Positions 1 to 54,855 of a stretch of 54,855 nt of DNA are shown here, one piece after another. Under the pieces are notes generated by a model. The model was not told where the DNA came from and did no database searches. It saw only the letters and a program-made list of their open reading frames with translations. Made by a program: the position numbers and the translations under genes. The stretch is from the IMG/VR virus record IMGVR_UViG_3300031280_000001, positions 1-54,855 of that record; one strand, written 5' to 3'. How positions within the stretch are numbered: position 1 is the stretch's first letter; each line of letters starts with the position of its first letter. The stretch comes from a virus.

Positions 1-3000
1 CAACATCCATGGGAATTTCTTCACCACGTTCTCTATCCTTAGTGTACCGCTCGGCCCGATCTTCAATCTTTCTTATTTCCTCCCAAGCTTTGGCACGAAA
101 TTCCGGATTAGTTAATCCCTCTTCTACGATACCGCTAATAGTTTCAAATTTCTCAATACGCTGGTATCCGCTCAATGGATTGAAGTAACTCCGCTTAGCT
201 TTCTTTTTACCTGGGCCTTTACCAGTAAATTCAGTCATCGATTTGGGATTTACCTCTTTCTGAATACTAGCAATATACTTCTCGGCCTGCTGCCTACTTA
301 AACGATATTCAGCATCTTGAATCATCCGGGTTAAATCTTTCTTAATTGCTTCAACCTGGTTCCATCCATGCTTACCAATACTAATATTATTTATCTGACG
401 AAGTGTCCTGGTACGTACCGGTATCTTCAACCGATCAAACCGCGCTCTATTTTCCTTCAAGAAATCTTCCAGCTTCCCCCGGATCGCTTTATTTTCCTGC
501 TTAGTCATCATCCTTCCCTTACCTTCTGCCCTCTTTTGCTTTTGAGCCGGGGTATCTTCGTAGATTTTGAATTCATCTTCCCATCCTTTAACCAGGGATT
601 CACGCTCAGGCTTAGTAGCTTTTTCTACAGCAGCCCGCTCTATAGCCTTGGCTTCCATCTCTCGCTCTTTAGCTACATATGTAGTCTCACCAGTTTCCAT
701 ATTATATATGGCTTCCTGATTATACTTCTCACCAAGCTTCAGAGTTTCCTCTTTAGTCTTGGCAAAATTAACCAGGTCAATATAAGTCTGATCGGTTTTC
801 TCGTCGTACCAAGTTCCCACTCCGAGCTTTTCACCCTTCTCATATCTCTCCTGTAATTCAGCTTGATGTTTATCCTTGAACTCCTGAATACGCTCATCAG
901 TAATTTCCTTGCCTTTAATAATCTCTCCGGTTTCACCTATAACAAATGGAGTTTCGGTTTTAACCTTATCCATGTTAATAAATCCCGGCTTACCATCCTG
1001 CTTACCGCCATACATGAAAGTAGATCCACCAGTTTCAGCATGAAGCTGTGACTGAGTTCTCAATTCCTGCGGCCGGACCGGTGAAAGAATGTCCACACGT
1101 TTAGTTCCTCTCCAGTCTGATACTATACCTTCATATCCATCCAGATAAGCTTTCCTGCTAGCTTCCCGATATTCCCTAGCATAATTCCCGGTTTTGTCTG
1201 TTACATACCCTTTTGGATCTGCATTAAAATCATACAACTTATTTGCTGGGATCTTAACAGTATATGGTGTACGACCAGCTTTTGTTATATTCTTCTCTCC
1301 ATCTTCCGGATTAATATAAAACTCTACCTGGCCACGGCCTTCATTTGCTTTGACATCCTTAGCTCCAGCAGCCGTACCGTGCATTCCCGGCTCTAATTTT
1401 CCGCCCATAATTTCTTTGGGGCCCCAGTGATATAAAGTAACATCACCGGCTTCATCTATCTGAAGTTTGCTTTTAGTCTCCTCTGATAAAGTAGGCTTAG
1501 CTTCCGGTTTAATTTCAGCCTTCCGAATCTCAGCCTGATCGATTCTCCACTTTCGACGCTCATTCATTTTAATAGAGGCTGCAATATCAGCATCACCCAT
1601 GGAAGCGTATTTATCCTCCAAACTTATCTCTCCAACCTTTTTTCCTTTAGCTTTTTCAATAGCCTTACCAACTTCACTAAAGGAAGTTTCTTTAGTTGGA
1701 AACACTACGGACTCCATTATACCCTCTACTCGGCCTTCCGGCATATTTTCCAAAGCCTCAATAAAAGCTTCTTTGTTTCCAAATCCACGCCGGCCTATTC
1801 TATATCGAGAAATAGTAGGATCAGAAAATTTTCTTACCTCCTGCTCCTCTTCAGCAGCTGCCATTTCTTTATCAAACTTATCATGTAAAGCCTTACGCTC
1901 ATGCTCTGTAGCAAATTCAATAGTCTTACCTTCAGCTACTGATAATTCTGTATCAATTAACTTATATTTACCCTCTCCAATTTTCGTCAGACTACCAGAT
2001 ACTCTATCCATACCAAGTATATTGGCCTCAAATCCAGCATCAGTTACTTCACCAGGCTTAAGCTCTCCCCCCTCTTTTGTCTCTTCTAATCTTTTTTGTA
2101 CTTCAGGATCTTTTAACTGTGTTTCAATCTTGGCAGTTTTGGCCGGCTTAACTGGTTTAGCTGGGGCCTCAAGTGGAGCTTTCTCTTTACCCTCTAAAGT
2201 AATTGGTTTTGGCCGCTCCTTACCTTCAGGCGGATTCAAAGACTCATTCCATGTGGTATAGAATTTCCGCATTAATTTCTCCTGTTCAGCTGATCTATGT
2301 TCGGGCCGGGTTTCCCATGCATCCAGTACTTTATTAAGATCTATACCATTATCCATAGTACCATTAGATACAGCTTCTTTATCAGGTAATGATAACTTTT
2401 CGAATTCTCTGTGCTTACCTATGTCAACAGCCTCCTTATCCAGGAACCTGGCACTCTTTTCAGCTTCGCCTTTAGTAGTTGCCCTAACAGCATCTACCAA
2501 CATTTTACTGCCATCTTTGTCTACCTGGTAAGCTTTAATGCCGTAACCTTCCTCACTTTTAAATATCTCAACACTGTTTATTTCCGGCGTAATTTTAGCA
2601 AATTTACCAGTACGTTCGTACAATAATTTAGATTTTGTAATCCATGGAATATTCTCATCTGCCATTATATCAATAAATGTCTTATCATTCAATGTTTTCG
2701 AGAAAGGTCCTATTTCTCCCTCCGGTCTGTAACCTTCAACCATGTCCTTTTCCAATGGGGTGAATTCAGCATCGAATTCTTTTTTACGTTCGGGCTTATC
2801 AAATGCTTTTGACTGCTCAAAATATTTACTATATTTCTTAATGGTAGCTTCAGGGTGTTGAACATAACCAGCGCTTTTAGATCCGAGTACCATCTTTAAT
2901 GCATGCATCCAGTCAATACTACTCAAAGGCTTATCCTGCAAAAATGCATCACCGGCCCCAAATATACCTATTTCAGCTCCAAAAGCAATACCCTTTCCAC

Positions 3001-3937
3001 TCAGTTGACCAAATTTACCTAACCCTTTGGCCATAACAGATTCCAGATACTTACCACCTATTCCGACAGCCCCTAAAGCAACACCCATTTTCATTCCGAT
3101 CACGCCTTGTTTCCTTACATCACGCCATTCAACTTCCCTCATGGGAATATCCTCCTCATTCATTTGATTAAGTGTCTCTCCTACAACATTATATAATCCC
3201 AGAGCTCCCGCACTACCGCCCATCCCCTCTATGACTGGTGGAGCTTTAGCCGCTAGATTGAGTAATATTTTTGCATTCTTTGTAGCGGCTGCTGCGATCA
3301 TATCCTCAGCCAGAACACCTTTTACACCCATTTTCATCAATCCCTTACGGACCAAATTAAATCCGCCATAAGCCATACCTTTTCCTAAAGCAGTCCTTGT
3401 ACCAAGCATCATAGCGCCTTTACCTATAAGTCCTCCTGCCGCGAATAACGGACCATCAAAAAGAAATCCTAATGATATAGCGGCTACATCCTGTAAAAAA
3501 TTAGGGTCCATTTTATCCAGTTCCTCCTGATCATACATTGCCTCACCATTCAATATATCGTAAGCCAGACCCATCAAAGAGCCATTAAATCCAGCGCGAA
3601 ATACATATGTTTCTTCTAATTTACTCTGCGACGCTTCAGCCAAATCTGGACGAGTTGGATTAAACAAACCACCAGCTATTCCCATTGTACTGAATTCCTT
3701 TGTAGGTTCGCCACGTGCACCAAATAATTCTTCCCATGGACTTAGATCATCCTCCTGATCAACTTCTTCTTTTATACGCCGCCCGTCTGGAGACAGTTTA
3801 ATATCCTCCACACCCCCGCCAGAAAAACCGAAATCATCTTCCGGAACTATCTCTGCTTGAGGAGCTACTGCTGGTCCAAACCCAAAATCATCTTCGGGTA
3901 ATTGCGTATTCTGACTTTTGATATCGTCTTCTGGCAT
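1..3937 (-). CDS. Giant virion/ejection-type protein, C-terminus beyond window
   Basis: The frame is open from an ATG at 3937 to the left edge, giving at least 1312 residues, and it begins 9 nt after the stop of the 617-aa gene. The N-terminus has two acidic PEDDFGFG-type repeats. Residues about 120-330 hold several hydrophobic, Gly/Ala-rich helices. The remainder is charged and Lys/Glu-rich. Around residues 830-960 there is a segment beginning LYHWGPKEIMGG and ending GYEGIVSDWRGTKRVDIL. It resembles the ADP-ribosyltransferase-like domains seen in phage polyvalent proteins, but this is a pattern impression only. Position after two other ejection-type genes suggests a T7 gp16-like internal virion protein or a crAss-type cargo protein. 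A virion RNA polymerase was considered, but no DxDGD-like motif was noticed. Confidence 0.75.
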   Translation of the reverse strand, partial: MPEDDIKSQNTQLPEDDFGFGPAVAPQAEIVPEDDFGFSGGGVEDIKLSPDGRRIKEEVDQEDDLSPWEELFGARGEPTKEFSTMGIAGGLFNPTRPDLAEASQSKLEETYVFRAGFNGSLMGLAYDILNGEAMYDQEELDKMDPNFLQDVAAISLGFLFDGPLFAAGGLIGKGAMMLGTRTALGKGMAYGGFNLVRKGLMKMGVKGVLAEDMIAAAATKNAKILLNLAAKAPPVIEGMGGSAGALGLYNVVGETLNQMNEEDIPMREVEWRDVRKQGVIGMKMGVALGAVGIGGKYLESVMAKGLGKFGQLSGKGIAFGAEIGIFGAGDAFLQDKPLSSIDWMHALKMVLGSKSAGYVQHPEATIKKYSKYFEQSKAFDKPERKKEFDAEFTPLEKDMVEGYRPEGEIGPFSKTLNDKTFIDIMADENIPWITKSKLLYERTGKFAKITPEINSVEIFKSEEGYGIKAYQVDKDGSKMLVDAVRATTKGEAEKSARFLDKEAVDIGKHREFEKLSLPDKEAVSNGTMDNGIDLNKVLDAWETRPEHRSAEQEKLMRKFYTTWNESLNPPEGKERPKPITLEGKEKAPLEAPAKPVKPAKTAKIETQLKDPEVQKRLEETKEGGELKPGEVTDAGFEANILGMDRVSGSLTKIGEGKYKLIDTELSVAEGKTIEFATEHERKALHDKFDKEMAAAEEEQEVRKFSDPTISRYRIGRRGFGNKEAFIEALENMPEGRVEGIMESVVFPTKETSFSEVGKAIEKAKGKKVGEISLEDKYASMGDADIAASIKMNERRKWRIDQAEIRKAEIKPEAKPTLSEETKSKLQIDEAGDVTLYHWGPKEIMGGKLEPGMHGTAAGAKDVKANEGRGQVEFYINPEDGEKNITKAGRTPYTVKIPANKLYDFNADPKGYVTDKTGNYAREYREASRKAYLDGYEGIVSDWRGTKRVDILSPVRPQELRTQSQLHAETGGSTFMYGGKQDGKPGFINMDKVKTETPFVIGETGEIIKGKEITDERIQEFKDKHQAELQERYEKGEKLGVGTWYDEKTDQTYIDLVNFAKTKEETLKLGEKYNQEAIYNMETGETTYVAKEREMEAKAIERAAVEKATKPERESLVKGWEDEFKIYEDTPAQKQKRAEGKGRMMTKQENKAIRGKLEDFLKENRARFDRLKIPVRTRTLRQINNISIGKHGWNQVEAIKKDLTRMIQDAEYRLSRQQAEKYIASIQKEVNPKSMTEFTGKGPGKKKAKRSYFNPLSGYQRIEKFETISGIVEEGLTNPEFRAKAWEEIRKIEDRAERYTKDRERGEEIPMDV

Positions 3938-3945
3938 GATTATTC

Positions 3946-5799
3946 TTATTTAATTCGGAATTCTGTAGCAGTACCTTCGTTTAATCCCTTGAGTATATCT
4001 TCCCTTGTCCATTTACCCCCGGCAATAATTTTTTCATACGACACCCATTTTCCCGCTGCGTTTTTTAATTCAAGATCCTCTACTATGTAAGTACCAAGGC
4101 CAGTCTCCTTTTTCCTCTCAGCAAATCCTTCCCTGGCTCGTCTTTCTCGTTTACTTTTAGACCACGCTTTTTGATCCTCTGTAGCCTCTTCCATAGTTAT
4201 GAACTTATTACGTCCACCCTCTTTCCTTGGTTCTAATACTGGAGTTGGAGTCTGCTGTGCAGCATTTCTCACATCATTCCAAACAGCTTTACCATACTGG
4301 GTAGACATTTGACCCATTAAACGCTCTTCCGGTATCATCACTTCAGCGGCTCCACCAAGATCAATAACATCAATTGTTTTCTCTCCATCAGTGGGACCAA
4401 CTACATTAAAGAATAATTTCCCTTTCTTCAGACCTTCTTCCTTACCTGTGTCCGGATCTTTATAATCAATCATAGCTTGAATATCCAATGTACTGGATAC
4501 TTGTAACTTATCTGTAGGATCTTTATACATATTAGTAGGTCTGGCCTTCAACGGAGAATTAAAATACCCGCGTATAACATCGCCCTTCTGAGTTCGGATA
4601 CTAACTATATCATTAGGACTGATATCTATAGAAGTAGCTCTTTTACCTGCGTTAACTGCGGGGAGAGATATTTGATGAGTATCATATTGCCGTTGACCGT
4701 CATCGCTATATTTTGGTATCTTTGTTCCACTGTATCCACGATCAGCGTTTCCAAATAAACCAAATGATTGATTTATACTTCTCTGTCTTTCAGCCATCTC
4801 CCTACGGACGGCTGTAACAGTCTTATCCTCTGTCTGCTTGATACCAGCCCTAAACTGCTTACTAAATATAGCCTTCGCTTTTGGATCACTTTCCAAATAA
4901 GGATATGACTGTAGAGCATCTTCTACTAACATATCTTTTTCATCATCAGTGTAAAACCCTTCTTGCTGAACTCGCTCTAATACCTTATAAGCATCAGTTG
5001 ATAATTTAGCATTCTCTGTTATGGTAGTTGTTACCCTACTTTTAATCTGGCCTAGAGACGCTGTAACGGCGTCATTAATGCCGGTATAAGCTTGGAATTC
5101 ACCAACAAATTTATTTAATTCCTCAATACTTTTCGTTCCAAGATTATCGTGATTATGAATAAAAGCCGCAGCTTTTTGAACAGCGTCATCATTAACGTAA
5201 TTCTCTGCCGAATTAACGGCTTTGGCAAGTATATCCATAGCTTTGGGGGCCAATTGGTTATACATCCTGGCATATGTCTGATAACCTCTGATCATATTCT
5301 TAAACCCGGGATCATACTTGGTCAGCATTCTAGCCTTAGTATAATCGCCATCTAGTTCATGAGCCTTCTCATCCAGATAAGTATTAATGTTTGTTTGCAA
5401 TTTAGCATTAAATTCATCCTGGGCTAACGGATTTACCAACTCTATGTATGCATCAAGGGCCTCATTATTGGCCGGCCCAAACATCGCAAATTCTTTAACG
5501 GCTGCATCCTGCTCAGCTTTGCGTCTAGCTTCCAACATGCCAATAGGTATAAGACCCTGATTAGCAACGAATATAGGAATATTACCCAACGACTTACTTC
5601 CGAATGTGCCGGCCTGTAAAGGTCTATCTGCACTTGGAAAATAAGTACTTTTTGCTTGAGCGCCTGGCGAAGGGGCCTGAAAACTCCTTTGTAGTTTATC
5701 AATATAGGATGCATCAGACTTCGTTAATTCACTCCTGGACATACTATAATTACTTGTTCCACCTTCTTTTACTACGCTCGGATTTTTATTTTCTGACAT
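3946..5799 (-). CDS. Putative internal virion (ejection/cargo) protein, 617 aa
   Basis: This is a hydrophilic, mostly helical protein with no signal peptide or membrane segment. The N-terminal 90 residues are Ser/Pro/Gly-rich and look disordered. Residues about 90-290 contain long amphipathic helices of the coiled-coil type. The C-terminal half mixes short beta-like stretches with charged loops and ends EFRIK. No catalytic motif is recognised. It lies between a Gly-zipper protein and the giant edge protein, the same three-gene arrangement as the podoviral ejection proteins (T7 gp14-gp15-gp16). Function is inferred from context only. Confidence 0.7.
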   Translation of the reverse strand: MSENKNPSVVKEGGTSNYSMSRSELTKSDASYIDKLQRSFQAPSPGAQAKSTYFPSADRPLQAGTFGSKSLGNIPIFVANQGLIPIGMLEARRKAEQDAAVKEFAMFGPANNEALDAYIELVNPLAQDEFNAKLQTNINTYLDEKAHELDGDYTKARMLTKYDPGFKNMIRGYQTYARMYNQLAPKAMDILAKAVNSAENYVNDDAVQKAAAFIHNHDNLGTKSIEELNKFVGEFQAYTGINDAVTASLGQIKSRVTTTITENAKLSTDAYKVLERVQQEGFYTDDEKDMLVEDALQSYPYLESDPKAKAIFSKQFRAGIKQTEDKTVTAVRREMAERQRSINQSFGLFGNADRGYSGTKIPKYSDDGQRQYDTHQISLPAVNAGKRATSIDISPNDIVSIRTQKGDVIRGYFNSPLKARPTNMYKDPTDKLQVSSTLDIQAMIDYKDPDTGKEEGLKKGKLFFNVVGPTDGEKTIDVIDLGGAAEVMIPEERLMGQMSTQYGKAVWNDVRNAAQQTPTPVLEPRKEGGRNKFITMEEATEDQKAWSKSKRERRAREGFAERKKETGLGTYIVEDLELKNAAGKWVSYEKIIAGGKWTREDILKGLNEGTATEFRIK

Positions 5800-5816
5800 G
5801 ATTTTAAATTTTTATC

Positions 5817-6572
5817 CTACATTGGAGTAGTAGAAGTGATTCCTCCACCGCCGCCTCCAAACATAGGTGCTACATTCTGTACGAGACCAGGCAGCTCGCT
5901 TAGAGCCTGCATATTCATCATATTCCTATTCTGGAACATAGCCGAAGCAAATTGAGCATAATCGGCTTTGGATTGAATGGCTTCCCATAAATCTACATCA
6001 AGCGCCCGTTGCGATTCTACTGAGCCTTTTTGGTATAATGCTCTCATCACATTCATAAGTTGCTGGTTGTATTCAGTTCTCTGCGATCCAGTCATTCCGA
6101 GTAGCTTGTTAATATTCTCTCCCATTTGTATACCAGACTGTTTCATGAATGACATGGCCATCGCTGGACTGCTATACTTCATTCCAACAGTGGCTTGTTG
6201 AGCACTGGTCCTCTCCAGCAAATCCTTGGCCGTCTGGAATTCGGGAGTCATTCCTGTCTCCACCATCCTTTTCTCTCGTCTGAGCTCTCTTCCAAAATCT
6301 GCAAAACCTGGATCTGGTATTGGGGTTAAAGCAGTTTCTCTGGCTTGAGCAAAAGAGGACTCTGAGGATTTAAGATCTTCATAAGCAGATTTAGCTTTTC
6401 CTCTTCCGCCGAAAAATCCTACAATGGCCCCAATTCCGGCGCCTATACCGGTACCTAAACCGATACCTATAGGACCACCAAGTGAGCCTATAGTGGCTCC
6501 AGTGGCGGCTCCTGATACGGCCCCAGCGCCGGCTCCCTTCCAACTTTCATGAGCAATGTTAATGTCTGGCAT
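5817..6572 (-). CDS. Glycine-zipper virion protein, likely ejection pore component
   Basis: The 251-residue product has a strongly Gly/Ala-rich hydrophobic segment at about residues 12-55, with the small-x3-small spacing of glycine zippers (GAGAGAVSGAATGATIG, GIGLGTGIGAGIGAIVGFFGG). Such segments insert into or line membranes. The rest is helical and polar, ending in a run of Gly before STTPM. Size, zipper and position next to the IHF-like gene suggest an internal virion protein that enters the cell envelope during DNA ejection. It could also be a tape-like or bacteriocin-like protein. The family is not identified by name. Confidence 0.7.
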   Translation of the reverse strand: MPDINIAHESWKGAGAGAVSGAATGATIGSLGGPIGIGLGTGIGAGIGAIVGFFGGRGKAKSAYEDLKSSESSFAQARETALTPIPDPGFADFGRELRREKRMVETGMTPEFQTAKDLLERTSAQQATVGMKYSSPAMAMSFMKQSGIQMGENINKLLGMTGSQRTEYNQQLMNVMRALYQKGSVESQRALDVDLWEAIQSKADYAQFASAMFQNRNMMNMQALSELPGLVQNVAPMFGGGGGGITSTTPM

Positions 6573-6581
6573 GGCTTTAGT

Positions 6582-6887
6582 TTAATATTCTCTTGAGTCC
6601 ACTCTTATTACCCGACTAAGTCGGTCAGCAACTCTAAATTTAAGCTGCTTATGGGCAGGGATGGTATCACCAGTCATGTTTGACGGACGCGCACCCTTCT
6701 GCGCAAAACAAAAGCGCCCCAAGGTTTTTAATTCTACTTCATCTTCATTCAGCAAGTGTTCCTTAACTATCGCAAGCAACGAATCAAACATAAAGTCACA
6801 TTGGACCTTTGTAATCGTCGTATACTCAGACAGTTCGTTAACTAGCTGCAATTTTGTAATCTTTGTTGTTTTCCTAGTTTTCATCAC
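6582..6887 (-). CDS. HU/IHF-family DNA-bending protein
   Basis: The 101-residue product has the HU/IHF layout: two N-terminal helices (TKLQLVNELSEYT...VQCDFMFDSLLAIVKEHL), then a beta sheet with VELKTLGRFCFAQKGARPSNMTG, then a C-terminal segment with the FRVADRLSRVI helix. The GRF and KGARPSN parts match the body-to-arm region of HU/IHF. Family proteins bend DNA in packaging, replication and recombination. In crAss-like phages one or two IHF-like genes lie in the structural block near the nozzle gene, as here. A start one codon later (the second Met) is equally possible. Confidence 0.88.
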   Translation of the reverse strand: MMKTRKTTKITKLQLVNELSEYTTITKVQCDFMFDSLLAIVKEHLLNEDEVELKTLGRFCFAQKGARPSNMTGDTIPAHKQLKFRVADRLSRVIRVDSREY

Positions 6888-6936
6888 GTTTTACTTTATC
6901 TAACACATCAATATGCAATATACAATTAATTTACCA

Positions 6937-9900
6937 TTACTCAATAATATTATTAAAGCCTACACGGATCGCCTTCACTTCGTATGCGGTAGTTAAGGAA
7001 CCATCAAATGTAATCCTAATGGTAAGGTATGGTCCCTGCATTGCTTTAGTATCTTTAGCTCCTGAATCCCTGCGTCCTATATAAGAGTACAAACCCGGAT
7101 TCAGATCCCTTACTACAGGCGGCGTATCTGTATTAGGAGATGATGCACCTGTATCAAATATCATTTCTTTTGGAGTCGCATTTGCATGCAATAAATAATC
7201 AATAAATTCCCAGGATGTATGTAAATCCGGATTAATTACGATATCAATATATGGGTCCATGTTTTCTTCTGAATCACTTAACAGAGTGTATGTACCGTTC
7301 TCAACTGAGTACAGTCTATCAGCCCTGGCTCCAAGAAGATATGGCCATTCATTATATGTAGCCGATTCTTTATTCTTAAATATCATCCTATCATAATCAT
7401 GGGGAAGTTCATGAGTCCAGTTATTCAAAAAGAAATTGAACACATACATATTGCCGGCCATCTCTACCCACAATTCATTTTCCCTTTCATTAAATACTGT
7501 TAATAATGTCGGATAATTTGTACCGTGCGGTAAACCTTTACATACAGCATATAATCTATCTCTCCAATTTGCTATGATATTCCTAACATCATTATTAAAG
7601 AATAGCATAACACCTTTATTATTGACCCATGATAATGCCTGCACAAATTGACCATCCGCCGTCTCCATTACCCCCTCAGATTTACTTCTGGATAACTGAC
7701 TTGGACATCCTACTGCAGTGTTTAACCAGATTTCATCCTGAATAAACTTACCTTCCAAATCTATGAGACCTACCTGCTCCCCAACCGCACCGCGCATGAC
7801 AGTTTTATTAGTAAGAACTAATGCAAGGCCACTCTCTGTAACTGCATATAAATTCCTTCCCTGACCACTCACGGCATCATATAAAATAGTGATCTGTCCA
7901 CGATCCGCTCGCTTTAAATCATAATAATTAATCGGAAGAAATGTTCTCAGGGACGGAGAATTCTGTATCGCCGGATTCTTATCCAGAGAAAAGGCTAGAC
8001 GCTGCCAAAACTTAACCCGCTCTGCATATCCAGCTAAGGGCTTATTAACGGCCCTAGCGGACACATCTTTGGTATAGTCATAGTTGAGCATCTGTGGCGT
8101 TACAAACCCACCACGCTCCCATAACAGGTACTCATCGCCAAATTTATCATAGTAATCACTGTAGACAGCAGCACGAAGATAATAATCCTTTGGTTCCTCA
8201 TCGGTATTTCTAGCTGGGTAACTAGTAGGCCGCTGCACATAATTACGTCTCGGATAAGTATCACCATACGCTAAAATAGTATTTGATTTGCTTTCGCAGA
8301 TAAAACCGAATACCCATTGACGAATATTATCTACAGTAATATTATAATCATCTGGTATTATATCAGAAACAGGTGTTCTTTCATTATCGTACATTGATCT
8401 GGCTTGTACACCCCCGCCCGAAACTGGAGCCTCTTTAGCATGACGCGGAATAAAAACAGCATTATTTACTCCGGATATTCTATAGGTATACCCAGGCATG
8501 GGCCCATTTATCTGTAATTGTTCAGTTGGAGCGTCAGCTTGTATTGAATCAGTAATTTGACCCATACTTTTAGCGCCATTAACTTTATTATCTACAACAG
8601 CATTAAACACTTCACCAACAAATGAATCACCTCCAAATACTATGATTGGACTATTATTATTATACACAACTTTTATCTCATCACCTTCAGGAGGATAGAA
8701 ATTTAAAGTGGCTACAACATCAAATTTAATGGTAACAGGATTCTTCGGATCAACTGTAAAGATAGTGGCCTGCCCATTATTAATCCATGAGGCTGTAATG
8801 GTATACATGCCGTAATAATTCTTACCGTACAGTGTAAAATACCCAGTCCCAAGACCTCCGCCGCTATTAATAGCTGCGCCCCAAGTTGTTATACTACCAC
8901 TAGCTTCAAGTGTTACATCCATCCACCGTTGCCCATTAACCATGATGTATCTCACATCAGCATCAGCAGCGGCTATCTTAGCGGCATGTACATCTTCCGG
9001 ACGCTCATCTACAAGAGCATAAGTTTGACCAGATCCGCCGATTGCGGTTCCTATAATACTCTCAAGTTTCTGATATACGCCGGTATCTTGGTAGCTTTGC
9101 GTATTGGTAGTAAGGATATTAGCATTATTATGTACTATGTTGACTATATAAACAGGCTCATGAAATACTCTGTTAACGTTATCATTTCCTGTAGATTTTG
9201 TCATAGTATCTAATTGTGCGTAAACGGCTGCATCCACCGTTAACTCCAACATATGACTACGACCATCTGAATTACCATATTGCCCACCATCGATTTTTTC
9301 GACGCTGCTGATATCAAACAAATAATCAGGAGATCTGGATGTTATTCCTGCTCCCATATTAGATCCGGCTAATCCCAAGTAGTTCCGCCATCTGCCGAAT
9401 GTCACATGACCAGATCCACGGCCTATTTTAGCCAGCGGGTCCAGGCCATTATAAATATAATTCTCATAAGCAATATTAGCATAGGATAATAAATCCACAC
9501 TGTAACAATTCGGCGCCTCATAAGAACCAGAGAAAGCAGAAGAGTTAAACCCAAGTACGCTAACTAATTGTAACTGATAATCATCTGGATTATTAATGAT
9601 ATCGTCATACAGATAAGCTTTATTACCATAAAATGGATCAATATCAGGGGAATAAAAAGTCAATTTAGATCCCTCTTTTTCAGCCGGGCTTTGACTCCCC
9701 TGTTGAGCAAAAACATAAGTCGCAAGACCTTGCGCCAATACGCGATTAGCCGGCGGGGTGCGTACAATCTTAAAACCCCTTACCCAAGATGGAAGTAGAT
9801 TTGTATTAATACCCGTAAAAGCCCAACCAAGGGACCAAATATGATTATTTAAAGATTGATGAAAATTATAAGTGTGATCATCCATCTGATCACATGGCAT

Positions 9901-11454
9901 ATCAGATCTAAATCCCCAGTCCTTATTATCACCTTTCCCGGCGGGATATAGCGGTTGAAATGAATCAAATGACGCTGAGACGCCATCTACATCTAGCATT
10001 GCAGGTGATCTGGAAGTTCCCGCAGGTTGAGTGTCCTGCCATACACGACTAAATACTTCATAAGCTCTATCCCAGGAATCAGTATCATCGGAATCATAAA
10101 GAGCATACTCTGGTCTTTCATCGGTATAAAGATTGGATAAAACTTCAGAAACCCCCGTCATGGCATCACGCCTATTTGGCATCTGATAATTCTCCAAATC
10201 TGGTATAGGTACAGCAAAAGTTAATCCTCCAAGGTCATCTACACATTGTATTGCGTATCCGAATCTCTCTCCCCTGGTAGAATTCTTTCGATAAACTTGA
10301 TTCCACGTTTTACTAAAACCCTCAAATCCAAGATCCATATTAACCGGCTGAGCGCGTTTACTTTCACTATCTATAATGAATGCATTATCAGATAATGAAG
10401 AAAGATCTCTAGCTTCATATTCAACACCCCCTATAACCAAGCGGCCATCAGTCAATCTGATTGTCTTACATAATTTAATTGCTTGAGATTCTAATTCTGA
10501 AGCTTCATCAAGCGGTAACCAATCAAGTCCATCCTTATCAATAAAATCAATAATATCATAAACCGTTGAGGATATATCAACCGCGGCGCCATCAGCATCA
10601 GCAACCAAGTTAAGATATTCCGGATTAGGACTAAAATCAGGAGATTGCCCAGTGTTATGCGCCGTACGTTTTATCTGCATATAAGCAAATCCAGCTTCGT
10701 TAGTTACACGAAATCTGATTCGTATACCTTTATTTGTTAGCCCACCAGGCTCATCACCAGTAGTAAACACTCCATTCTTTGTATTACCTGGAGTTGTAAT
10801 TACAGCCTCTGTATGAACCGGAATCACAGGAGTAGATGGTGACCAATTTGTGGCATTTCCTTGTGGATCAGTATAACGAACAGCATATGTATATCCACCA
10901 CCAATAAGTCCAGATCCGGCGCCCACATATTCAAGTCCTATAAATTTTGGCTGATTTGTATGGGTTACTAATTGTAACCTATGAGCCTCTGCATCATATT
11001 CCGTAAAGTATTTTTGAGTAGCAAAACTATTAATTACATCGTATAAATCATAATATACGGGTGCAGCCTGGCCGTCGGTTATATACATAATCCCATCATC
11101 CTCATCTATAGCCGCATCAATCATACCAATTCGGGACCCGGGAATGTCTGCGTGTTCTGCTACCTTAGTACCAGAAACGTAAATTGTTTTAACGTATGTG
11201 GATGTGTTATACCAAAACTCTACTACATAGTTCTCCGTTACCCAACTGAATAGACCTGTACAATATTGTGTTGCATCCTCTTCCCTATCTTCGTGAATAA
11301 CATCCCCCGGCGCTCTTTTATAGGTACCGTTAATAGTCCTACGCATCAAGTATGCTTGTCGTATTGAACTGTGATCCGGAACTAAAAGATTCTCATCAGT
11401 ATCTGCGTCTATTCCACGCAAAAATAAATTGGTAATGTATTCTAATGGTTTCAT
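6937..11454 (-). CDS. Tail nozzle / muzzle (stabilisation) protein, 1505 aa
   Basis: This is the largest complete gene. The N-terminus (FLRGIDADTDENLLVPDHSSIRQAY split over about 30 residues, then RAPGDV) resembles the start of podoviral nozzle/stabilisation proteins such as the crAss muzzle, which begin with an asymmetric listing of values around a beta propeller. The body is beta-rich with many aromatic and Asn/Asp turns, and the last 400 residues include repeated blades (LYAVTESGLALVL, LYAVCKGL, LYSVENG). No signal peptide or membrane helix is present. It would form the distal tail tube through which DNA leaves. It is separated from the upstream gene by a terminator at 11463-11513, so its expression probably depends on read-through or an unseen promoter. 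Confidence 0.78.
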   Translation of the reverse strand: MKPLEYITNLFLRGIDADTDENLLVPDHSSIRQAYLMRRTINGTYKRAPGDVIHEDREEDATQYCTGLFSWVTENYVVEFWYNTSTYVKTIYVSGTKVAEHADIPGSRIGMIDAAIDEDDGIMYITDGQAAPVYYDLYDVINSFATQKYFTEYDAEAHRLQLVTHTNQPKFIGLEYVGAGSGLIGGGYTYAVRYTDPQGNATNWSPSTPVIPVHTEAVITTPGNTKNGVFTTGDEPGGLTNKGIRIRFRVTNEAGFAYMQIKRTAHNTGQSPDFSPNPEYLNLVADADGAAVDISSTVYDIIDFIDKDGLDWLPLDEASELESQAIKLCKTIRLTDGRLVIGGVEYEARDLSSLSDNAFIIDSESKRAQPVNMDLGFEGFSKTWNQVYRKNSTRGERFGYAIQCVDDLGGLTFAVPIPDLENYQMPNRRDAMTGVSEVLSNLYTDERPEYALYDSDDTDSWDRAYEVFSRVWQDTQPAGTSRSPAMLDVDGVSASFDSFQPLYPAGKGDNKDWGFRSDMPCDQMDDHTYNFHQSLNNHIWSLGWAFTGINTNLLPSWVRGFKIVRTPPANRVLAQGLATYVFAQQGSQSPAEKEGSKLTFYSPDIDPFYGNKAYLYDDIINNPDDYQLQLVSVLGFNSSAFSGSYEAPNCYSVDLLSYANIAYENYIYNGLDPLAKIGRGSGHVTFGRWRNYLGLAGSNMGAGITSRSPDYLFDISSVEKIDGGQYGNSDGRSHMLELTVDAAVYAQLDTMTKSTGNDNVNRVFHEPVYIVNIVHNNANILTTNTQSYQDTGVYQKLESIIGTAIGGSGQTYALVDERPEDVHAAKIAAADADVRYIMVNGQRWMDVTLEASGSITTWGAAINSGGGLGTGYFTLYGKNYYGMYTITASWINNGQATIFTVDPKNPVTIKFDVVATLNFYPPEGDEIKVVYNNNSPIIVFGGDSFVGEVFNAVVDNKVNGAKSMGQITDSIQADAPTEQLQINGPMPGYTYRISGVNNAVFIPRHAKEAPVSGGGVQARSMYDNERTPVSDIIPDDYNITVDNIRQWVFGFICESKSNTILAYGDTYPRRNYVQRPTSYPARNTDEEPKDYYLRAAVYSDYYDKFGDEYLLWERGGFVTPQMLNYDYTKDVSARAVNKPLAGYAERVKFWQRLAFSLDKNPAIQNSPSLRTFLPINYYDLKRADRGQITILYDAVSGQGRNLYAVTESGLALVLTNKTVMRGAVGEQVGLIDLEGKFIQDEIWLNTAVGCPSQLSRSKSEGVMETADGQFVQALSWVNNKGVMLFFNNDVRNIIANWRDRLYAVCKGLPHGTNYPTLLTVFNERENELWVEMAGNMYVFNFFLNNWTHELPHDYDRMIFKNKESATYNEWPYLLGARADRLYSVENGTYTLLSDSEENMDPYIDIVINPDLHTSWEFIDYLLHANATPKEMIFDTGASSPNTDTPPVVRDLNPGLYSYIGRRDSGAKDTKAMQGPYLTIRITFDGSLTTAYEVKAIRVGFNNIIE

Positions 11455-11462
11455 AGATATGA

Positions 11463-11513
11463 AATAAAAAAAAATCCCGCGGGCATGGATATACCCGTAC
11501 CCGTACCCGTGGG
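11463..11513 (-). terminator. Rho-independent terminator after the 296-aa gene
   Basis: On the minus strand a 10-bp stem (ATCCCACGGG with CCCGCGGGAT, one G-U pair) encloses a loop containing three tandem TACCCG units (as read on the plus strand), and is followed by about nine T. It lies between the 296-aa gene and the nozzle gene. Confidence 0.8.
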
Positions 11514-11555
11514 ATCAGTTAATTATACTGGCCACGCTACTTGAGGTAGCTAATC

Positions 11556-12446
11556 TTATGCCTTAACGTCAGCTGTCCTGTTAGTCATATAGAACTTACC
11601 AGCGGCTTTATTATAAAACCCTTCAAGGATATCTTTAGCCGTTGAAGTCTGACTAGGCTCGGTACCTCCAGCAAATTGATACTGGGCGTCCCATGTAATG
11701 GTATGGTTACCATCCGTGACGATCTCAAGCCTTAAATACGAATTGTCCTGCATATTAATAGCTGGACCAATCGTGGTAGGTTCGGAACAAGCCAATTGAA
11801 ATACTCTGGCTATGTCAAGATTAGGAACAAATGTAGCTGCTATAGTACCGTTCAAGTCGCCGGTCAAATTTGCAACAGTTACAATAACTCTTTCAGTTGG
11901 AATAAGGTGCCGTCTCTTAGAAAAACCTAAGAGTGATGCTGGAGCAGTTGTATTAGCAACAGAACCAGCAAGATTACCAGATACGTTTGTAATAGTCGGA
12001 TGAGCAAATTCTTCCCCTGCATTAACAGAGGTGAAAATAAGAGTATCCGTTGAAGCGGTAACAACAATACCAACAGCTAAATATGCATCAGCATGAGCCG
12101 TTACAAAATTAGTATTAGTTTTAGTAAGGCTGGTATCCCAAGTTGCAAGCTTGGTTAAGCCCCCAGCGACAGCTACATTCGCCGTTCCGGAACTACCGGT
12201 TACGGTAATTGTATCAACCTGCTTTACGCTACCGATAACAGTACACTTAATACCCAGAAGGGTTAAAGCGGGCTGATGGGTAACCTGAAAGTCTTCACTG
12301 GTTTCGTCCAAATCGGTATCAAAGGTAGCTACATAACCTACGCCATTAACTGTGACGGCTGCAGTTCCCGAAGTACCGGTAAGAGTTACTGTATCACCAT
12401 CCACGGGGATAACAGCAACTTGATTTTTTTCATTAAATAATTTCAT
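11556..12446 (-). CDS. Two-repeat beta-domain virion protein (fibre or decoration type)
   Basis: The 296-residue product contains two tandem copies of a domain that begins TVTLTGTSGTA or TITVTGSSGTA, continues with a TWDT/TFDTDL step and ends near NLAGSVANTTAP. The same domain occurs once in the neighbouring 186-aa protein. The C-terminal 100 residues form a different, beta-rich module (RVIVTVANLTGDLNGTIAAT ... YLRLEIVTDGNHTITWDA). The composition is Thr/Val/Ala-rich without Cys-rich motifs, as in head fibres, decoration proteins and phage Ig-like or carbohydrate-binding modules. A strong terminator follows. A structural role is inferred from the block. Confidence 0.65.
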   Translation of the reverse strand: MKLFNEKNQVAVIPVDGDTVTLTGTSGTAAVTVNGVGYVATFDTDLDETSEDFQVTHQPALTLLGIKCTVIGSVKQVDTITVTGSSGTANVAVAGGLTKLATWDTSLTKTNTNFVTAHADAYLAVGIVVTASTDTLIFTSVNAGEEFAHPTITNVSGNLAGSVANTTAPASLLGFSKRRHLIPTERVIVTVANLTGDLNGTIAATFVPNLDIARVFQLACSEPTTIGPAINMQDNSYLRLEIVTDGNHTITWDAQYQFAGGTEPSQTSTAKDILEGFYNKAAGKFYMTNRTADVKA

Positions 12447-12489
12447 GGTAGTAATTGTTATAAATGATTAAACGTTTAGATAATTCAAA

Positions 12490-13050
12490 TTAATATGCGA
12501 CTATTACCCCACCTGATATCATCACAGAGGTAAATTTTGTTTTTGCATGTATTTTCTCCCCAGCTGCTAATTCTCCATATACGCCATGATCCCCCAATGA
12601 GGAACCAACGTTAGCCGTAGTATGCGCTACTGTGCCGTCCAGGTCACCGGTTAAAGGTGCAATCACTGGAGCAACAATTGGTGTACCTACGATAGCTGCT
12701 GTAAATATAATATCAGCACCAGAGCTAGTAACAATTATAGCCTCTAATTTGTAAGCGGCAGCAAAAGAGGTTACAAAAGCAGCAGCTGTATCAGTGAGGT
12801 TTGTAGTCCACGTTACAACTTTGCTAAGTCCTCCGACTTCAGTTATTGTAGCAGTACCGCTAGTACCTGTTACAGTAACTGTCTCAACCTGCGCAACAGG
12901 TGTATCCTCAGCAGTATTTCCATTCTCTGCCAGATGTGTAAATGTAGCTGCAGTTATTACTTCAACAACGTGCGCGTCTATGGCATGGGGAACGTCAGTA
13001 ACTGCTATTCTCCTTGAACCATATTTCGATACTCTGTTATATCCTTCCAT
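12490..13050 (-). CDS. Single-repeat beta-domain virion protein, 186 aa
   Basis: Residues about 50-150 carry one copy of the domain duplicated in the next gene (ETVTVTGTSGTATITEVGG, then VVTWTTNLTDTAAAFVTSF, then PLTGDLDGTVAHTTA). The N-terminal 45 residues are unique and the last 30 (GVYGELAAGEKIHAKTKF) resemble the short beta ends of decoration proteins. Shared repeats point to duplication and suggest that the two products occupy related sites on the virion. It is co-oriented and closely spaced with the structural genes. Confidence 0.62.
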   Translation of the reverse strand: MEGYNRVSKYGSRRIAVTDVPHAIDAHVVEVITAATFTHLAENGNTAEDTPVAQVETVTVTGTSGTATITEVGGLSKVVTWTTNLTDTAAAFVTSFAAAYKLEAIIVTSSGADIIFTAAIVGTPIVAPVIAPLTGDLDGTVAHTTANVGSSLGDHGVYGELAAGEKIHAKTKFTSVMISGGVIVAY

Positions 13051-13061
13051 TGTTTAAATTT

Positions 13062-13853
13062 TTATGATGTCATTTTACTATTGTACTCAATAAGATCCCG
13101 CCACTTCTTAGTGTCAATCTGCTTCAATCTTGTCTTGGCCTCATGCCAGGCTCCATTAAATCCATACTCATCCAGCTGTAAGGCCGCATCAGTTTGAATC
13201 GTTCTATACCGCCTGTCACGGCCATCTGTGCTCTTCAATGCCCTGGCTGCTTTCTCGACTACCCACAAAGTTACGGCTTTTATCGCAAACGGCGGAACTA
13301 TTTTTATATTGTCAATATCCAGCTCAGATGTAGCTATACCTGTACCGACGATTCTGACATAATCATAGGCGCCACACGCTGAGGATAAGTAGATTATACC
13401 ATTCCGCGTATTAAAGTAATAAGCATTTCTAGGCGATTGCCTTAATGCGCTTACTTTGAAAAATGGGTCTGTTATATTATTCTCGTGATTATTTGCTGTG
13501 TATCCGGAAGCAGTCCATTCATCTTCTCTGATCACTCCACCCCTGGTTTCAAATCCCTTCTTCCAATAAACATTCTCAACATATCCAATATTATCCGGGG
13601 TCCCGGTAAAAAGGTGTATCTTATCAATATTATAGAATCCCTTGGGGACAGGTACCTTCATATCGTCAGGCATTATAATATCCTTAACTACTTTAATGAA
13701 AGGAACATCAAAGGATAATTCATCCATAGCTCTCTTCACTTGCTTCCGGTACCATCCGGGAGTTAATTTCTGCATCTCCTTATCATCCACATCTACTGTG
13801 GCGTCGGCTATAACTTCCTGTATACTAATAAGATCATCAAAAGAGAATGTCAT
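13062..13853 (-). CDS. Putative head-tail connector/ring protein, 263 aa
   Basis: This is a soluble protein with a helical N-terminus (FDDLISIQEVIADATVDVDD), a beta-rich middle (FYNIDKIHLFTGTPDNIGY) and a helical C-terminus ending with a basic segment (LKQIDTKKWRDLIEYNSKM). Its start overlaps the stop of the preceding 225-aa gene by one base (ATGA type). It belongs to a run of three similar-sized genes between the capsid and the beta-domain genes, where podoviruses encode the adaptor and collar rings. No named family is recognised. Confidence 0.6.
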   Translation of the reverse strand: MTFSFDDLISIQEVIADATVDVDDKEMQKLTPGWYRKQVKRAMDELSFDVPFIKVVKDIIMPDDMKVPVPKGFYNIDKIHLFTGTPDNIGYVENVYWKKGFETRGGVIREDEWTASGYTANNHENNITDPFFKVSALRQSPRNAYYFNTRNGIIYLSSACGAYDYVRIVGTGIATSELDIDNIKIVPPFAIKAVTLWVVEKAARALKSTDGRDRRYRTIQTDAALQLDEYGFNGAWHEAKTRLKQIDTKKWRDLIEYNSKMTS

Positions 13854-14530
13854 TATTCAAGGTCTTTATTGGTAACGACGTTAATCGCCTGTTCTTTAAT
13901 TTGTTCATCATATTCCTTCGGCAACTTGGAAATAAATAATCCCATAGTAACCAATTCGTTCTTAAGTGTTGGTATCAACTCCTGAGGGATATCCAATTCA
14001 AGATCCAAATCCATGGCTGTATCATATGCCTGAAGGGTCACATATAAACCCGCCTCTATAGTCGTCAAATTTATTTGTTCACATCCAAGAAAGTATATCC
14101 TATCCCCAGAAGTATAGAAATACGGATTTTTAGCGGATGGCTTCTCATCTTCACTCATATATAATCTACGCGCCTGCGCGGGGGATATACGGGTGAATAC
14201 CACACTCGTGAATGTAGGTGAATTCAAATCCAATTGTGCTTTATAACTAAGATAGTTAATTCCCTTATCGTCCTTCATGTCATAGATAGACGTGGGTATT
14301 ATACAATAATTTCTACCTGTGTCCGGATCAACCAAAGCGTCAATACTAGGATATGTAACCATATACCGGCCAGTAAGCGTTTCACCTATGTGATAACGCC
14401 GTAACCGGTCCGCATGAAGAATGACCCAATAAGCCACTTGAGCTACGGTTACGTCAGCTTCGGGATGGTTCTCACGAACTGTCCGGAGAACATCGAAGAC
14501 TACTTGTCGTATGGTTGCGTTGCTGGCCAT
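13853..14530 (-). CDS. Putative head-tail connector/ring protein, 225 aa
   Basis: The N-terminus is helical (IRQVVFDVLRTVRENHPEADVTVAQVAYWVILHADRLRR in parts) and resembles phage adaptor proteins. A beta-rich middle follows (YMVTYPSIDALVDPDTGRNY, YFLGCEQINLTTIEAG), then a C-terminal helix (NELVTMGLFISKLPKEYDEQ). It is translationally coupled to the 263-aa gene and starts 3 nt after the 238-aa gene ends. The role is inferred from its position. Confidence 0.6.
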   Translation of the reverse strand: MASNATIRQVVFDVLRTVRENHPEADVTVAQVAYWVILHADRLRRYHIGETLTGRYMVTYPSIDALVDPDTGRNYCIIPTSIYDMKDDKGINYLSYKAQLDLNSPTFTSVVFTRISPAQARRLYMSEDEKPSAKNPYFYTSGDRIYFLGCEQINLTTIEAGLYVTLQAYDTAMDLDLELDIPQELIPTLKNELVTMGLFISKLPKEYDEQIKEQAINVVTNKDLE

Positions 14531-14532
14531 AA

Positions 14533-15249
14533 TTATATAAATAATGATACTAGTTCCTGAACATCCTTATCAGTTACTTGCATATTCTGAAGCGGCTGTT
14601 TGCCGGCCTGAATCATCATATACTGATAAGCTTTCATTAATACCGGTTGGTATAACACATACGGAAACTCAAACTCAGTATTGGCAGCAATTACCTTCGT
14701 TGGGGTCCTGAGATGAATTATTCCCACACTTCCTGGGGGTTTCGGACGCACAACTAAATATTGTGCGGGGGAGCCTGTTGGGGTAATAGTATTTATCTGA
14801 GTGTATGAATAAGCATTAATATCATCTGCTACTTCGGCATACCCGGGCTCAAAAGGATCTTCAGTCGCGCCACCGGAATCAATAAATGGTATAAATTTTG
14901 CCATCCTTGCTCCCGCCATTATATAATCAGTCGTACTTACAACAGGAACCGGATCAACGCCTACAAGCCTCCAAAGCGTTTCACCCGCTATTAAAGCACT
15001 TGTTATAGGAACCCTAACAGCATCCTCACCGTCGATTTGAGTAGGAGCGCATATTACTCCAAAAAGTAATTCATTAAATACAGTAGGCGCAAGTACGCCA
15101 CGCTCAAACGCTTTGTCAAACGCAGACATAATATATCTTACAGCCGCATTAATAGCCGGCATATGGTCATTAGTAAAATTATAGCGATCTGAATTCTCAT
15201 CATCGACAAGAAAATCCAAGTCCGCCTGCAACTCTGATGTAAGAATCAT
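14533..15249 (-). CDS. Putative head-tail connector/ring protein, 238 aa
   Basis: The protein is soluble, mixed alpha/beta. It opens with a helical segment (ILTSELQADLDFLVDDENSD, then MPAINAAVRYIMSAFDKAFE), has a beta middle with many Pro/Gly turns (VGVDPVPVVSTTDYIMAGARM) and closes with helices (MKAYQYMMIQAGKQPLQNMQ). It lies 3 nt after the 280-aa gene in a tightly packed set. I do not recognise a family; position suggests an adaptor or ring subunit. Confidence 0.6.
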   Translation of the reverse strand: MILTSELQADLDFLVDDENSDRYNFTNDHMPAINAAVRYIMSAFDKAFERGVLAPTVFNELLFGVICAPTQIDGEDAVRVPITSALIAGETLWRLVGVDPVPVVSTTDYIMAGARMAKFIPFIDSGGATEDPFEPGYAEVADDINAYSYTQINTITPTGSPAQYLVVRPKPPGSVGIIHLRTPTKVIAANTEFEFPYVLYQPVLMKAYQYMMIQAGKQPLQNMQVTDKDVQELVSLFI

Positions 15250-15252
15250 ATT

Positions 15253-16095
15253 TTACTCAGCTGATGGTTGGCCCAACAACCTTCTTCTGTCTATATCGCT
15301 TTGCAGCTCTTTTGCCGCGCCGATATATTCTTCAGCAAATACGCCTGTTAACATTCGACGTAAATCTTTGATGCCCATCTTATCGACACCATTAACACCC
15401 TTTTGATAACAGGTATTAATTACATTCTCATCCTTCATGGCTATTACTTGATTCGCAGCCTTAACCCGAAACTCGTTATATATACCATCTGATCGCATGG
15501 TTTGATTTAAACTCTCGAAAAATTCAACACCATATAACGGATGATTCCGTAAAAATTCAATCTCTCCTTTCAAATGCGTTGTAAAGGCACAATTATTAAC
15601 AATCGTTTCCTCATGTCCCTCCTTACGTCTATCGCTAGACGCATACTGAAGTGTGATCAACTTGTATGGAGGCATTACTTCCACACCCCTATGATCAAGG
15701 TATGAGCCGATTACATAAAAAACTCTCCTGGATGAAAACATGACGCCTTCGTCTTGAAAGTCTTCAGGAGGCACAGGCTTATACCTGGGCTTACCTTGAA
15801 CCTGCATAGATTGTGATAGCATCACTTGATCCGAAAGTAACTTGATTTGAACCGCCATGGCCCCTATCTTCGCTTCATTGGGATCGATTTTCGGTTGTGC
15901 CATAACTTCCACCTTATTGGGGGTAGGATTTGCGGCCTGCTCTTTCGCTGCCTGGAGATCTTTCTCCAGCTGTTCATTCTTTTTCTTCAATTCCATCAGC
16001 TCCTTCTGGCGCTTGATGTCCCCATCACTGAGTTTAGCCCTTGGAGCCGTTGCAGTCTTCTTTGAAGCTGGGGTAGTTTTTGTCTCGTTTTGCAT
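15253..16095 (-). CDS. Conserved virion-block protein with N-terminal coiled coil, 280 aa
   Basis: Residues about 1-35 are Lys/Ala/Thr-rich and disordered. Residues about 30-110 form a charged coiled coil (KRQKELMELKKKNEQLEKDL). The C-terminal 170 residues are a compact alpha/beta domain (FSSRRVFYVIGSYLDHRGVE, then EFFESLNQTMRSDGIYNEF). It is the first gene after the capsid terminator. It may be a head-associated or assembly protein. No homologous family is recognised. Confidence 0.6.
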   Translation of the reverse strand: MQNETKTTPASKKTATAPRAKLSDGDIKRQKELMELKKKNEQLEKDLQAAKEQAANPTPNKVEVMAQPKIDPNEAKIGAMAVQIKLLSDQVMLSQSMQVQGKPRYKPVPPEDFQDEGVMFSSRRVFYVIGSYLDHRGVEVMPPYKLITLQYASSDRRKEGHEETIVNNCAFTTHLKGEIEFLRNHPLYGVEFFESLNQTMRSDGIYNEFRVKAANQVIAMKDENVINTCYQKGVNGVDKMGIKDLRRMLTGVFAEEYIGAAKELQSDIDRRRLLGQPSAE

Positions 16096-16111
16096 CTTAA
16101 TTTAATTTTAT

Positions 16112-16157
16112 CACGTATAAAAAAATAAGTAAGGGGACCAAAGTCCCCCTACTTTAT
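16112..16157 (-). terminator. Terminator after the capsid gene
   Basis: On the minus strand the stem AGTA-GGGGAC pairs with GTCCCC-TACT around a short loop, followed by an A/T tract with six consecutive T. It lies between the major capsid gene and the 280-aa gene. An efficient but leaky stop here would give more capsid mRNA than mRNA for downstream connector genes. Confidence 0.75.
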
Positions 16158-16163
16158 ATCATC

Positions 16164-17510
16164 CTACTGAGGATTATGAGCAGTTATCAAATTTGAAGTG
16201 ATACCAGTTGTATCAAGATAGAAAGACGACAATGGGTTGTTGAACTTCAAGCTCAGCATTCCCTGTGCCCACCATTCTGTATAGTCCTGAATCGAACCAT
16301 TCGTCCCCTTAGGAGAAGTCTGACCCAGTTCAATGGACTGGTATCCTTGCATACACACAGGATGGATAGTCTCAATATCAAGAACAAAAATACGATGTTG
16401 CCAGGTAACTGGAAAACAAGAAACTTCCTTAAACAATTCAGTTGTTACAGGAACGAAACTCATGTCTCCGATCTTATAGATCTGAAGGTTCAGATCACCA
16501 ATCTTATCATCCGGCTTATACCTTAAACCTGTTTCTTTCCAGGTTTTAGACAATTCATACAGAAGCGCGTTCTGTGCGAATACGAAGCGAACTCCGCCTT
16601 CAGATTTATAATCTGTCTCAAAACACAAAGTTTCAAACGATTCCTGAAGAGTAGCTTTGGTAACACCTGAGGCACTTGCCGAACCAGCAGCAACCATACT
16701 CGGGAAGATTCCCTGCATAGTCATCGCTTTGTAAGGAGCAGCACCATTAGTACCAGGTACTGTAATATTTACTTCACCCCTCATACCATTCCACAACGAA
16801 ATGAACATATCTTGAAGCAACAGATCCATCTGTTCTTTCTTGTCCAATTCATAGTAGTTAGTATTTGCAAGGTTGGCAAATTTAGTCATTTCCTTACGGC
16901 TCCAACGCTTGTCACGGTGCATCAACTGAATATAGTTGTACCGCTCAATCTTGGACATTCTATCGTAATGAGTCAGGAAATTCTGACCGTCAGCAATAAC
17001 GCCAGCTTGAATAGAGAAATAATCATCGGTAGACACTGCCGTAAGATCAGCAGCACCATTAAATTTCTGGACGGTAACTACGTCACCGGACACGGTCTTG
17101 ACAATACCCTTACTGTTATCAGGATATACAAGAACTTTATTAATGGTTACATTAGATCCACCACCAGCTGTCATGGTAATAGCCTGGGTTGCACCAGCCG
17201 CTACACCACCAGCAGCTTTGAGAGCTACCCTACCAAAAGTCTTCTCAAGATATGTAAACACATCGTTAGCTTCATATTGTATGGGTTTATCCATAAGTAA
17301 CCGCAAAGTGAAATATTTCTTAGGGACCGCATCAAAGATTTCACGAGCTATCGCTCTGCGAATCAGAATAGTTTCGTCATAACTAAATTCCGAAGCATAT
17401 TCTGAACCTATAGGTTGCAGGTTCCATGGTGCCGGATTATGAACCTCTGCGGGCTCTACCGGGGATGGTTGGGCAATATAGGAATTTGCACTGTTAAAAG
17501 GATCAGCCAT
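16164..17510 (-). CDS. Major capsid protein (HK97-fold type)
   Basis: The 448-residue product lies directly after the scaffold-like gene and before a terminator, the normal place for a capsid gene. It has a disordered Asn/Pro-rich N-terminal arm, a helical region (ETILIRRAIAREIFDAVPKK), a Gly/Val/Thr-rich inserted beta module at about residues 95-165 (AITMTAGGGSNVTINKVLV), a long spine-like helix (YIQLMHRDKRWSRKEMTKF) and a beta-rich C-terminal domain. About 450-500 residues is usual for crAss-like capsid proteins. Assignment rests on order and fold-like layout. A short inserted domain on the capsid surface is plausible. Confidence 0.8.
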   Translation of the reverse strand: MADPFNSANSYIAQPSPVEPAEVHNPAPWNLQPIGSEYASEFSYDETILIRRAIAREIFDAVPKKYFTLRLLMDKPIQYEANDVFTYLEKTFGRVALKAAGGVAAGATQAITMTAGGGSNVTINKVLVYPDNSKGIVKTVSGDVVTVQKFNGAADLTAVSTDDYFSIQAGVIADGQNFLTHYDRMSKIERYNYIQLMHRDKRWSRKEMTKFANLANTNYYELDKKEQMDLLLQDMFISLWNGMRGEVNITVPGTNGAAPYKAMTMQGIFPSMVAAGSASASGVTKATLQESFETLCFETDYKSEGGVRFVFAQNALLYELSKTWKETGLRYKPDDKIGDLNLQIYKIGDMSFVPVTTELFKEVSCFPVTWQHRIFVLDIETIHPVCMQGYQSIELGQTSPKGTNGSIQDYTEWWAQGMLSLKFNNPLSSFYLDTTGITSNLITAHNPQ

Positions 17511-17550
17511 TTTCTTAAGTATTATTTAAAAAGTTAAAATTATTAATTAA

Positions 17551-18735
17551 TTATCCTGAGGCCTTCATAAAACCAACCTCTTTCTGAACCGCTGCGGAGA
17601 TCTGATTTTGATCTGCTCCGCCTGAACCCACACCAGCTGCTGGTCGTTTATCACTGTGTTCAAGGATCTGTTCATTGGCTGCGGATTGTCCCTTATTTTG
17701 TGCCTTCGCAACTAAATCACCAATAGTGTGTTGCTGGGCCAGGATCGCCTCCTTACCAAATTCCTGCATTGCAATTCTCTCTGCGGCCTCTGCCTTATAA
17801 CTAAATCCATCGGGATTAAACAAGGTGTTCTGCAGGTCAGACGTCATTATGTCTCGTATCCGCTTTATCTCGGGCTCACCCATATCAGGGTTGTTGCTCC
17901 TCAGCAGCTTGATAGAGTTTTCAACAGATTGGTCGAATGTTTGTTGGACCACGTCTGCTTCTCGCTGATTCTGCTCCACTGTAGCAGTGTAACTTATTTG
18001 ATCCGTCTCGTACTTAGTTTTAGCCAGATTTTTCAGAGCATTAAAATGCTCGGTTTCCATCTCTTTAAACTCCTCATGTGAATATTTCTTATCACCGTAA
18101 TGGTTGATTAAATCATAATCGATATAAGTACCAAACGGTTTAGAGAAATCCAACGTGCCGCGTTGAGCAATGTTCTGGATTAATTGTGCATAATCCTGAT
18201 TTTTCAACGCCGCATTCATGATTAACGATACGTCAGTTGGCAATGATTTCAATGTACGTTCATATGTTTCAACTTGTGTCTGGAGTCCGCCAAGTTGTGC
18301 GGCCTCTGCTTTGAACTTACCGTGTTCTTTGATAAGTGCTTGCAGATCATTTACTTCTTTGAGATCCAGGTTATTTGCCTTCGCAAATGCCTGAACATCT
18401 TCGAATGAGGCCAAGGTAATGTTTCCGTCCTCATCCTCTACTGCTCCAAATGTCTTCGTTCCAAAAGCAGTTTTCACCGTTACCGGCTCTGCCACTTGTG
18501 TTACAGGTTTCGTAACTGCCCCTGCGGCGGCCGCTGCTGCTGCTGCTGCGTCTCCTCCTTTAGGTACTATTTTCTTAGGTTCTTGACCAGCTATTTGTGC
18601 CGGCGCCCCTGGCGCTGCTGCGCCTGCTCCTGTTCCTTTTCCTTTGGTAATCTCCGCTAGTGCGTCCGCACTCAAGACACCACCTGCCGCATTAGCTGCC
18701 TGTGCGCCATCTGCGGGTGCTTTTCCGTCTGCCAT
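17551..18735 (-). CDS. Putative scaffolding protein, 394 aa
   Basis: The gene sits between portal and capsid genes. The N-terminal 90 residues are Ala/Gly/Pro-rich, with a run of nine Ala, and look disordered. Residues about 110-330 are charged and helical (KANNLDLKEVNDLQALIKEH, YERTLKSLPTDVSLIMNAAL), fitting a coiled-coil scaffold that guides capsid assembly and is then lost. No protease motif is visible. A head-vertex or minor capsid role is the alternative. Confidence 0.68.
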   Translation of the reverse strand: MADGKAPADGAQAANAAGGVLSADALAEITKGKGTGAGAAAPGAPAQIAGQEPKKIVPKGGDAAAAAAAAAGAVTKPVTQVAEPVTVKTAFGTKTFGAVEDEDGNITLASFEDVQAFAKANNLDLKEVNDLQALIKEHGKFKAEAAQLGGLQTQVETYERTLKSLPTDVSLIMNAALKNQDYAQLIQNIAQRGTLDFSKPFGTYIDYDLINHYGDKKYSHEEFKEMETEHFNALKNLAKTKYETDQISYTATVEQNQREADVVQQTFDQSVENSIKLLRSNNPDMGEPEIKRIRDIMTSDLQNTLFNPDGFSYKAEAAERIAMQEFGKEAILAQQHTIGDLVAKAQNKGQSAANEQILEHSDKRPAAGVGSGGADQNQISAAVQKEVGFMKASG

Positions 18736-18816
18736 CTTAATTTAATTTTATCACGTTGTTCTTATTTAGAATCATTCTAAGCAAATGTACATATAGTTTT
18801 AATACTTACCAAAAAA

Positions 18817-21024
18817 TTATTTAGTGCCGGCTCCAGGTTTAATTGCAGAGGAAATAATTTTCGTAGCCCGATCCTTATCTTTCTGCGAATCTTCTCTAGC
18901 CTCATCTCGTAATTTCTCTCCGTATAAAACTTGACCAGTTTCTTCCTGTGCCTGAGCCTGTGCCTGAGCCTGATCTTCTCCAACTTGTGACTGCTTACGT
19001 TTAAGTTCAGCAAGTCTGCGGTGAAATGATCTGAGCACCGCTAAGGCTTCTTCATCAGTAGCCCTGCCTGTAAGAGTTGCAGCAGTCTCTCCATCAATCA
19101 AACCATATTGTAACCATGATATCGTTCTTTGATCTACATATACACGCTCACTATCTGGATCAATGGTACGAACAAGACTAGTTCGGAACTGCTCATGTCT
19201 CATATCTTTAGAAATTTTTAAGACTTCTGCAGATTCTTCACCTACTGCATCAACAAGTTCAGTATCCATATCTATATAATATCTCTTTCCGGATGTAGCT
19301 ATATTCTGATAGCATCCATTGAATACCGAATTAATGGCCGCGTAAAATGGTTCCTGCATAATAGACCCTCTCTGGATGGCCAATTGCATAACCCCGACCA
19401 ATTGATCCGGATTCTGCTGCCCCTTCAATCCCTCATTCACCCCACTAATCTGTTCAATACCAAGACGGAAGTTTTCAATCAATTCTGAGAAAACCAGGGT
19501 AGTTTCTTTAACTCCGGCATCATAACGCCCTACAGCATTATTAACACCGCGGGCTCTTCCACGAATACCTATTGGCTCAGATCTCTTCATTTTTCCAGCA
19601 ACTTCGTCTTCAGTTCCTTCATCAAATAAATCCATATCAAACACAACTCCAGCTCCGCCAGCATTATTAATCTGATTCTCCATAACCGACATAAACCGGT
19701 TAATCATTCTTTGTGGATTGATAACCACATCAATTGGAGCCATGGTCTCCCCATCCATATACGCCCATGTACCACACTTGTACGGGGGTTTCATATTGGT
19801 TGGCATATAAAGATCAGGTTCTTGATAAGGGATAATACCGAAATCCAAAACAACACTCTCAACAGCCTTGGATGGATTATATTTTGAAGCGGAAAGAATC
19901 TCATATGGAATAAATCGACAGAATCTCCACAAGTCAACCTGCAGATTCCTGGTAGATCTCCCGCGCAATACTTTCTTTTGGTATGATGTTAGATCCTGAA
20001 GAGGAATCACATCCATTCTCGTATACCTTATATCCTCTTCTCCCTCATATACATAATTAAGTCTTTCCAATATTCTTTGCCCAAATTGATCCGTAACATA
20101 CCCAAATGTATCCACAACCGTATCTCTCCAAGTTGCATTATATGTTGGTACCCTGTGACGAATATCAAAAGATTGTCCATTTGCCTGTGTACCTATAGTC
20201 TGGGATACATAATCCTCAATAGCCTTCTTCTGGGGTAAAGATAATGCTTGATGACGCTCATAAATATCGGTAGCCAGGGAATAATCAAACTCAAAAAAAT
20301 ATTCAGAATCGGAAAGATCTTCTTCTATTGCTCCTCTGTCCCAACCAAACCTATCTACCGGAATTCTTTTGAATTGCCATTCTCCATTAAGCGGGTATGG
20401 ATGAACAATGCCTATACCACCAGTAGCGATATCAACAGCAAGTTGTTTCTTAAACCGGTCTAATCTAGAAGTCTTGGCTACATATCTTAGTAACCTATTC
20501 ATCGCAACCACAAAGCTATCCACATAATTATTCTCGAATCGCATGGCAATATCATCCTCATCCTTACCAGTTAGATACCCCTTCTTCTCCATTTCCTTCC
20601 CGAATTCCGGGAATAATTCAGCCGCGTAACCATACGCTTGTAACCGGGCCAGAGACTTATCCCGACGACTTTTTGCCATGGGCGATATGGCTTGGACCTT
20701 TACATCAAATGTCATCCGTTCTGCGTTTCCACGATATTGTTCTATCATGGGCTGGATGAAATTACGGGTTACTTTAATACGATTGCGATCCTGTCCAGAT
20801 TCGTCTTTAAAAAATGCCTCAGTATCCTCTTTCATGATCCACTGCTTATTCTTGTAGAAATTCATGTTAGTTTGATACTTAGCTATGTGTTCGATCTGCT
20901 TTTGACGCAACCCTTCACCGATTACCCAACGAGCATACTCAACATGGTATTTCTCATCTTTCAGATCTTCTCGGATTTCAATCCGGTTTGGCTTATTTTG
21001 TTTTGTTTGAATTAATTGAAGCAT
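18817..21024 (-). CDS. Portal protein
   Basis: The 735-residue product begins with a basic helical segment and has the portal-like layout: a helical wing (FYKNKQWIMKEDTEAFFKDE), a beta barrel/stem region (GGIGIVHPYPLNGEWQFKRI, PVDRFGWD), a central helical crown domain with QRMINRFMSVMENQINNAGG, and a Gln/Ala-rich helical C-terminus with QAQAQAQAQEE. It lies two genes downstream of the large terminase and upstream of the scaffold-like gene. Size agrees with crAss-like and P22-like portals (about 700-800 residues). It forms the ring through which DNA enters and leaves. Confidence 0.85.
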   Translation of the reverse strand: MLQLIQTKQNKPNRIEIREDLKDEKYHVEYARWVIGEGLRQKQIEHIAKYQTNMNFYKNKQWIMKEDTEAFFKDESGQDRNRIKVTRNFIQPMIEQYRGNAERMTFDVKVQAISPMAKSRRDKSLARLQAYGYAAELFPEFGKEMEKKGYLTGKDEDDIAMRFENNYVDSFVVAMNRLLRYVAKTSRLDRFKKQLAVDIATGGIGIVHPYPLNGEWQFKRIPVDRFGWDRGAIEEDLSDSEYFFEFDYSLATDIYERHQALSLPQKKAIEDYVSQTIGTQANGQSFDIRHRVPTYNATWRDTVVDTFGYVTDQFGQRILERLNYVYEGEEDIRYTRMDVIPLQDLTSYQKKVLRGRSTRNLQVDLWRFCRFIPYEILSASKYNPSKAVESVVLDFGIIPYQEPDLYMPTNMKPPYKCGTWAYMDGETMAPIDVVINPQRMINRFMSVMENQINNAGGAGVVFDMDLFDEGTEDEVAGKMKRSEPIGIRGRARGVNNAVGRYDAGVKETTLVFSELIENFRLGIEQISGVNEGLKGQQNPDQLVGVMQLAIQRGSIMQEPFYAAINSVFNGCYQNIATSGKRYYIDMDTELVDAVGEESAEVLKISKDMRHEQFRTSLVRTIDPDSERVYVDQRTISWLQYGLIDGETAATLTGRATDEEALAVLRSFHRRLAELKRKQSQVGEDQAQAQAQAQEETGQVLYGEKLRDEAREDSQKDKDRATKIISSAIKPGAGTK

Positions 21025-21046
21025 GGCTTATATATTATTATATCGT

Positions 21047-21607
21047 TTACTTTTCACTTGCGTTTTGATAATACTCTCTATCGAATCCTGTGCTATTTTC
21101 ATCTTCTTCCTCACCCCTATTGGATACTCCGAATCCCTCTTCCATCTTTGTAATCAAGCCCGGTAACTCTTGGGCTATCTTAGTAGTAGCATCAACAAAT
21201 TTCTTTATATCATTGACATCATCCTTATCCTTATACTTCTCAAGATCGCACAGATTTTCGTAATTATAGATAAGTTTCTCAATCATTGATCTGGCCTTCT
21301 CACGGATACCTGGCTCAACCACAGACATACGATCTATAGCTAAAGCCCATTTCTCATCAAAATTAAGCTTCAGCAACTCAGCCTTCAAAGTTCTATCCGG
21401 CGTATAGTTTGCTCGTTTAAGCGCCTCTATAATCCTAGATTTGTTATCCTCAATAGAAAGGATCTCAGAAGTAGGATTTGCATACCACCAAATGGTAATC
21501 AACTGAATTGCCGTTAAAAGTTCAAATTCCTTAATTCGTTTCAGTTCCGGGTAGCGACTGCGATAATCTGCGGGCCTGACCTTGTACGGATCGAATATCT
21601 TCCTCAT
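21047..21607 (-). CDS. Conserved protein between terminase and portal, 186 aa
   Basis: The start lies inside the terminase gene, overlapping its last 77 nt in another frame, so the two are probably translated as a coupled pair. The product is helical and charged (KRIKEFELLTAIQLITIWWY, then KLNFDEKWALAIDRMSVVEP), with an acidic tail (GEEEDENSTGFDREYYQNAS). A packaging accessory role is likely from position. The family is not recognised. Confidence 0.6.
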   Translation of the reverse strand: MRKIFDPYKVRPADYRSRYPELKRIKEFELLTAIQLITIWWYANPTSEILSIEDNKSRIIEALKRANYTPDRTLKAELLKLNFDEKWALAIDRMSVVEPGIREKARSMIEKLIYNYENLCDLEKYKDKDDVNDIKKFVDATTKIAQELPGLITKMEEGFGVSNRGEEEDENSTGFDREYYQNASEK

Positions 21608-23852
21608 AGGTTAAATTATTATAGTTTTCCTTCACTGCTATACGAGACAAATTCCAATTGGCATCGCGTACCGTTTTATATCTTATTCTAGTTTTGCTAA
21701 TCTGACTGTTCTGTCTGAAAGTCTTCTTATGAGAACATGCCATACGAGCAATGTAGGCATATGTGATAGCATCCAAAGCATCATCATAGTGCATCAACTT
21801 ATTTATCGGCCCCCAACTTTCTTTCCCAGTTGGTTTAATCTCGTATGCAAAGGTACTTAATTGATCGAAGAACACCGAAATATAAATATTGTTATGGTAA
21901 GTTCGGAATACTTCAGTCATATATTCTATGACTGCATCGGATCGTAATCCCTTCTTATCCAAGCCTATATCTCTTGCACCCCCCTGAACTTTAGCCGGCA
22001 ATTGAGTATTAAAAATGAGAGATCCAAGGAACCCTTTTAGCTCTTTATAATCAATATAGTTAGTTCCAATGTTCGCTTCTACTAATTCTGGTACACCTCT
22101 TTTTACTTGATTCTCTACATCATAATATAATCCCAGCAACACTGTCTGCAAAAACACTTGCTTATGTTCATGAGATTTCCGGTAATTTAACAGGGCTGAA
22201 CAAGTCTTGAGATGATCATCCCATATAGCACTGGCTTGTTTTGAATGCCCAGACTCCGTAGCAATAGGGTCAGTTCCCTGCCAGTATCGATTTACCCAAT
22301 GCTGTTCCGGGTGTTGGAATATCCAAACTGTTCCCTTCCTATCCGGATCATCATCATCCAAAGCAGTAAACTTGGCATCTATGATACGATATGGAACGTC
22401 GCTCTCAGGCGGCATGGGATCATCATAATCGTAGATTGGTTCGAAGTATCCAAGTGTTGGACGTGCTCGGGAACCGAGCGCCCTGCACCGCTCAAGACCA
22501 CCTTCTATAATCTCCCGGGATACCAACGTACTAGAATTACTCAGAAACATATCCTTGAAAGTAGATGGGTAATGCTGATGGAACTGGATCTTGGAAGTTT
22601 CCAAATCAATATCTCTTTCTGTCGCTCGGGCGCCGTAATACCAAGCCCGTTCTTTCAGGTAATCTTCTTTACTCAGTCTAGCATGCCAGCTAAAGAATAA
22701 TGGTACAAAACCGCTTTCAAACTGCTTGGCTTCCCACAGACCTAGAATACGATACCATTCTTTTTCATAAGCTCCTTTACCTTTATCCATTTCACCGCCG
22801 GTTCCCCACATCCAGATCTGACGACGTAATACAAATTTACCAGTTACCGGATCATTCCAAAACATGGTAGGCCTTGCTTCGTTCAGCATTGGACCCAGGA
22901 TACCAATGTTCCCAATCTCGTCAATGAGGGCCAGCTGAGGAGATCCCCCGTTGATTGCCGTTTTCTTAGGCGCTACGACGTCACATCTACTATTAGGATA
23001 TCCTTTCTTTCCTTTACCGGGTTTATCTGATAACCAGAATCTCTGGCCACTATCGGACTTCACTGGTGGCTGCAGCCATCGGGGAAGGGCCCCAAACGGA
23101 TATTTCAATTTATCAGTAAAGATCTCCTCAACTGTATCTTTATCCTCAGCAATAAATTTTATATAATAGTTATTGTGAATGAGCATCATCTTGAGTGCAA
23201 CAATACCCATGGCAGAAGTAAATCCAATCTGTCGTCCTTTACCACCAATTATATTATAGCGGCAATCGAACAAATAGAAAATTACGGCATGGTGCTCCTT
23301 CGCAAAGTAACGCATGGTACCGGTTGCAGCATCACCCTCCTTCAATTCTCCATACTTATTTGCAAAATATAAAGTACTTTCTTTTATCCGGTCCCGCTCT
23401 TGGTTTGCATATTCCCGTTTAGCGTCCGGATCTTTGTAATTGGTAATATTATCTTTCTCCTCCAGCCATCGAAATGCCTGGGCCTTGTACCGCTCGAATA
23501 AAGGATATTTGATTGCTTGAGGAAATGGACCATATACAATAGAATTGATCCAATTTATAAATTCATCACTATGATAAAGGTTACTTTCAGGAAGCCAGTC
23601 TTCCTTTGTAAGATTATCTTTAAACCTGGAGAATGTACCGGAATGTGCAAATGGGTTATTTTCCCAGCGCTTCATCTTCTTTTGTAGGATCTGCTGACCG
23701 GGAGATAGCTTTATAATTTCAGGACCATCTTTGATATACCCCTCCCTTCTCAACAGTTCTACTTGCTGTCGATTAAGAATACCTTTCTGATATTGCTTAT
23801 GAAGGTATGCAAGATAGCGATTTCTCGACGCCTCCGTGCCCGTAATAGCCAA
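21531..23852 (-). CDS. Terminase large subunit
   Basis: The 773-residue packaging motor has an N-terminal ATPase half and a C-terminal nuclease half. An adenine/Walker A-like region is present near residues 195-215 (YNIIGGKGRQIGFTSAMG), and Walker B with the catalytic Glu at about 300 (LALIDEIGN). The nuclease domain shows RYWQGTDPIATESG (first acidic residue), LVEANIGTNY, and a C-terminal YDDALDAITYAYIAR motif with the last metal-binding Asp. Length agrees with crAss-like terminases. It follows an 89-aa gene by 3 nt. Confidence 0.92.
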   Translation of the reverse strand: MAITGTEASRNRYLAYLHKQYQKGILNRQQVELLRREGYIKDGPEIIKLSPGQQILQKKMKRWENNPFAHSGTFSRFKDNLTKEDWLPESNLYHSDEFINWINSIVYGPFPQAIKYPLFERYKAQAFRWLEEKDNITNYKDPDAKREYANQERDRIKESTLYFANKYGELKEGDAATGTMRYFAKEHHAVIFYLFDCRYNIIGGKGRQIGFTSAMGIVALKMMLIHNNYYIKFIAEDKDTVEEIFTDKLKYPFGALPRWLQPPVKSDSGQRFWLSDKPGKGKKGYPNSRCDVVAPKKTAINGGSPQLALIDEIGNIGILGPMLNEARPTMFWNDPVTGKFVLRRQIWMWGTGGEMDKGKGAYEKEWYRILGLWEAKQFESGFVPLFFSWHARLSKEDYLKERAWYYGARATERDIDLETSKIQFHQHYPSTFKDMFLSNSSTLVSREIIEGGLERCRALGSRARPTLGYFEPIYDYDDPMPPESDVPYRIIDAKFTALDDDDPDRKGTVWIFQHPEQHWVNRYWQGTDPIATESGHSKQASAIWDDHLKTCSALLNYRKSHEHKQVFLQTVLLGLYYDVENQVKRGVPELVEANIGTNYIDYKELKGFLGSLIFNTQLPAKVQGGARDIGLDKKGLRSDAVIEYMTEVFRTYHNNIYISVFFDQLSTFAYEIKPTGKESWGPINKLMHYDDALDAITYAYIARMACSHKKTFRQNSQISKTRIRYKTVRDANWNLSRIAVKENYNNLTYEEDIRSVQGQARRLSQSLPGTETN

Positions 23853-23855
23853 CGT

Positions 23856-24125
23856 TTACCTGATTATACCGCGTTCTTGCAGCCTCTGCAGTATCAACAG
23901 CTGGGCTTCCAAGAAGACGACCTTAGATTTTAATTTGCCTACGTATTGGACAGCAGCTTGCACTGCATTGCGGTCACCTGGCGAATTATCTAATTTGGAT
24001 AGCGCTTCCGGGAGGGTGGAGAATTCATTGGCTCCCACCTCATCTGCGGGAACGTTCCCCGCACAATAATCAACTATCTTATCCAGATAATCGAGTGGAT
24101 CAATTTCCATTCCTACTTGCGCCAT
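23856..24125 (-). CDS. Small coiled-coil protein upstream of terminase, 89 aa
   Basis: The product is acidic in the first half (LDYLDKIVDYCAGNVPADEV) and ends in an amphipathic helix (KLKSKVVFLEAQLLILQRLQ). Placement directly before the large terminase suits a terminase small subunit or assembly cofactor, but no helix-turn-helix is clear. It starts 3 nt downstream of the HNH gene. Confidence 0.6.
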   Translation of the reverse strand: MAQVGMEIDPLDYLDKIVDYCAGNVPADEVGANEFSTLPEALSKLDNSPGDRNAVQAAVQYVGKLKSKVVFLEAQLLILQRLQERGIIR

Positions 24126-24128
24126 CTG

Positions 24129-24842
24129 TTATTTAATTTTTATTAAATGTAAATATGTTGCTTTTATATGTTTTAAGTATTTATCATATCCGAGTGTGCC
24201 TTTTGCCGCGTTACACACAAAACAGCACGATACCGAATTATTGATTGTATATCCTTCACTATTATCTTTACGATCAATTCCATTATAGATGTATGATCCA
24301 TTAGCCCCTGACGGGTGACATATATTTGATGGCGGTGACCCACAATAATGACAATTTCCCTTATGTAATATTAGGATTTGCTCGTCGGTTAACGCCTGTT
24401 CTAAATTTCTCTTTTTTGCACTGTTTTTGTGCCAAAGCATAACACGGTTACGAGCAGCTATTCCTTCAGGAAGCGATTGCTGGTCTTTTTGCAAACAGCC
24501 ACAACTTGTAGTTAATTCAGCAACTAAAGCTGAACCATTTATAACTTTCTCATTACCACAATCACATAAACATTTCCAGAATGATTTATTTTTATGCATG
24601 TGAGAAAACTCTATCACTGTAAGCCTATTAAACTTTCGACCCTTTAATTCAAGCCTATTCTTACCTTTGAGGTGTCCGCAACTTTTAGTGTGCCCGTTTC
24701 TTAAATTATATCCGGGTATAACTTTCTCATTACCACAATCACATAAACATTTCCAATATGCGTCCTTATGCATGTGAGAAAACTCTATCACTGTAAGCTC
24801 ACCGAACCTTTTTCCTGTCATATCAATCCGTGGTCTACCCAT
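24129..24842 (-). CDS. HNH endonuclease with duplicated zinc-binding modules
   Basis: The 237-residue product has two near-identical N-terminal modules of about 50 residues (GELTVIEFSHMHK then WKCLCDCGNEKVI and SCGHLK; the second ends SCGCLQK), each with four Cys/His. Such modules accompany DNA binding in phage homing endonucleases. The C-terminal part has the HNH-type core CHYCGSP, GIDRKDNSEGYTINNSVSCC, FVCNAAKG. It is inserted, in the same orientation, between the first gene of the late operon and the terminase genes, as expected of a free-standing homing endonuclease that has entered the operon without breaking it. Confidence 0.85.
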   Translation of the reverse strand: MGRPRIDMTGKRFGELTVIEFSHMHKDAYWKCLCDCGNEKVIPGYNLRNGHTKSCGHLKGKNRLELKGRKFNRLTVIEFSHMHKNKSFWKCLCDCGNEKVINGSALVAELTTSCGCLQKDQQSLPEGIAARNRVMLWHKNSAKKRNLEQALTDEQILILHKGNCHYCGSPPSNICHPSGANGSYIYNGIDRKDNSEGYTINNSVSCCFVCNAAKGTLGYDKYLKHIKATYLHLIKIK

Positions 24843-24843
24843 C

Positions 24844-25239
24844 CTATTTACTTATATTATATTCTTTACGTATTCGATCACCATACTTCTCCATGAGATC
24901 TGTAGGACCCACGGTACTGAACGCCTCATCATGCTTAACCTTCTCGTCTGCCTTTTTTGCCTCATCCCTCACCTTTGCAGCATTTTCATAGTTTGCCCTC
25001 ATTTCATCAGCGGCTCTATCATCAGACCTATTATCTACAGACGGTGGATCTACAAGGGCAACATGGTCAGGTATAGGCGTATTTGACATGGCCTGTCTGG
25101 CCTGATCAGCGCAATCCATACCATAATTAACATATTGCTCTATTACATCAGTCCTAGTATCACCGCTCGTTTGATAAAATTTTAGTCGAGCAAGTGTCGT
25201 TTTGGACATCCGTAAAGATATCTTCTCTGTCGTTTCCAT
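24844..25239 (-). CDS. Ribbon-helix-helix-type protein, first gene of late operon
   Basis: The chosen start gives METTEKISLRMSKTTLARLK. A longer frame begins at 25287, but the promoter TACCTTTG lies between the two starts, so the shorter 131-aa form is preferred. Residues about 5-45 fit a ribbon-helix-helix fold (one beta strand, then two helices ending VIEQYVNYGM). The remainder is acidic and helical. It could be a late-gene regulator acting on its own promoter, or a terminase small subunit. The mRNA probably begins at or within a base or two of the ATG (leaderless). Confidence 0.7.
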   Translation of the reverse strand: METTEKISLRMSKTTLARLKFYQTSGDTRTDVIEQYVNYGMDCADQARQAMSNTPIPDHVALVDPPSVDNRSDDRAADEMRANYENAAKVRDEAKKADEKVKHDEAFSTVGPTDLMEKYGDRIRKEYNISK

Positions 25240-25243
25240 GGAA

Positions 25244-25275
25244 CAAAGGTACGAACAATAATCAAGACTACCAAA
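25244..25275 (-). promoter_or_regulatory. Late operon promoter (Bacteroidota type)
   Basis: On the minus strand TTTG (25272-25275) and TACCTTTG (25244-25251) are separated by 20 bp, matching the Bacteroidota -33/-7 consensus. The expected start point is close to 25239, the A of the first ATG. Confidence 0.75.
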
Positions 25276-25278
25276 CCC

Positions 25279-25353
25279 GTCGGACAAGCGTCGGACAAGC
25301 GTCGGACAAGCATCCTGTAACCCTCATGTTTACTCGTCGGACACTGTCGGACA
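25279..25353. repeat. GTCGGACA repeat array upstream of late promoter
   Basis: Three perfect tandem 11-bp copies of GTCGGACAAGC cover 25279-25311. Two further GTCGGACA cores lie at 25336-25343 and 25346-25353. The array begins four bases upstream of the -33 box, with spacing near one helical turn, as expected for activator-binding sites. Confidence 0.8.
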
Positions 25354-25423
25354 AAACTGAAACTCAACTGAACATCCCCGGTAATGGTCATACCACCCCA
25401 TAAGGCAAATCCTAACCGCTCGT

Positions 25424-25474
25424 GATCAAAAGAAGACGGAGGAGCGTTAGCAAATCCGTCGTCTTCTTTTGATC
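25424..25474. repeat. 15-bp inverted repeat in divergent control region
   Basis: GATCAAAAGAAGACG at 25424-25438 is repeated in inverse at 25460-25474, with a 21-nt loop. It lies between the leftward late promoter and the rightward 25.6 kb promoter. No long T run follows, so an operator, an insulator or a weak terminator are all possible. An alternating CG run (CGCGCGCG) occurs at about 25539-25546. Confidence 0.65.
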
Positions 25475-25585
25475 TTTCTGAGCTATATCTATTCTATCCT
25501 ACTGGATTCAAACAGTATTCCGCATAGGCATACATACGCGCGCGCGAGGCCGGTTATAGAGAATGTACGATTTCTATCCATTTAG

Positions 25586-25616
25586 TTGCACATGTCATAA
25601 ATTAATAATACCTTTG
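25586..25616 (+). promoter_or_regulatory. Promoter for rightward gene block
   Basis: TTG (25586-25588) and TACCTTTG (25609-25616) are separated by 20 bp. The first ATG is at 25633, leaving a leader of about 12 nt. Confidence 0.75.
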
Positions 25617-25632
25617 CCTACAAATCCAAAAT

Positions 25633-26496
25633 ATGAATAAAGCACAATTCAATTTAGAGTTGTATCATAAGATGTATCAACTCTATAAAATTTCTGCTGA
25701 ACAAGGTATCAAATTATATGCAGAATCATTAAGTCATCATTTTGAAATTCCAGATCGTGTAGCTAGATACTATTTTTTTATGGTAGAAAATAATTATAAT
25801 CAAACTACCCAATCTAATAAGATCCAGGGAGAAAATCGTTTGATTATCCCAGATCTTCATAGTCCATTTGTTAAAAAAGGATTTCTTGAACACTGCGTTC
25901 AGGCTTATCATGAATATCAATGTACTAAAGTATCATTTTTAGGAGATATCCTAGATAATCATTTTAGTTCATTTTGGAAAACAGATCCAGATGGACTATC
26001 AGCAAAAGATGAAATAGATTTGGCTATAGAAATTCTTCAACCTTGGTATTCGTCTTTTCCTGAAGCAGAAGTTTGCATTGGAAATCACGACGCCCGGATA
26101 AGACGTCAAGCATTTGATGCTGGCATATCTGAAAAATGGATTAAAAATTATTCTGATGTTATTGAAACTCCTGGATGGATATGGGATGATTATTTTGATC
26201 ATTTTGATGTACGTTATATCCATGGTGATGGACCAGGTGGTGCAACTAATGGAGCTTTCAATAGAATGCTTCATTGGAGAATATCAGTGGTACAAGGACA
26301 TTTTCATACCAGTTCTTATACTCGATGGTCTGTTTCAGAAAAGGATAGATTATATGCTATGCAATGTGGATGTGGTATGGATTACAAAGTTTACGCTGCA
26401 GCATATGGTAAAAAATCTCAAAAGAAACCAGTAATTGAATGTGCCGTTATTTTAGATAATGGTAGAATCCCAATTCACCTCCCAATGTATTTATAA
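25633..26496 (+). CDS. Calcineurin-like metallophosphoesterase
   Basis: The 287-residue product carries the metallophosphoesterase signature in order: IIPDLHSPF, FLGDILDNH, IGNHDARIRR, YIHGDGPGG and GHFHTSSY, which together supply the two-metal site. The N-terminal 70 residues are a separate helical segment, possibly DNA- or partner-binding. Members act as phosphodiesterases, phosphatases or nucleases; the substrate cannot be read from sequence. It is the first gene after the rightward promoter. Base composition is more AT-rich than the late operon. Confidence 0.85.
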   Translation: MNKAQFNLELYHKMYQLYKISAEQGIKLYAESLSHHFEIPDRVARYYFFMVENNYNQTTQSNKIQGENRLIIPDLHSPFVKKGFLEHCVQAYHEYQCTKVSFLGDILDNHFSSFWKTDPDGLSAKDEIDLAIEILQPWYSSFPEAEVCIGNHDARIRRQAFDAGISEKWIKNYSDVIETPGWIWDDYFDHFDVRYIHGDGPGGATNGAFNRMLHWRISVVQGHFHTSSYTRWSVSEKDRLYAMQCGCGMDYKVYAAAYGKKSQKKPVIECAVILDNGRIPIHLPMYL

Positions 26497-26506
26497 TCAG
26501 ACAGTT

Positions 26507-27007
26507 ATGAGTAACGTTAATAAAGCTATAAAGATGGCGGCGGAGAAGGGATTTTCTATTGATAAAGAAGGAAATGTATTCCGTCATGGTAGTCCAATAA
26601 AGCCCTGTTTTCATAAAGGTTATAAGCACTTTAGTGTAGTCATTAGTCCAAACAAACAGATCAGTGTTCCCTTTCATCGATTTCAGGGATATCATAAATT
26701 TGGATTAAAGATATTTAAACCTGAGATAGCTGTACGTCATCTTAATGGGGATAGAACTGATAACTCATGGAATAACATGGGTATAGGTACACACCTAGAC
26801 AACATGAGGGATATTCCTAAAGAGGCTAGGTTACAGGTTGCTACAAATGCATCCCATACCAGATGGCCAAATCAACCAGATGCAGCAGCTATGCTACTAG
26901 ATAAAGAAAATGGGATGCATTGGAAAGACATAGCCAAAAAATACGGTACCAGCAGATCAAATACACATCGTTTATTGGTGAAGCAGCGTAATTTAAAATC
27001 ATTCTAA
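26507..27007 (+). CDS. HNH homing endonuclease, 166 aa
   Basis: The start is taken at MSNVNKAIKM, because the longer frame overlaps the previous gene. Core residues are HRFQGYHKFG, AVRHLNGDRTDNSWNNMGIG and the following helix, as in phage HNH enzymes of the HNH_3 type. The C-terminal 45 residues include a helix-turn-helix (WKDIAKKYGTSRSNTHRLL) for site recognition. It lies immediately upstream of the tmRNA-like RNA gene and is one of two endonucleases bracketing it. Confidence 0.85.
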   Translation: MSNVNKAIKMAAEKGFSIDKEGNVFRHGSPIKPCFHKGYKHFSVVISPNKQISVPFHRFQGYHKFGLKIFKPEIAVRHLNGDRTDNSWNNMGIGTHLDNMRDIPKEARLQVATNASHTRWPNQPDAAAMLLDKENGMHWKDIAKKYGTSRSNTHRLLVKQRNLKSF

Positions 27008-27049
27008 ATAAGTATTGGGTATTGCAATATCCAATATTTTATTGTAGCT

Positions 27050-27460
27050 TTACAGAAGTTCTTTGAGATCGATATTTCGAAACATGTTTGGACCGGGGTT
27101 CGTTGCCCCGCATCTCCACAAAAAGTCCAACCGGTAGCCAAAAGGGGTGAGGATAAGATCACACACCCGGGCGTTTATTCGGCTCTGGCCTTGGGGGATA
27201 ATACGACGCCGTGCAAAAATGTCTATGCTGAGGAGCATGAAGATATACCGCCGGAAGATTCGTATTTTCCCCCCCTGGTACAGGGGAGTAAGTTACAAGA
27301 TTGTAAGATATGGGGATGAATGTTTTGACAGCATGAGAGTAGGGTATCAGGAGAGGACGAAGCTAATTAACCGGCACAAAGGTTATACAACTAATTCCTC
27401 AAGGCCGCTTCCAGGAAGCAGCTTAGCTAGGAGCCTGAGCCCCTTCGGGGGTTTCAGGTA
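27050..27460 (+). ncRNA. ssrA: Probable circularly permuted tmRNA
   Basis: The 3' tRNA-like half comes first. A T arm at 27096-27112 (CGGGG, loop TTCGTTG, CCCCG) is followed directly by CATCTCC (27113-27119) and an A. The 5' half comes later. GGGGATG at 27312-27318 pairs over 7 bp with CATCTCC (one G-U) and runs into TGTTTTGACAGC, the conserved tmRNA D-loop segment. Further pairing AGCATG (27330-27335) with CATGTT (27086-27091) and GGTATC with GATATT fits helix P2. An intervening segment of about 190 nt joins the halves. Downstream, GAGGA (27353-27357) pairs with TCCTC (27396-27400), possibly part of PK1. An ORF ending QEAA then TAG (27424-27426) is a candidate tag. A UUCG-capped hairpin at 27434-27458 closes the gene. 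Resume codon and pseudoknots are unresolved, and CCA is not encoded. Confidence 0.7.
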
Positions 27461-27472
27461 AGTTTCTAAAAC

Positions 27473-27985
27473 GTGATAAAAGATTTGAAACCAATAACTG
27501 GATTTGAAAATTATTTAATAGATTGTTCAGGTAAAGTATTTAGCCTAAAAAGCAACAAATACCTGAAGCCCGGTGACAACGGGCGCGGATATTTTAAGGT
27601 AAATTTATGGCGAAATGGAAGGCAGTATACTATAACTATTCATAGATTAGTTGCTCAGGCTTTTCTCCCTAATCCTGATAACAAATCATTTATTAACCAC
27701 AAAGACGGAAATAAACTCAACAATACGGTATCTAATTTAGAGTGGGTGACGCCAGCTGAGAATAATCAACATGCTTATGATATAGGCTTAAGAAAATGGT
27801 CACCGAATTCGGGCCGAAAACTTATTCCTATTAATGTATACGATTATAAAACTGGCGAGTTTAAATCTACCCATGATTCTATAAGTGAAGCTATTGAGCT
27901 TTATGATTTAAATTATGGCGGTGTATGGAGGATGTTACATGGAAAATCGAAACACACAAAAAAATTAACTCTCGCTAAAATATAA
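27473..27985 (+). CDS. NUMOD4/HNH homing endonuclease, 170 aa
   Basis: Translation uses GTG at 27473. The N-terminus (LKPITGFENYLIDCSGKVFS) is a NUMOD4 DNA-binding motif. The HNH core follows (TITIHRLVAQAFLPNP, FINHKDGNKLNNTVSNLEWV, TPAENNQHAYDIG), and the C-terminus (PINVYDYKTGEFKSTHDSIS) is a NUMOD1-type recognition element. It starts about 12 nt after the last hairpin of the tmRNA-like gene. Confidence 0.9.
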   Translation: MIKDLKPITGFENYLIDCSGKVFSLKSNKYLKPGDNGRGYFKVNLWRNGRQYTITIHRLVAQAFLPNPDNKSFINHKDGNKLNNTVSNLEWVTPAENNQHAYDIGLRKWSPNSGRKLIPINVYDYKTGEFKSTHDSISEAIELYDLNYGGVWRMLHGKSKHTKKLTLAKI

Positions 27986-27988
27986 CAA

Positions 27989-28705
27989 ATGAAAAAACAA
28001 ATTTTACAGTTACAAGGTAGATCACGAACCATTACATCCTTTTTGGATAATCTGAACATTAATGAAAAAACTGTAGAAGAGTATAATAAACTCGGAAATA
28101 AAGGTCTGATTCATTGGACAGAATGGAGAGAAATTATGCAGGATGAGGAGAAGTACAAAAAGCTTTCTCCCATTGAACAACAAACACTTCATGAAAATTC
28201 CCGGTCTTTCACTCAAATGCTTACCGAACTTGACAATGAGGTTAAATACCTTATCAATACCAAACATACACTTGCCCTTTCTGATTGTCTTAATCATATT
28301 CTTTCCGTTAATCAATTATTTGATAAACTTGTTGATTTAATGGGTGGTCGTGATGGAAAATTTAGTTTTACCAAACTCAAATATGTTAGAGAAAAAGGTT
28401 GGGAAAAAACCTCTTACAAAGATAAAGTATTTAATCTGGTCACTGAATTAGATCTGCTTACCGAAGATTTTGGTGAATTTATAAATAATCCTGAAAAATT
28501 TAATTATGTTCAAATGATCGTAAATGCGATCATGAATCAAATTTATGTATCCCTTGTACAATCACTGGCATGGCTTAATAGTGAATATGATCGTATAGAG
28601 CAAGAAGGGATGCCAAAGGCTAGAGAATTTAAACTCCCGGAAATCCAGGTACCCAAAATACCGGAAGATGGCGAAACGGATCAGTCAGAAAAACCCAAAG
28701 AGTAA
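27989..28705 (+). CDS. Hypothetical helical protein, 238 aa
   Basis: The gene starts 3 nt after the HNH gene. The product is mostly helical and charged (RSFTQMLTELDNEVKYLINT, SDCLNHILSVNQLFDKLVDL), with a Pro/Glu-rich tail (PEIQVPKIPEDGETDQSEKP). It has no signal peptide, membrane helix or recognised motif. It may have been moved next to the endonuclease or be the ancestral neighbour. Confidence 0.6.
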   Translation: MKKQILQLQGRSRTITSFLDNLNINEKTVEEYNKLGNKGLIHWTEWREIMQDEEKYKKLSPIEQQTLHENSRSFTQMLTELDNEVKYLINTKHTLALSDCLNHILSVNQLFDKLVDLMGGRDGKFSFTKLKYVREKGWEKTSYKDKVFNLVTELDLLTEDFGEFINNPEKFNYVQMIVNAIMNQIYVSLVQSLAWLNSEYDRIEQEGMPKAREFKLPEIQVPKIPEDGETDQSEKPKE

Positions 28706-28734
28706 TTCTCTAGCTTTTTTTAAATTTAAAACTT

Positions 28735-28962
28735 ATGCAACTATCAAACAGAAACCGAATAACAGTACATTTATTTTATAATAAAGCAAAATCTATAGGT
28801 AAACATATTAAACAATTTATTTTGATTAACGTTGAATATGAAGATATACCATTGACAATCCAAAAAATTGTTACGGAGTATTATAATACGTACATTTATT
28901 ATGAAATCAAAACCATTACCGGAATCAAGGAAGAAATATGGGTAAACAGCAAATTGATATGA
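28735..28962 (+). CDS. Hypothetical protein, 75 aa
   Basis: The small basic product is predicted to alternate beta and helix (ITVHLFYNKAKSIGKHIKQF, YYNTYIYYEIKTITGIKEEI). It overlaps the next ORF by 25 nt and shares its direction. No family is recognised; codon usage matches neighbouring AT-rich small genes. Confidence 0.5.
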   Translation: MQLSNRNRITVHLFYNKAKSIGKHIKQFILINVEYEDIPLTIQKIVTEYYNTYIYYEIKTITGIKEEIWVNSKLI

Positions 28963-29171
28963 TAAGTACAAACATAATCCCATGGGTAAAAATGGAGAGT
29001 GTCAGGACAATCCGGGCATTCCGAATTGCCGATTGGCAGATGATGATCATACCCTCTCTACAGAAAAAAGCCTATCATGTAATTATTGATAGGGCCGGTG
29101 AGAATGGGCTTCTTGTTAATAGATTGATGTCTAAAGAGGATATATTATACGCCTACGGAATCAAGTTATAA
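28938..29171 (+). CDS. Hypothetical protein, 77 aa
   Basis: The start overlaps the previous gene. Met at residue 8 or 19 could be the true start. The product is short, with a probable helix plus a beta segment (KKAYHVIIDRAGENGLLVNR). It has no recognised family. Confidence 0.45.
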   Translation: MGKQQIDMISTNIIPWVKMESVRTIRAFRIADWQMMIIPSLQKKAYHVIIDRAGENGLLVNRLMSKEDILYAYGIKL

Positions 29172-29212
29172 AATACTAGTTTACTTAAATATTTCAATAA
29201 TACATTAAAGTC

Positions 29213-29350
29213 ATGCCGGCAGGTTACATTAAAATACGGAACAAATTTATCCGATTCGGATACAGTCGCAAGGAAGCAGAAGAGAAAGCCGCTAAAATTT
29301 GGAATGCCAAACATAAGGGTAGTGAGACAGTTGGAAAAGGCCGTGATTAA
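29213..29350 (+). CDS. Very small basic protein, 45 aa
   Basis: An ATG at 29213 opens a 45-codon frame to TAA at 29348. The product (PAGYIKIRNKFIRFGYSRKE then helix EAEEKAAKIWNAKHKG) is strongly basic and resembles small nucleic-acid-binding or regulatory phage peptides. Function is unknown. Confidence 0.45.
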   Translation: MPAGYIKIRNKFIRFGYSRKEAEEKAAKIWNAKHKGSETVGKGRD

Positions 29351-29380
29351 AAGTACAAATTTTTTATAAAACTATTTAAG

Positions 29381-30085
29381 ATGGAAACAAAGAAATTACA
29401 AGACCTCTCCTTTGAGGCTCGCTGCGGTTTAATTGCTAAGGTGATACACAGCGCCAATAGAGCATATAATGACGCAATCGGCGGTAAGATTCAGAATCTA
29501 TCGTGGGAAGAAATTCGTGAGGAGGAGCGCCAGGGACTCATCAAGGCTGTCATCAGTATGATCAAAGAGCCCAAGACCCCGGAAACATCTCATCAAGCTT
29601 GGTGTGAGGCTAGGAAGGCCGCCGGCTGGACCAAGGATAAGGTTTATAGCCAGCACAGAAAAACTCATCCCAATTTGATTCCTTATGCCGAACTTCCTTT
29701 TGAAGAACAGTTCAAGGATCATCTATTTATGGGCATTGCCAGCATTTTTGTTGGGGGTCTGGGTATGTTCTACATGCCTGAAGTAATGGGAGATCCAGTA
29801 GCTATTGATTCTGAAGATACCAAACTCCGCGTTGTGGAGGATGATGAGGATCTGAAAAAGGAAAATGCAGAGCCGGATAATCTTATCAATGGAGTTGACA
29901 AGATTTATGAGCCAGTAACTACAGATCAGAACCCTGCCGGGTACACAGTCACTGATGCAGCTGAAACCAGATTTGGCGGAAATCCTCCATCAGCGTTAGA
30001 TCCAAATGTATCTAATTCGATTGAAGAGATTAAGCCTAAAGCTAAATCTAAAGCTAAGAAACCGGCCCCTAAAGTAAATAAGTAA
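29381..30085 (+). CDS. RyR-domain protein, 234 aa
   Basis: Residues about 60-120 carry a RyR domain: KTPETSHQAWCEARKAAGW, then HPNLIPYAELPFEEQFKDHL. In ryanodine receptors this module is a repeat. Stand-alone versions occur in bacteria and Bacteroides phages with a suspected role in sensing ligands or nucleotides. The N-terminal 50 residues are helical (FEARCGLIAKVIHSANRAYN). The C-terminal 100 are acidic, then end in a Lys/Ala-rich tail (KPKAKSKAKKPAPKVNK). A short hydrophobic stretch after the domain (FMGIASIFVGGLGMF) may be membrane-associated. Confidence 0.82.
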   Translation: METKKLQDLSFEARCGLIAKVIHSANRAYNDAIGGKIQNLSWEEIREEERQGLIKAVISMIKEPKTPETSHQAWCEARKAAGWTKDKVYSQHRKTHPNLIPYAELPFEEQFKDHLFMGIASIFVGGLGMFYMPEVMGDPVAIDSEDTKLRVVEDDEDLKKENAEPDNLINGVDKIYEPVTTDQNPAGYTVTDAAETRFGGNPPSALDPNVSNSIEEIKPKAKSKAKKPAPKVNK

Positions 30086-30095
30086 AAACGATTGG

Positions 30096-30290
30096 ATGGA
30101 ATATCTAACAGAAGAACAACGTTTGAAGCGCATGAAACTGGGCCACACTTGCGGGAGTAGCGATCTACGCAGGCCCCCAGGTGGGCTATCATTTCTAGTC
30201 AAGGGGCATTATTCCCTTGATGGAACAAGACATAGTGATATTCATTTCGTTGTATCCGAGCGTCCTAAACAATTACCGCCTTATGAATAA
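30096..30290 (+). CDS. Hypothetical protein, 64 aa
   Basis: A short ORF starts 10 nt after the RyR gene and overlaps the next start (ATGAATAA). The sequence (MEYLTEEQRLKRMKLGHTCG) is helical then Gly/Pro-rich. No family is recognised. Confidence 0.5.
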   Translation: MEYLTEEQRLKRMKLGHTCGSSDLRRPPGGLSFLVKGHYSLDGTRHSDIHFVVSERPKQLPPYE

Positions 30291-30444
30291 AGACACAGTA
30301 TATTGTCCAGGGCATGGATGTAGTGCCAAATTGAAATGTGCCCATTATGCGCCCATAATGAAATTTATTTATCAACCATATTTTTTGAAAACCCCAGGTA
30401 AAGATGAAACCTGTGAACATTTCATTAAAATTGAAGAAAAGTAA
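30283..30444 (+). CDS. Small Cys-rich protein, 53 aa
   Basis: The ATG at 30283 overlaps the previous stop by 8 nt. The product has four Cys and three His in a CPGHGC ... LKCAHY ... ETCEHF pattern, suggesting one zinc site. It resembles the 68-aa Cys-rich gene at 30609 in general plan. Confidence 0.55.
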   Translation: MNKDTVYCPGHGCSAKLKCAHYAPIMKFIYQPYFLKTPGKDETCEHFIKIEEK

Positions 30445-30445
30445 G

Positions 30446-30477
30446 TTTGTTTTTCTCAAAATAAGTATCTAACTTTG
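30446..30477 (+). promoter_or_regulatory. Internal promoter upstream of 30.5 kb genes
   Basis: TTTG (30446-30449), 20 bp, TAACTTTG (30470-30477). The next ATG is at 30511. Confidence 0.7.
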
Positions 30478-30510
30478 TAGAAACTTTCACCTCTCAATAA
30501 AAACAGTGTC

Positions 30511-30606
30511 ATGAAAAGAAAATGGATTGTACAACTGGGAATGTTTGTAATAGCAATGTTGCTATTCATCTTCATAGTAAATACCTGCTCAACTATAGGA
30601 CTATAA
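30511..30606 (+). CDS. Membrane micropeptide, 31 aa
   Basis: ATG at 30511, TAA at 30604. The peptide has a basic start (MKRKW) then a hydrophobic helix of about 20 residues (FVIAMLLFIFIVNTC). It lies just behind a promoter and 2 nt before the next gene. It could be a small membrane effector or a leader peptide with a lipobox-like Cys. Confidence 0.45.
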   Translation: MKRKWIVQLGMFVIAMLLFIFIVNTCSTIGL

Positions 30607-30608
30607 TA

Positions 30609-30815
30609 ATGAAAATAGGAAAATTTATAATTTACAAAAACACGGTTCTTCAAATTAGGCCGGCCCAAGAAGAGCCCGGTAAAAAATGCCTTGGATGCTT
30701 TTTTGATGGTAGATGTAGAGACTCTGAGTTTATTACACAGTATTATGGACATCAATGTAGCGTTGATAACTCCATATACGTGAAGGTCGGAAAACTCTTA
30801 AAACAGAAAAAATAA
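30609..30815 (+). CDS. Small Cys-rich protein, 68 aa
   Basis: The start is placed at 30609 rather than at the longer upstream frame, because the upstream part overlaps the membrane micropeptide. The product has KCLGCFFDGRC and a later HQC that may bind zinc, and a basic C-terminus. The stop TAA overlaps the next ATG (TAATG). Confidence 0.6.
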   Translation: MKIGKFIIYKNTVLQIRPAQEEPGKKCLGCFFDGRCRDSEFITQYYGHQCSVDNSIYVKVGKLLKQKK

Positions 30816-31774
30816 TGACTACATACTCAACATTTAACCCATCAGCCAAGGATACGTATGTTGTCTTTGATGCACATTATATGGCTGTAATTAATGGAGT
30901 TTCCGATTCCTGGAGAGATGTAGGATTCCGGATGGCCAGGGCCTATAAATCCTGGGGGGATTATCATCTTTATGAATTACCCATGACGCAATTAATGCGT
31001 AAAGAATTCGAAAGTCCTAATGATCATAGATATCATATGCAGTATCGCCGGCACCCGCACGTAGAATGGGGCACTGGTGATATGTCCAGGGATCATGTAA
31101 CTGGTTTACTTTTATTAGCTTACTTCGGCGTCGAAGATTGCCGACATGAGGCTCTCCTCCGTCTTCAGGATATGATCAAATATTCAACCTGGCGGATCTC
31201 AGAGAGACATACATTTACTATTGATATGTGGGCCTGGATGAAGGGTATCCTCAACAAACGATGGAGAACTATCTGGTATATCTTGGAAATTCCAATCATG
31301 GGCTTAGCCAAAGCATGGAATGCCTGGTTACTGAAAAGAGGTAATTTCACTCTTCCGGAACTCAATCAAATAGACTTTGTAATGTCCAGAATCAATTATG
31401 ATGTCACAGAGAAACAAGCCAAACTTCGGGAAAAAATGTACCCATATTATTCAGTTGAGACTGTAGCTTGGCAAAATTACATCAATCCGGATTCACCTGG
31501 TAAGCGTTGGTTGAGTAAGATTATTTTGAAGATGGCTGGTGAGCATAATTATCTTGTACGTCTTCTGTGTGGTGATATGACGGTTACAAAAGACCAGGTC
31601 CTCATGTATCTTGAGACGACCGGATCTCGTTGGGGTGTTCTTCTTAATGAAGCTTGTCGGAGAACCATAAGGTTCCTTACCAATAAAGAGGCTCAATACA
31701 ATTGCCTTGAAGGAGATATATTAATAACCATCTGGAATGAGGTTCATCCAGAAGATCAAATCTTAACACGATGA
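30815..31774 (+). CDS. Hypothetical protein, 319 aa
   Basis: A soluble, Trp-rich protein with several charged helices (KRWRTIWYILEIPIMGLAKA). It has an aromatic N-terminal part (DTYVVFDAHYMAVINGVSDS) and HPHVEWGTGDMSRDHVTGLL, which looks like an active-site-type loop. No family is recognised. Translation is coupled to both neighbours: it overlaps the previous stop, and its own end overlaps the lipoprotein start by 4 nt. Confidence 0.6.
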   Translation: MTTYSTFNPSAKDTYVVFDAHYMAVINGVSDSWRDVGFRMARAYKSWGDYHLYELPMTQLMRKEFESPNDHRYHMQYRRHPHVEWGTGDMSRDHVTGLLLLAYFGVEDCRHEALLRLQDMIKYSTWRISERHTFTIDMWAWMKGILNKRWRTIWYILEIPIMGLAKAWNAWLLKRGNFTLPELNQIDFVMSRINYDVTEKQAKLREKMYPYYSVETVAWQNYINPDSPGKRWLSKIILKMAGEHNYLVRLLCGDMTVTKDQVLMYLETTGSRWGVLLNEACRRTIRFLTNKEAQYNCLEGDILITIWNEVHPEDQILTR

Positions 31775-32370
31775 AAAAACTATTATTTATTTTGATGGTT
31801 GCTACTTTAGTGAGCTGCAATTGTCTTATGCCTCAGCGAGTTCCGCCACAAACGGTATATGCAACGGATAGCTGTGAAACTGCCCTTCCGAACTATCTTC
31901 CCTTCTTTCGTGTAAGAGATAATTGTCCTGGACCAATAATTACTCAAACTCCAATTGCCGGTACTGTATTAGACACCGATAATCCTTATGTAGAGGTCCA
32001 TATCATTGCAACGGATATATCAGATAACCGGGATACTGTATCATTCGATGTATTCTTTCAAGATACTATTCCCCCAGTAATCACAGTTGATAGTACATTT
32101 CTATCTAACATAGATGCATTTGAACTACTGGATCTGGCCCAGGCTTCATTCAGACCGTATATATCTGATTCAGTGTGGAATACACATAATCTTGTAATGA
32201 TATCATCTCCTAATGGATCACACATGGGAGGGTGGTATCATAATAAATATGATATAATTACAGTAACTGAGGAGGATCTTGAGAAACTTGGGTATACAAC
32301 TTATAGACTTTACTTTACCGGCCCGGTACCGGCGTCAAAATTTCCGGAATTAGAGTATTCAGATCTTTAA
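31771..32370 (+). CDS. Lipoprotein with HYR/Ig-like domain, 199 aa
   Basis: The N-terminus MKKLLFILMVATLVSCNC is a lipoprotein signal with cleavage before Cys16. Residues about 50-110 resemble a HYR/Ig-like fold (APNYVEVHIIATDISDNRD-type spacing, then FQDTIPPVITVDST). The C-terminus ends with FTGPVPASKFPELEYSDL. An exported, membrane-anchored phage lipoprotein often blocks superinfection or remodels the envelope; that role is inferred. Confidence 0.7.
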   Translation: MKKLLFILMVATLVSCNCLMPQRVPPQTVYATDSCETALPNYLPFFRVRDNCPGPIITQTPIAGTVLDTDNPYVEVHIIATDISDNRDTVSFDVFFQDTIPPVITVDSTFLSNIDAFELLDLAQASFRPYISDSVWNTHNLVMISSPNGSHMGGWYHNKYDIITVTEEDLEKLGYTTYRLYFTGPVPASKFPELEYSDL

Positions 32371-32380
32371 AACAACAAAT

Positions 32381-32842
32381 ATGAAATATGTAATAGTAGA
32401 TATCGATGGTACTGTAGCTCACAGCGCTACTCGCCAAGCTAAGATTCTCCAGCTTCTGGAGGTTACTCCTATTAAGGAGATGCCATGGTCAGAATTATTC
32501 AAAGACTGTCAATTGGATAAACCACTTTGGGTGGTCATTGATTTAATACTCGCAATAGCTAATAAGTACCATATTGTATTTTGCACCAGCCGAAATGAGA
32601 CATTTAGAGAAAAAACCCGGGCTTGGATTGATGAATATATTGGTTTATGGAAGGCTCCGCTGCTTATGAGAAAGTCTATAAAGGACCATCGATCAGATAG
32701 TATCGTGAAGCCGGAACTCCTTAAGGAAGCTGGTATTACGACGAAGAATACAGCTTTTATCATTGAAGATAAAAATTCAATAGTTCAAACCTGGCGAGAT
32801 CTTGGTTTCACAGTTTTACAACCAATTAATAACGAATATTAA
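32381..32842 (+). CDS. HAD-family phosphatase (PNK 3'-phosphatase-like)
   Basis: The 153-residue product shows HAD motifs in order: VIVDIDGTVAHS (DxDGT nucleophile), VFCTSRNETF (motif II, Ser/Thr), Lys at LMRKSIKDHR and FIIEDKNSIV (motif IV). This layout matches the phosphatase half of T4-type polynucleotide kinase, which removes 3' phosphates from DNA or RNA and takes part in tRNA repair. A kinase domain is absent here. Other HAD substrates are possible. Confidence 0.82.
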   Translation: MKYVIVDIDGTVAHSATRQAKILQLLEVTPIKEMPWSELFKDCQLDKPLWVVIDLILAIANKYHIVFCTSRNETFREKTRAWIDEYIGLWKAPLLMRKSIKDHRSDSIVKPELLKEAGITTKNTAFIIEDKNSIVQTWRDLGFTVLQPINNEY

Positions 32843-32855
32843 TAAATACAACAAT

Positions 32856-33287
32856 ATGGATTGGTACGAACTTGCTAAATTACTTATGTGGACGCTATTT
32901 GCGACCACTTTCACAGCTGCCGTAGGAGTAGCCTTGGATCTTAAACTTATTAAATCCGGTAAAAAAGCCTGGCTTCGACCCAAGTGGTTATGGAACCTGG
33001 TTGAATTTGCAGTCATATTTGGTTTGATTACCTGGAAATATTCATTCCCATTGCCTTGGTGGCATATGGGCGTATTATATACCATTGCAGCATTTTTCTG
33101 GTGGATCTTGCATGACTATTGGATCAGTTTGGGACTTACAGGAGATCCTTTCTATCTAGGCCAGGGTAAATTTGACCGGATATTTTTTAAGGTGTTTAAT
33201 CAATTCGGCCTTCCTGCAGGATTGAACTTCATGATCGCCAAACTGGTCTGGATGTTTTTAGCGGGTACCGCATTCTTTAGCTTATAA
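32856..33287 (+). CDS. Membrane protein with about four helices, 143 aa
   Basis: The start is set at MDWYELAKLL (32856), because the longer frame overlaps the HAD gene. Hydrophobic segments lie near residues 5-26, 48-62, 66-90 and 122-143. There is no signal peptide. Small phage membrane proteins of this kind can be holin- or exclusion-related; function is unknown. Confidence 0.65.
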   Translation: MDWYELAKLLMWTLFATTFTAAVGVALDLKLIKSGKKAWLRPKWLWNLVEFAVIFGLITWKYSFPLPWWHMGVLYTIAAFFWWILHDYWISLGLTGDPFYLGQGKFDRIFFKVFNQFGLPAGLNFMIAKLVWMFLAGTAFFSL

Positions 33288-33289
33288 AT

Positions 33290-33490
33290 ATGAACTATTG
33301 GGTAATCACAATCGAATCACATAAGTTATCAGAAGTACCCAGTTGGGTTGACTTTCTGAAAGACTGTTTTGCCGCCGCAGCTCAGACGTCCGAACCGTTG
33401 AGCCAGGCATCTATAAACTCCCCAGAGGGGAAATTGGAATGCCATTTACTTAGACAACCATTTGATGGACAATTAAAATTAGACCTTTAA
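33290..33490 (+). CDS. Hypothetical protein, 66 aa
   Basis: It starts 2 nt after the membrane-protein gene. The product (MNYWVITIESHKLSEVPSWV) is mixed and soluble. No family is recognised. Confidence 0.5.
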   Translation: MNYWVITIESHKLSEVPSWVDFLKDCFAAAAQTSEPLSQASINSPEGKLECHLLRQPFDGQLKLDL

Positions 33491-33501
33491 AATCATTAAT
33501 C

Positions 33502-33663
33502 ATGAACAAGCACACTAAAACTTACACAATTTCAGATATGGAACGAGCTTTAATTAGCCAGGGCATGTTACCCCCGTTTGCACAAATAAATCGTATTGAT
33601 GTACACGATGATAGGTGTATTGTTGATATTTTATTTGAGGCGGATGATTGTATTAAGAAATAA
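33502..33663 (+). CDS. Hypothetical protein, 53 aa
   Basis: ATG at 33502, TAA at 33661. Sequence MNKHTKTYTISDMERALISQ, then RIDVHDDRCIVDILFEADDC, suggests a small alpha/beta fold. Its 3' end overlaps the -33 element of the holin promoter. Confidence 0.5.
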   Translation: MNKHTKTYTISDMERALISQGMLPPFAQINRIDVHDDRCIVDILFEADDCIKK

Positions 33664-33677
33664 AATGATTATCTTTG
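33648..33677 (+). promoter_or_regulatory. Holin-gene promoter
   Basis: TTG (33648-33650), 19 bp, TATCTTTG (33670-33677). The next ATG is at 33716. Confidence 0.75.
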
Positions 33678-33715
33678 TATTGAATTATTAAATCCTTTTA
33701 TAAATCTATTGTACT

Positions 33716-33943
33716 ATGAAATTCAGTTTGAATTTTAAGAAAAATCCCATCACTACGGTGGTTGGTTTATTGTTAATCGTTGTGGGTCTATTTCCTTATA
33801 TCTTCCCCGGAAGAGTAAGTTTGGACGAAGCAGGTCAGCTTCAAGGGCTGGTCACTAACCTGGGCGCGGGTGTGGAAAGTGTGGTTGAGATCGTAGCGGG
33901 TATCATTGCCATTTTCGCAAAAGACGTTGCAGCAAAAGCATAA
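33716..33943 (+). CDS. Holin-like membrane protein, 75 aa
   Basis: The product has a basic N-terminus (KFSLNFKKNP), two hydrophobic helices at about residues 12-30 (TTVVGLLLIVVGLFPYIF) and 53-70 (VESVVEIVAGIIAIFAKD), and a short Lys-ended tail. Size and topology fit a class II/III holin that opens the inner membrane to the endolysin. It has its own promoter and terminator, so its level can be timed apart from its neighbours. The amidase gene is about 14 kb away on the other strand. Confidence 0.65.
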   Translation: MKFSLNFKKNPITTVVGLLLIVVGLFPYIFPGRVSLDEAGQLQGLVTNLGAGVESVVEIVAGIIAIFAKDVAAKA

Positions 33944-33970
33944 CAAAGAGTTATTTCATATGCTATGTTT

Positions 33971-34014
33971 TTTCCTCTCCTTGGGCTACATGCCGGGGAG
34001 GGGGTTTTTATTTT
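33971..34014 (+). terminator. Rho-independent terminator after holin gene
   Basis: CCTCTCC (33974-33980) pairs with GGGGAGG (33995-34001), extended by flanking T-G/G-C pairs, and is followed by TTTTTATTTT. Confidence 0.8.
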
Positions 34015-34030
34015 ATGCACTGAATTTTAA

Positions 34031-34061
34031 TTTGACATACTAGCAAAAAAGATGTATCTTG
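34031..34061 (+). promoter_or_regulatory. Promoter for protease-like gene
   Basis: TTTG (34031-34034), 20 bp, TATCTTG (34055-34061), one T short of the usual -7 box. The ATG is at 34101. Confidence 0.55.
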
Positions 34062-34100
34062 TACACTCCAATTTTTTAATTTTTTATTATATTAAGTGAC

Positions 34101-35282
34101 ATGAAAACAATATTAAAGCGCATAAAAACAATTCGATTAAAAAAGCTATGGGCGTATCTTGTAAATGCCCTGCAGAAGTCTTTACGTTTTTTTGTTCGGG
34201 GCTGGCTCCGAATTAGAAAGATAGTATTAATTTTAATATTTTGTTTATCGATAAGTTTGGCTGGAGGTACATCGTATTGGTTATACCAACATTTTAGTCA
34301 GCCCCGTGAAAAATACGCAGTATTAATATCCGGGGGTGAAACACGATATGATAATGAGATGATTCATTCAGAATATTGGTATGATTTATTGATGACTTAT
34401 AAAAGTTATATAGATCAGGGATATACCCATAAAAATATATTTGTTTTTTATGGTCAAGGACCTGGCCATGATTTCGATAGCCAATATAATCATTATAATA
34501 TCAAAACCTATTTTCCCGGAATAAAAACTATTATTGATTATGATAATAGCTGGGAAACCATAAAAAGCGGATTAAAAGATATTGATTTTTATGTGACAAA
34601 ACATGATAAAATAACTATTCAGTGGGTCGTAGGCCATGGTGGAATACCCTACGGTTCCAGGGGGGATGAATATAATTCATATAGAGCATATATTGGGGGA
34701 ACCAACCAGTCTTATCAAGAGAAAGAAGATATTTATAAAGCCATAAATCAGATTGATGATTTTAAGCAGCGTGAAATATATTGGATGACTTGTCATTCTG
34801 GATCAATGGCAGTAGGTCAAAATAAATTTTCTGGGTTCCGTACAACTATTCTAACTTCCTCCAATTGGAATGAAGCTTCTTATTCATCCTATCCAGGCGG
34901 CTACACGGATGGGTGGTATGGATATAGTGGAGGATATATAACCAGTGAATTTAATTGGGTATTATATGGAATTAGGGATAATCAATATTTTGATAATACA
35001 AAATATAACTTCCATAATAGTAATCTGGAATATCCTATTACCCCTACTAAATTATATTATGAATTAAAGAATTCATCTTATATTAATTCAAAGGTACAAA
35101 TTGGCGGACTATCTCCAGACGCCGTGTATTGTCATGTAGTGGATACGCTAGATGATTGGTATACTAAAGCAAAGATTCCGATATATAAAGTACAACGTTT
35201 CTTTAAGCGTATCGAACAATTTCGTACTCATATTGAAGAGGCGGTAGCCAAGGTTCTAGGATATGAACCCATAAATCGTTAA
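34101..35282 (+). CDS. Membrane-anchored clan CD protease (legumain C13-like)
   Basis: The 393-residue product begins with a basic 40-residue segment and one membrane helix (IVLILIFCLSISLAGG, about residues 44-62). The domain beyond it starts KYAVLISGGETRYDNEMIHS, has IQWVVGHGGIPYG with His near 179, and EIYWMTCHSGSMAVG with Cys near 230. His-Gly then Cys with SGSM matches legumain-type C13 peptidases, whose motif is HGxxG and ExCxSGSM. The C-terminal part is polar. Topology would place the protease outside the cytoplasm. It has its own promoter, and a region of long hairpins follows. A substrate in host envelope or defence is conceivable but unproven. Confidence 0.78.
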   Translation: MKTILKRIKTIRLKKLWAYLVNALQKSLRFFVRGWLRIRKIVLILIFCLSISLAGGTSYWLYQHFSQPREKYAVLISGGETRYDNEMIHSEYWYDLLMTYKSYIDQGYTHKNIFVFYGQGPGHDFDSQYNHYNIKTYFPGIKTIIDYDNSWETIKSGLKDIDFYVTKHDKITIQWVVGHGGIPYGSRGDEYNSYRAYIGGTNQSYQEKEDIYKAINQIDDFKQREIYWMTCHSGSMAVGQNKFSGFRTTILTSSNWNEASYSSYPGGYTDGWYGYSGGYITSEFNWVLYGIRDNQYFDNTKYNFHNSNLEYPITPTKLYYELKNSSYINSKVQIGGLSPDAVYCHVVDTLDDWYTKAKIPIYKVQRFFKRIEQFRTHIEEAVAKVLGYEPINR

Positions 35283-35300
35283 TTAAATTTCAATATGGAT

Positions 35301-35332
35301 AGTAAAATTACCATTATTGCAGTAATTTTACT
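35301..35332. repeat. Perfect 11-bp inverted repeat
   Basis: AGTAAAATTAC and GTAATTTTACT flank a 10-nt loop, 18 nt after the protease gene. It may help end its transcript. A 15-codon frame beginning at 35295 spans it and is not called. Confidence 0.6.
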
Positions 35333-35409
35333 AATCCTGTAACGTTAGACCTAAGAAAATGGGGTTTATCGCCACTAGAGAAGTAATATATTCATTAAAG
35401 TATCACTAA

Positions 35410-35440
35410 ATGAATATTTAATGAATATTTAATGAATATA
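35410..35440. repeat. 11-bp AT-rich tandem repeat
   Basis: ATGAATATTTA occurs twice in full and once in part with an 11-bp period, inside an AT-rich 326-bp gap (35283-35608) between convergent genes. The gap otherwise holds the 35301 and 35530 hairpins and no convincing gene. Confidence 0.65.
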
Positions 35441-35529
35441 AAAAATTTACAGAAAATACCGAAAAACGACACTTTCTGCAAATTTTATAGAAGAATTCGA
35501 ATTAAAATCGGTTTTAAGCGCCCCTAACG

Positions 35530-35579
35530 AACGATCTCCCTACGAGTGGCACTATATCATTACTCGTAGGGAGATCGTT
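35530..35579. terminator. 18-bp perfect inverted repeat between convergent operons
   Basis: AACGATCTCCCTACGAGT (35530-35547) is perfectly inverted at 35562-35579, with a 14-nt loop. It sits where the rightward protease gene and the leftward tRNA operon meet. There is no strong T run on either side, so it may act as a bidirectional stop, a 3'-end stabiliser, an RNase III site or a protein site. Confidence 0.55.
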
Positions 35580-35608
35580 GACGTTTTATGGGATGGGTAC
35601 CCCAGGTG

Positions 35609-35773
35609 TCATTGATTATGAAATTTAGCACCGTATGATTCAGCTCTCCGTATGAGTGCCAGGTCTTGAGAATTATAAACTGGGAATATTGGAGCTGTGT
35701 CACCGCCAGGTTGAGTATAAAGTAGTCCACCGATAACTTTATAACGTATGTTGTTATGATAGAATTTGTTCAT
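35609..35773 (-). CDS. Small protein of the YKV-x-x-GL family, 54 aa
   Basis: ATG at 35773, TGA at 35609. NKFYHNNIRYKVIGGLLYTQ resembles the starts of the 68-aa and 58-aa products in the minihelix array (NGIDYKVVNGLVY, NGRNYKVVNGLAH). This links the two arms of the tRNA region. It is the last gene of the leftward tRNA operon. Function is unknown. Confidence 0.6.
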   Translation of the reverse strand: MNKFYHNNIRYKVIGGLLYTQPGGDTAPIFPVYNSQDLALIRRAESYGAKFHNQ

Positions 35774-35793
35774 TTTTTGTCCTTTTTTAATAT

Positions 35794-36051
35794 CTACTTA
35801 ATGGTGTCTATACGAGCGTAGACTATATCGCGCCCGATTTTAGCCTCTTTAAGTTTGTCGTCTAAATTAGCCGCTTCTTTTTCTATGCTTTTAGCGACAT
35901 TCTCCAGCTTGTCGTGTTCGTTTTGGATTTTATCAATTGTTTTCAGTGATTGTTGAGTTTTTGTCTGCTTCTGGACATAATTAGTCCGCTTAGATTCTAA
36001 CGGCCCGCAAATATCTTTTTCTCCGTAAAATTCTCCTATTGTTAAAACCAT
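35794..36051 (-). CDS. Coiled-coil protein, 85 aa
   Basis: After a short N-terminal strand the product is one long charged helix (QNEHDKLENVAKSIEKEAAN, then DDKLKEAKIGRDIVYARI). It overlaps the previous gene by 10 nt. Function is unknown. Confidence 0.6.
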   Translation of the reverse strand: MVLTIGEFYGEKDICGPLESKRTNYVQKQTKTQQSLKTIDKIQNEHDKLENVAKSIEKEAANLDDKLKEAKIGRDIVYARIDTIK

Positions 36052-36236
36052 TCTGCTTGATTTGCGGTGATCTTCACTGAAGAAAATTCACCAGAGGCTG
36101 GTTTGACATTTTCTCCTACTATTGAGGAAAAAGTAGGGATAGACGTTACCGTATAACGTTGTCCTTCATAATTAAACTTTTCCCCTATTCTTGGAATATG
36201 AGGAAAATTGTTACGCCGTAAATTTGTTGATACCAT
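36042..36236 (-). CDS. Hypothetical protein, 64 aa
   Basis: The start is set at MVSTNLRRNNFPHIPRIGEK (36236), about 30 nt after tRNA-Ile. The longer frame would run into the tRNA. The fold looks beta-rich (KFNYEGQRYTVTSIPTF), like the short beta modules elsewhere in the tRNA region. Confidence 0.55.
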   Translation of the reverse strand: MVSTNLRRNNFPHIPRIGEKFNYEGQRYTVTSIPTFSSIVGENVKPASGEFSSVKITANQAEWF

Positions 36237-36266
36237 TTTAAATATTATTATAGAAAAGTTAAATTG

Positions 36267-36340
36267 TACTGATGGGCGGATTTGAACCACCGACCTCCTA
36301 CTTATCAGGCAGATGCTCTAATCAACTGAGCTACACCAGT
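36267..36340 (-). tRNA. tRNA-Ile (GAT)
   Basis: Acceptor ACTGGTG/CATCAGT (one G-U), D arm GCTC/GAGC, anticodon loop CTGATAA, T loop TTCAAAT and discriminator A are all present. Three nt separate it from tRNA-Gln. Confidence 0.93.
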
Positions 36341-36343
36341 ATG

Positions 36344-36419
36344 CTGACCCCCCAGGGTTCGAACCTGGATTCTTTGGATTCAAAATCCAACGTGTTACCA
36401 AATGTTACACCAGAGGTCA
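36344..36419 (-). tRNA. tRNA-Gln (TTG)
   Basis: Acceptor TGACCTC/GGGGTCA (one U-G), anticodon stem TTGGA/TCCAA around loop TTTTGAA, and T arm CCAGG/CCTGG with TTCGAAC are intact. The encoded 3' end is GCA, not GCCA. Confidence 0.93.
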
Positions 36420-36422
36420 ATG

Positions 36423-36496
36423 TGGGCCTGAAGGGACTTGAACCCCTGACCGTCTGATTATGAGTCAGATGCTCTAACCAACTGAGCTACAGGCCC
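36423..36496 (-). tRNA. tRNA-Met (CAT)
   Basis: Acceptor GGGCCTG/CAGGCCC has seven perfect pairs, and the anticodon loop is CTCATAA. It could be elongator Met or, if the anticodon C is modified, Ile. Its first ten bases are also the last codons and the stop of the sulfotransferase-like gene: T8-A9-G10 form the TAG. Confidence 0.93.
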
Positions 36497-37164
36497 CGGT
36501 TGCAAACGTTTTCCTGGTCAACTGTTAAAGGAAGAAATCGTTTATAAGCCTCTATCGCATCCGGATTCTCTCGGAGGCCCCTAATGTACTCACCACGAAG
36601 ATCAGACTCCATTATCTGTTTATATCGGAAATCCGTAGCCATTTCAAATCCTTTCTTGATTAGGCCATCAAATGAAGATCCTTTTCCTTGTGGGGTTACT
36701 ATATCTAACATATCTTCATTATATTCTCCTTTCAGGGTATCGCATACCATTAATCGAAATGACCGGGAACTATGAAAAATTTCGTATCCCACTAATAGGC
36801 TGTAATTAAGATATTTACCTGTATATGCTTCTTCTAATTGAGAAGTCCAGATTTTAAAGGCTAGGTCCCGCTTATAGTCCGATAGAGGTTTAGGTATCCA
36901 TTTTAAATAAGAAGCCCACCAGTTCAGTAAGTCCCTGAAAACGATTATATTAAATGTTTTATTCGCCCAGTTTATTTTGTGACTACTGAAATCACTGTCA
37001 ATTTGGCAGGTTCCCATAATGATGCTTTTTTGAGCTTGTGCGTAGTCCTGGGGCTGTACGTCCTCAAAATTGATTATGAGTAACTCCGGTGACCAGGATT
37101 GGATCATTTGTCGGACAAAGTTGTGCCCTGACCGGCAACAGGCAATAATTACAATGTTTTTCAT
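36487..37164 (-). CDS. Sulfotransferase-like protein, 225 aa
   Basis: The N-terminus NIVIIACCRSGHNFVRQMI resembles the PAPS-binding loop of sulfotransferases (R/K-S-G-T/H-x-x-L/V). FNIIVFRDLLNWWASYLKWI matches the second PAPS region (FRDP-x-x-x-x-S-x-Y/W). A P-loop kinase-type fold is the alternative. Sulfotransferase-like genes occur in some phages; the acceptor here is unknown. The start overlaps the stop of the zinc-ribbon ORF (ATGA). The coding end overlaps tRNA-Met by ten bases, so cleavage by RNase P would remove the stop codon. Confidence 0.72.
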   Translation of the reverse strand: MKNIVIIACCRSGHNFVRQMIQSWSPELLIINFEDVQPQDYAQAQKSIIMGTCQIDSDFSSHKINWANKTFNIIVFRDLLNWWASYLKWIPKPLSDYKRDLAFKIWTSQLEEAYTGKYLNYSLLVGYEIFHSSRSFRLMVCDTLKGEYNEDMLDIVTPQGKGSSFDGLIKKGFEMATDFRYKQIMESDLRGEYIRGLRENPDAIEAYKRFLPLTVDQENVCNRGL

Positions 37165-37307
37165 TTGGGTTTATTATTTTCTATAGCACATTCAAATATT
37201 GAATTACAATAAGGACACTGTAAATAATCAATAGTATGTGGTTTTTTACCTTTAATCTTTTTTAATAAAAGTATTCCGCAGTGAGGGCAAATATCTCCTG
37301 TTTTCAT
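37161..37307 (-). CDS. Zinc-ribbon protein, 48 aa
   Basis: ATG at 37307, TGA at 37161. Two CxxC knuckles (ICPHCG and QCPYCN) 28 residues apart form a zinc ribbon, with a basic linker (KKIKGKK). It overlaps the sulfotransferase-like start by 4 nt. A small regulator or nucleic-acid binder is likely. Confidence 0.65.
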   Translation of the reverse strand: MKTGDICPHCGILLLKKIKGKKPHTIDYLQCPYCNSIFECAIENNKPK

Positions 37308-37309
37308 TG

Positions 37310-37471
37310 CTATTCCTGTTTAGATTTCCATTCATCAAAAACCTTACTCCAAAATTTATATGGATATTTTGTATAATCTTCTTCATGCCAATCAATAATA
37401 AACTTTATTGCCACTTCTCGGCTTACTTCATTAAAAGCCTGAAGGATAATTTCTATTATTTGATTTATCAT
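37310..37471 (-). CDS. Hypothetical protein starting at a tRNA 3' end, 53 aa
   Basis: The start is MINQIIEIILQAFNEVSREV at 37471. The longer frame would translate through the tRNA. Only two nt separate the ATG from the tRNA discriminator base, so 3' processing of the tRNA would give a message starting CU-AUG, in effect leaderless. The product is helical (EVAIKFIIDWHEEDYTKYPY). Function is unknown. Confidence 0.6.
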   Translation of the reverse strand: MINQIIEIILQAFNEVSREVAIKFIIDWHEEDYTKYPYKFWSKVFDEWKSKQE

Positions 37472-37473
37472 AG

Positions 37474-37549
37474 TACGGGAGAGAGGATTTGAACCTCCCC
37501 CTCCGGCTCTTCCGCCGACGCTCTGGCCCATGGTTTAAGCTACTCCCGT
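37474..37549 (-). tRNA. Atypical tRNA with six-base anticodon loop
   Basis: The acceptor ACGGGAG/CTCCCGT is perfect and the T arm has loop TTCAAAT. D arm GCTT/GAGC carries a long loop with GG. The anticodon stem TCGGC/GCCGG leaves only six bases, GGAAGA, without T33. Depending on which base is missing the anticodon is GAA (Phe) or GGA (Ser). It may be non-decoding. Confidence 0.65.
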
Positions 37550-37573
37550 TACACTTCTCCAAGGATTGTGTTG

Positions 37574-37646
37574 CGCTGAAGGAAGGATTTGAACCTACAC
37601 TTTCCAGGATGAAAACCTGACGTCCTACGCGATAGACGATAAGGCC
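37574..37646 (-). tRNA. tRNA-Glu (TTC)-like, acceptor stem does not pair
   Basis: The D arm, anticodon stem TCAGG/CCTGG with loop TTTTCAT, and T loop TTCAAAT are good. The expected 5' strand GGCCTTA does not pair with the 3' strand CTTCAGC, and the T stem has one T-T mismatch. It may be a decayed tRNA or one kept for another use. Confidence 0.6.
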
Positions 37647-37652
37647 ACATAG

Positions 37653-37693
37653 TGCCGGAGTGAGGAATCGAACCCCCATGCCCAGTCTCCGGC
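37653..37693 (-). ncRNA. Minus-strand tRNA-like minihelix, 41 nt
   Basis: GCCGGAG and CTCCGGC form a perfect 7-bp acceptor-like stem. Between them are only nine bases (ACTGGGCAT) and a T arm GGGGG / TTCGATT / CCTCA, followed by A73. No D stem or anticodon arm exists. It lies 6 nt upstream of the Glu-like tRNA. It parallels the plus-strand array but with a 7+5 bp split. Confidence 0.7.
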
Positions 37694-37802
37694 AAAGATC
37701 CCCCGTCAATAGGCTGTGGTTGTCTTAACGGTTGTCCTCTGGTGCATGCAGATCCCCGGGAGAAAGACGGGTCACGTAGCTTACAATGCCTATCATATGT
37801 TG
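37694..37802 (-). other. Non-coding spacer in tRNA operon
   Basis: There is no ORF and no tRNA that folds. CCCG/CGGG and other short stems are present. Some bases resemble tRNA fragments, for example GGATCTGCATGCACC, but no full cloverleaf was found. Confidence 0.5.
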
Positions 37803-37881
37803 TAGCGGGGGTAGGATTCGAACCGTTTATGACGACCTTTGGGATATGAGCCCAACGAGCTACCAACTGCTCTACCCCGCT
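37803..37881 (-). tRNA. Initiator-like tRNA-Met (CAT)
   Basis: The acceptor AGCGGGG/CCCCGCT is paired. The body GTAGAGCAGTTGGTAGCTCG and three G-C pairs (GGG/CCC) beside the loop CTCATAT match bacterial tRNA-fMet. Position 1 is A paired with T72 instead of the unpaired C-A. The variable/T-arm region has about seven extra bases, and the T stem has only two good pairs next to TTCGAAT. Confidence 0.75.
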
Positions 37882-37949
37882 ATATTATTAACAGGATAAT
37901 CCTGGATTGGTATGTCCAACCAGTCTTGATTAAAAATTACATATTCCAT
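37872..37949 (-). CDS. Possible 25-aa micro-ORF ending in tRNA
   Basis: ATG at 37949 opens MEYVIFNQDWLDIPIQDYPV and ends at TAG made from T8-A9-G10 of the initiator-like tRNA. The arrangement copies the sulfotransferase/tRNA-Met overlap. Its short length leaves it uncertain. Confidence 0.3.
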   Translation of the reverse strand: MEYVIFNQDWLDIPIQDYPVNNIAG

Positions 37950-37972
37950 TTCATTATTTCTATTGTTTTAAG

Positions 37973-38045
37973 GGTGCCTGGAGAATTTCGAAATCTCGAC
38001 CTTCGGAATCACAACCCGACGCTCTGCCTCTGAGCTACAGACAAC
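37973..38045 (-). tRNA. tRNA-His (GTG)
   Basis: Anticodon stem TCGGG/TCCGA surrounds loop TTGTGAT, with D arm GCTC/GAGC and T loop TTCGAAA. An extra 5' G opposite C73 is the His identity pair. The next position, T1 with C72, is mismatched. Confidence 0.85.
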
Positions 38046-38049
38046 GGTA

Positions 38050-38057
38050 CAAAGATA
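38050..38057 (-). promoter_or_regulatory. -7 box of tRNA-operon promoter
   Basis: TATCTTTG on the minus strand, 5 nt upstream of tRNA-His. No clear TTTG box is found 20 bp upstream. The match to other phage promoters and its position support the call. Confidence 0.55.
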
Positions 38058-38103
38058 AACATAATATTTGAAAGTACCGCATAGAATGATTATAAATAAC
38101 TAC

Positions 38104-38970
38104 TGCCATTTTGTCAGGCTTTTTGGAATTAACACTGCCATTTTGTCATGTTTGTCGCGAATATATACTATACTTGCGACATTCTGCACGTTTTTGCAAA
38201 CTTTTCGTCGTTAGAGGATTAGATACTTGGACCAGTTAACAGACGCGAACCCCCGGTTGGTATTTTATATATTATACTTTATGTTTCTGTTTTGCATCAT
38301 TTATGTATACAAATAGAAATAGGATTCCTATTGTGTTCAATAATAAACTTTGTTCATGGGCCGTGAACATGTATGGAGATGGGACCCAACGTTTGCCAGT
38401 AAAGCTGATTTAGTGGTAAACGTTGAGTATGGGACCCAATAATATATAAAAGCATGCTTAGTGGACTGTTTGGGGTGTATAGGGGGGGCCTCTTTGTGAA
38501 GGAAACTCGGTTGAATTCTTGGCTATATAGGGTAGGGTCCCCTATTACGTTCTTAACTGACTCACAGCCTGTTAGGTCAATTAGTCCTATAACTATTATT
38601 ATGTTAAGTAGACGCGTAGTGGCCTGGGCCTGAGGAGGATAGGTATAATACAGCCTGCCTGTGCGGGGAGAAATACCAATATCTAAATTAAATAAAATTA
38701 ATTAAATAAACCTGCGCGGCGGATAGTTCACATGCTCTACAGGCCCCTGTTCATAGGGTACACAGAGCTACGCTCACAAGCCCCTATCCATGGGCAGTAC
38801 AGCAGTACGCATTCATAGCATTAATGACACGTACTACGAAGGTCTTCGTACATGACAATATGTCATGATGTCACAAAATAGGGGCAAATACACTGCCATT
38901 ATGTCATAGAATAAGGGTAAACTACTGCCATTATGTCATGCTGCCCATACCCAGACCTGCCATTATGTCA
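38104..38970. repeat. TGNCA-N3-TGNCA site array
   Basis: TGCCA-TTW-TGTCA occurs at 38104, 38136, 38894, 38926 and 38958. A triple version (TGACA-ATA-TGTCA-TGA-TGTCA) is at 38853-38873. Both groups have exactly 32 bp between starts (three helical turns). Each half site is itself palindromic. These look like binding sites for a dimeric or oligomeric protein. Confidence 0.75.
38380..38439. repeat. Paired direct and inverted repeats
   Basis: TGGGACCCAA, itself palindromic, occurs at 38380-38389 and 38430-38439. Between the copies CAACGTTTGCCA (38387-38398) is inverted as TGGTAAACGTTG (38414-38425), with one mismatch. Confidence 0.65.
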
Positions 38971-38978
38971 TACTACAA

Positions 38979-39032
38979 GTAATATTAGGCTGTAACCTAA
39001 TACACCAGTAATATTAGACTGTAACCTAATAT
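38979..39032. repeat. Two tandem 25-bp repeats, each a hairpin
   Basis: AGTAATATTAGRCTGTAACC plus TAATA occurs at 38979-39003 and 39008-39032, period 29 bp. In the first copy TATTAGG pairs with CCTAATA; in the second AATATTAG pairs with CTAATATT. Confidence 0.7.
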
Positions 39033-39662
39033 TAATAACTATTTAATCAGAATTATATGTTACCTGGTACACAATATCACAATTATACTACGATTAGATA
39101 GAATTATTCTAAATAGGCCCGGATAACCTATTCACTGGGCTGTAGAGCGTAAGTGTATCATTATGCTACACTCACCTAAACATTTAGTTTGTTTTTTAAC
39201 ATATGCTCTGCAGCCCACTGGGCATGGGCAATACAGGCCGTTACATCAACTAATTTTAAATTATTTTATAACCTTTGAATGATTCTAAATAAGGTCAACA
39301 ACACGCTCAGTATCAATAACATATGATATCAGCTATTTGTTAACGCCTTGACACATAGCATTTTAACCTTTCACTATTAATTACGTAATTGCAATCAGTT
39401 CGTTGACATGCTGAGATGTGAAAGCCCACCGGGGACCTGTAGACAAATTTGGTACGCGTACCATAGGGATGTAGGTTAGTAAGTGGTAATCATATCAACA
39501 GGACACATGAGAGCGCAGCCCGGGTCGCCGGGATGTGAGCAGGGCAGGCAGCCGCAATTGAAAAGATACACTACAGACCAGCACAAGCAGCTGGTGGTGT
39601 TAACTACGAGTTAGCTACGAGATCCCCGGAACACAGAGCGACCGGGAACAATAAGAGAAACG

Positions 39663-39734
39663 GCATAAGGCCTGTAAACAGTTAAATCGGATCTTATCAG
39701 GTAGTAGAGTGTAATTACTTTACAGGCCTTATGC
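39663..39734. repeat. 16-bp perfect inverted repeat, 40-nt loop
   Basis: GCATAAGGCCTGTAAA at 39663-39678 is perfectly inverted at 39719-39734. It is the last element before the small-gene array and would close a 72-nt RNA domain. Confidence 0.7.
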
Positions 39735-39755
39735 ATCGAGAGCAATAAGATTCAC

Positions 39756-39802
39756 AATTATTACATATTATAAACCTCTAATATCTTAGTAACATGGAAC
39801 AA
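39756..39802 (+). promoter_or_regulatory. Duplicated leader, copy 1
   Basis: AATTATTACATATTAT, a diverged middle, then CTTAGTAACATGGAACAA. The same two blocks, with the same overall 47-nt length, recur at 41092-41138. The conserved TAnnTTAG just before the ATG may be a promoter variant. Confidence 0.55.
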
Positions 39803-39985
39803 CAAACACGGTTTACAAATCAGGAAGTACAAGATCTGTTTGAAATTACCCGTTTCTTTCATAATGGATCACAGTTCAAATTTAAGGGTGTGGTTTACAC
39901 CTTGACTTACGGCGGTGCTACAGTCCGCGTATTAAAACAAAGCGGTGCTGGTAACTATAAAGAAATAACTTTAAAACGTAAATAA
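39794..39985 (+). CDS. Hypothetical protein, 63 aa
   Basis: MEQQTRFTNQEVQDLFEITR begins a helix, followed by a beta part (FKFKGVVYTLTYGGATVRVL). It shares the MEQ start and leader with the 60-aa gene at 41130. Its stop overlaps the next start by one base. Confidence 0.6.
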   Translation: MEQQTRFTNQEVQDLFEITRFFHNGSQFKFKGVVYTLTYGGATVRVLKQSGAGNYKEITLKRK

Positions 39986-40656
39986 TGGAACAACAATTTT
40001 ATAATAAACAGTACACCCGTACCCAGGTAAAGAACAATATCCTGAAAGTATGGGACGCAACCAATGAGACGGACCGTTTTGACTGGTATAAGGCTGCAAA
40101 TGATTTTGCACACGGGTTGGCTAATATAGCACCTAGCAATGATGGATATCATTTAGACGTTGCCAGGGCGTGCGGTGTAATTGCAGCCCTGAGTCCGATG
40201 GTACATTGGAATCGGAATAAGAAATTGGCACGTGAATTGATTGAAGACTCTAAGTTATTGAACGTGTGGATAATAGTTGATCATATGGCATGCTTAAAAG
40301 CCAATGCTCGCAAAGCAGCGGCTATCTTATTAAGCGATGGCAGCGATGATGCAATTTTAGATATCCTGAAAGGCAAAAAGACAAGTGCATTCTTTCTAAA
40401 TATCTTATATCCTAACAAAGCAATATCTTTGACAATGGATAGACACGCAATATCTATTGCCCTGGGCAGGAAAATCACAAAGGGTGAAGAGAAGTATTTA
40501 CAGCTAACTGCCGGACAGTACAAGTTCTTAGTTGAATGCTATAGATGGACAGCTGCAAAGCTTAAAGTCAATCCACTGATTTTACAATCAGCTACCTGGG
40601 TATTGTGGAGAAAAGAAGGCAGAAACACTGAATTACCTTATTATCTTGATTTTTAG
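39985..40656 (+). CDS. Helical protein resembling HhH-type glycosylase folds, 223 aa
   Basis: The pattern ACGVIAALSPMVHWNRNKKL, then ACLKANARKAAAILLSD, KTSAFFLNILYP and ISLTMDRHAISIALG recalls the all-helical HhH-GPD-like proteins found in actinophages and other phages. These have a Lys/Asp region near MDRHA but mostly no proven activity. It is the largest protein of the array region. DNA repair or base-modification enzymes are candidates; confidence in function is low. Confidence 0.55.
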   Translation: MEQQFYNKQYTRTQVKNNILKVWDATNETDRFDWYKAANDFAHGLANIAPSNDGYHLDVARACGVIAALSPMVHWNRNKKLARELIEDSKLLNVWIIVDHMACLKANARKAAAILLSDGSDDAILDILKGKKTSAFFLNILYPNKAISLTMDRHAISIALGRKITKGEEKYLQLTAGQYKFLVECYRWTAAKLKVNPLILQSATWVLWRKEGRNTELPYYLDF

Positions 40657-40747
40657 TCAACAGCCGCCGGGACGTCGGTATATAAAAGCAAAAGTGTATA
40701 AGCTATGCATGAGTAGTACGTCCTAATATGCATTTACACAATAATAA

Positions 40748-40807
40748 TGCCAGTTAACGGGCAGCCTGAAATAATAAGGGCGAAGGGTTCGAATCCCTTT
40801 ACTGGCA
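40748..40807 (+). ncRNA. tRNA-like element A, 60 nt
   Basis: A 7-bp acceptor TGCCAGT/ACTGGCA and T arm AAGGG / TTCGAAT / CCCTT enclose a 28-nt connector containing ACGGGCAGCC. It is shorter than a full tRNA but longer than the other elements. It may be an intermediate form. CGAC follows. Confidence 0.7.
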
Positions 40808-40832
40808 CGACTTTTAATTAAATACAATTATA

Positions 40833-41039
40833 ATGAAAGACAAATTTAACTTAAATGGCATTGATTACAAGGTAGTTAATGGTTTAGTTTACAAGCAATC
40901 ACAGGGTATATTAGACCCATGTTACAAAGGTGACAGTAGTGTATTGGATGAGTTTTGCAGAATACATAGCTTAACACTATATCAGAGGCCTAAAGGTGTT
41001 CATGCATACGGTAACCAGCACGGATTACGTACGCAATAG
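40833..41039 (+). CDS. YKV-x-x-GL family protein, 68 aa
   Basis: KDKFNLNGIDYKVVNGLVYK, then DPCYKGDSSVLDEFCRIHSL, is paralogous to the 58-aa gene at 42144 (DFNGRNYKVVNGL, TPCYQGDNVMLDAYC). Two conserved Cys suggest a shared fold. It lies between elements A and B, and its TAG stop ends on the first base of element B. Confidence 0.65.
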   Translation: MKDKFNLNGIDYKVVNGLVYKQSQGILDPCYKGDSSVLDEFCRIHSLTLYQRPKGVHAYGNQHGLRTQ

Positions 41040-41080
41040 CCAGTATGGTATCTGCCTGGGTTCGACTCCCAGGCATAGCA
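41039..41080 (+). ncRNA. tRNA-like minihelix B
   Basis: GCCA / GTATGGTATC bulge / TGCCTGGG - TTCGACT - CCCAGGCA / TAGC-A. The 8-bp T stem is perfect; the outer four pairs have one C-A mismatch. Its first G is the G of the upstream TAG. Confidence 0.7.
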
Positions 41081-41091
41081 CAAATATGTTT

Positions 41092-41138
41092 AATTATTAC
41101 ATATTATTAGTAATTAATAACTTAGTAACATGGAACAA
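41092..41138 (+). promoter_or_regulatory. Duplicated leader, copy 2
   Basis: It has the same blocks and length as 39756-39802, with TAACTTAG before the ATG. Confidence 0.55.
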
Positions 41139-41312
41139 AATTATTTGAATTCACTACGTGTGAACCTGGAAGCAGCTGCCGACAGGAAGGCAGTAGAGCG
41201 CAAGGCAGAAGCCAAAGCGCAAAGATTAGCAAAGATCCTGGTCATCGGATTACTATTAACCATTGCCGTAATTGTAATGTTGTTCGGCGATAGCATAACT
41301 AACTGGTCATGA
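41130..41312 (+). CDS. Tail-anchored membrane protein, 60 aa
   Basis: A basic Ala-rich helix (NLEAAADRKAVERKAEAKAQ) is followed by one membrane segment (ILVIGLLLTIAVIVMLFG). It lies between elements B and C, with the stop 3 nt before C. A C-tail-anchored topology is likely. Confidence 0.6.
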   Translation: MEQNYLNSLRVNLEAAADRKAVERKAEAKAQRLAKILVIGLLLTIAVIVMLFGDSITNWS

Positions 41313-41315
41313 TTA

Positions 41316-41355
41316 GCCCTTATGGTACTCCCCGGGTCCGATTCCCGGGAGGGCA
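41316..41355 (+). ncRNA. tRNA-like minihelix C
   Basis: GCCCT/AGGGC (5 bp), bulge TATGGTACTC, T stem CCCGGG/CCCGGG and loop TCCGATT. ACGA follows. Confidence 0.75.
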
Positions 41356-41384
41356 CGACTTTTAATTAATTAATATTTAATATT

Positions 41385-41546
41385 ATGAAAGCAAAAAATG
41401 TGATAAATGAGCATACGGAAAAAATAGCGCTCAAGACTTTGAAAATGAATTCTACCATATGCGGAGTAATGGGTCAAACAAAAGAAGAGGCCATTAAGAA
41501 TTTGAAAGCATTTGGATATTCAGATAAGGAAATTAAATCTATTTAA
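41385..41546 (+). CDS. Hypothetical protein, 53 aa
   Basis: ATG at 41385, TAA at 41544. The sequence is helical and basic (INEHTEKIALKTLKMNSTIC, then KEEAIKNLKAFGYSDKEI). The second half may be a small helix-hairpin DNA- or protein-binding unit. It lies between elements C and D. Confidence 0.55.
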   Translation: MKAKNVINEHTEKIALKTLKMNSTICGVMGQTKEEAIKNLKAFGYSDKEIKSI

Positions 41547-41558
41547 TTTAATATGAAA

Positions 41559-41601
41559 GCCTGCACGGTATCAGGTCTGGGTTCGATTCCCAGACCAGGC
41601 A
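41559..41601 (+). ncRNA. tRNA-like minihelix D
   Basis: GCCT/AGGC outer pairs, bulge GCACGGTATCA, 8-bp T stem GGTCTGGG/CCCAGACC and loop TTCGATT: 12 bp in total. ACGAC follows. Confidence 0.8.
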
Positions 41602-41626
41602 CGACGTTTAACCAATTCAAAAAGTC

Positions 41627-42073
41627 ATGAAAGATTTAAATGAAATTTCAGAGATTACAGTTAGTTATTCACCTAAAATAAAAAACAGTGATAGGGCAAT
41701 TATCACATCTAGCCAAAAAGTTTATGATTTGGTTCGTAATAACTGGTCTGAAATAAGTATCAGAGAGGAAATGAAGGTTTTGTTTTTAAACAGGGCAAAT
41801 AAAGTACTTGGTATTTATGAGCTAAGTAAAGGCGGTATTAGCGGTACAGTAGTAGATGTACGACTATTATTTGCAGCTGCATTAAAATCTTTAGCCTGTG
41901 GTATTATACTGATTCATAATCACCCTTCAGGTAATTTAAAGCCTAGCGATGCAGATATAAAAATAACAAATAAAATACGTGAAGGCGCAAAACTTTTAGA
42001 CCTCACTGTATATGATCATCTGATAATATCGGATGAAGGATATTACAGTTTTTCAGATGAGGGTATTATTTAG
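41627..42073 (+). CDS. RadC-like JAB-domain protein, 148 aa
   Basis: LLFAAALKSLACGIILIHNH, then HNHPSGNLKPSDADI, is the RadC/JAB motif (HxH...SxxD) that binds one zinc in a MPN fold. An N-terminal segment (VYDLVRNNWSEISIREEMKV) is also RadC-like. The helix-hairpin-helix of full-length RadC is absent, as in many mobile-element versions. Its role in DNA metabolism or defence is unsettled. TAG stop overlaps element E by one base. Confidence 0.9.
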   Translation: MKDLNEISEITVSYSPKIKNSDRAIITSSQKVYDLVRNNWSEISIREEMKVLFLNRANKVLGIYELSKGGISGTVVDVRLLFAAALKSLACGIILIHNHPSGNLKPSDADIKITNKIREGAKLLDLTVYDHLIISDEGYYSFSDEGII

Positions 42074-42116
42074 CCCGTATGGTACTTAGGTAGTGGTTCA
42101 ATTCCACTACCGGGCA
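42073..42116 (+). ncRNA. tRNA-like minihelix E
   Basis: GCCC/GGGC, bulge GTATGGTACTTA, T stem GGTAGTGG/CCACTACC and loop TTCAATT. All 12 pairs are Watson-Crick. The first G is the G of RadC's TAG. ACGAC follows. Confidence 0.85.
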
Positions 42117-42143
42117 CGACATTTAACCAATATTTAATTTAAT

Positions 42144-42320
42144 ATGAAAAGTTTTGATTTTAATGGCCGTAATTACAAGGTAGTGAACGGCTTGGCCCAC
42201 ACTGTAGAGAATAGTATACACGACAGTATAATGGTAACTCCTTGTTACCAGGGAGACAATGTTATGCTGGATGCATATTGTGATACCCTTGGTGTTAAAC
42301 TGTATCAAAGATCAAATTAG
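42144..42320 (+). CDS. YKV-x-x-GL family protein, 58 aa
   Basis: ATG at 42144, TAG at 42318. KSFDFNGRNYKVVNGLAH and TPCYQGDNVMLDAYCDTLGV are paralogous to the 68-aa product at 40833. TAG ends on the first base of element F. Confidence 0.65.
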   Translation: MKSFDFNGRNYKVVNGLAHTVENSIHDSIMVTPCYQGDNVMLDAYCDTLGVKLYQRSN

Positions 42321-42362
42321 CCCGTATGGTACGCGTCCTTGGTTCGAGTCCAGGGACGGGCG
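42320..42362 (+). ncRNA. tRNA-like minihelix F
   Basis: GCCC/GGGC, bulge GTATGGTACGC, T stem GTCCTTGG/CCAGGGAC (one T-G) and loop TTCGAGT: 12 bp. GCAA follows. Confidence 0.85.
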
Positions 42363-42401
42363 CAATTATTCCTTATTATTTGTACCTAATATTTTAATAA
42401 C

Positions 42402-42623
42402 ATGCAATTATCAAAAGAAAAATTATGCGAAGCGCTGGAAATATGCGCTGAAAATCACAGTACGCTATTAACTATTAACTCTATTAAAAAAGGTAATATC
42501 GTATCAGATGCTGACTCCTTGATTATTCATAAATGCGTACCGGCAGTAATTAACAAGTTAAAGGATGCTGACTTTATGTTGGGCATGTGTGATCGTGGTA
42601 TGTATGTTGAGTATATCAAGTAA
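42402..42623 (+). CDS. Hypothetical protein, 73 aa
   Basis: Helical protein (QLSKEKLCEALEICAENHST, then HKCVPAVINKLKDADFMLGM). It lies between elements F and G, and its TAA stop directly abuts element G. Confidence 0.6.
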   Translation: MQLSKEKLCEALEICAENHSTLLTINSIKKGNIVSDADSLIIHKCVPAVINKLKDADFMLGMCDRGMYVEYIK

Positions 42624-42665
42624 ACCTGTATGGTATGAGCAGAGGTTCGAATCCTCTGCCAGGTA
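42624..42665 (+). ncRNA. tRNA-like minihelix G
   Basis: ACCTG/CAGGT (5 bp), bulge TATGGTATGA, T stem GCAGAGG/CCTCTGC (7 bp) and loop TTCGAAT: 12 Watson-Crick pairs. The A-T outer pair replaces the usual G-C, a compensatory change. ACAA follows. Confidence 0.85.
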
Positions 42666-42782
42666 CAATTTGGCCTATTTGGGTAATACCTAGCATCCAC
42701 TCACTTCGAGATCGTCGCTTAGACGCGCTCCTATGAAGCCGAATTTTTCTAAATTAATATATTTAACTAAAAAACAGTAAAA

Positions 42783-42995
42783 ATGGCAAAAAGAAGAATT
42801 GTTAACAGTAGAAGGGTCGCCAGGGGCAATAAGTCCGGTGGTGGTAAATCCTCTGCTTATACTCAGAAAATCGAGCAGCAAAAGCAGGGCAGGTTCAGCG
42901 ATAAATCTCCTTTCAGTGTTCATGACGGTGGAATTGGCCTGAGTTTGAATGAAACAAACAGACGTAGGTTTAATTTACGTAAAAAAGAGGATTAA
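42783..42995 (+). CDS. Basic small protein, 70 aa
   Basis: A very Arg/Lys/Ser-rich N-terminus (AKRRIVNSRRVARGNKSGGG) followed by a polar tail; nucleic-acid binding is likely. It overlaps no element and precedes the 54-aa gene by 2 nt. Confidence 0.55.
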   Translation: MAKRRIVNSRRVARGNKSGGGKSSAYTQKIEQQKQGRFSDKSPFSVHDGGIGLSLNETNRRRFNLRKKED

Positions 42996-42997
42996 TC

Positions 42998-43162
42998 ATG
43001 ACTTATGAAGAAAAAAAGACAATAGCTGACAAGTGGTTGACTAGGGAAGCATTCATGTCCTGGGATGAATTAGCTGATACCAACAGTCTCCATGATTGTG
43101 AAACAGAAGAAGATATCATTGAAGCTTGTGATGAAAGATTATTAACAGATATGATGGAATAG
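42998..43162 (+). CDS. Acidic small protein, 54 aa
   Basis: ATG at 42998, TAG at 43160. The product is acidic and helical (WDELADTNSLHDCETEEDII). Its TAG ends on the first base of element H. Confidence 0.55.
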   Translation: MTYEEKKTIADKWLTREAFMSWDELADTNSLHDCETEEDIIEACDERLLTDMME

Positions 43163-43203
43163 CCTGTATGGTGTAAAGGGGAGTTCGATTCTTCCCTCAG
43201 GCA
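43162..43203 (+). ncRNA. tRNA-like minihelix H
   Basis: GCCTG/CAGGC (5 bp), bulge TATGGTGTAA, T stem AGGGGAG/CTTCCCT (7 bp, one G-T) and loop TTCGATT: 12 bp. ACAA follows. Confidence 0.85.
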
Positions 43204-43232
43204 CAAATTTTAACTAAAATTGGAGGTAAATT

Positions 43233-43472
43233 ATGTTACGTAAAATTAATGAAATTGCAGCAGAGATCCGTAAAGACTGGAAAAAAATCAACTATGAAGC
43301 TAGGCCGTACCTGGATGCTATGACTGAGATTGAATCAGCAAATGATCGGTATTACTATGATTCTGCCGCTTCGGTCATTCGTTATTTCTTATCCAATGCG
43401 ACCGCCTGGAAAGGTGAGACAGCTCGCAGGATCAAGAAGGAACTGAATGAAATGATTGAAGGGAGGTACTAA
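43233..43472 (+). CDS. Hypothetical helical protein, 79 aa
   Basis: Charged helices (INEIAAEIRKDWKKINYEAR, then ATAWKGETARRIKKELNEMI). A GGAGG sequence lies 7 nt before the ATG, unusual for this genome. It overlaps the next start by one base (TAATG). Confidence 0.6.
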   Translation: MLRKINEIAAEIRKDWKKINYEARPYLDAMTEIESANDRYYYDSAASVIRYFLSNATAWKGETARRIKKELNEMIEGRY

Positions 43473-43753
43473 TGGATTGGACAGAATTTGTTAGGCAGAA
43501 CCTTACCATATTGGATCTCAGATTTATGGTAACAAAGCCCAGGCATCCCAGGTATGAATGGAAAGGCAATTATTGCCACCATATCAACTTGTGGACACAG
43601 CATGGCAAGAAAAGACTCTACATTCCCCTTTCTCTGATATCAGATGCTGGTTACATAGACCTAAGCAAAAAGAAATGTTTCTACCAGGATATGGAGGGAG
43701 CTAAGGAGAAAATATTTGAGGTATTTAATTATCTCACTGAACACGCTGGATAG
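43472..43753 (+). CDS. Hypothetical protein, 93 aa
   Basis: Mixed fold (FVRQNLTILDLRFMVTKPRH, WKGNYCHHINLWTQHGKKRL). The last ten bases and the TAG stop lie inside element I, so the end of the protein is encoded by the element's 5' strand. Confidence 0.6.
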   Translation: MDWTEFVRQNLTILDLRFMVTKPRHPRYEWKGNYCHHINLWTQHGKKRLYIPLSLISDAGYIDLSKKKCFYQDMEGAKEKIFEVFNYLTEHAG

Positions 43754-43786
43754 GCAACGTCCCCGGTTCGACGCCCGGGCCAGTGC
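43744..43786 (+). ncRNA. tRNA-like minihelix I
   Basis: CGCTGG/CCAGTG (6 bp, one G-T), connector with ATAGGCAACG, T stem CCCGG/CCGGG and an 8-base loop TTCGACGC. The TAG stop of the upstream gene sits at the base of the connector, where T8-A9 would be in a tRNA. It is more divergent than the others. Confidence 0.65.
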
Positions 43787-43817
43787 GATTTATGTTTAAC
43801 TTAAAAATGGAGGTATA

Positions 43818-44084
43818 ATGGCTAAGAAATCTAATGAGGAACTGGGGTATATTATCCCAGTTAAACGGAGACTGGAACCCGGAAAATATGTGTTCGGATA
43901 TGCCAGATCTCTTGAACCAGATAATAGAGGACAGATAAAAGTGAGAACTTCCACTATGGAAACCACTAGCTGGCTAGGTACATCGGTCATTCACGTGCCC
44001 GAAGGTTTTGAAATCTATAAATCTGCACCGCCTAAAGCTAAAGATGTAGCTGATAGGTATATTTATGGAACAGATCCAATTTAA
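43818..44084 (+). CDS. Hypothetical protein, 88 aa
   Basis: GGAGG precedes the ATG. The sequence is beta-rich (YIIPVKRRLEPGKYVFGYAR, GQIKVRTSTMETTSWLGTSV). The TAA stop ends on the first base of element J. Function is unknown. Confidence 0.6.
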   Translation: MAKKSNEELGYIIPVKRRLEPGKYVFGYARSLEPDNRGQIKVRTSTMETTSWLGTSVIHVPEGFEIYKSAPPKAKDVADRYIYGTDPI

Positions 44085-44126
44085 CCCTGTATGGTACTCG
44101 TCCGGGTTCGTTTCCCGGGCAGGGTT
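44084..44126 (+). ncRNA. tRNA-like minihelix J
   Basis: ACCCTG/CAGGGT (6 bp), bulge TATGGTACTCG, T stem CCGGG/CCCGG plus a T-G pair, loop TTCGTTT. 12 pairs. This is the last element of the array. Confidence 0.82.
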
Positions 44127-44162
44127 CGAGTAATATTGCTCAAGTATTAAAATTATTCACTT

Positions 44163-44405
44163 ATGAAGATTGAAATTATGTCATGGCAAGACGCTCTTCA
44201 TTTAATGATGAGGGCAGAAAGCATACATGACTGGAATCAGAAACGCCAGATCGTAAAGTATAATGTTGATCCCGAACAAAGGACGACAATTTTAAATGCT
44301 CTGGATGCTCAGAAACTTTGTCCTCATGTAGCTAAGTTGAATCACTGGTCTAAGCCAGTAAAAACTAAATCAACTATTTATGGAAAAAATTCAAAAACAA
44401 ATTGA
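44163..44405 (+). CDS. Hypothetical protein, 80 aa
   Basis: Helical, with several Trp/His (IMSWQDALHLMMRAESIHDW, then DAQKLCPHVAKLNHWSKPVK). It overlaps the next gene by 26 nt. No family is recognised. Confidence 0.55.
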   Translation: MKIEIMSWQDALHLMMRAESIHDWNQKRQIVKYNVDPEQRTTILNALDAQKLCPHVAKLNHWSKPVKTKSTIYGKNSKTN

Positions 44406-44922
44406 CGCCTTCTTAAAGAGGGCAACAATCATCAAGGCCGAAATGCGTAGGCATGAAGCAGGTATGTTGATTACGGATCAAATAAATGAAAGTCTTATAT
44501 TTATTAGTCCCAAAGCAAGCTATGTTTATGAGATGACTTATGTTAATAATTATGTAAACCGGGCCAAAGGTATTGAGCCTGGGCAACTATTATGGCATGA
44601 TTACATCTTGGTGCCTATCAGAGAGTGTAATCGGAAAGACAATCCGGAATTATTTTTGGAAATCCTGAAATCCAGCATGAAAATTGTGCCTCATCGGGCA
44701 TATGAAATCTTTGTTGATGGTAAACATCTTAAAAAAATGTCAACCTTTGGCAGAGCAAAGAGCTTTGTTTATGAGCTCAAACGAGCAGCCAATAATGCGA
44801 TGGATGAAAGATACCAGTCATTCAAAAACATAAAACGTATCTGGATTGTAGATCCTGCAGGCAATAAAACATGGTTCATCATGGACTCGAATCCAACTTA
44901 CGCACATTACAATCCCTTTTAA
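44380..44922 (+). CDS. Hypothetical protein, 180 aa
   Basis: Soluble alpha/beta protein: an N-terminal helix (IQKQIDAFLKRATIIKAEMR), a beta core (AYEIFVDGKHLKKMSTFGRA) and C-terminal KRIWIVDPAGNKTWFIMDSN. No family is recognised. It ends just before a terminator and closes the minihelix operon. Confidence 0.6.
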   Translation: MEKIQKQIDAFLKRATIIKAEMRRHEAGMLITDQINESLIFISPKASYVYEMTYVNNYVNRAKGIEPGQLLWHDYILVPIRECNRKDNPELFLEILKSSMKIVPHRAYEIFVDGKHLKKMSTFGRAKSFVYELKRAANNAMDERYQSFKNIKRIWIVDPAGNKTWFIMDSNPTYAHYNPF

Positions 44923-44956
44923 AAAAAAGGCAGGCCGTTAATGATCTGCCTTTTTT
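44923..44956 (+). terminator. Terminator of minihelix operon
   Basis: AAAAAA-GGCAG (44923-44933) pairs with CTGCC-TTTTTT (44946-44956). Confidence 0.85.
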
Positions 44957-44973
44957 ATGTCCAAATTTTTCAC

Positions 44974-44981
44974 TATCTTTG
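44974..44981 (+). promoter_or_regulatory. -7 box before 45.0 kb gene
   Basis: TATCTTTG 19 nt before the ATG at 45000. A T-rich stretch lies where the -33 box is expected, but TTTG is absent. Confidence 0.6.
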
Positions 44982-44999
44982 TATTAAATAACAACGAAT

Positions 45000-45470
45000 A
45001 TGACAGACTTAAACATCGCTAAAGAAATTGCCGGACTGGTCAAAGAGATCGAGATCCTGGATAGTAAAGTAAGTTCATTGAGTACATTCGCAGGTAAGCT
45101 GGTTAACAGTCGCTTAGGTCACGTTGAGATGGCCCTGGAAGAGTTTGATTTTGACAATGCCCCCACATTGCAATTCCTTCCCGCATCACCGGATGAATTT
45201 GATGATCCAAATGACCCCCCCAGGATGGTTGGGTACTCCAAAATATTTAATGGCAATGGAGAACTCAATATTTACAGTGTATTAATTGAGAATGATGTAG
45301 CCATGTCTGTTATTGATACGGTTCTCGGTAAGATGAAAGCCCAAAAGCAAGACAAGCAAAATACATTAGATACTCTCCTTCCTGGTAATAAGATTTACGG
45401 ATACTCTGTAACTGCAGGCGTACCACAAGCCATCGTTCCAGTTACCGTTAATAAAAAACCCGGACAATAA
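45000..45470 (+). CDS. Hypothetical protein, 156 aa
   Basis: N-terminal coiled coil (EIAGLVKEIEILDSKVSSLS), an acidic Pro-rich middle (SPDEFDDPNDPPRMVGYSKI) and a helical segment (VAMSVIDTVLGKMKAQKQDK). It is in a single-gene unit with its own promoter and terminator, convergent with the helicase gene. Function is unknown. Confidence 0.6.
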   Translation: MTDLNIAKEIAGLVKEIEILDSKVSSLSTFAGKLVNSRLGHVEMALEEFDFDNAPTLQFLPASPDEFDDPNDPPRMVGYSKIFNGNGELNIYSVLIENDVAMSVIDTVLGKMKAQKQDKQNTLDTLLPGNKIYGYSVTAGVPQAIVPVTVNKKPGQ

Positions 45471-45478
45471 TGCCCGGG
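45453..45478. terminator. Bidirectional terminator between convergent genes
   Basis: CCCGG (45459-45463) and CCGGG (45474-45478). The minus-strand copy is followed by six T, so it ends the leftward operon well. On the plus strand the tail is weak (CTAAATTT). Confidence 0.7.
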
Positions 45479-45500
45479 CTAAATTTAGCTTACTTTGCTT

Positions 45501-46925
45501 TTAGTATATTACGATTAAATCCCTCCTTGGACGCGTGCAAGCTGTGTACAGAATCCTATTTTTCTCGTATGTGTTCCGGTTCGTCTCGATATCATCTTCC
45601 ATGACAACCGCGATCTCGTAGGTCGAACCCTGAGATTTATGACATGTAATTGAATATGAATACCTTACCCAAAAGAATACCCTTTTAAATGCATAGAAAT
45701 CAATCCAAGCGGATCTCGCCTGATATGATCCTGGTTGTAGACTCTTGGCATAATCAGCCTGTAGTTTCAACAGATCATTATATTCCTTCTCTGAGTCCTC
45801 ATGAATCAACCTTACCATCCACTCAGTCCATCCCTTATTATCCCTGAATATATTCACACGAGTATTGTAATATTTGAATAGTTGACCATCTTCATCCCAG
45901 GTTTCAATAATATAATCCATAATTTCCATTTCTTCACTGTTATGGATCATTACCATATCTCCCTCCATTAATGGCTCCATTGCAATCAATCGCTCACCGG
46001 GGAGATATTTAGCCAAGGCATTCTGCTCATAGATATACCGCCTGATCATCGTATTGTATTTCTCCACAGTCTTGTTTCTCCAGGCCAGGATCTTTACATG
46101 GTCATTATCCCGTATGAATTCCTCACTGGTATACTCAGGTAAAATTTCAGTTATGATGAAGCTATCTTTATAGGATCTTGGTACAAATTGCACACTTCCC
46201 TGCTTGGTCGTATTACTCTTCTTAATGGGGACAGGTGTCGGCCGGTGAATCATTTCTCGGATCTTAAATGAATAATCAATGATAGGATTACCAGCATCCT
46301 GCCTGATGATAGCTTCCATCTTAATATAGTCTATACCATCCTCTCGTCGGTAATCTCTATCAAATGGAATTGAGTCAGGTTTGTTAACGGGTGGAATTTG
46401 CAGTGAGTCGCCTACAAATAAAACCTTAAGGCCACGAGAAGCGTATATTTGAATCTCTTTGTATAGCTCATCAGCTAACATGCTTGTCTCGTCCACTATA
46501 AGGAACTGAATCCGGTCCAGTTTACATTTTGCGTACTTATCCTTGACGAATGAAATGATTCCATGCCCATCAATATGTTCTTTCAATCCGAGCGCACTGT
46601 GGACGGTAGAAAAATCTACCCGGGAATCGTGAACATGCTGCCTGATAACTTTGACTGCTTTGTGAGTTGGCGCTGTGACCAGGACAGTTCTTTTGGTAAC
46701 ATCCCCAATATACTGGATCACCACATTCATGAGATAGGTCTTCCCGGTACCAGCATAGCCATCCAGTAAAAACATACCCCCGACTGGTTGATCAACGAAG
46801 ATCTTTATGGCATCGAATGCGTCTGGCTGATCACCCTTCAGACCGTCCTTGTAATTAATGGCTTGCTTTGCGCCGTCCATCTCCACGTCCGGGAGTTGGA
46901 ATAATGTCTTTTCTGGTAAGTTCAT
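45501..46925 (-). CDS. SF1 DNA helicase (RecD2/Dda-like)
   Basis: The 474-residue product has motif I LLDGYAGTGKTYLMN near residues 54-68, motif II VDETSMLADE, motif III VGDSLQIPPV, and motifs V/VI SITCHKSQGSTYEIAVVMED and YTACTRPRRDLIVIY. These place it with SF1B 5'-3' helicases such as T4 Dda and RecD2. It would unwind DNA in replication or recombination. Its start overlaps the RNase H gene by 70 nt. It is the last gene of the leftward operon. Confidence 0.92.
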   Translation of the reverse strand: MNLPEKTLFQLPDVEMDGAKQAINYKDGLKGDQPDAFDAIKIFVDQPVGGMFLLDGYAGTGKTYLMNVVIQYIGDVTKRTVLVTAPTHKAVKVIRQHVHDSRVDFSTVHSALGLKEHIDGHGIISFVKDKYAKCKLDRIQFLIVDETSMLADELYKEIQIYASRGLKVLFVGDSLQIPPVNKPDSIPFDRDYRREDGIDYIKMEAIIRQDAGNPIIDYSFKIREMIHRPTPVPIKKSNTTKQGSVQFVPRSYKDSFIITEILPEYTSEEFIRDNDHVKILAWRNKTVEKYNTMIRRYIYEQNALAKYLPGERLIAMEPLMEGDMVMIHNSEEMEIMDYIIETWDEDGQLFKYYNTRVNIFRDNKGWTEWMVRLIHEDSEKEYNDLLKLQADYAKSLQPGSYQARSAWIDFYAFKRVFFWVRYSYSITCHKSQGSTYEIAVVMEDDIETNRNTYEKNRILYTACTRPRRDLIVIY

Positions 46926-47397
46926 TTTTGATTTTTTCTTGAAAATATGGATTAACTAATTTTGAATATATATCAGCGGTGCCGTTGTTCTTCCTGGATG
47001 CCCAGAGGATATCAAAGTCAAGGCCCTTAGCCTGCTTCTCCAATTCCCTAAATCGCTTATAATGTGGGCGTAAACCTGCATTCCGGACCCGGAAGTTACC
47101 ATTGGCCTGCCCTACTATCAGACTGCTGTCTGTATAGATCTCATACTTATCCCAATAAGCGTTTACTGGACCATCGGACCATTTCTCATTGAAGTTCGCA
47201 ATCATCAACTCTATGCCTGCTATGAGTGCCAGCCATTCAGCTATATTATTGGTACCATCTTCGTCCCATCCCGTTTTCGTCTTGAGTACTTCGCACATGT
47301 CAGGATCGAATTGATTGGCCAACACAGCTGCATATCCCATGGTATTGTGATCCGGGTGATTGTAACATGACCCGTCACAATGGATATAGTATGTCAT
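46855..47397 (-). CDS. rnhA: Ribonuclease H type I
   Basis: The 180-residue product has the RNase HI carboxylates in order: YYIHCDGSCYNHP (first Asp), NNIAEWLALIAGIELM (Glu), KYEIYTDSSLIVGQANG (Asp), and ASRKNNGTADIYSKLV (final Asp). It removes RNA from RNA-DNA hybrids, for example replication primers. The C-terminal 30 residues are a basic extension. Confidence 0.9.
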   Translation of the reverse strand: MTYYIHCDGSCYNHPDHNTMGYAAVLANQFDPDMCEVLKTKTGWDEDGTNNIAEWLALIAGIELMIANFNEKWSDGPVNAYWDKYEIYTDSSLIVGQANGNFRVRNAGLRPHYKRFRELEKQAKGLDFDILWASRKNNGTADIYSKLVNPYFQEKIKNELTRKDIIPTPGRGDGRRKASH

Positions 47398-47438
47398 AAT
47401 TGGTAATCTAAATATGTTCTATTTCTGCTCATGAGTAA

Positions 47439-48167
47439 TTATCGTGTTTGATTTAAAATAGTCTGGGCACCAAGCACTATGATAGCACCTTCTATCCTAT
47501 GCCACCAAGGGCGTTTATAAAATGGAGGTTTATTCTGTATCTTTACATTATGCATCTTTACAGTATGAACATATGGATTAGCATCCTCTATCGTTACTAC
47601 GGGTCGAAGAGGCTTGAATAATCCCGTCTTCTGATACCCTAAAAATATGGTACTTTCATGTCTGATTGTAAGACCCTGGATACCGACTGTAGCACCATAT
47701 ACTATTCCATTCAATGATACCCACTCGCTGGAATAAGTAAAATTAGCTGGAACCCTTAAATATGTGCCCGTATCAATATCGGGGCAGTTAGTTGAATCAA
47801 TTATTACAACACTGGGCGTATCTACAGCTGCAATCAGTTCTTCATAGAATACGATTTGATTCTCCAACTTAATAATATGCTCAACTTGCTTCAGATTCTT
47901 ATTCTTCAGATCCTCATTCTCGATGATACCTGCAGCTATAGCATTCTCCAGAGAAGCTACCTTCTGATCCTGGATATAGATTTCTTGGCCCTGGTCTGTG
48001 ACTATCACCTCAAAATGATGGATAGTATCAGATAATAATTCCTGTAACTGGACATGTCCGGCCCTTGCATCTCTCCACTGTATGTAGAAATACAACGCCA
48101 ATATAATAACTATGCCTATTATGATAACCTTAATATTCTGGTATATTGATTTTAAAATTTTGTTCAT
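47439..48167 (-). CDS. Spanin-like / DUF6808-like membrane protein, 242 aa
   Basis: A single N-terminal membrane helix (VIIIGIVIILALYFYIQW) is followed by a coiled coil (residues about 35-120), a beta-rich part (TYLRVPANFTYSSEWVSLNG) and a C-terminal segment with a second weak hydrophobic helix (IEGAIIVLGAQTIL). It starts 4 nt inside the end of the amidase gene. Linked genes and topology suggest the i-spanin or another lysis protein; similar proteins appear in Bacteroides phages. Exact function is unknown. Confidence 0.62.
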   Translation of the reverse strand: MNKILKSIYQNIKVIIIGIVIILALYFYIQWRDARAGHVQLQELLSDTIHHFEVIVTDQGQEIYIQDQKVASLENAIAAGIIENEDLKNKNLKQVEHIIKLENQIVFYEELIAAVDTPSVVIIDSTNCPDIDTGTYLRVPANFTYSSEWVSLNGIVYGATVGIQGLTIRHESTIFLGYQKTGLFKPLRPVVTIEDANPYVHTVKMHNVKIQNKPPFYKRPWWHRIEGAIIVLGAQTILNQTR

Positions 48168-48877
48168 GATTTTATTTTTAAAAGATTCTTATGTATCACA
48201 ATTTCATGCGTCTCTTTGAATGCCTGGACAATCTTAATCATATTACTAAGTTTTAGCATATTACAACACTCGGCAAAGTTAGTAAAAAATCCAGTTTCTG
48301 ATAGTATAGCCGGCATATGTGTCTTAACTAACACAGTAAATTTGGCTTCCTTGTCCGGATCACCATCACCCAGGCCCGGACGCATCTTCCAACCTAGTAT
48401 TTCCTCCAGTCTATAGAAGGCTTCAGTGGCTATAGGATCGCTCAAAGTCCGTCCTGGTGAGGTATACACCTCAACGCCGTTAACTGACTCAACGCCGAAG
48501 CCGTTGCCATGAATTGAGTGGTAATAAGTTTTGATACCCTTCTTTTTTACCTTCGCATTAAAATGATTAGCGCGGATACAACGCTCAGTGCGCCCATAAT
48601 CCGTATGACCCGGTGTTACTATATAATATCCCAGGTTATTATAATAGAGTTCTGCGGCATACATCCACGCTATGGCCCGGTTCCATACCCCCTCATAAAA
48701 TACAAAAGAACCATGATCATACATTTTTCTAGGCGCTGTGACATATTCGCCATTGATCATACCCCCATGCCCAGGATCAATTAACTCTACTACCTTCGAA
48801 CCAATCGGTATCGATTCAAGCGGAGTATGCTCCCTCAGGTAATCGATAGTATTCATTAAAGCTTCTGTAGTCAACAT
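48164..48877 (-). CDS. N-acetylmuramoyl-L-alanine amidase (Amidase_3 endolysin)
   Basis: The 237-residue product has the zinc site of the Amidase_3 family: VVELIDPGHGGMI (His), FYEGVWNRAIA (Glu), TYYHSIHGNG (His) and the catalytic Glu in AILSETGFFTN. It cleaves the bond between MurNAc and L-Ala. The first 20 residues are helical without a signal peptide, so release would need the holin. The start may be the internal Met8. Confidence 0.9.
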   Translation of the reverse strand: MLTTEALMNTIDYLREHTPLESIPIGSKVVELIDPGHGGMINGEYVTAPRKMYDHGSFVFYEGVWNRAIAWMYAAELYYNNLGYYIVTPGHTDYGRTERCIRANHFNAKVKKKGIKTYYHSIHGNGFGVESVNGVEVYTSPGRTLSDPIATEAFYRLEEILGWKMRPGLGDGDPDKEAKFTVLVKTHMPAILSETGFFTNFAECCNMLKLSNMIKIVQAFKETHEIVIHKNLLKIKS

Positions 48878-49385
48878 TTTTAAACAAATTTATAGAATTG
48901 ACGCCCACTATATCATCACCAATAGATATTGGAAGTACGTCGTTATTAATAAGAAATGTAAGCAGCCCCGGTAAATGTTCTAAGAATATAGTGTACTTAT
49001 CCCTTGGGCGTTCACCGGTCTTACGTAGTATAAGTATCGGAAGCCGTTCTGCTCTAGTACTATCGCGGATTACCTGCTTCCAAATAGTGTAAATATTGGA
49101 ATTTTTGCGTAATTCAAAAGTTATATGTAACTTTGACAAGTCCTTCGTCTCTATCACATATGGGAACGGAGAATCCGGATGAACGCATAGTACATCACCA
49201 CATATATATTTATTCATCATCACGTTTTGCCATCGCTTGCCTCCTGAGGCCGGAATACGAACAAACTCGTATCCAGTCCAGGAGGTAAGTAATTTACAGA
49301 CGTATAGCTCGTTCTTATTCCCCTTCTGTTTCTGGTTAATCGGTTGCACGTAGCCTCCACCAAATAGATCCTCCTTCATTCCCAT
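48816..49385 (-). CDS. Holliday junction resolvase-like PD-(D/E)xK nuclease
   Basis: KGNKNELYVCKLLTSWTGYE (Glu), FVRIPASGGKRW, GDVLCVHPDSP and YVIETKDLSKLH form a PD-(D/E)xK core (E...D...ExK) as in archaeal Hjc-type resolvases. The SGG-K/R-W turn is typical of this group. The C-terminal half is specific. Other recombination genes adjoin it. It overlaps the amidase gene by 62 nt. Confidence 0.82.
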   Translation of the reverse strand: MGMKEDLFGGGYVQPINQKQKGNKNELYVCKLLTSWTGYEFVRIPASGGKRWQNVMMNKYICGDVLCVHPDSPFPYVIETKDLSKLHITFELRKNSNIYTIWKQVIRDSTRAERLPILILRKTGERPRDKYTIFLEHLPGLLTFLINNDVLPISIGDDIVGVNSINLFKNVDYRSFNEYYRLPEGAYSA

Positions 49386-49954
49386 TATCCTACTCTGCTA
49401 TTAGGCAAGGCTTCAAGTCCATCCCAGTATTTAAACATCTGTTCTTCCACAGTCTTCTTGGTAAACCTACCTTTGAATTGGTACCATTTTCTTCTCCATT
49501 TCATATCAATCCAGGTCCTGCGGAACCACTTATCAAACAGACTTTTCTGATACTCTTCTTTGGCTGCCTTAATCTGTTCCTTCTCCAGGTTCAGATAATA
49601 CTCAGCCCTATCCATGAATGCCTCAGGACGTAGTGTAAACCTAGCCCGGGGACGTTTGTTGAATCTTGTGCATAAGGTTGTCCACCGATTATTGTAATAC
49701 GACACTTTGTCCGCAGCCTCTTGGCCATCAGGATCTTCCAACTCAGCCCTTGTTTCAAGCATCCTCTGTACCATACCATCCAACTCATTGAGATACTTCT
49801 TCTTCAATCTCTTCTCTTCCCTGCCCTCTGGACCGTTCGGGGCTGTGTGATTAATACTACCAGGTTTATGCAATTCCTTGATTACGCCGTCCCTTGCTTT
49901 AGTGATGTGATCGTCCAGAATTTCTTCGGGACTTCTTTCGATTGTATTTTCCAT
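49385..49954 (-). CDS. Hypothetical charged helical protein, 189 aa
   Basis: Very Lys/Arg/Glu-rich with many Trp (KWFRRTWIDMKWRRKWYQFK). The first half is a helix (RLKKKYLNELDGMVQRMLET). It overlaps both neighbours by one base, so it is part of the recombination operon. No family is recognised. Confidence 0.6.
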   Translation of the reverse strand: MENTIERSPEEILDDHITKARDGVIKELHKPGSINHTAPNGPEGREEKRLKKKYLNELDGMVQRMLETRAELEDPDGQEAADKVSYYNNRWTTLCTRFNKRPRARFTLRPEAFMDRAEYYLNLEKEQIKAAKEEYQKSLFDKWFRRTWIDMKWRRKWYQFKGRFTKKTVEEQMFKYWDGLEALPNSRVG

Positions 49955-52059
49955 TATGTTTTTATTTTAGTTGCGCCATTCTCATCAGCTATTGCAGTCA
50001 TCGTAGATGAATACAAGCTATCGATATGCGGCGAGTGTGTAATAATATAAATTGATTTGCCTTCTGCAACTTTCATCCTTATAAGGTCAAAGACTGCTGC
50101 TTCACCTTTCTCATCCAGTCCTTCGAATACCTCATCCATGATCAGTATGTTGATATTACTATCAGCACTGACTAAGTCATGCATGGCAAAGATCAGAACA
50201 ATATCTAACCGCTGTTTCTGACCTCCGGAGAACTCTTTATAATCCTTGTTGAATTTCTTTCCAACAGAACATACGGTGGTGAACGGCTTAGAAGCTTTGG
50301 TCAGATCGACACTAAACTCAATGGATACCCCCAGACGAGCTGAATACTGTTTTACGTATTCATTCAGATTATCCAGCATAGCTTTAAAGACAAAGGATGG
50401 AAGACCAGCACTGATAAATCCTTTTTTGGTCCACCATTGGTGCAGATTCATCTCATATTTAATATCCTCTAATGCGTCCACTATACCGGTCAGCTCTTTC
50501 TCTAAGTTCTCAGATATATCAATTAGCTGATCAACAGTCTGCGAAAATTTAGGCGGTTCTTCCTTCTGCGCAATTTCCAAAGATGGTATCATTACTTCAA
50601 TCTGACCCTCCAGTATCTTAATGTTATTCTCATTTTCTTTAACCTTCTCGGTTTTCTTAAAAATTTCATTGGCTTCAGTATCTAAGGTTTCTTCTTTCTT
50701 TGTCCCCTCTGTGAATAGGCGTTTAATCTCCTGGCCATCCTCTTCAGCTTTATCATATTTATCCTTGGCTGTTTTGGCGGCCTTTCCAGCGCTCTCTAAC
50801 TCTTTAATCGTCTCTTCCCGGGTGATCATCAACTCTGCTAAATTAGATAATGGTGGTTCTTCTAGCTTCTTTGCTTCCAATTTGGCATTCACGACTTCCA
50901 TTTGGGGAGTATATTTATCCCGTATTGAATTTGTTACAGCTGTAACATTCTCCAGGGGAAGTTTCTGACCGCAGGCGTAGCATTTATCCTTTACTTCATT
51001 TATCTCCTTAGCTTGCGCATTTAACAACCTTTGCAGCTCCTGCTTCAGAAAAAATACAGCTTCAGCCTTATCAATCCCCCACTTGTCGCCCCGTTTCTTC
51101 TCGATATTGACATTAGTTTCAGCTACTACATCAGCCCGGGAGGCAGTACCTGCTCTCTTTCCGGCTTCTATATGTGCATTGTATGGGGCTTCCAGAGTCT
51201 TCTCCAGGGCATTGTATTGCCGCTCCAATTCATCCATCTCCGTCTTAAGGGCCCTATATGCTATTTCATCCCACTTCGCCACGTCTACGTCAAGCTCCTC
51301 ATTTTCTTGTCTATACATGGTAACATCCCCCCTGACATCAGCGATTTCTTCAGAGATCTTATTACAATTCTCTATTTTCTTTGCACCAAACTCCTCCAAT
51401 ATCCTAACCTGTTCATTAATTTCAGTTTTGATAGTTTCAAGCTGACTGTTAATAGTCTGCTGTTCTCCTTCTGCCTTCAGACATTCGCCAGACAACTCTA
51501 TAAGTTTTGCGCCGGCTTTAGACTTAGCATCATTAATGAATGCTGTCTCGAACAATCTTTCAAATAAGTCTCTTTTATCCTTATTATCAGATTCCACAAG
51601 CTTAGACATTCGCTGTCCAAAAAGAATGGATGACATGAAAGTCTGTGAATCAATACCCAAAAGTTTAACAATCTGCGCCTGGACATCCTTCTTGTGGACA
51701 CCGGCCTGATCCTGGCCTCTGATAGCCAGGGCGTCTCTACCTATTCCTTCTCCTCCTGACCATGCGATAGTTCTAACTATTTTATATTCAGTGCCATCTA
51801 CCTCAATTGTGACTTCTACATAAGTTCCACGGAAAGCTTCAGTGCGAGTATCTTCCCAGGTTGGGATCTTTTCAACTGTGGTATCCTTCAGGTTAGTACC
51901 ATACAAGCACCACACGACGGCTTCAAATAAGGTGGTTTTCCCAGCCCCGTTCTCTCCCTTTACAAGGTTAAGGCCCGGACGGTCCAGATTTACCTCAGTA
52001 CGCTCAGCGAGACTGCGAAACCCTTCTACGACGATGTTTTTTATCTTGATCTCTTTCAT
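49954..52059 (-). CDS. sbcC: SbcC/Rad50-like ATPase
   Basis: 701 residues. The N-terminal Walker A (VKGENGAGKTTLFEAVVWCL) and C-terminal signature FSGGQKQRLDI (near 607) with Walker B NILIMDEVFEGLDEKGE flank long coiled coils. One Rad50 zinc-hook CxxC (KCYACGQKLP) lies near residue 361. It is shorter than bacterial SbcC, as phage gp46-type proteins are. With the SbcD homologue directly upstream it would process DNA ends in recombination-dependent replication. Confidence 0.93.
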   Translation of the reverse strand: MKEIKIKNIVVEGFRSLAERTEVNLDRPGLNLVKGENGAGKTTLFEAVVWCLYGTNLKDTTVEKIPTWEDTRTEAFRGTYVEVTIEVDGTEYKIVRTIAWSGGEGIGRDALAIRGQDQAGVHKKDVQAQIVKLLGIDSQTFMSSILFGQRMSKLVESDNKDKRDLFERLFETAFINDAKSKAGAKLIELSGECLKAEGEQQTINSQLETIKTEINEQVRILEEFGAKKIENCNKISEEIADVRGDVTMYRQENEELDVDVAKWDEIAYRALKTEMDELERQYNALEKTLEAPYNAHIEAGKRAGTASRADVVAETNVNIEKKRGDKWGIDKAEAVFFLKQELQRLLNAQAKEINEVKDKCYACGQKLPLENVTAVTNSIRDKYTPQMEVVNAKLEAKKLEEPPLSNLAELMITREETIKELESAGKAAKTAKDKYDKAEEDGQEIKRLFTEGTKKEETLDTEANEIFKKTEKVKENENNIKILEGQIEVMIPSLEIAQKEEPPKFSQTVDQLIDISENLEKELTGIVDALEDIKYEMNLHQWWTKKGFISAGLPSFVFKAMLDNLNEYVKQYSARLGVSIEFSVDLTKASKPFTTVCSVGKKFNKDYKEFSGGQKQRLDIVLIFAMHDLVSADSNINILIMDEVFEGLDEKGEAAVFDLIRMKVAEGKSIYIITHSPHIDSLYSSTMTAIADENGATKIKT

Positions 52060-53057
52060 TATTCAAAATATTTAGTGGCAACGCCTTGGAGATCCGCCTT
52101 CGGGAATTGTAATGTATCCGAGTTTGCATCTAGGAAATTATCAAGTATTTCCATAGGTCCTACCTTTTGTGTGTTAAACTTAGACGAATCAAACGTCTCC
52201 TTCTTTTTCTTTTGCTTATCCTCTGGATGGTACCAGACAACATATTGCTCCTTCTCCCAGTCGTCCAGCTTATGACCATAAGGCCTGCGAATGTATTGAG
52301 GATTTTTATCGGTAGTATCCCAGAATGCCGGGAGCTCTCCGCCGTCTATATCTAAGATCCAGAGTCCTTTCTTCCCGTCAATATCACTAGCATCTCTGTG
52401 CATAGGAGATCCGACATTAATGAAGTTACTCCACATGGATGGGTGATGTACGTGGCCATTAAGTACCCATTTGAATTGCTTGAACCTGTCGTCTTCCCAA
52501 TTGATATCATCCTGTATGAAATCATTCTCAGGCCAAATCATCTGGTGCATAAGCAGATACATGTTATCCTTCATCTGAACACGATTCACATTCTCTTCCA
52601 ATGTTTTCCAGAAATCATCAACGTCTTCAAAATATGGTACACCAACAACGGTAAATCTAGGGTCATGAGAGTAATGACCCGGATGTAATAATACAAAATT
52701 TAAAAATAATCCGCCATTTGGACATACCTCAAATGCATCCATAACAGATATGCCAGGGATGGAATAGGTGTTCTTAGTAGCGAAATCGTGGTTTCCAGGG
52801 ATTGCGATAAATTCAATATCCGGATATTCCGTAAAACATTTCTGGAATGCTAACAGTAGCGCATTCATTGCAATAACTGAAATATTCGAAAACTGATCAC
52901 CGAGATCGCCGCAAAACCAAATTTGTTTGATATCATTTTTATTGGCGAGCTTAAAGACATATTCAATCATATCTGCGGCCTTTTGAGCCCTGGTCTGATC
53001 TGCATTGAATTGTTTGTAATCGTGGACATGTAAATCCGAAAAAACTATTACTTTCAT
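52059..53057 (-). CDS. sbcD: SbcD/Mre11-like nuclease
   Basis: 332 residues with the Mre11 metal motifs: VFSDLHVHDY, WFCGDLGDQF, IPGNHDFATKN, LLMHQMIWP and LNGHVHHPSMW. The C-terminal 100 residues would bind SbcC. Its stop overlaps the SbcC start by one base, and its start overlaps the glucosaminidase stop by 4 nt. Confidence 0.93.
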   Translation of the reverse strand: MKVIVFSDLHVHDYKQFNADQTRAQKAADMIEYVFKLANKNDIKQIWFCGDLGDQFSNISVIAMNALLLAFQKCFTEYPDIEFIAIPGNHDFATKNTYSIPGISVMDAFEVCPNGGLFLNFVLLHPGHYSHDPRFTVVGVPYFEDVDDFWKTLEENVNRVQMKDNMYLLMHQMIWPENDFIQDDINWEDDRFKQFKWVLNGHVHHPSMWSNFINVGSPMHRDASDIDGKKGLWILDIDGGELPAFWDTTDKNPQYIRRPYGHKLDDWEKEQYVVWYHPEDKQKKKKETFDSSKFNTQKVGPMEILDNFLDANSDTLQFPKADLQGVATKYFE

Positions 53058-53563
53058 GTTGCTGGATTGATTTGTTTTAATGTTTTCGTGTAATTTTTAG
53101 CTGTAGCATAAGGCAGCCCGTTGAGAAACTGATAATACTCTGCTTCTGTAATTGAATGGACCTGGTAGTACTCTTGCCATTTTGCATAATCCATAACCCC
53201 ATCCAGCCAATGTGCATAATGAGCATGTCCATAGATGCTTCCTATCGCTAGAGTATAACGTATGCGTGGCTGCCGCATACCAAACGCATTATTTCCCTCT
53301 GTAAAACTCTTTGAAGTGAACCAGCCTGTTTCCAAAATGGCCTGCCTCATTACAATTTCCGGGTGTTCAACATGCATTTTCAACATCTCAAAAAACAATT
53401 CTGGTGAGAATGGCTCATTCAAGGCTTTCTCCATCATCAACTTTTGTTTGACCCGCCGAATTTGTTCCGTAATTTCACTACACGTTATCTTACGTATTGG
53501 GGCATCGAGATTTGCTGTCATGCATAATAATAGCACAAACATTATATTTCTAATGTATACCAT
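53054..53563 (-). CDS. Secreted glucosaminidase (GH73-like), 169 aa
   Basis: A hydrophobic N-terminus (NIMFVLLLCMTANLDAP) is a probable signal peptide. The domain includes MRQAILETGWFTSKSFTEGN, NAFGMRQPRIRYT and ENLDGVMDYAKW-type spacing (HWLDGVMDYAKWQEYY), matching GH73/FlgJ peptidoglycan hydrolases with Glu in LETGW as catalytic acid. It cuts the glycan backbone and complements the amidase. Confidence 0.8.
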   Translation of the reverse strand: MVYIRNIMFVLLLCMTANLDAPIRKITCSEITEQIRRVKQKLMMEKALNEPFSPELFFEMLKMHVEHPEIVMRQAILETGWFTSKSFTEGNNAFGMRQPRIRYTLAIGSIYGHAHYAHWLDGVMDYAKWQEYYQVHSITEAEYYQFLNGLPYATAKNYTKTLKQINPAT

Positions 53564-53574
53564 TTTAATTTGTT

Positions 53575-54048
53575 TTAAGCTGCATAATCTGTAATTAAAT
53601 TGTTGGTCCGTTCTTTGGGCAGTCTAATCTGCAGGCCGCGCTCAGCATAGTAAGCAACTATCTTCTCTACTGCCTCTGAGAACTCCTTGGTATTCATCTG
53701 GGAAAATCGCTTCCCGGATAAAAATATTACATCCTGATCATCAATAGTCTCTACCCACATTTCATTTCCTATGACCCGTGTGCGAAGAAAGGCATAAACT
53801 GCTTCCTTTGAATGTAGCACCCCTGTTGTCTCCAGTAAGAACTGCATGACATCTATCACGCATATTCCGTGAATCCATCTGTTTTGTGCTAGAGAGCGCT
53901 TCCTGTAGAACTTCTTGAATGTGATCTCAAGTTGAGTTCCCTGCAGGTGTTTCCATAAGCGCTTAGCGCGAGCAGAGTTAGAGATCGTCAAACTTTGTCC
54001 ATCTGACGAGAGCTCTCCAACTACTGTTATTTCCGGGTTACTAGACAT
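53575..54048 (-). CDS. NinB-like recombination protein
   Basis: The 157-residue product has EITFKKFYRKRSLAQNRWIHG, the conserved NinB start (basic-R-S-x-x-Q-N-x-x-x-H), and the C-terminal EFSEAVEKIVAYYAERGLQI. Lambda NinB (Orf) binds SSB and ssDNA and helps load recombinases. It overlaps the upstream gene by 8 nt. Confidence 0.82.
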   Translation of the reverse strand: MSSNPEITVVGELSSDGQSLTISNSARAKRLWKHLQGTQLEITFKKFYRKRSLAQNRWIHGICVIDVMQFLLETTGVLHSKEAVYAFLRTRVIGNEMWVETIDDQDVIFLSGKRFSQMNTKEFSEAVEKIVAYYAERGLQIRLPKERTNNLITDYAA

Positions 54049-54855
54049 CCTGCATATCGTCTGTCATATTGCGCTTAACGCCAGCTCCACGTGAAGGTCT
54101 GGTTGTATTAGCCGCAACGTCTTTCTTGGTTGCTGGTCTAGCTGATGTGCTTGGCCTTGTCGGCGCCGCTGTCGTAGCTTCTGCTGCCGGGGCCTCATCT
54201 TTTGGAGCATCTGCCTCAGGCTCTGCTTTCGGGGTACTAACTCCACCCCTGGTAGGCCTTGATGGCTTCGTCGCCTCAGGCTCCTTTGCATCCTTCTTTA
54301 ATGCTTCTCTTATCTCAGGGAAAAGATAATCATCCTCAGTACGTTCAGCCAATACTTCTCCATACAAATATTCACCCAGGAGTCTGTAGATATAATCATC
54401 AGTAAACATTGATCCCTTACAGATATTCACTATATCTGGGGTACCTTCACCATAATACTTCGCCGGCATGGGCAGATAATCAGCCTTGCTTGCACTGTAA
54501 ACGGTCTTCCGCTTCTCTCCAGTTTTACCAAGAATCAAATTGAATCCTTTATCCTTATCAAACATCAATGATCCACCCCTGGTAGTTGCTTCACGGTTGA
54601 TAGCTTTCATAAGCTGAATCTTACACGTAAAAATTTTACCTTCATCATCCCTAACATACCGACTGATAGCATCGACATTTAATGTGCCCTCTGCATCATC
54701 GTTCCAAATCCCTACAATCTGATCACCTTCTAATTCCCAATCAAAAATAAGTCCTGGAATCCAATATTCAATCTGCTTACGCAGCTTCACATTCCCGTAA
54801 TCATCACGGAGATCTAATAACTTATCCAGCTCAGCATTCTTAGCTGATTTCGCGT
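54041..54855 (-). CDS. Putative ssDNA-binding-type protein, N-terminus beyond window
   Basis: The frame is open to the right edge, so the apparent GTG start at 54790 is internal. The visible 271 residues have an alpha/beta domain (KQIEYWIPGLIFDWELEGDQ ... GKIFTCKIQLMKAINREATT), then a long Ala/Pro/Thr/Lys-rich linker from about residue 175 of the visible part and a short acidic end (MTDDMQDV). An acidic tail on a flexible linker just upstream of NinB recalls single-stranded-DNA-binding proteins, but the family is not recognised. Confidence 0.55.
   Translation of the reverse strand, partial: AKSAKNAELDKLLDLRDDYGNVKLRKQIEYWIPGLIFDWELEGDQIVGIWNDDAEGTLNVDAISRYVRDDEGKIFTCKIQLMKAINREATTRGGSLMFDKDKGFNLILGKTGEKRKTVYSASKADYLPMPAKYYGEGTPDIVNICKGSMFTDDYIYRLLGEYLYGEVLAERTEDDYLFPEIREALKKDAKEPEATKPSRPTRGGVSTPKAEPEADAPKDEAPAAEATTAAPTRPSTSARPATKKDVAANTTRPSRGAGVKRNMTDDMQDV

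Follow-up and report, generated by a model that had tools for sequence, protein, structure and literature searches.

A phage locus encoding a circularly permuted, presumably two-piece tmRNA with a conserved structured spacer

Organisation of the locus

The window, i.e., the whole stretch of 54,855 nucleotides analysed here (positions 1-54,855 of the IMG/VR record IMGVR_UViG_3300031280_000001, classed as a virus record), contains a circularly permuted tmRNA gene on the plus strand, with an actual extent of about 27058-27458. The gene and its surroundings comprise the following features:

26459-27007, +: HNH endonuclease gene upstream of the tmRNA; absent from this place in the related phage L003 (domain search, synteny)
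27022-27052, +: Bacteroidota-type promoter candidate, TTG-N20-TAGCTTTA, whose last base differs from TAnnTTTG (consensus match)
27058-27089, +: acceptor piece, P2 3' strands (27058-27064, 27071-27077, 27083-27088) plus a linker leading to the T arm (RF04321 match, pairing analysis)
27090-27118, +: T arm, acceptor 3' strand CATCTCC and discriminator A, GGACCGGGGTTCGTTGCCCCGCATCTCCA (read directly; Rfam; pairing in nine relatives)
27119-27311, +: intervening sequence of 193 nt, presumed removed, with a conserved structured core at 27121-27278 (comparative fold, covariance model)
27312-27335, +: start of the coding piece, with acceptor 5' strand GGGGATG, D-like region and first P2 5' strand (Rfam, layout, pairing)
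27342-27358, +: further P2 5' strands, 27342-27348 and 27352-27358 (pairing analysis)
27368-27385, +: small hairpin TAACC/GGTTA, its loop holding the resume codon, at the usual PK1 position (comparison with relatives)
27373-27426, +: tag reading frame GTKVIQLIPQGRFQEAA with stop TAG at 27424-27426 (homologous frames in relatives)
27434-27458, +: 3' hairpin CCTGAgCCCCttcgGGGGtTTCAGG closing the coding piece (read directly)
27473-27985, +: HNH endonuclease gene (HNH_3, weakly I-HmuI-like) downstream; not found here in relatives (domain search, synteny)
27989-28705, +: gene for a conserved 238-aa all-helical protein, which follows the tmRNA in relatives (synteny)

The tRNA-like 3' half precedes the 5' half, and both the acceptor and the T stem are formed. 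The Rfam family RF04321 (tmRNA_permuted, release 15) matches 27058-27426 over its full model (1-213) with 48.6 bits and an E value of 1.4e-6, a score barely above the cutoff of 47. Of the two program checks proposed with the original prediction, the Rfam search was thus positive, and ARAGORN called five tRNAs and no tmRNA in the whole window. A script that scanned both strands for a perfect T stem, a 7-bp acceptor and TTGAC found the permuted layout exactly once in the window, and 200 dinucleotide shuffles gave no instance.

Positions 27090-27118 can be divided into GGAC-CGGGG-TTCGTTG-CCCCG-CATCTCC-A, and CCA is unencoded after the discriminator A27118. The 5' half, GGGGATGAATGTTTTGACAGC, begins at 27312 and is read as GGGGATG-AATGTTTTGACAGC. 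As originally proposed, the halves lie about 190 nt apart (193 nt, 27119-27311) and pair through P2 and a 7-bp acceptor, the latter including G3-U70. P2 consists of three paired runs (27058-27064/27352-27358, 27071-27077/27342-27348, and 27083-27088/27330-27335). No PK1 was found before the resume codon: RF04321 marks the PK1 helix as broken in the window, and merely 14 nt separate P2 from GGC 27373, which leaves no room for it. PK1 is usual in tmRNA, but it is not required by the RF04321 cutoff.

In Bacteroidota, promoters follow the consensus TTG-N20-TAnnTTTG. The start predicted from the promoter candidate lies near 27058, the first base of P2, and full or relaxed matches occur at a similar distance upstream of six of the nine relatives described below, compared with an expected 0.066 relaxed matches per 120-base region.

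Further downstream in the window there are a RyR domain protein (29381-30082), a PNKP-type phosphatase domain possibly involved in RNA repair (32381-32839), and a weak extra tRNA match (32.5 bits, 37582-37637, minus strand) inside a tRNA cluster, which ARAGORN did not report.

Conservation among related phages

Relatives were gathered from IMG/VR by pattern scans and by searches with a 773-aa terminase-like protein, which yielded nine distinct sequences with the permuted layout (the window, L003, L063, L072, L064, L006, L084, L070, and L004). The window phage has no close cultured relatives by DNA, terminase or portal, and INPHARED has no phage record that matches its terminase or portal. In all nine sequences, window included, the acceptor and T stem form completely (12 of 12 pairs), with compensatory changes in seven of the pairs; the alanine identity elements, G3-U70 and the discriminator A, are invariant in nine of nine. 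P2 pairs in each relative with a changed sequence, and hairpins of differing sequence are seen by inspection 3' of the tag in L003, L063, L072, and L064. Searches of whole records with RF04321 gave E values from 1.9e-7 to 2.5e-10 in G004 and G007-G010 and of 0.003 in G005, although several relatives score slightly under the cutoff (37.5-44.8 bits). Based on the Rfam match, the covariation and the nine relatives, the locus is a permuted, presumably two-piece tmRNA gene, and the claim that its 3' half comes before its 5' half is borne out.

In the window, L003, L063, L064, and L072, the tmRNA is flanked by a phosphoesterase-like gene on one side and the 238-aa gene on the other; a distant version of the 238-aa gene is also present on the tmRNA contigs of L006 and L084. 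The 238-aa protein itself gave no family match and no usable fold match. The HNH genes look like later insertions, because at this site both are missing from L003 and L063 carries only an upstream one.

That HNH genes flank the tmRNA on both sides might suggest a relic or passenger from another replicon, retained by chance. The borderline Rfam score would fit with this, as would the related 78-kb phage record G006, in which the RF04321 search gave nothing convincing; either the tmRNA is dispensable or the G006 record is incomplete. However, the acceptor and T stem show compensatory changes and the tag frame is retained across relatives whose large terminase identity falls as low as 38 %, which makes a chance survivor very improbable. 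A protein-coding gene in place of an RNA gene has next to no probability: an open frame of about 100 codons does span the region in the window (27147-27461, 104 aa), but relatives have stops in every frame and conservation tracks base pairs, and the candidate was rejected.

The tag reading frame

GGC 27373 and GGC 27403 are both present in the same frame, and both had been put forward as resume codons. The shorter tag, GRFQEAA from GGC 27403, is not supported, since the homologs start their tags at the position corresponding to 27373, whereas the longer, 17-codon frame from GGC 27373 has homologous frames in relatives. The tag of the window thus reads GTKVIQLIPQGRFQEAA, with 17 codons from GGC 27373 to TAG 27424, and ends in Ala-Ala followed by the stop. 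The corresponding tags are GENVIQMETVQLKVAA (L003), GENVKLIPHGNFKEAA (L063), GEKVIALPDRWLKVAA (L072), GKVIKMRPNAQLKVAA (L064), GKVVQLSPVWSHKVAA (L006), GKTINMVERPQELRLAA (L084), and GESRFDQEHRLAA (L004), and tags in other phages are GKVIQMNNAPVRLAA (L101), DKVINMFSPSLRAVA (L098), GKVINLFNSEAKVAA (L056), and GNVYQMFDQPARQAA (L016). Homologous tags often start like G-x-V-I-[QN]-[ML] and usually end in [K/R]-x-A-A. In a small test, third codon positions were the most variable across the tag frames, as in a coding frame.

The resume-codon hairpin forms in the window, L003, L063, L072, L064, L006, L101, and L098, and not in L084, L070, L016, or L056; in most of the group, its closing pair covaries (C-G, A-U, and U-A). 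Conservation of V-I in the tags can be attributed in part to this hairpin, although L056 and L016 keep a similar tag start without it.

The tRNA-like domain might alternatively serve as a decoy or inhibitor that competes with host tmRNA for SmpB or AlaRS, the tag remaining untranslated. When expressed in E. coli, a tag-less tmRNA of mycobacteriophage DS6A inhibits the endogenous tmRNA (PMC11915505), and the missing PK1 may weaken tag translation in the window. Nonetheless, divergent relatives keep the tag frame, the Gly start, the stop and the -AA end, with third positions varying most, so that a role as a decoy appears improbable, and a translated tag remains the preferred reading. E. coli ClpXP prefers tags ending in LAA. 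By analogy with this preference, QEAA/KEAA tags may be poor degradation signals, and proteolysis of proteins tagged with QEAA rather than LAA or VAA is possibly weak.

The spacer RNA

The spacer has a structured core in six phages (the window, L003, L063, L072, L006, and L084), each of which carries a single copy of the RNA, at the tmRNA site only. The core folds as two stacked hairpin domains (pseudoknots were sought by eye only), in which helix A (AAG-U-CCA-A-CCG ... CGG-NNN-UGG-C-CUU) can stack directly on helix B (GGGGGA ... UCCCCC); the arm with helix B usually ends in U-GAGG-A. The RNAalifold consensus contains 35 pairs, 18 of which show compensatory changes on both sides, and in L003 and L072 an alternative fold is favoured by 2.5 kcal/mol. 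A covariance model built without the window recovers the spacer of the window (84.5 bits, E 3e-21) and gives no further hit there. Searches with the model found no second copy in eight phage records, the core pattern was found in no other context in viral contigs, and no Rfam family came near any cutoff.

A permuted tmRNA can do without this spacer RNA, because other relatives have different spacers: those of L064 and L070 are 77-78 nt long and unrelated, and that of L004 has 281 nt. In L084 (3926-4154, minus strand), the spacer also holds a tRNA-like sequence, with CAU as its anticodon, shortly before the 5' half; one published permuted tmRNA carries a tRNA-Ala gene in its spacer (PMC11915505).

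Two known kinds of RNA were considered for the spacer region. A group I intron or a permuted intron-exon arrangement was rejected, as there was no Rfam intron match and no P3/P7-like pseudoknot was seen. An HDV-like theta ribozyme, defined by a nested double pseudoknot with P1 starting at the tRNA 3' end, was judged on inspection to be a poor fit to the fold next to the tRNA-like 3' end, and Rfam gave no match to the HDV family. From comparison of the sequences, the spacer is a conserved structured RNA that appears to be new and has no known counterpart. It is possible, albeit rather doubtful, that the spacer is itself a functional RNA (a new ribozyme, a ligand sensor or a protein-binding RNA) that controls tmRNA maturation or acts after its release. 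If so, the locus would give two RNAs with different jobs.

Proposed mechanism

The locus very probably encodes a working two-piece tmRNA that uses the RNase P, AlaRS and SmpB of the host. The gene layout and the conservation of pairing, tag frame and spacer fold are seen in the sequences themselves, and we infer the function and, from known tmRNA biology, the processing, charging, use of SmpB, tagging and benefit to the phage. A single precursor would be transcribed from near 27058. Host tRNA enzymes would free the acceptor piece after A27118, to which CCA would then be added, and a cut by RNase P at G27312 would release the 193-nt structured spacer. The two pieces would be held together by the acceptor stem and P2. 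Owing to G3-U70, the acceptor piece would be charged by host alanyl-tRNA synthetase, and the charged RNA would be delivered to stalled ribosomes by SmpB; this would need to be host SmpB, since no SmpB gene was found in five phage records. Translation would resume at GGC 27373, add (A)GTKVIQLIPQGRFQEAA, and end with release at UAG 27424. The phage might benefit from ribosome rescue during infection and possibly from a phage-specific fate of tagged proteins.

Hosts, other phages and comparison with known systems

The original prediction regarded the window as a Bacteroidota phage, and this is supported indirectly, i.e., through promoter matches of the TTG-N20-TAnnTTTG type at several relatives, the lack of an encoded CCA, and the occurrence of related RNAs in phages of Bacteroidota. 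It had also called a permuted tmRNA in such a phage unexpected. This holds with regard to the hosts: the standard one-piece tmRNA exceeds the cutoff in 277 of 296 Bacteroidota genomes, whereas RF04321 does so in only one (L101), within a region with phage replication genes and crAss-like resemblance, and that genome also has its own standard tmRNA. The weaker RF04321 matches examined in these genomes were standard tmRNAs. It does not hold with regard to phages, as several unrelated Bacteroidota phages have permuted tmRNAs: the crAss-like cr60_1 and cr53_1 and the cultured Maribacter phage Panino, where they are sometimes already annotated (RF04321 matches in cr53_1 and Panino, an ARAGORN permuted call in cr60_1). 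Permuted tmRNAs thus do exist in Bacteroidota phages, and there is more than one such case. The Panino paper mentions a tmRNA without giving the order of its halves. Near the permuted tmRNA of cr60_1 (L124) there are RAGATH-9 and RAGATH-20 RNAs (71-228 and 1163-1264). Cellulophaga phage Calle_1 (L125, about 1171-1530) has a one-piece tmRNA, whose tag, if read from an upstream GGA, would be unusually long, at about 30 codons.

With respect to origin by permutation of a Bacteroidota one-piece gene, the Gly resume codon and the unencoded CCA point that way, whereas the D-region motif does not; Bacteroidota ancestry based on the D-region TTTTGAC was dropped, as TTCGAC occupies this position in most of the 22 standard Bacteroidota tmRNAs compared.

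Permuted phage tmRNAs are already known, and it is the phage lineage, the tags and the spacer that are new variants. The locus adds a lineage of permuted tmRNAs, carried by phages that probably infect hosts with one-piece tmRNAs. Phage and host RNAs should therefore be distinguishable by order, tag and probes, which makes testable both the gain of a phage from its own rescue RNA and the effect of a phage-specific tag on the fate of tagged proteins. There is also a gap in detection, since the window gene escapes ARAGORN and the scores of several relatives stay under the Rfam cutoff.

The permuted two-piece tmRNAs of Alphaproteobacteria, Betaproteobacteria, and Cyanobacteria (RF04321; RF01849-RF01851) share with the window the order of the halves, the G3-U70 acceptor, the T arm, P2 and the tag in the 3' piece. 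Unlike RF04321-type bacterial tmRNAs, the window lacks PK1, places its resume GGC in a small hairpin, has a 17-aa tag and contains a 193-nt conserved structured spacer; its CCA is unencoded, whereas the RF04321 consensus has CCACCA. Two-piece phage tmRNAs have been published from Methylophilales phage Melnitz and marine phages, in a study that classed 53 of 133 unique phage tmRNA structures as two-piece (PMC9004378). The tmRNA of Melnitz is likewise phage-encoded and permuted, but it is of the alphaproteobacterial type and adjoins a glutamine riboswitch, and the parts of the account consulted mention no similar spacer RNA (PMC9004378). Closer in setting are cr60_1, cr53_1, and Panino, also Bacteroidota-type phages with a permuted tmRNA; the start of the Panino tag, GKVMNVSFAPTVRQFA, resembles the tags of the window's relatives. 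However, none of these three phages matches the window terminase or portal, and their tmRNA loci lack the spacer RNA as defined by our model (R1). Finally, in the standard one-piece tmRNAs of Bacteroidota (RF00023), CCA is mostly unencoded, as in the window, and the tags of some lineages begin with GEN/GEY and a Gly resume codon (GENNYALAA); in contrast to the window, these tmRNAs are made as one piece, with the usual pseudoknots and tags of mostly 9-10 aa.

Follow-up and report, generated by a model that had tools for sequence, protein, structure and literature searches.

A phage gene predicted to encode a membrane-tethered clan CD cysteine peptidase related to family C13

The window, namely the whole 54,855-base virus record analyzed here, contains genes including those for a portal protein, SbcCD-like, Dda-helicase-like and HNH proteins, and tRNA. 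It also encodes an RyR domain protein with matches to PHROGs of unknown function (29381-30085; PF02026, 35.9 bits vs. a cut-off of 27.4), a stand-alone HAD protein of the polynucleotide kinase phosphatase type, in which no kinase domain is evident (32381-32842; PF25109), and a RadC-like JAB domain protein (41627-42073; PF04002, E 5e-39). The gene studied here encodes a protein with relatives in IMG/VR, i.e. L002 and L003 (100% copies), L004 (76–77%) and the pair L005 and L006 (52–55%), and further scans for viral relatives returned the same five contigs or none. The features of the locus are as follows.

33716..33943, + strand: 75-aa protein with two hydrophobic segments, upstream of the gene; holin-like in size and hydropathy only
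33973..34004, + strand: terminator-like hairpin and T run upstream of the gene (z -3.7; counterpart in L004 at 9851-9879)
34032..34060, + strand: promoter-like TTGACA-N17-TATCTT, found by scan and conserved in L004
34101..35282, + strand: gene for the predicted C13-related clan CD cysteine peptidase (ORF from ATG to TAA, 393 aa)
34101..34277, + strand: N-terminal basic stretch and hydrophobic segment, residues 1-59 (hydropathy and charge count)
34311..34949, + strand: predicted peptidase domain, spanning about residues 71-283 (from alignments with HMM and PDB profiles)
34365..34385, + strand: HSEYWYD signature, residues 89-95, invariant in the phage sequences and in the bacterial proteins L012 to L015
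34635..34643, + strand: HGG, residues 179-181, with predicted catalytic His179 (H and first G invariant in 13 sequences)
34791..34808, + strand: CHSGSM, residues 231-236, with predicted catalytic Cys231 (C231 and G234 invariant in 13 sequences)
34947..34949, + strand: E283, by alignment the likely counterpart of legumain S1 Asp231
35530..35579, + strand: 18-bp perfect inverted repeat, terminator-like, downstream of the gene (z -7.9; stem kept in L004, 11371-11420)
48164-48877, - strand: amidase-type endolysin (PHROG endolysin), a recognizable lysis enzyme

As described in the first-pass annotation, the ORF carries HGG and CHSGSM motifs behind one membrane segment. Searched alone, the deduced protein gave nothing above the curated cut-offs in Pfam, PHROGs and NCBIfam, and plain phmmer detected no significant match in PDB. 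PF01650 (Peptidase_C13) had no match above the Pfam gathering cut-off in the window protein or its viral relatives, and a profile made only of the phage proteins (IMG/VR relatives) had legumain as its best PDB match, at an E value of just 0.12. Weak Pfam matches to RNase_H, CBF and Tox-PLDMTX, all sub-cut-off and not recurring among the relatives, were rejected.

A bacterial genome scan identified four relatives (L012 to L015) in MAGs of Aminicenantes, Chrysiogenales, Prolixibacteraceae and Anaerolineales, with E values of 5e-27 to 2e-19. One of them, L015, passes Pfam Peptidase_C13 (23.1 vs. 22.8 bits), as do 6 of 8 additional bacterial proteins obtained from genome searches. The window protein matched an independent bacterial profile, built solely from proteins passing Pfam Peptidase_C13 with L015 excluded, at E=1e-15 (Z=1e6), compared with 3.7 for the top-scoring one among 2000 shuffled copies. 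In a profile-profile comparison, hhalign aligned the phage proteins with the bacterial C13-type proteins over residues 68-263 with a probability of 99.4% (E=3.6e-21). The best PDB match of a joint profile of 13 sequences was GPI-anchor transamidase (1.9e-9), accompanied by metacaspase-4 (2e-9), VPE gamma (3.4e-9), legumain (1.5e-7) and, also among the matches, peptide asparaginyl ligases.

In the 13-sequence alignment of phages and bacteria, invariance is limited to five columns, namely G120, H179, G180, C231 and G234. Since these include the His, Gly and Cys of HGG and CHSGSM, the two motifs are not chance matches. The Gly beside the catalytic His is structurally conserved across clan CD (PMC4357240), and H179-G180 followed by C231 conforms to the clan CD signature, in which His-Gly precedes the Cys motif and both lie where neighbouring strands end. 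The order of strand-His and strand-Cys would be compatible with the caspase/haemoglobinase fold, but the AlphaFold model (4-sequence input) was poor, with a pLDDT of 40. On the basis of the bacterial-profile, hhalign and PDB-profile matches and the invariant His/Cys columns, the window protein belongs, as judged from sequence, to the C13 side of the clan CD cysteine peptidases, where it forms a divergent phage branch, in agreement with the first-pass assignment to a C13-like clan CD protease with a membrane anchor. Since its own score lies under the Pfam cut-off, we name it C13-related and not a plain C13 member.

The gene is under purifying selection, with a dN/dS of 0.28 versus L004 and of 0.25–0.26 versus L005, for which dS is near saturation. 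The large divergence from C13 and the altered S1 residues (see below) would fit a catalytically inactive or structural descendant that serves as a binding protein; however, with this selection and with the His, Cys and adjoining glycines invariant, we consider such a descendant very unlikely.

Three kinds of known proteases are worth comparing: 1) Legumain/vacuolar processing enzyme (MEROPS C13) gives a profile match of domain length and has the catalytic HG and CxSG in common with the phage protein, in which a match to the AP/LSAM prodomain is not evident. 2) Metacaspases (C14B) share HG and CHSGG-like motifs and have a basic P1, as predicted for the phage protein, but their profile match is limited to the central part (83-171 of 265) and their family definition lacks an export signal. 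3) GPI-anchor transamidase GPI8/PIG-K (C13), the best PDB profile match, is likewise membrane-tethered and outward-facing, but acts in a multi-subunit complex, and such partners were not seen for the phage protein. The top rank of the transamidase, the asparaginyl ligases among the PDB matches and the GPI8-like tethered, outward-facing architecture would be consistent with a transpeptidase instead of a hydrolase, resembling GPI8/PIG-K or plant asparaginyl ligases and attaching or circularizing a protein on the outer side of the membrane. However, the E values of the C13 members are too close to tell transamidases from hydrolases, neither partner subunits nor a sorting signal was identified, and the Asn-pocket residues are not retained; a transpeptidase thus appears quite improbable.

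In the profile alignment with VPE, which maps the S1 positions across distant proteins of about 20–25% identity, phage H89, S90, E91 and Y92 lie opposite legumain N42, Y43, R44 and H45, M229 lies opposite E187 (human legumain numbering), and HSEYWYD aligns with legumain/VPE YRHQAD. S260 and E283 probably correspond to legumain S216 and D231. The P1 pocket of legumain is zwitterionic and consists of Arg44, His45, Ser216 and Asp231 (PMC4357240); this zwitterionic S1 pocket was not found in the phage protein, which has Glu91 for Arg44 and Tyr92 for His45. With Glu and Met in place of the S1 residues R44 and E187, the legumain-like label of the first-pass annotation finds no support as far as canonical legumain function is concerned. 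All phage proteins and L012 to L015 have E91, while Arg is retained in L024, L028, L033 and L035, and the residues at the pocket positions vary among bacterial C13s. In clan CD structures, the charge of the alpha-1/L4/L5 region goes with P1, the Arg-specific MALT1 having acidic residues in this region (PMC4357240). This pattern and the acidic E91 predict a basic P1 specificity, with cleavage after Arg or Lys.

The secreted bacterial proteins L012 to L015 have in common with the phage protein the peptidase domain, the His/Cys motifs, HSEYWYD, the Glu at the S1 position and an export signal. They are about 700 aa long and carry long C-terminal beta domains (with a CARDB-like C-terminus), whereas the 393-aa phage protein ends in a short tail predicted to be helical and, unlike them, has a long basic N-terminus. 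Their genes lie near genes for an M14 carboxypeptidase (3 of 4) and a propeller-like protein. In L012, L013 and L014 (about 3000-8100), a cassette is conserved across phyla. It encodes the C13-like protein with the CARDB-like tail, a secreted protein of propeller/NHL-like type and an M14 zinc carboxypeptidase, whose Pfam match was tested in L014. In L015 and L025, the propeller-like gene still adjoins the C13 gene.

The legumain-related kind of enzyme is hardly known in viruses. At tblastn and profile sensitivity, no genuine C13 relative was detected in 50,697 phage records, and in the table of a 2015 review viruses are entered as lacking C13 (PMC4357240), which supports the earlier remark that such proteases are unusual in phages. 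Literature searches revealed no paper on a phage C13 peptidase, and a plasmid search gave one match, which was not significant (E 0.4). A 'Peptidase C13' recorded for Acinetobacter phage MD-2021a (L038, CAKLQH020000046.1) was rejected; as the contig has argJ, nadA, rpe and tRNAs, it appears to be a mislabelled Acinetobacter chromosome contig and the 'phage' gene a label error.

The phage represented by L005 and L006 encodes a giant protein with 31–32% identity to crAss-like phages. In L005 (252-10016) this protein has 3254 aa, with the crAss-like match in residues 480-1080, and has a GSDFDIDK motif reminiscent of crAss-like RNA polymerases. The peptidase is the only protein that the window and the L005 phage have in common at E<1e-4, and in the tree the three phage sequences group together with a support of 99/100. 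Since the peptidase is shared by otherwise unrelated phages, movement of the gene between unrelated phages, at least one of them crAss-like, is the most direct interpretation. The G+C content of the gene (33.6% vs. 40.2% for the window) fits inter-phage transfer. Of 26 genes, only 1 has a Shine-Dalgarno motif upstream; together with the crAss-like relative, their scarcity hints at a host among the Bacteroidota.

The first-pass annotation had given the gene its own promoter and placed it next to a holin unit, the latter being only partly right. The promoter-like element is present and kept in L004, and a similar pattern is expected 0.21 times by chance in the window, but sigma-70-like matches in the region (29 found vs. 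26.3 expected) are not in excess over chance. With this element and with terminator-like structures on either side, the gene may form a small transcription unit by itself in this phage lineage. As to the holin unit, the small two-segment membrane protein does lie upstream, but it matched no holin family, the terminator-like hairpin lies between it and the peptidase gene, and the amidase-type endolysin is located elsewhere. On the minus strand at 47439-48877, the endolysin lies beside a single-TM protein containing a long coiled region, and the two probably constitute the actual lysis module. A role of the peptidase in lysis or egress, in which it would be released or activated late and degrade envelope or linkage proteins alongside holin and endolysin, would be in line with the small membrane protein and a lipoprotein-like protein encoded upstream, as well as with the position of the gene in L005, where it begins 24 nt after the giant crAss-type gene, suggesting late expression. 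However, the intervening hairpin, the distance of about 12–13 kb to the endolysin and its adjoining single-TM protein on the opposite strand, and the lack of any other window protein in common with the L005 phage argue against this role, which we regard as unlikely.

Hydropathy and charge suggest that residues 1-59 are a signal anchor or signal peptide of N-in/C-out orientation, in which one hydrophobic segment (about residues 41-59, mean KD 2.07) follows a stretch with 13 K/R and 0 D/E residues (positive-inside). Since the N-terminus is basic and the four closest cellular relatives begin with signal-peptide-like segments, the active site is predicted to face outward. The first-pass annotation had also suggested that the protein may block caspase-like abortive infection. 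Cleaving or blocking caspase-like abortive-infection proteins would suit an enzyme of the same clan as the defence caspase-like proteases, encoded by a mobile gene that is apparently transcribed separately. However, the known caspase-like abortive systems act, to our knowledge, in the cytoplasm, and such a role is therefore unlikely for an outward-facing active site. In addition, the window protein had no match to the PADLOC defence models at E 0.1, and no defence or counter-defence genes adjoining the peptidase gene were identified. This suggestion is thus not supported, and we rate counter-defence as highly improbable.

On balance, it seems somewhat probable that the gene encodes an active C13-related protease cutting envelope proteins. 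The enzyme, from the divergent phage branch of clan CD, would be expressed from its own small transcription unit and tethered at the inner membrane by the basic stretch and hydrophobic segment, so that the His179/Cys231 active site would face the periplasm and could cleave at least one envelope protein after a basic residue. An action on the host envelope, which the first-pass annotation had also suggested, is plausible. The likely outcome would be an altered surface or export machinery of the infected cell, and the reading we prefer is a protease acting on the envelope to exclude superinfecting phages or to aid release. It is further conceivable, but rather doubtful, that these proteins represent a mobile phage family of C13-type proteases, tethered at the inner membrane and with an S1 pocket switched to basic residues, passed between unrelated phages and remodelling the host envelope, e.g. 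to exclude other phages. A phage-borne, exported C13-type protease in two unrelated phage lineages would offer phages a new means of acting on the exterior of the host's inner membrane.

Follow-up and report, generated by a model that had tools for sequence, protein, structure and literature searches.

An armless tRNA-like minihelix in a phage tRNA cluster, a candidate RNase P/RNase Z substrate with covarying counterparts in unrelated phages

The window, by which we mean the whole stretch of DNA that was analysed, is a 54,855-base IMG/VR virus record. On its minus strand it carries a tRNA cluster, within which a 41-nt element lies between an initiator-type tRNA-Met and a tRNA-Glu-like gene; an array of other minihelices is found on the plus strand. 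The features are as follows.

37972–38044, minus strand: tRNA-His, head of the same-strand cluster
37802–37881, minus strand: tRNA-Met with an initiator-type GGG/CCC anticodon stem, upstream of the element
37653–37693, minus strand: whole 41-nt minihelix RNA (nt 1 at 37693, nt 72 at 37654, discriminator A73 (N73) at 37653)
37687–37693, minus strand: acceptor stem, 5' strand GCCGGAG, 7/7 pairs with 37654–37660
37678–37686, minus strand: nine-base linker ACTGGGCAT, family consensus ACYGGGYAU
37673–37677, minus strand: T stem, 5' strand GGGGG
37666–37672, minus strand: T loop TTCGATT, closed by G53–C61
37661–37665, minus strand: T stem, 3' strand CCTCA, with A65 opposite G49
37654–37660, minus strand: acceptor stem, 3' strand CTCCGGC
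37582–37637 (to 37648 at widest), minus strand: tRNA-Glu-like gene, downstream of the element; acceptor strands unpaired, Rfam match to model positions 10–63 only
37474–37549, minus strand: another tRNA of the cluster, with a six-base anticodon loop
41039–44126 (from 40749 at widest), plus strand: array of UAUGGUA-type minihelices, eight matches of model R2

Farther along, the cluster includes tRNA-Met, tRNA-Gln and tRNA-Ile. Upstream of the element, the 108-nt gap that separates it from tRNA-Met is no more stably folded than its shuffles (z +1.2). Read by eye, an ATG 3 nt past the minihelix opens a frame of about 33 codons across the tRNA-Glu-like gene. A TATCTTTG box before tRNA-His has a Bacteroidota-like look, which may hint at the host.

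Read along the minus strand from 37693 to 37653, the element is GCCGGAG-ACTGGGCAT-GGGGG-TTCGATT-CCTCA-CTCCGGC-A, an armless tRNA-like minihelix composed of an acceptor stem, a nine-base linker and a T arm. An earlier note on this DNA had placed it at exactly these coordinates and described a perfect 7-bp stem set nine bases apart from a T arm. The acceptor GCCGGAG/CTCCGGC is indeed Watson-Crick paired at 7 of 7 positions, and the linker is nine bases long. The T arm was also rightly recognized, with a canonical loop, but its stem is imperfect: GGGGG/CCTCA forms four pairs (one of them G·U) and has a G49·A65 mismatch at the first pair. The element has a predicted folding energy of −19.9 kcal/mol (z −2.7). 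Eight minihelices are present in the real window; 200 dinucleotide shuffles of its full length contained none, whatever the split.

With tRNAs the element shares the 7-bp acceptor and a TTCRANN T loop closed by G53–C61. The D arm and the anticodon arm are absent, the acceptor being joined to the T arm by no more than nine bases, and the Rfam tRNA model RF00005 had no match at 37653–37693 even at E ≤ 5, its gathering threshold not being reached. The Rfam search likewise found no match of RF01684 (mascRNA/menRNA) at the element. Its 7 + 5 helix positions, 11 of 12 paired, give the 12 stacked helix steps from T loop to 5' end of the minimal RNase P substrate rule. A permuted, two-piece tmRNA was rejected as the identity of the element, both acceptor strands lying within one 41-nt unit. 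Rfam tmRNA_permuted does match elsewhere in the window, at 27058–27426, with 48.6 bits, barely above the cut-off. In relatives of the window, ARAGORN reports permuted (two-piece) tmRNA-like genes in L279 (15876–16344), L286 (2284–2826) and L308 (3723–4244).

The earlier note had named a sequencing error that hides a full tRNA as the finding that would overturn it. Two contigs from other IMG metagenomes, L127 and L128, match the window at 99.98% identity or more and carry the element unchanged. A related phage, G001, whose portal protein is 87% identical to that of the window, carries a diverged ortholog, GCCAGGG ACCGGGTAT GGGGG TTCGACT CCTCA CCTTGGC A, in the same place, about 22 nt past an initiator-type tRNA-Met and upstream of tRNA-Glu. 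Since the same sequence is present in two other metagenomes and the same nine-base gap in the ortholog, this objection was ruled out; a sequencing or assembly error, in favour of which nothing was found, now has a negligible probability. Between G001 and the window three of the seven acceptor pairs (4, 5 and 6) differ, by changes from G–C to A–U, G–C to G–U and A–U to G–C, and all three are still paired, two of them by double change; the linker, the nine-base gap and the G·A are kept. Five portal-based relatives (G002, G010, G058, G067 and G068) gave no good match of covariance model R1, the best named being a weak one in G010 at 21.9 bits.

We then searched IMG/VR with a pattern that fixed just the linker and T loop (ACYGGGYATNNNGGTTCRANNCC) and placed no constraint on the acceptor or the outer T stem. 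The completed scan returned 31 stretches. Merged into loci, these comprise the window phage, G001 and four loci in exact register, L346/L484, L386, L473 and L470/L477. In L346, L386, L470 and L473, six to seven of the seven acceptor pairs form in exact register, two copies (L470 and L473) being without the first pair; we estimate the chance of at least six of seven pairs in one fixed register at about 0.013 per match, taking 6/16 as the pairing chance. These four share their linker with G001 and the window. Three further kinds of match, in L474, L371 and Streptococcus prophages, have a paired acceptor and a 12–13-nt linker that ends in the same bases, and the rest of the 31 are two or three ordinary tRNAs and a few stretches that do not fold. 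Altogether, six to nine distinct family members can be counted.

The G·A at 49–65 is present in all six exact-register copies, though it was absent from the search pattern, and none of the six encodes CCA. In the alignment of the six sequences 97% of pair cells are standard and two-sided changes occur in 9 of 11 pairs, with at least one at every acceptor pair; the outer T-stem pairs covary too. The covariation score of these six sequences is 0.879; shuffling lowers it to 0.233, and sliding the partners to 0.194 or less. Part of the acceptor covariation comes from the choice of members, for which acceptor pairing was used, and a leave-out search is therefore the cleaner test. Model R3, a covariance model built from four unrelated phages (L346, L386, L473 and L470) alone, with the window copy and G001 left out, recovered the window copy (E = 1.1e-8), G001 (1.7e-10), L474 (1.6e-8), L371 (6.5e-8) and a Streptococcus phage (2.8e-5). 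Model R1, whose training set includes the window copy, scores the element at 58.5 bits. Judged by this conservation and covariation, the element is a member of a real, selected family of putative small RNAs in unrelated phages and not a broken tRNA gene, and the family is defined, as far as its aligned members tell, by the linker ACYGGGYAU and the G·A pair at the base of the T stem.

The pattern GCCGGAG...GGTTCGANTCC found mostly anticodon-stem parts of ordinary tRNAs in IMG/VR; among the matches listed for YGGGYAT...GGTTCGA, tRNA-Leu and other tRNAs dominate; and when the element or its core was compared with GenBank phages by BLAST, mainly tRNAs were returned. Matches in Courthouse and Samisti12 are not clean minihelices of the ACYGGGYAU family, and the minihelix-like L183/L221 was dropped as probably lying within a protein frame, as read by eye. 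In the openly accessible literature, subscription journals not being covered, we found no published description of such elements.

A phage tRNA-Leu, L469, identified with ARAGORN, has the same acceptor GCCGGAG/CTCCGGC and has ACTGGGTAT just before its T stem. This match makes it plausible that a tRNA-Leu which lost its D arm, its anticodon arm and half of its variable arm was the source of the element. It is also what speaks for regarding the element as a pseudogene left by the same losses, which we consider very improbable: compensatory acceptor changes between phages are unexpected in a dead remnant, and the same linker recurs with other acceptors in unrelated phages. Whatever its origin, the present element is maintained as such.

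The plus-strand array resembles the element in its 12-step helix, its T loop, the GG of its linker and its place between genes, but its helix is split mostly 5+7 or 6+6 and its linker is a different one, UAUGGUA. The contrast in split with the 7+5 of the element is the one that the earlier note had drawn. R2, the array model, matches at 41039, 41316, 41559, 42073, 42320, 42624, 43162 and 44085 (start positions), and on the element it finds the T arm alone (37662–37676, model positions 20–34, 13.7 bits), as it does in ordinary tRNAs. Conversely, R1 finds only 37653–37693 in the window, with array elements at background (14.4 bits at most). By these model searches the array is a separate minihelix family, neither model recognizing the other. 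The element had been proposed as the ancestor or a parallel form of the array elements. As there is no cross-recognition between two families that are alike in design (linker GG and T loop), they are best seen as parallel forms of one design; for ancestry in either direction we found no support, as there was no intermediate and neither family can be rooted.

The array pattern, GTATGGTA...GGTTCGANTCC, occurs in at least 119 stretches in at least 100 IMG/VR contigs; 84,980 genomes of bacteria and archaea contain it in just 41. Eleven or all of the 12 pairs are formed in 63 of about 99 distinct viral sequences among the matches listed, compared with 7 of 32 cellular ones. By these counts the UAUGGUA minihelix family is widespread between phage genes and rare in cellular genomes. 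In 38 of the 62 copies an ORF ends no more than 20 nt before the minihelix (11% at random positions), and in 13 copies the stop codon shares its third base with the helix, as nt 1. Among perfect 12-step structure matches that are without the TGGTA linker, some of which are parts of ordinary tRNAs, 56 of 76 still have GG.

Several further tRNA-like sequences were observed. The linker of the first array element (40749–40806, plus strand) is 27 nt long, and this element may represent a stage between tRNA and minihelix. At 41039–41080 the window has a single chimeric element, made of the 5' half of a first and the 3' half of a second, and no gene; in the near-identical phage L252 (19620–19934) a small gene is flanked by two elements, which suggests that minihelices act as recombination points for gene cassettes. 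The Streptococcus phages Javan503, 523, 179 and 157 (L486–L489), isolates with sequenced hosts, each have one to three unannotated 7+5 or 6+6 minihelices in the non-coding stretch past a FIG01114733-type gene. The tRNA-like gene at 2246–2337 of L286 (minus strand) lacks a D arm; its anticodon stem and variable arm are long and its anticodon loop is large. Vibrio phage vB_VpS_PG07 has, next to two tRNAs, a tRNA-like sequence that is not annotated (L490, 577–636); a middle part of 26 nt separates its 7-bp acceptor from its T arm, which shares the G·A at 49–65.

What the element does may be approached through the enzymes of tRNA maturation. The RNase P RNA of E. coli finds the correct cutting site in synthetic hairpins of acceptor and T arm, the rule being 12 bp from the T loop to the 5' end, and the phage M3 and C4 RNAs are also matured by RNase P (PMC11143913). 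RNase Z holds the elbow in a clamp and trims precursors that lack CCA, which is added afterwards (PMC4919913), and G18 and G19 of tRNA dock on the T loop (PMC4810234). By analogy with these substrates, and with belief and doubt about evenly balanced, we propose that the element is a minimal RNase P/RNase Z substrate by which a polycistronic phage transcript is divided into its products. The element would be co-transcribed with its neighbours. Its stacked 12-step helix ending in the T loop would set the cutting distance, and the linker GG, present in both the element family and the array family, would dock on the T loop to build a tRNA elbow, the linker standing in for the D loop. From the substrate features and the absence of an encoded CCA we infer excision by host tRNA-maturation enzymes (RNase P and RNase Z), which would separate the flanking tRNA or mRNA products and might leave a stable RNA of about 41–44 nt with added CCA. 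The support comes from the structure, conservation with covariation, the shared linker and the place between genes or tRNAs.

Several observations stand against this role as a processing signal. Strict conservation of nine linker bases is surprising in a mere cutting signal and suggests a specific tertiary fold or partner, the window copy lies among tRNAs that would be processed anyway, and two copies (L470 and L473) lack an acceptor pair, the first. The linker and the tRNA setting suit another explanation, in our view a rather improbable one, that the element is set free by this processing as a stable small RNA and then has its own function. It could for instance be a decoy for host factors that grip a tRNA by its elbow or acceptor, such as RNase P, the CCA enzyme or defence enzymes that target tRNAs. 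That linker and G·A are strictly kept across phages with differing acceptors and surroundings would fit a specific contact, and in the tRNA cluster a processing signal is hardly needed. However, family copies lie mostly between genes, L346, L386, L473 and L474 between same-strand ORFs and L470 shortly before one, as is expected of a processing signal.

The same neighbourhoods bear on a cis-acting leader that controls translation or transcription of the next downstream gene. An ATG lies within about 3 nt of N73 in L470, L473 and L346, and an ORF starts about 15 nt downstream in L386 and G001 (15 nt in G001). We nevertheless think a leader unlikely, since the next feature in the window is a tRNA-like gene and not a clear ORF, and the copies looked at share no downstream gene type.

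In mitochondrial tRNA punctuation, tRNAs that lie between genes are excised by RNase P/Z. The candidate RNase P/RNase Z substrate shares with it tRNA-like units between genes in one transcript, but the phage units are armless minihelices, and their excision is presumed. Closest in anatomy are the synthetic RNase P substrates of the AT1 type, made of the acceptor stem, T stem and T loop of E. coli tRNA-Phe (PMC11143913): in both, acceptor and T arm stack as 12 bp that end in a T loop, with no D or anticodon arm. AT1 is man-made, whereas the element is phage-encoded, has a conserved nine-base linker and a G·A pair, and would, by analogy, be cut. The phage M3 RNA and the antisense C4 RNA (PMC11143913) are likewise phage-encoded non-tRNA RNAs matured by host RNase P; the likeness is one of description, and there is no evidence of common descent. 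Viral tRNA-like structures (e.g. TYMV; PMC4810234) and mascRNA/menRNA (RF01684) share the mimicry of an elbow without a working tRNA, but have other folds or are longer than the element.

The element is a natural, covarying counterpart, in unrelated phages, of the synthetic minimal RNase P substrate, and it is missed by tRNA finders and by Rfam. More tentatively, and with doubt prevailing, we suggest that at least two families of armless tRNA mimics are transcript cut marks of phages, a 'minihelix punctuation' in which host RNase P and RNase Z would excise them; some array cuts would fall inside a stop codon and give non-stop messages, which could explain the tmRNA-like genes that relatives carry themselves. 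If the element is processed as proposed, armless tRNA mimics would serve phages for cutting their messages; such a mitochondria-like device was, for phages, not described in the openly accessible literature searched. Being compact and natural, the element also lets one test the minimum of tRNA structure that the maturation enzymes and the elbow require.

Follow-up and report, generated by a model that had tools for sequence, protein, structure and literature searches.

The window, by which we mean the whole 54,855-nt stretch of viral DNA analysed (IMG/VR record IMGVR_UViG_3300031280_000001), carries a genuine array of ten tRNA-like minihelices at positions 40,749–44,128. Compensatory changes across unrelated phages, placement of the elements and the absence of any Rfam match support their interpretation as a conserved RNA that has the geometry of the tRNA acceptor and T arm and a D-loop-like GG. 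On balance, we think that these elements are probably natural tRNA mimics of minimal size, which are cut by host RNase Z, perhaps also by RNase P, and so give phage mRNAs defined ends.

The ten sites were described in a first-pass annotation of the sequence and all could be read as described there, except that the first one begins at 40749 rather than 40748. A covariance model (R1) was trained on 30 elements, 29 from other phages and one (44084) from the window. R1 recovered nine of the ten array elements: eight are independent matches (E-values from 1.8e-12 to 4.3e-5), while the ninth, 44084, was recovered by construction as a training member. With an independent descriptor, six array elements score as strong, whereas 20 dinucleotide-shuffled versions of the window contain none of that strength. 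Seven array elements can be aligned in a 12-pair register; 82 of their 84 cells are paired, compared with 59 when the 3' strands are permuted, and none of 2000 permutations matched the observed pairing. The T stems of the same seven elements are fully paired (49/49 versus 32 permuted). According to folding, nine of the ten array elements lack an anticodon arm.

All ten elements reside on the plus strand, and most of them abut or overlap a stop codon. Element 1 (40749–40810; R1 22.4 bits, E 4.3e-5) has a 6-bp acceptor stem (GCCAGT/ACTGGC), a D-loop-like AACGGG, a 5-bp T stem and the tail ACGA; it departs from the otherwise common plan by a third arm, GCCT/GGGC, folded between the acceptor and T arms. 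Element 2 (41039–41083; 36.7 bits, E 3.5e-10) has an 8-bp T stem and the tail ACAA, but its outer stem is mismatched; its first base is the final base of the TAG stop of ORF 40833–41039. In element 3 (41316–41358; 30.8 bits), GCCCT/AGGGC and a 6-bp T stem make 11 bp in all; its tail is ACGA and a TGA stop lies 3 nt upstream. Element 4 (41559–41604; 27.6 bits), located 12 nt downstream of a TAA stop, combines GCCTG/CAGGC with the D-arm variant CACGGTA and the tail ACGA. Elements 5 (42073–42119; GCCCG/CGGGC and GTAGTGG/CCACTAC, tail ACGA; 30.7 bits) and 6 (42320–42365; GCCCG/CGGGC and TCCTTGG/CCAGGGA, tail GCAA; 26.3 bits) both begin with the final base of a TAG stop, that of the RadC gene in the case of element 5. 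Element 7 (42624–42668; ACCTG/CAGGT and GCAGAGG/CCTCTGC, tail ACAA; 43 bits, E 1.8e-12) directly adjoins a TAA stop, and element 8 (43162–43206; GCCTG/CAGGC and AGGGGAG/CTTCCCT, tail ACAA; 35.7 bits) again shares its first base with the final base of TAG. Element 10 (44084–44128; 53.1 bits as a member of the training set) shares its first base with the final base of TAA; it has ACCCT/AGGGT, or ACCCTG in a 6+6 split, followed by GTCCGGG/CCCGGGC and the tail TCGA. The exception in quality is element 9 (43744–43785), which is degenerate: it has CGCTGG/CCAGTG, AGGC replaces TGGTA, the upstream stop is inside the element, there is no R1 match and the folding z-score is -0.3, yet its placement is like that of the other elements. 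An eleventh, minihelix-like element (37650–37693, minus strand; GCCGGAG/CTCCGGC, tail ACTA; 24.7 bits, E 6.7e-6) is found among tRNA genes.

Across phages, the architecture consists of an acceptor stem, a 2-bp D-arm and a T arm, with no anticodon arm. In 103 of the 112 seeded hits among the matches listed, the acceptor and T stems add up to 11–13 bp, although the split between them varies from 5+6 to 7+6. The segment TATGGTA was initially regarded as a bulge with a D-loop-like GG; the GG stands, but the segment is a 2-bp hairpin with a UGG loop (N-A-UGG-U-N') that shows compensatory changes. Among the matches listed, the outer stem is in register around TATGGTA in 47 of 100 cases and around AATGGTT in 58 of 124 (about 1.6 expected with permuted flanks), but around the mispaired heptamer AATGGTA in only 10 of 92. 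Two-sided changes occur in 13 of 14 pairs, and there are 160 compensatory cells versus 40 in shuffled data, a count in which both main stems were partly preselected. The T loop is present in all aligned elements. The 3' tail, N-C-W-A, is CCA-like but almost never CCA: C74 dominates, whereas C75 occurs in 2 of 109 elements. Thus, the elements possess the tRNA-like acceptor/T domain, a coaxial helix of about 12 bp with a consensus T loop. The compensatory change proposed from the array is upheld across unrelated phages; neither a lack of covariation in homologues nor tRNA debris scrambled in relatives, the outcomes named beforehand as speaking against a conserved RNA, was observed. The 2-bp D-arm, the hairpin that frequently follows the element elsewhere and the poor quality of 43744 had been missed in the first-pass annotation.

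The element recurs in many unrelated phages, many of them linked to Bacteroidota hosts, and the cultured carriers include Cellulophaga phage phiST, with an element near 43837–43881 of its genome, and Polaribacter phage P12002L. The IMG/VR pattern scans used a non-systematic sample and indicate abundances of at least the numbers found. No close relatives with a diverged array were detected: viral contigs matching ORF 39985–40656 were all 100% identical, and none matched ORF 44380–44922. Similarly, no named phage relative was revealed by tblastn with ORF 16164–17510 (taken as the major capsid protein) or ORF 21534–23852 (taken as the terminase), or by a DNA search with four element-bearing loci. 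An origin in tandem repeats was considered and rejected, as was a host-genome repeat: none of ten host genomes or MAGs, together about 32 Mb, contained more than two model matches at E <= 1e-4.

The elements are positioned between genes. The order stop–element–start on the sense strand was observed for 98 of 158 elements, compared with 8.5% of random sites. In the window, every gene gap of at least 64 nt holds an element (10/10) and none of the three coupled gene pairs does; the pattern in two other phages is similar. A hairpin is located just downstream of the element in 83 of 143 cases (20.6 in shuffled sequences), beginning 1–7 nt past it in many other phages, and just upstream in 56 (22.6 shuffled). 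However, the control region +60..92 also has hairpins in 48 of 143 cases; some of the excess is therefore not particular to the element. Window elements have an AU-rich leader instead of the downstream hairpin. Tentatively taking co-transcription from gene order, the elements are tRNA-like structures at coding-region borders of one transcript.

The tRNAs of element-bearing loci share the N-C-W tail with the elements. CCA is encoded by 3 of 51 tRNAs in these loci versus 420 of 848 in all loci, a contrast that may come partly from shared ancestry of the sampled phages; the count was anchored on the T loop and not on ARAGORN ends, because the latter vary. tRNA precursors without encoded CCA need RNase Z or exonucleases, plus CCA addition. 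tmRNA scored above the cut-off in 6 of 36 element-bearing contigs (four permuted, two standard; all six at least 90 kb), while among 24 large control contigs two had elements, and three of the remaining 22 had the permuted form, the only one searched for in the controls. This association is suggestive, not decisive. The window phage itself has a permuted tmRNA gene.

Punctuation by tRNA is known from mitochondria, where small structured RNAs likewise lie between genes of a polycistronic transcript; there, however, the marks are functional tRNAs, whereas the phage elements have no anticodon. Mitochondrial junctions have incomplete stop codons, resembling the stop/element overlap in the phage. 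Plant mitochondrial t-elements, too, are tRNA-like, lie at the termini of mRNAs, are processed by RNase P and RNase Z and have no encoded CCA (PMC11658184), but they are organellar and number a handful per genome; the phage elements are anticodon-less minihelices in arrays of up to ten, overlap stop codons, and their cleavage is putative. In mascRNA/menRNA (RF01684), a tRNA-like element also sets an RNA end via RNase P and RNase Z (PMC4919922), but in mammalian nuclear lncRNA and with a small anticodon-like arm retained; element 10 scored 17.2 bits, below the gathering score of 42.5. The tRNA-like domain of tmRNA likewise lacks a normal anticodon arm but has an acceptor, a T arm and a D loop; the phage elements, however, have neither an mRNA-like domain nor the long P2 helix, and array matches to RF00023/RF04321 reached 7–15 bits, below the gathering score of 47 bits. 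The synthetic RNase P substrates AT1 and pMini contain only the acceptor, T stem and T loop (PMC11143913), in contrast to natural elements with a 2-bp D-arm. Neither ARAGORN nor Rfam (RF00005) called a tRNA in the array, and Rfam 15 yielded no family above the gathering score on the elements, either in the array or in ten element-bearing loci. The literature searched, with preprints and most subscription papers outside its scope, gave no description of such phage elements.

The structure, its compensatory changes, the limits on its length, the position between cistrons on the sense strand, the tail that resembles CCA yet avoids it and the adjacent hairpins are observed directly; we infer cleavage, the enzyme responsible and the benefit, either stability or separate expression. 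The elements would act in cis within polycistronic phage mRNA. The acceptor stem would stack on the T arm (11–13 bp together), and the UGG loop of the D-arm could dock on the T loop, like G18/G19 of tRNA. Host RNase Z, the tRNA 3' endonuclease, would cut after the discriminator base, leaving a downstream mRNA that begins a few nucleotides before the hairpin (many phages) or with the AU-rich leader (the window), and an upstream mRNA whose tRNA-like 3' end could be extended by the CCA-adding enzyme. In this way, one transcript would yield mRNAs of one or two cistrons, each with defined ends. RNase P cleaves synthetic acceptor/T-arm minihelices, reading the stack as a ruler (PMC11143913, PMC4919913), and may cut the 5' side, most plausibly where a spacer or hairpin separates stop and element. 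In the window, however, most elements touch the stop codon or share bases with it, and it would frequently be damaged by RNase P cutting at its canonical site, which speaks against the proposal. It is a much less certain idea that a 5' cut at such an element leaves a truncated stop (UA) and hands the message to tmRNA rescue. The absence from the window of the downstream hairpin seen elsewhere counts against cleavage, as does the capacity of a folded element to stabilise 3' ends uncut.

That capacity is the core of the strongest alternative, in which the fold, uncut by either RNase P or RNase Z, caps the 3' end and thereby blocks 3'-5' exonucleases or makes the upstream cistron decay more slowly. 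Placement directly at stop codons and a stable fold agree with it, and the overlap with stops is easier to accept without cutting; yet a plain hairpin would suffice, and conservation of the T loop, UGG loop, 11–13 bp and CCA-like tail, as well as a second hairpin right after the element, would be unexplained. We regard it as unlikely. Still less probable is a non-processing tRNA-binding target (a ribosome-associated factor, a CCA-adding or modifying enzyme, or an anti-defence decoy) with a role in reinitiation or counter-defence: the elbow parts are kept and the anticodon arm, which many anticodon nucleases attack, is missing, but a trans-acting decoy would not need sense-strand placement between spaced genes. 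Terminators, attenuators or antitermination sites are typically intergenic hairpins between cistrons; however, no U-run follows the elements in the sequence and termination needs no T-loop or tail conservation, which makes a transcriptional role very improbable. Finally, the third arm of element 40749, the genuine tRNAs nearby and near-identical tandem copies in locus L218 would suit an origin as tRNA debris, or as a mobile repeat derived from tRNA that spreads through phage genomes without function, but this we hardly credit given stems that differ almost fully with pairing kept, the occurrence of the element in phages that share little or no protein homology with the array in the window, and precise placement in gene gaps.

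Opinion is evenly balanced, in our judgement, on a broader reading of mRNA punctuation by processing: an unrecognised, widespread class of phage RNA in which anticodon-less mini-tRNAs split operons into mRNAs with tRNA-like 3' ends and often 5' hairpins. The principle is known from mitochondria, whereas the phage RNA class appears to be new. The elements look like natural counterparts of the minimal acceptor/T-arm substrate that has been investigated for decades in synthetic form, and the cultured phages phiST and P12002L make the proposal directly testable. If it is true, the elements would serve annotators as a sequence mark of cistron boundaries in phages rich in small unknown genes and would offer bacterial genetics a compact part that both cuts and stabilises, and several unrelated phage groups would be reusing host tRNA maturation enzymes for mRNA processing, as mitochondria do.

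The window, an IMG/VR phage record of 54,855 bases, codes for, among others, portal, SbcD-like, Dda-like helicase, amidase and RadC proteins, and a run of small plus-strand genes occupies positions 40,656-44,405. Ten elements lie between these genes, each consisting of an acceptor (outer) stem, a short insert and a T arm. Their consensus comprises a 4-6 bp outer stem, TATGGTA, 2-5 nt and a 5-8 bp T stem with the loop TTCGANT, followed by ACGA, ACAA or a similar sequence. The first-pass annotation had assigned one plan to all ten; the layout is indeed seen in each, but element 43744 scarcely folds and element 40749 carries an additional third arm. The proposed compensatory change in the stems is borne out by the seven window elements that fit a 12-pair register: 82 of 84 cells pair compared with 59 when the 3' strands are permuted, none of 2000 such permutations equals the observed pairing, and each position shows at most four pair types. 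A descriptor search picked out six strong elements within the array, whereas 20 dinucleotide shuffles gave none that strong.

The elements are placed between genes in a regular manner. The order stop codon, element, start codon in the sense direction was observed for 98 of 158 elements compared with 8.5% of random sites. The upstream stop codon either ends 4-15 nt 5' of the element or overlaps its first bases; for six of the ten window elements the first base is either the stop codon's final base or the one next to it. All ten window gene gaps of at least 64 nt hold an element, whereas none of the three coupled gene pairs (gaps of 2, -1 and -26) does. Placement is similar in two other fetched loci, L288 and L215 (elements about 10 nt past the stop, coupled pairs without one), and less clear in L234 and L171.

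Scans of IMG/VR with the exact pattern and with the AATGGTT pattern each gave at least 120 loci. Among the distinct matches listed, an in-register outer stem, which was no part of the scan pattern, was present in 47 of 100 and 58 of 124, compared with 1.6 and 1.7 with permuted flanks. A covariance model, as the first-pass annotation had suggested, was trained on window element 44084 together with 29 elements from other phages; it recovers eight further window elements (E-values 1.8e-12 to 4.3e-5) and also matches a minus-strand element at 37650-37693. Window-identical contigs aside, RadC is the only array protein with relatives in other fetched loci, and therefore the elements are not confined to one phage lineage. 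Element-bearing phages have up to about ten copies. In L218 (IMGVR_UViG_3300028883_000018) five near-identical elements lie about 150 bases apart, while arrays elsewhere are diversified. Across species genomes of bacteria and archaea, 84,980 in all, a tight pattern matched 17 stretches, and short contigs from Bacteroidota or Clostridia MAGs account for many of these. The covariance model scores 14 of the stretches well, although four insect-gut ones may represent another RNA; no whole host genome examined gave more than two model matches. Clear unannotated elements are present in two of the 18 named phages examined, Cellulophaga phage phiST (KC821604.1, 43837-43881) and Polaribacter phage P12002L (48139-48189). 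The annotated start of phiST gp056 (43844) falls within the element, and the ATG present 3' of it is the likelier start.

For 103 of the 112 matches with a seed outer stem, acceptor and T stem add up to 11-13 bp, and the split between the two stems varies. The D-arm heptamer has the form N-A-UGG-U-N', with compensatory variants UA-UGG-UA, AA-UGG-UU, CA-UGG-UG, GA-UGG-UC and UU-UGG-AA; AATGGTA, in which the outer pair is broken, is accompanied by an in-register outer stem in just 10 of 92 cases. The D stem of P12002L is apparently longer (TTAC-TGGT-GTAA). Both the GG of the D-arm loop and the C of the T loop are invariant, which, judging from tRNA structure, suggests the usual elbow docking. 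Across the 14-pair structure the training alignment has 160 compensatory cells compared with 40 after shuffling; since its two main stems were preselected, the weight rests on the permutation tests of the outer-stem flanks and of the acceptor plus T length.

The element tail reads A/T, then C (dominant in its register), A or T, and A; at position 75 just 2 of 109 elements have a C. Genuine tRNAs of element-bearing loci have a tail of the same kind, and CCA is encoded by 3 of 51 of them compared with 420 of 848 across all loci. A stem-loop lies shortly 3' of 83 of 143 elements (20.6 in shuffled sequences, 48 in the control region) and 5' of 56 (22.6 shuffled). Most copies in L288 show the order element-ACGA-hairpin; the window phage has AT-rich leaders in place of flanking hairpins. 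The window also encodes a permuted (two-piece) tmRNA at 27058-27426 (+; 48.6 bits, gathering cut-off 47) with a possible tag frame ending in ...QEAA-stop. Above-cut-off permuted tmRNAs occur in further element-bearing and control phage contigs; a tmRNA exceeds the cut-off in 6 of 36 element-bearing contigs, with no clear difference from large control contigs.

Degenerate tRNA-like sequences lie amid real tRNA genes at 37471-37637 (-) of the window: Rfam gives a partial tRNA match at 37582-37637 (-), and a fold resembling a tRNA has its end near 37471 on the same strand. A different recurrent sequence, GAGTATGGTACTATTGTAGGTTCGAGTCCTACCTGCTCCACAAAAGAGTTCATTGACAT, with the 3' end TCCACAAAA (L061, L101, L080, L021, L029, L112 and others), is without the outer stem of the minihelix. 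Bacteroidales MAG contigs L155, L162, L163 and L167 have in common a longer conserved sequence, a T-arm/acceptor-like part and then the stretch GTACAGGTGG...; it has no Rfam match in L155, L163 and L167. At 6203-7086 of L169 (Weissella paramesenteroides) a GOLLD RNA, a weak element-like match (27 bits) and a tRNA are neighbours.

No Rfam family matches the elements, with mascRNA (17.2 bits) and tmRNA fragments staying below threshold, and our literature searches returned no description of them in phages, in agreement with the initial view that no such family had been described. The minimal acceptor/T-arm fold with its CCA-like but CCA-avoiding tail points to tRNA maturation enzymes, as do the CCA-less phage tRNAs and the hairpins at predicted new ends. 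RNase Z acts on precursors without CCA. Given the overlap of many elements with the stop codon, a 3' cut by RNase Z is favoured as the general step; a 5' cut by RNase P gains plausibility when the stop and the element are separated by a spacer or hairpin. For bacterial RNase P the acceptor/T stack serves as a measure, and the enzyme cuts synthetic minihelices of element-like form (PMC4919913, PMC11143913); its known substrates include mRNAs, the lac operon and phage RNAs (PMC4919922). Plant mitochondrial t-elements, which receive a CCA tail and stay uncharged (PMC11658184), do a job similar to that proposed here. As a principle, tRNA-like punctuation is already known in organelles; what appears new is this class of phage RNA and the minimal form it takes.
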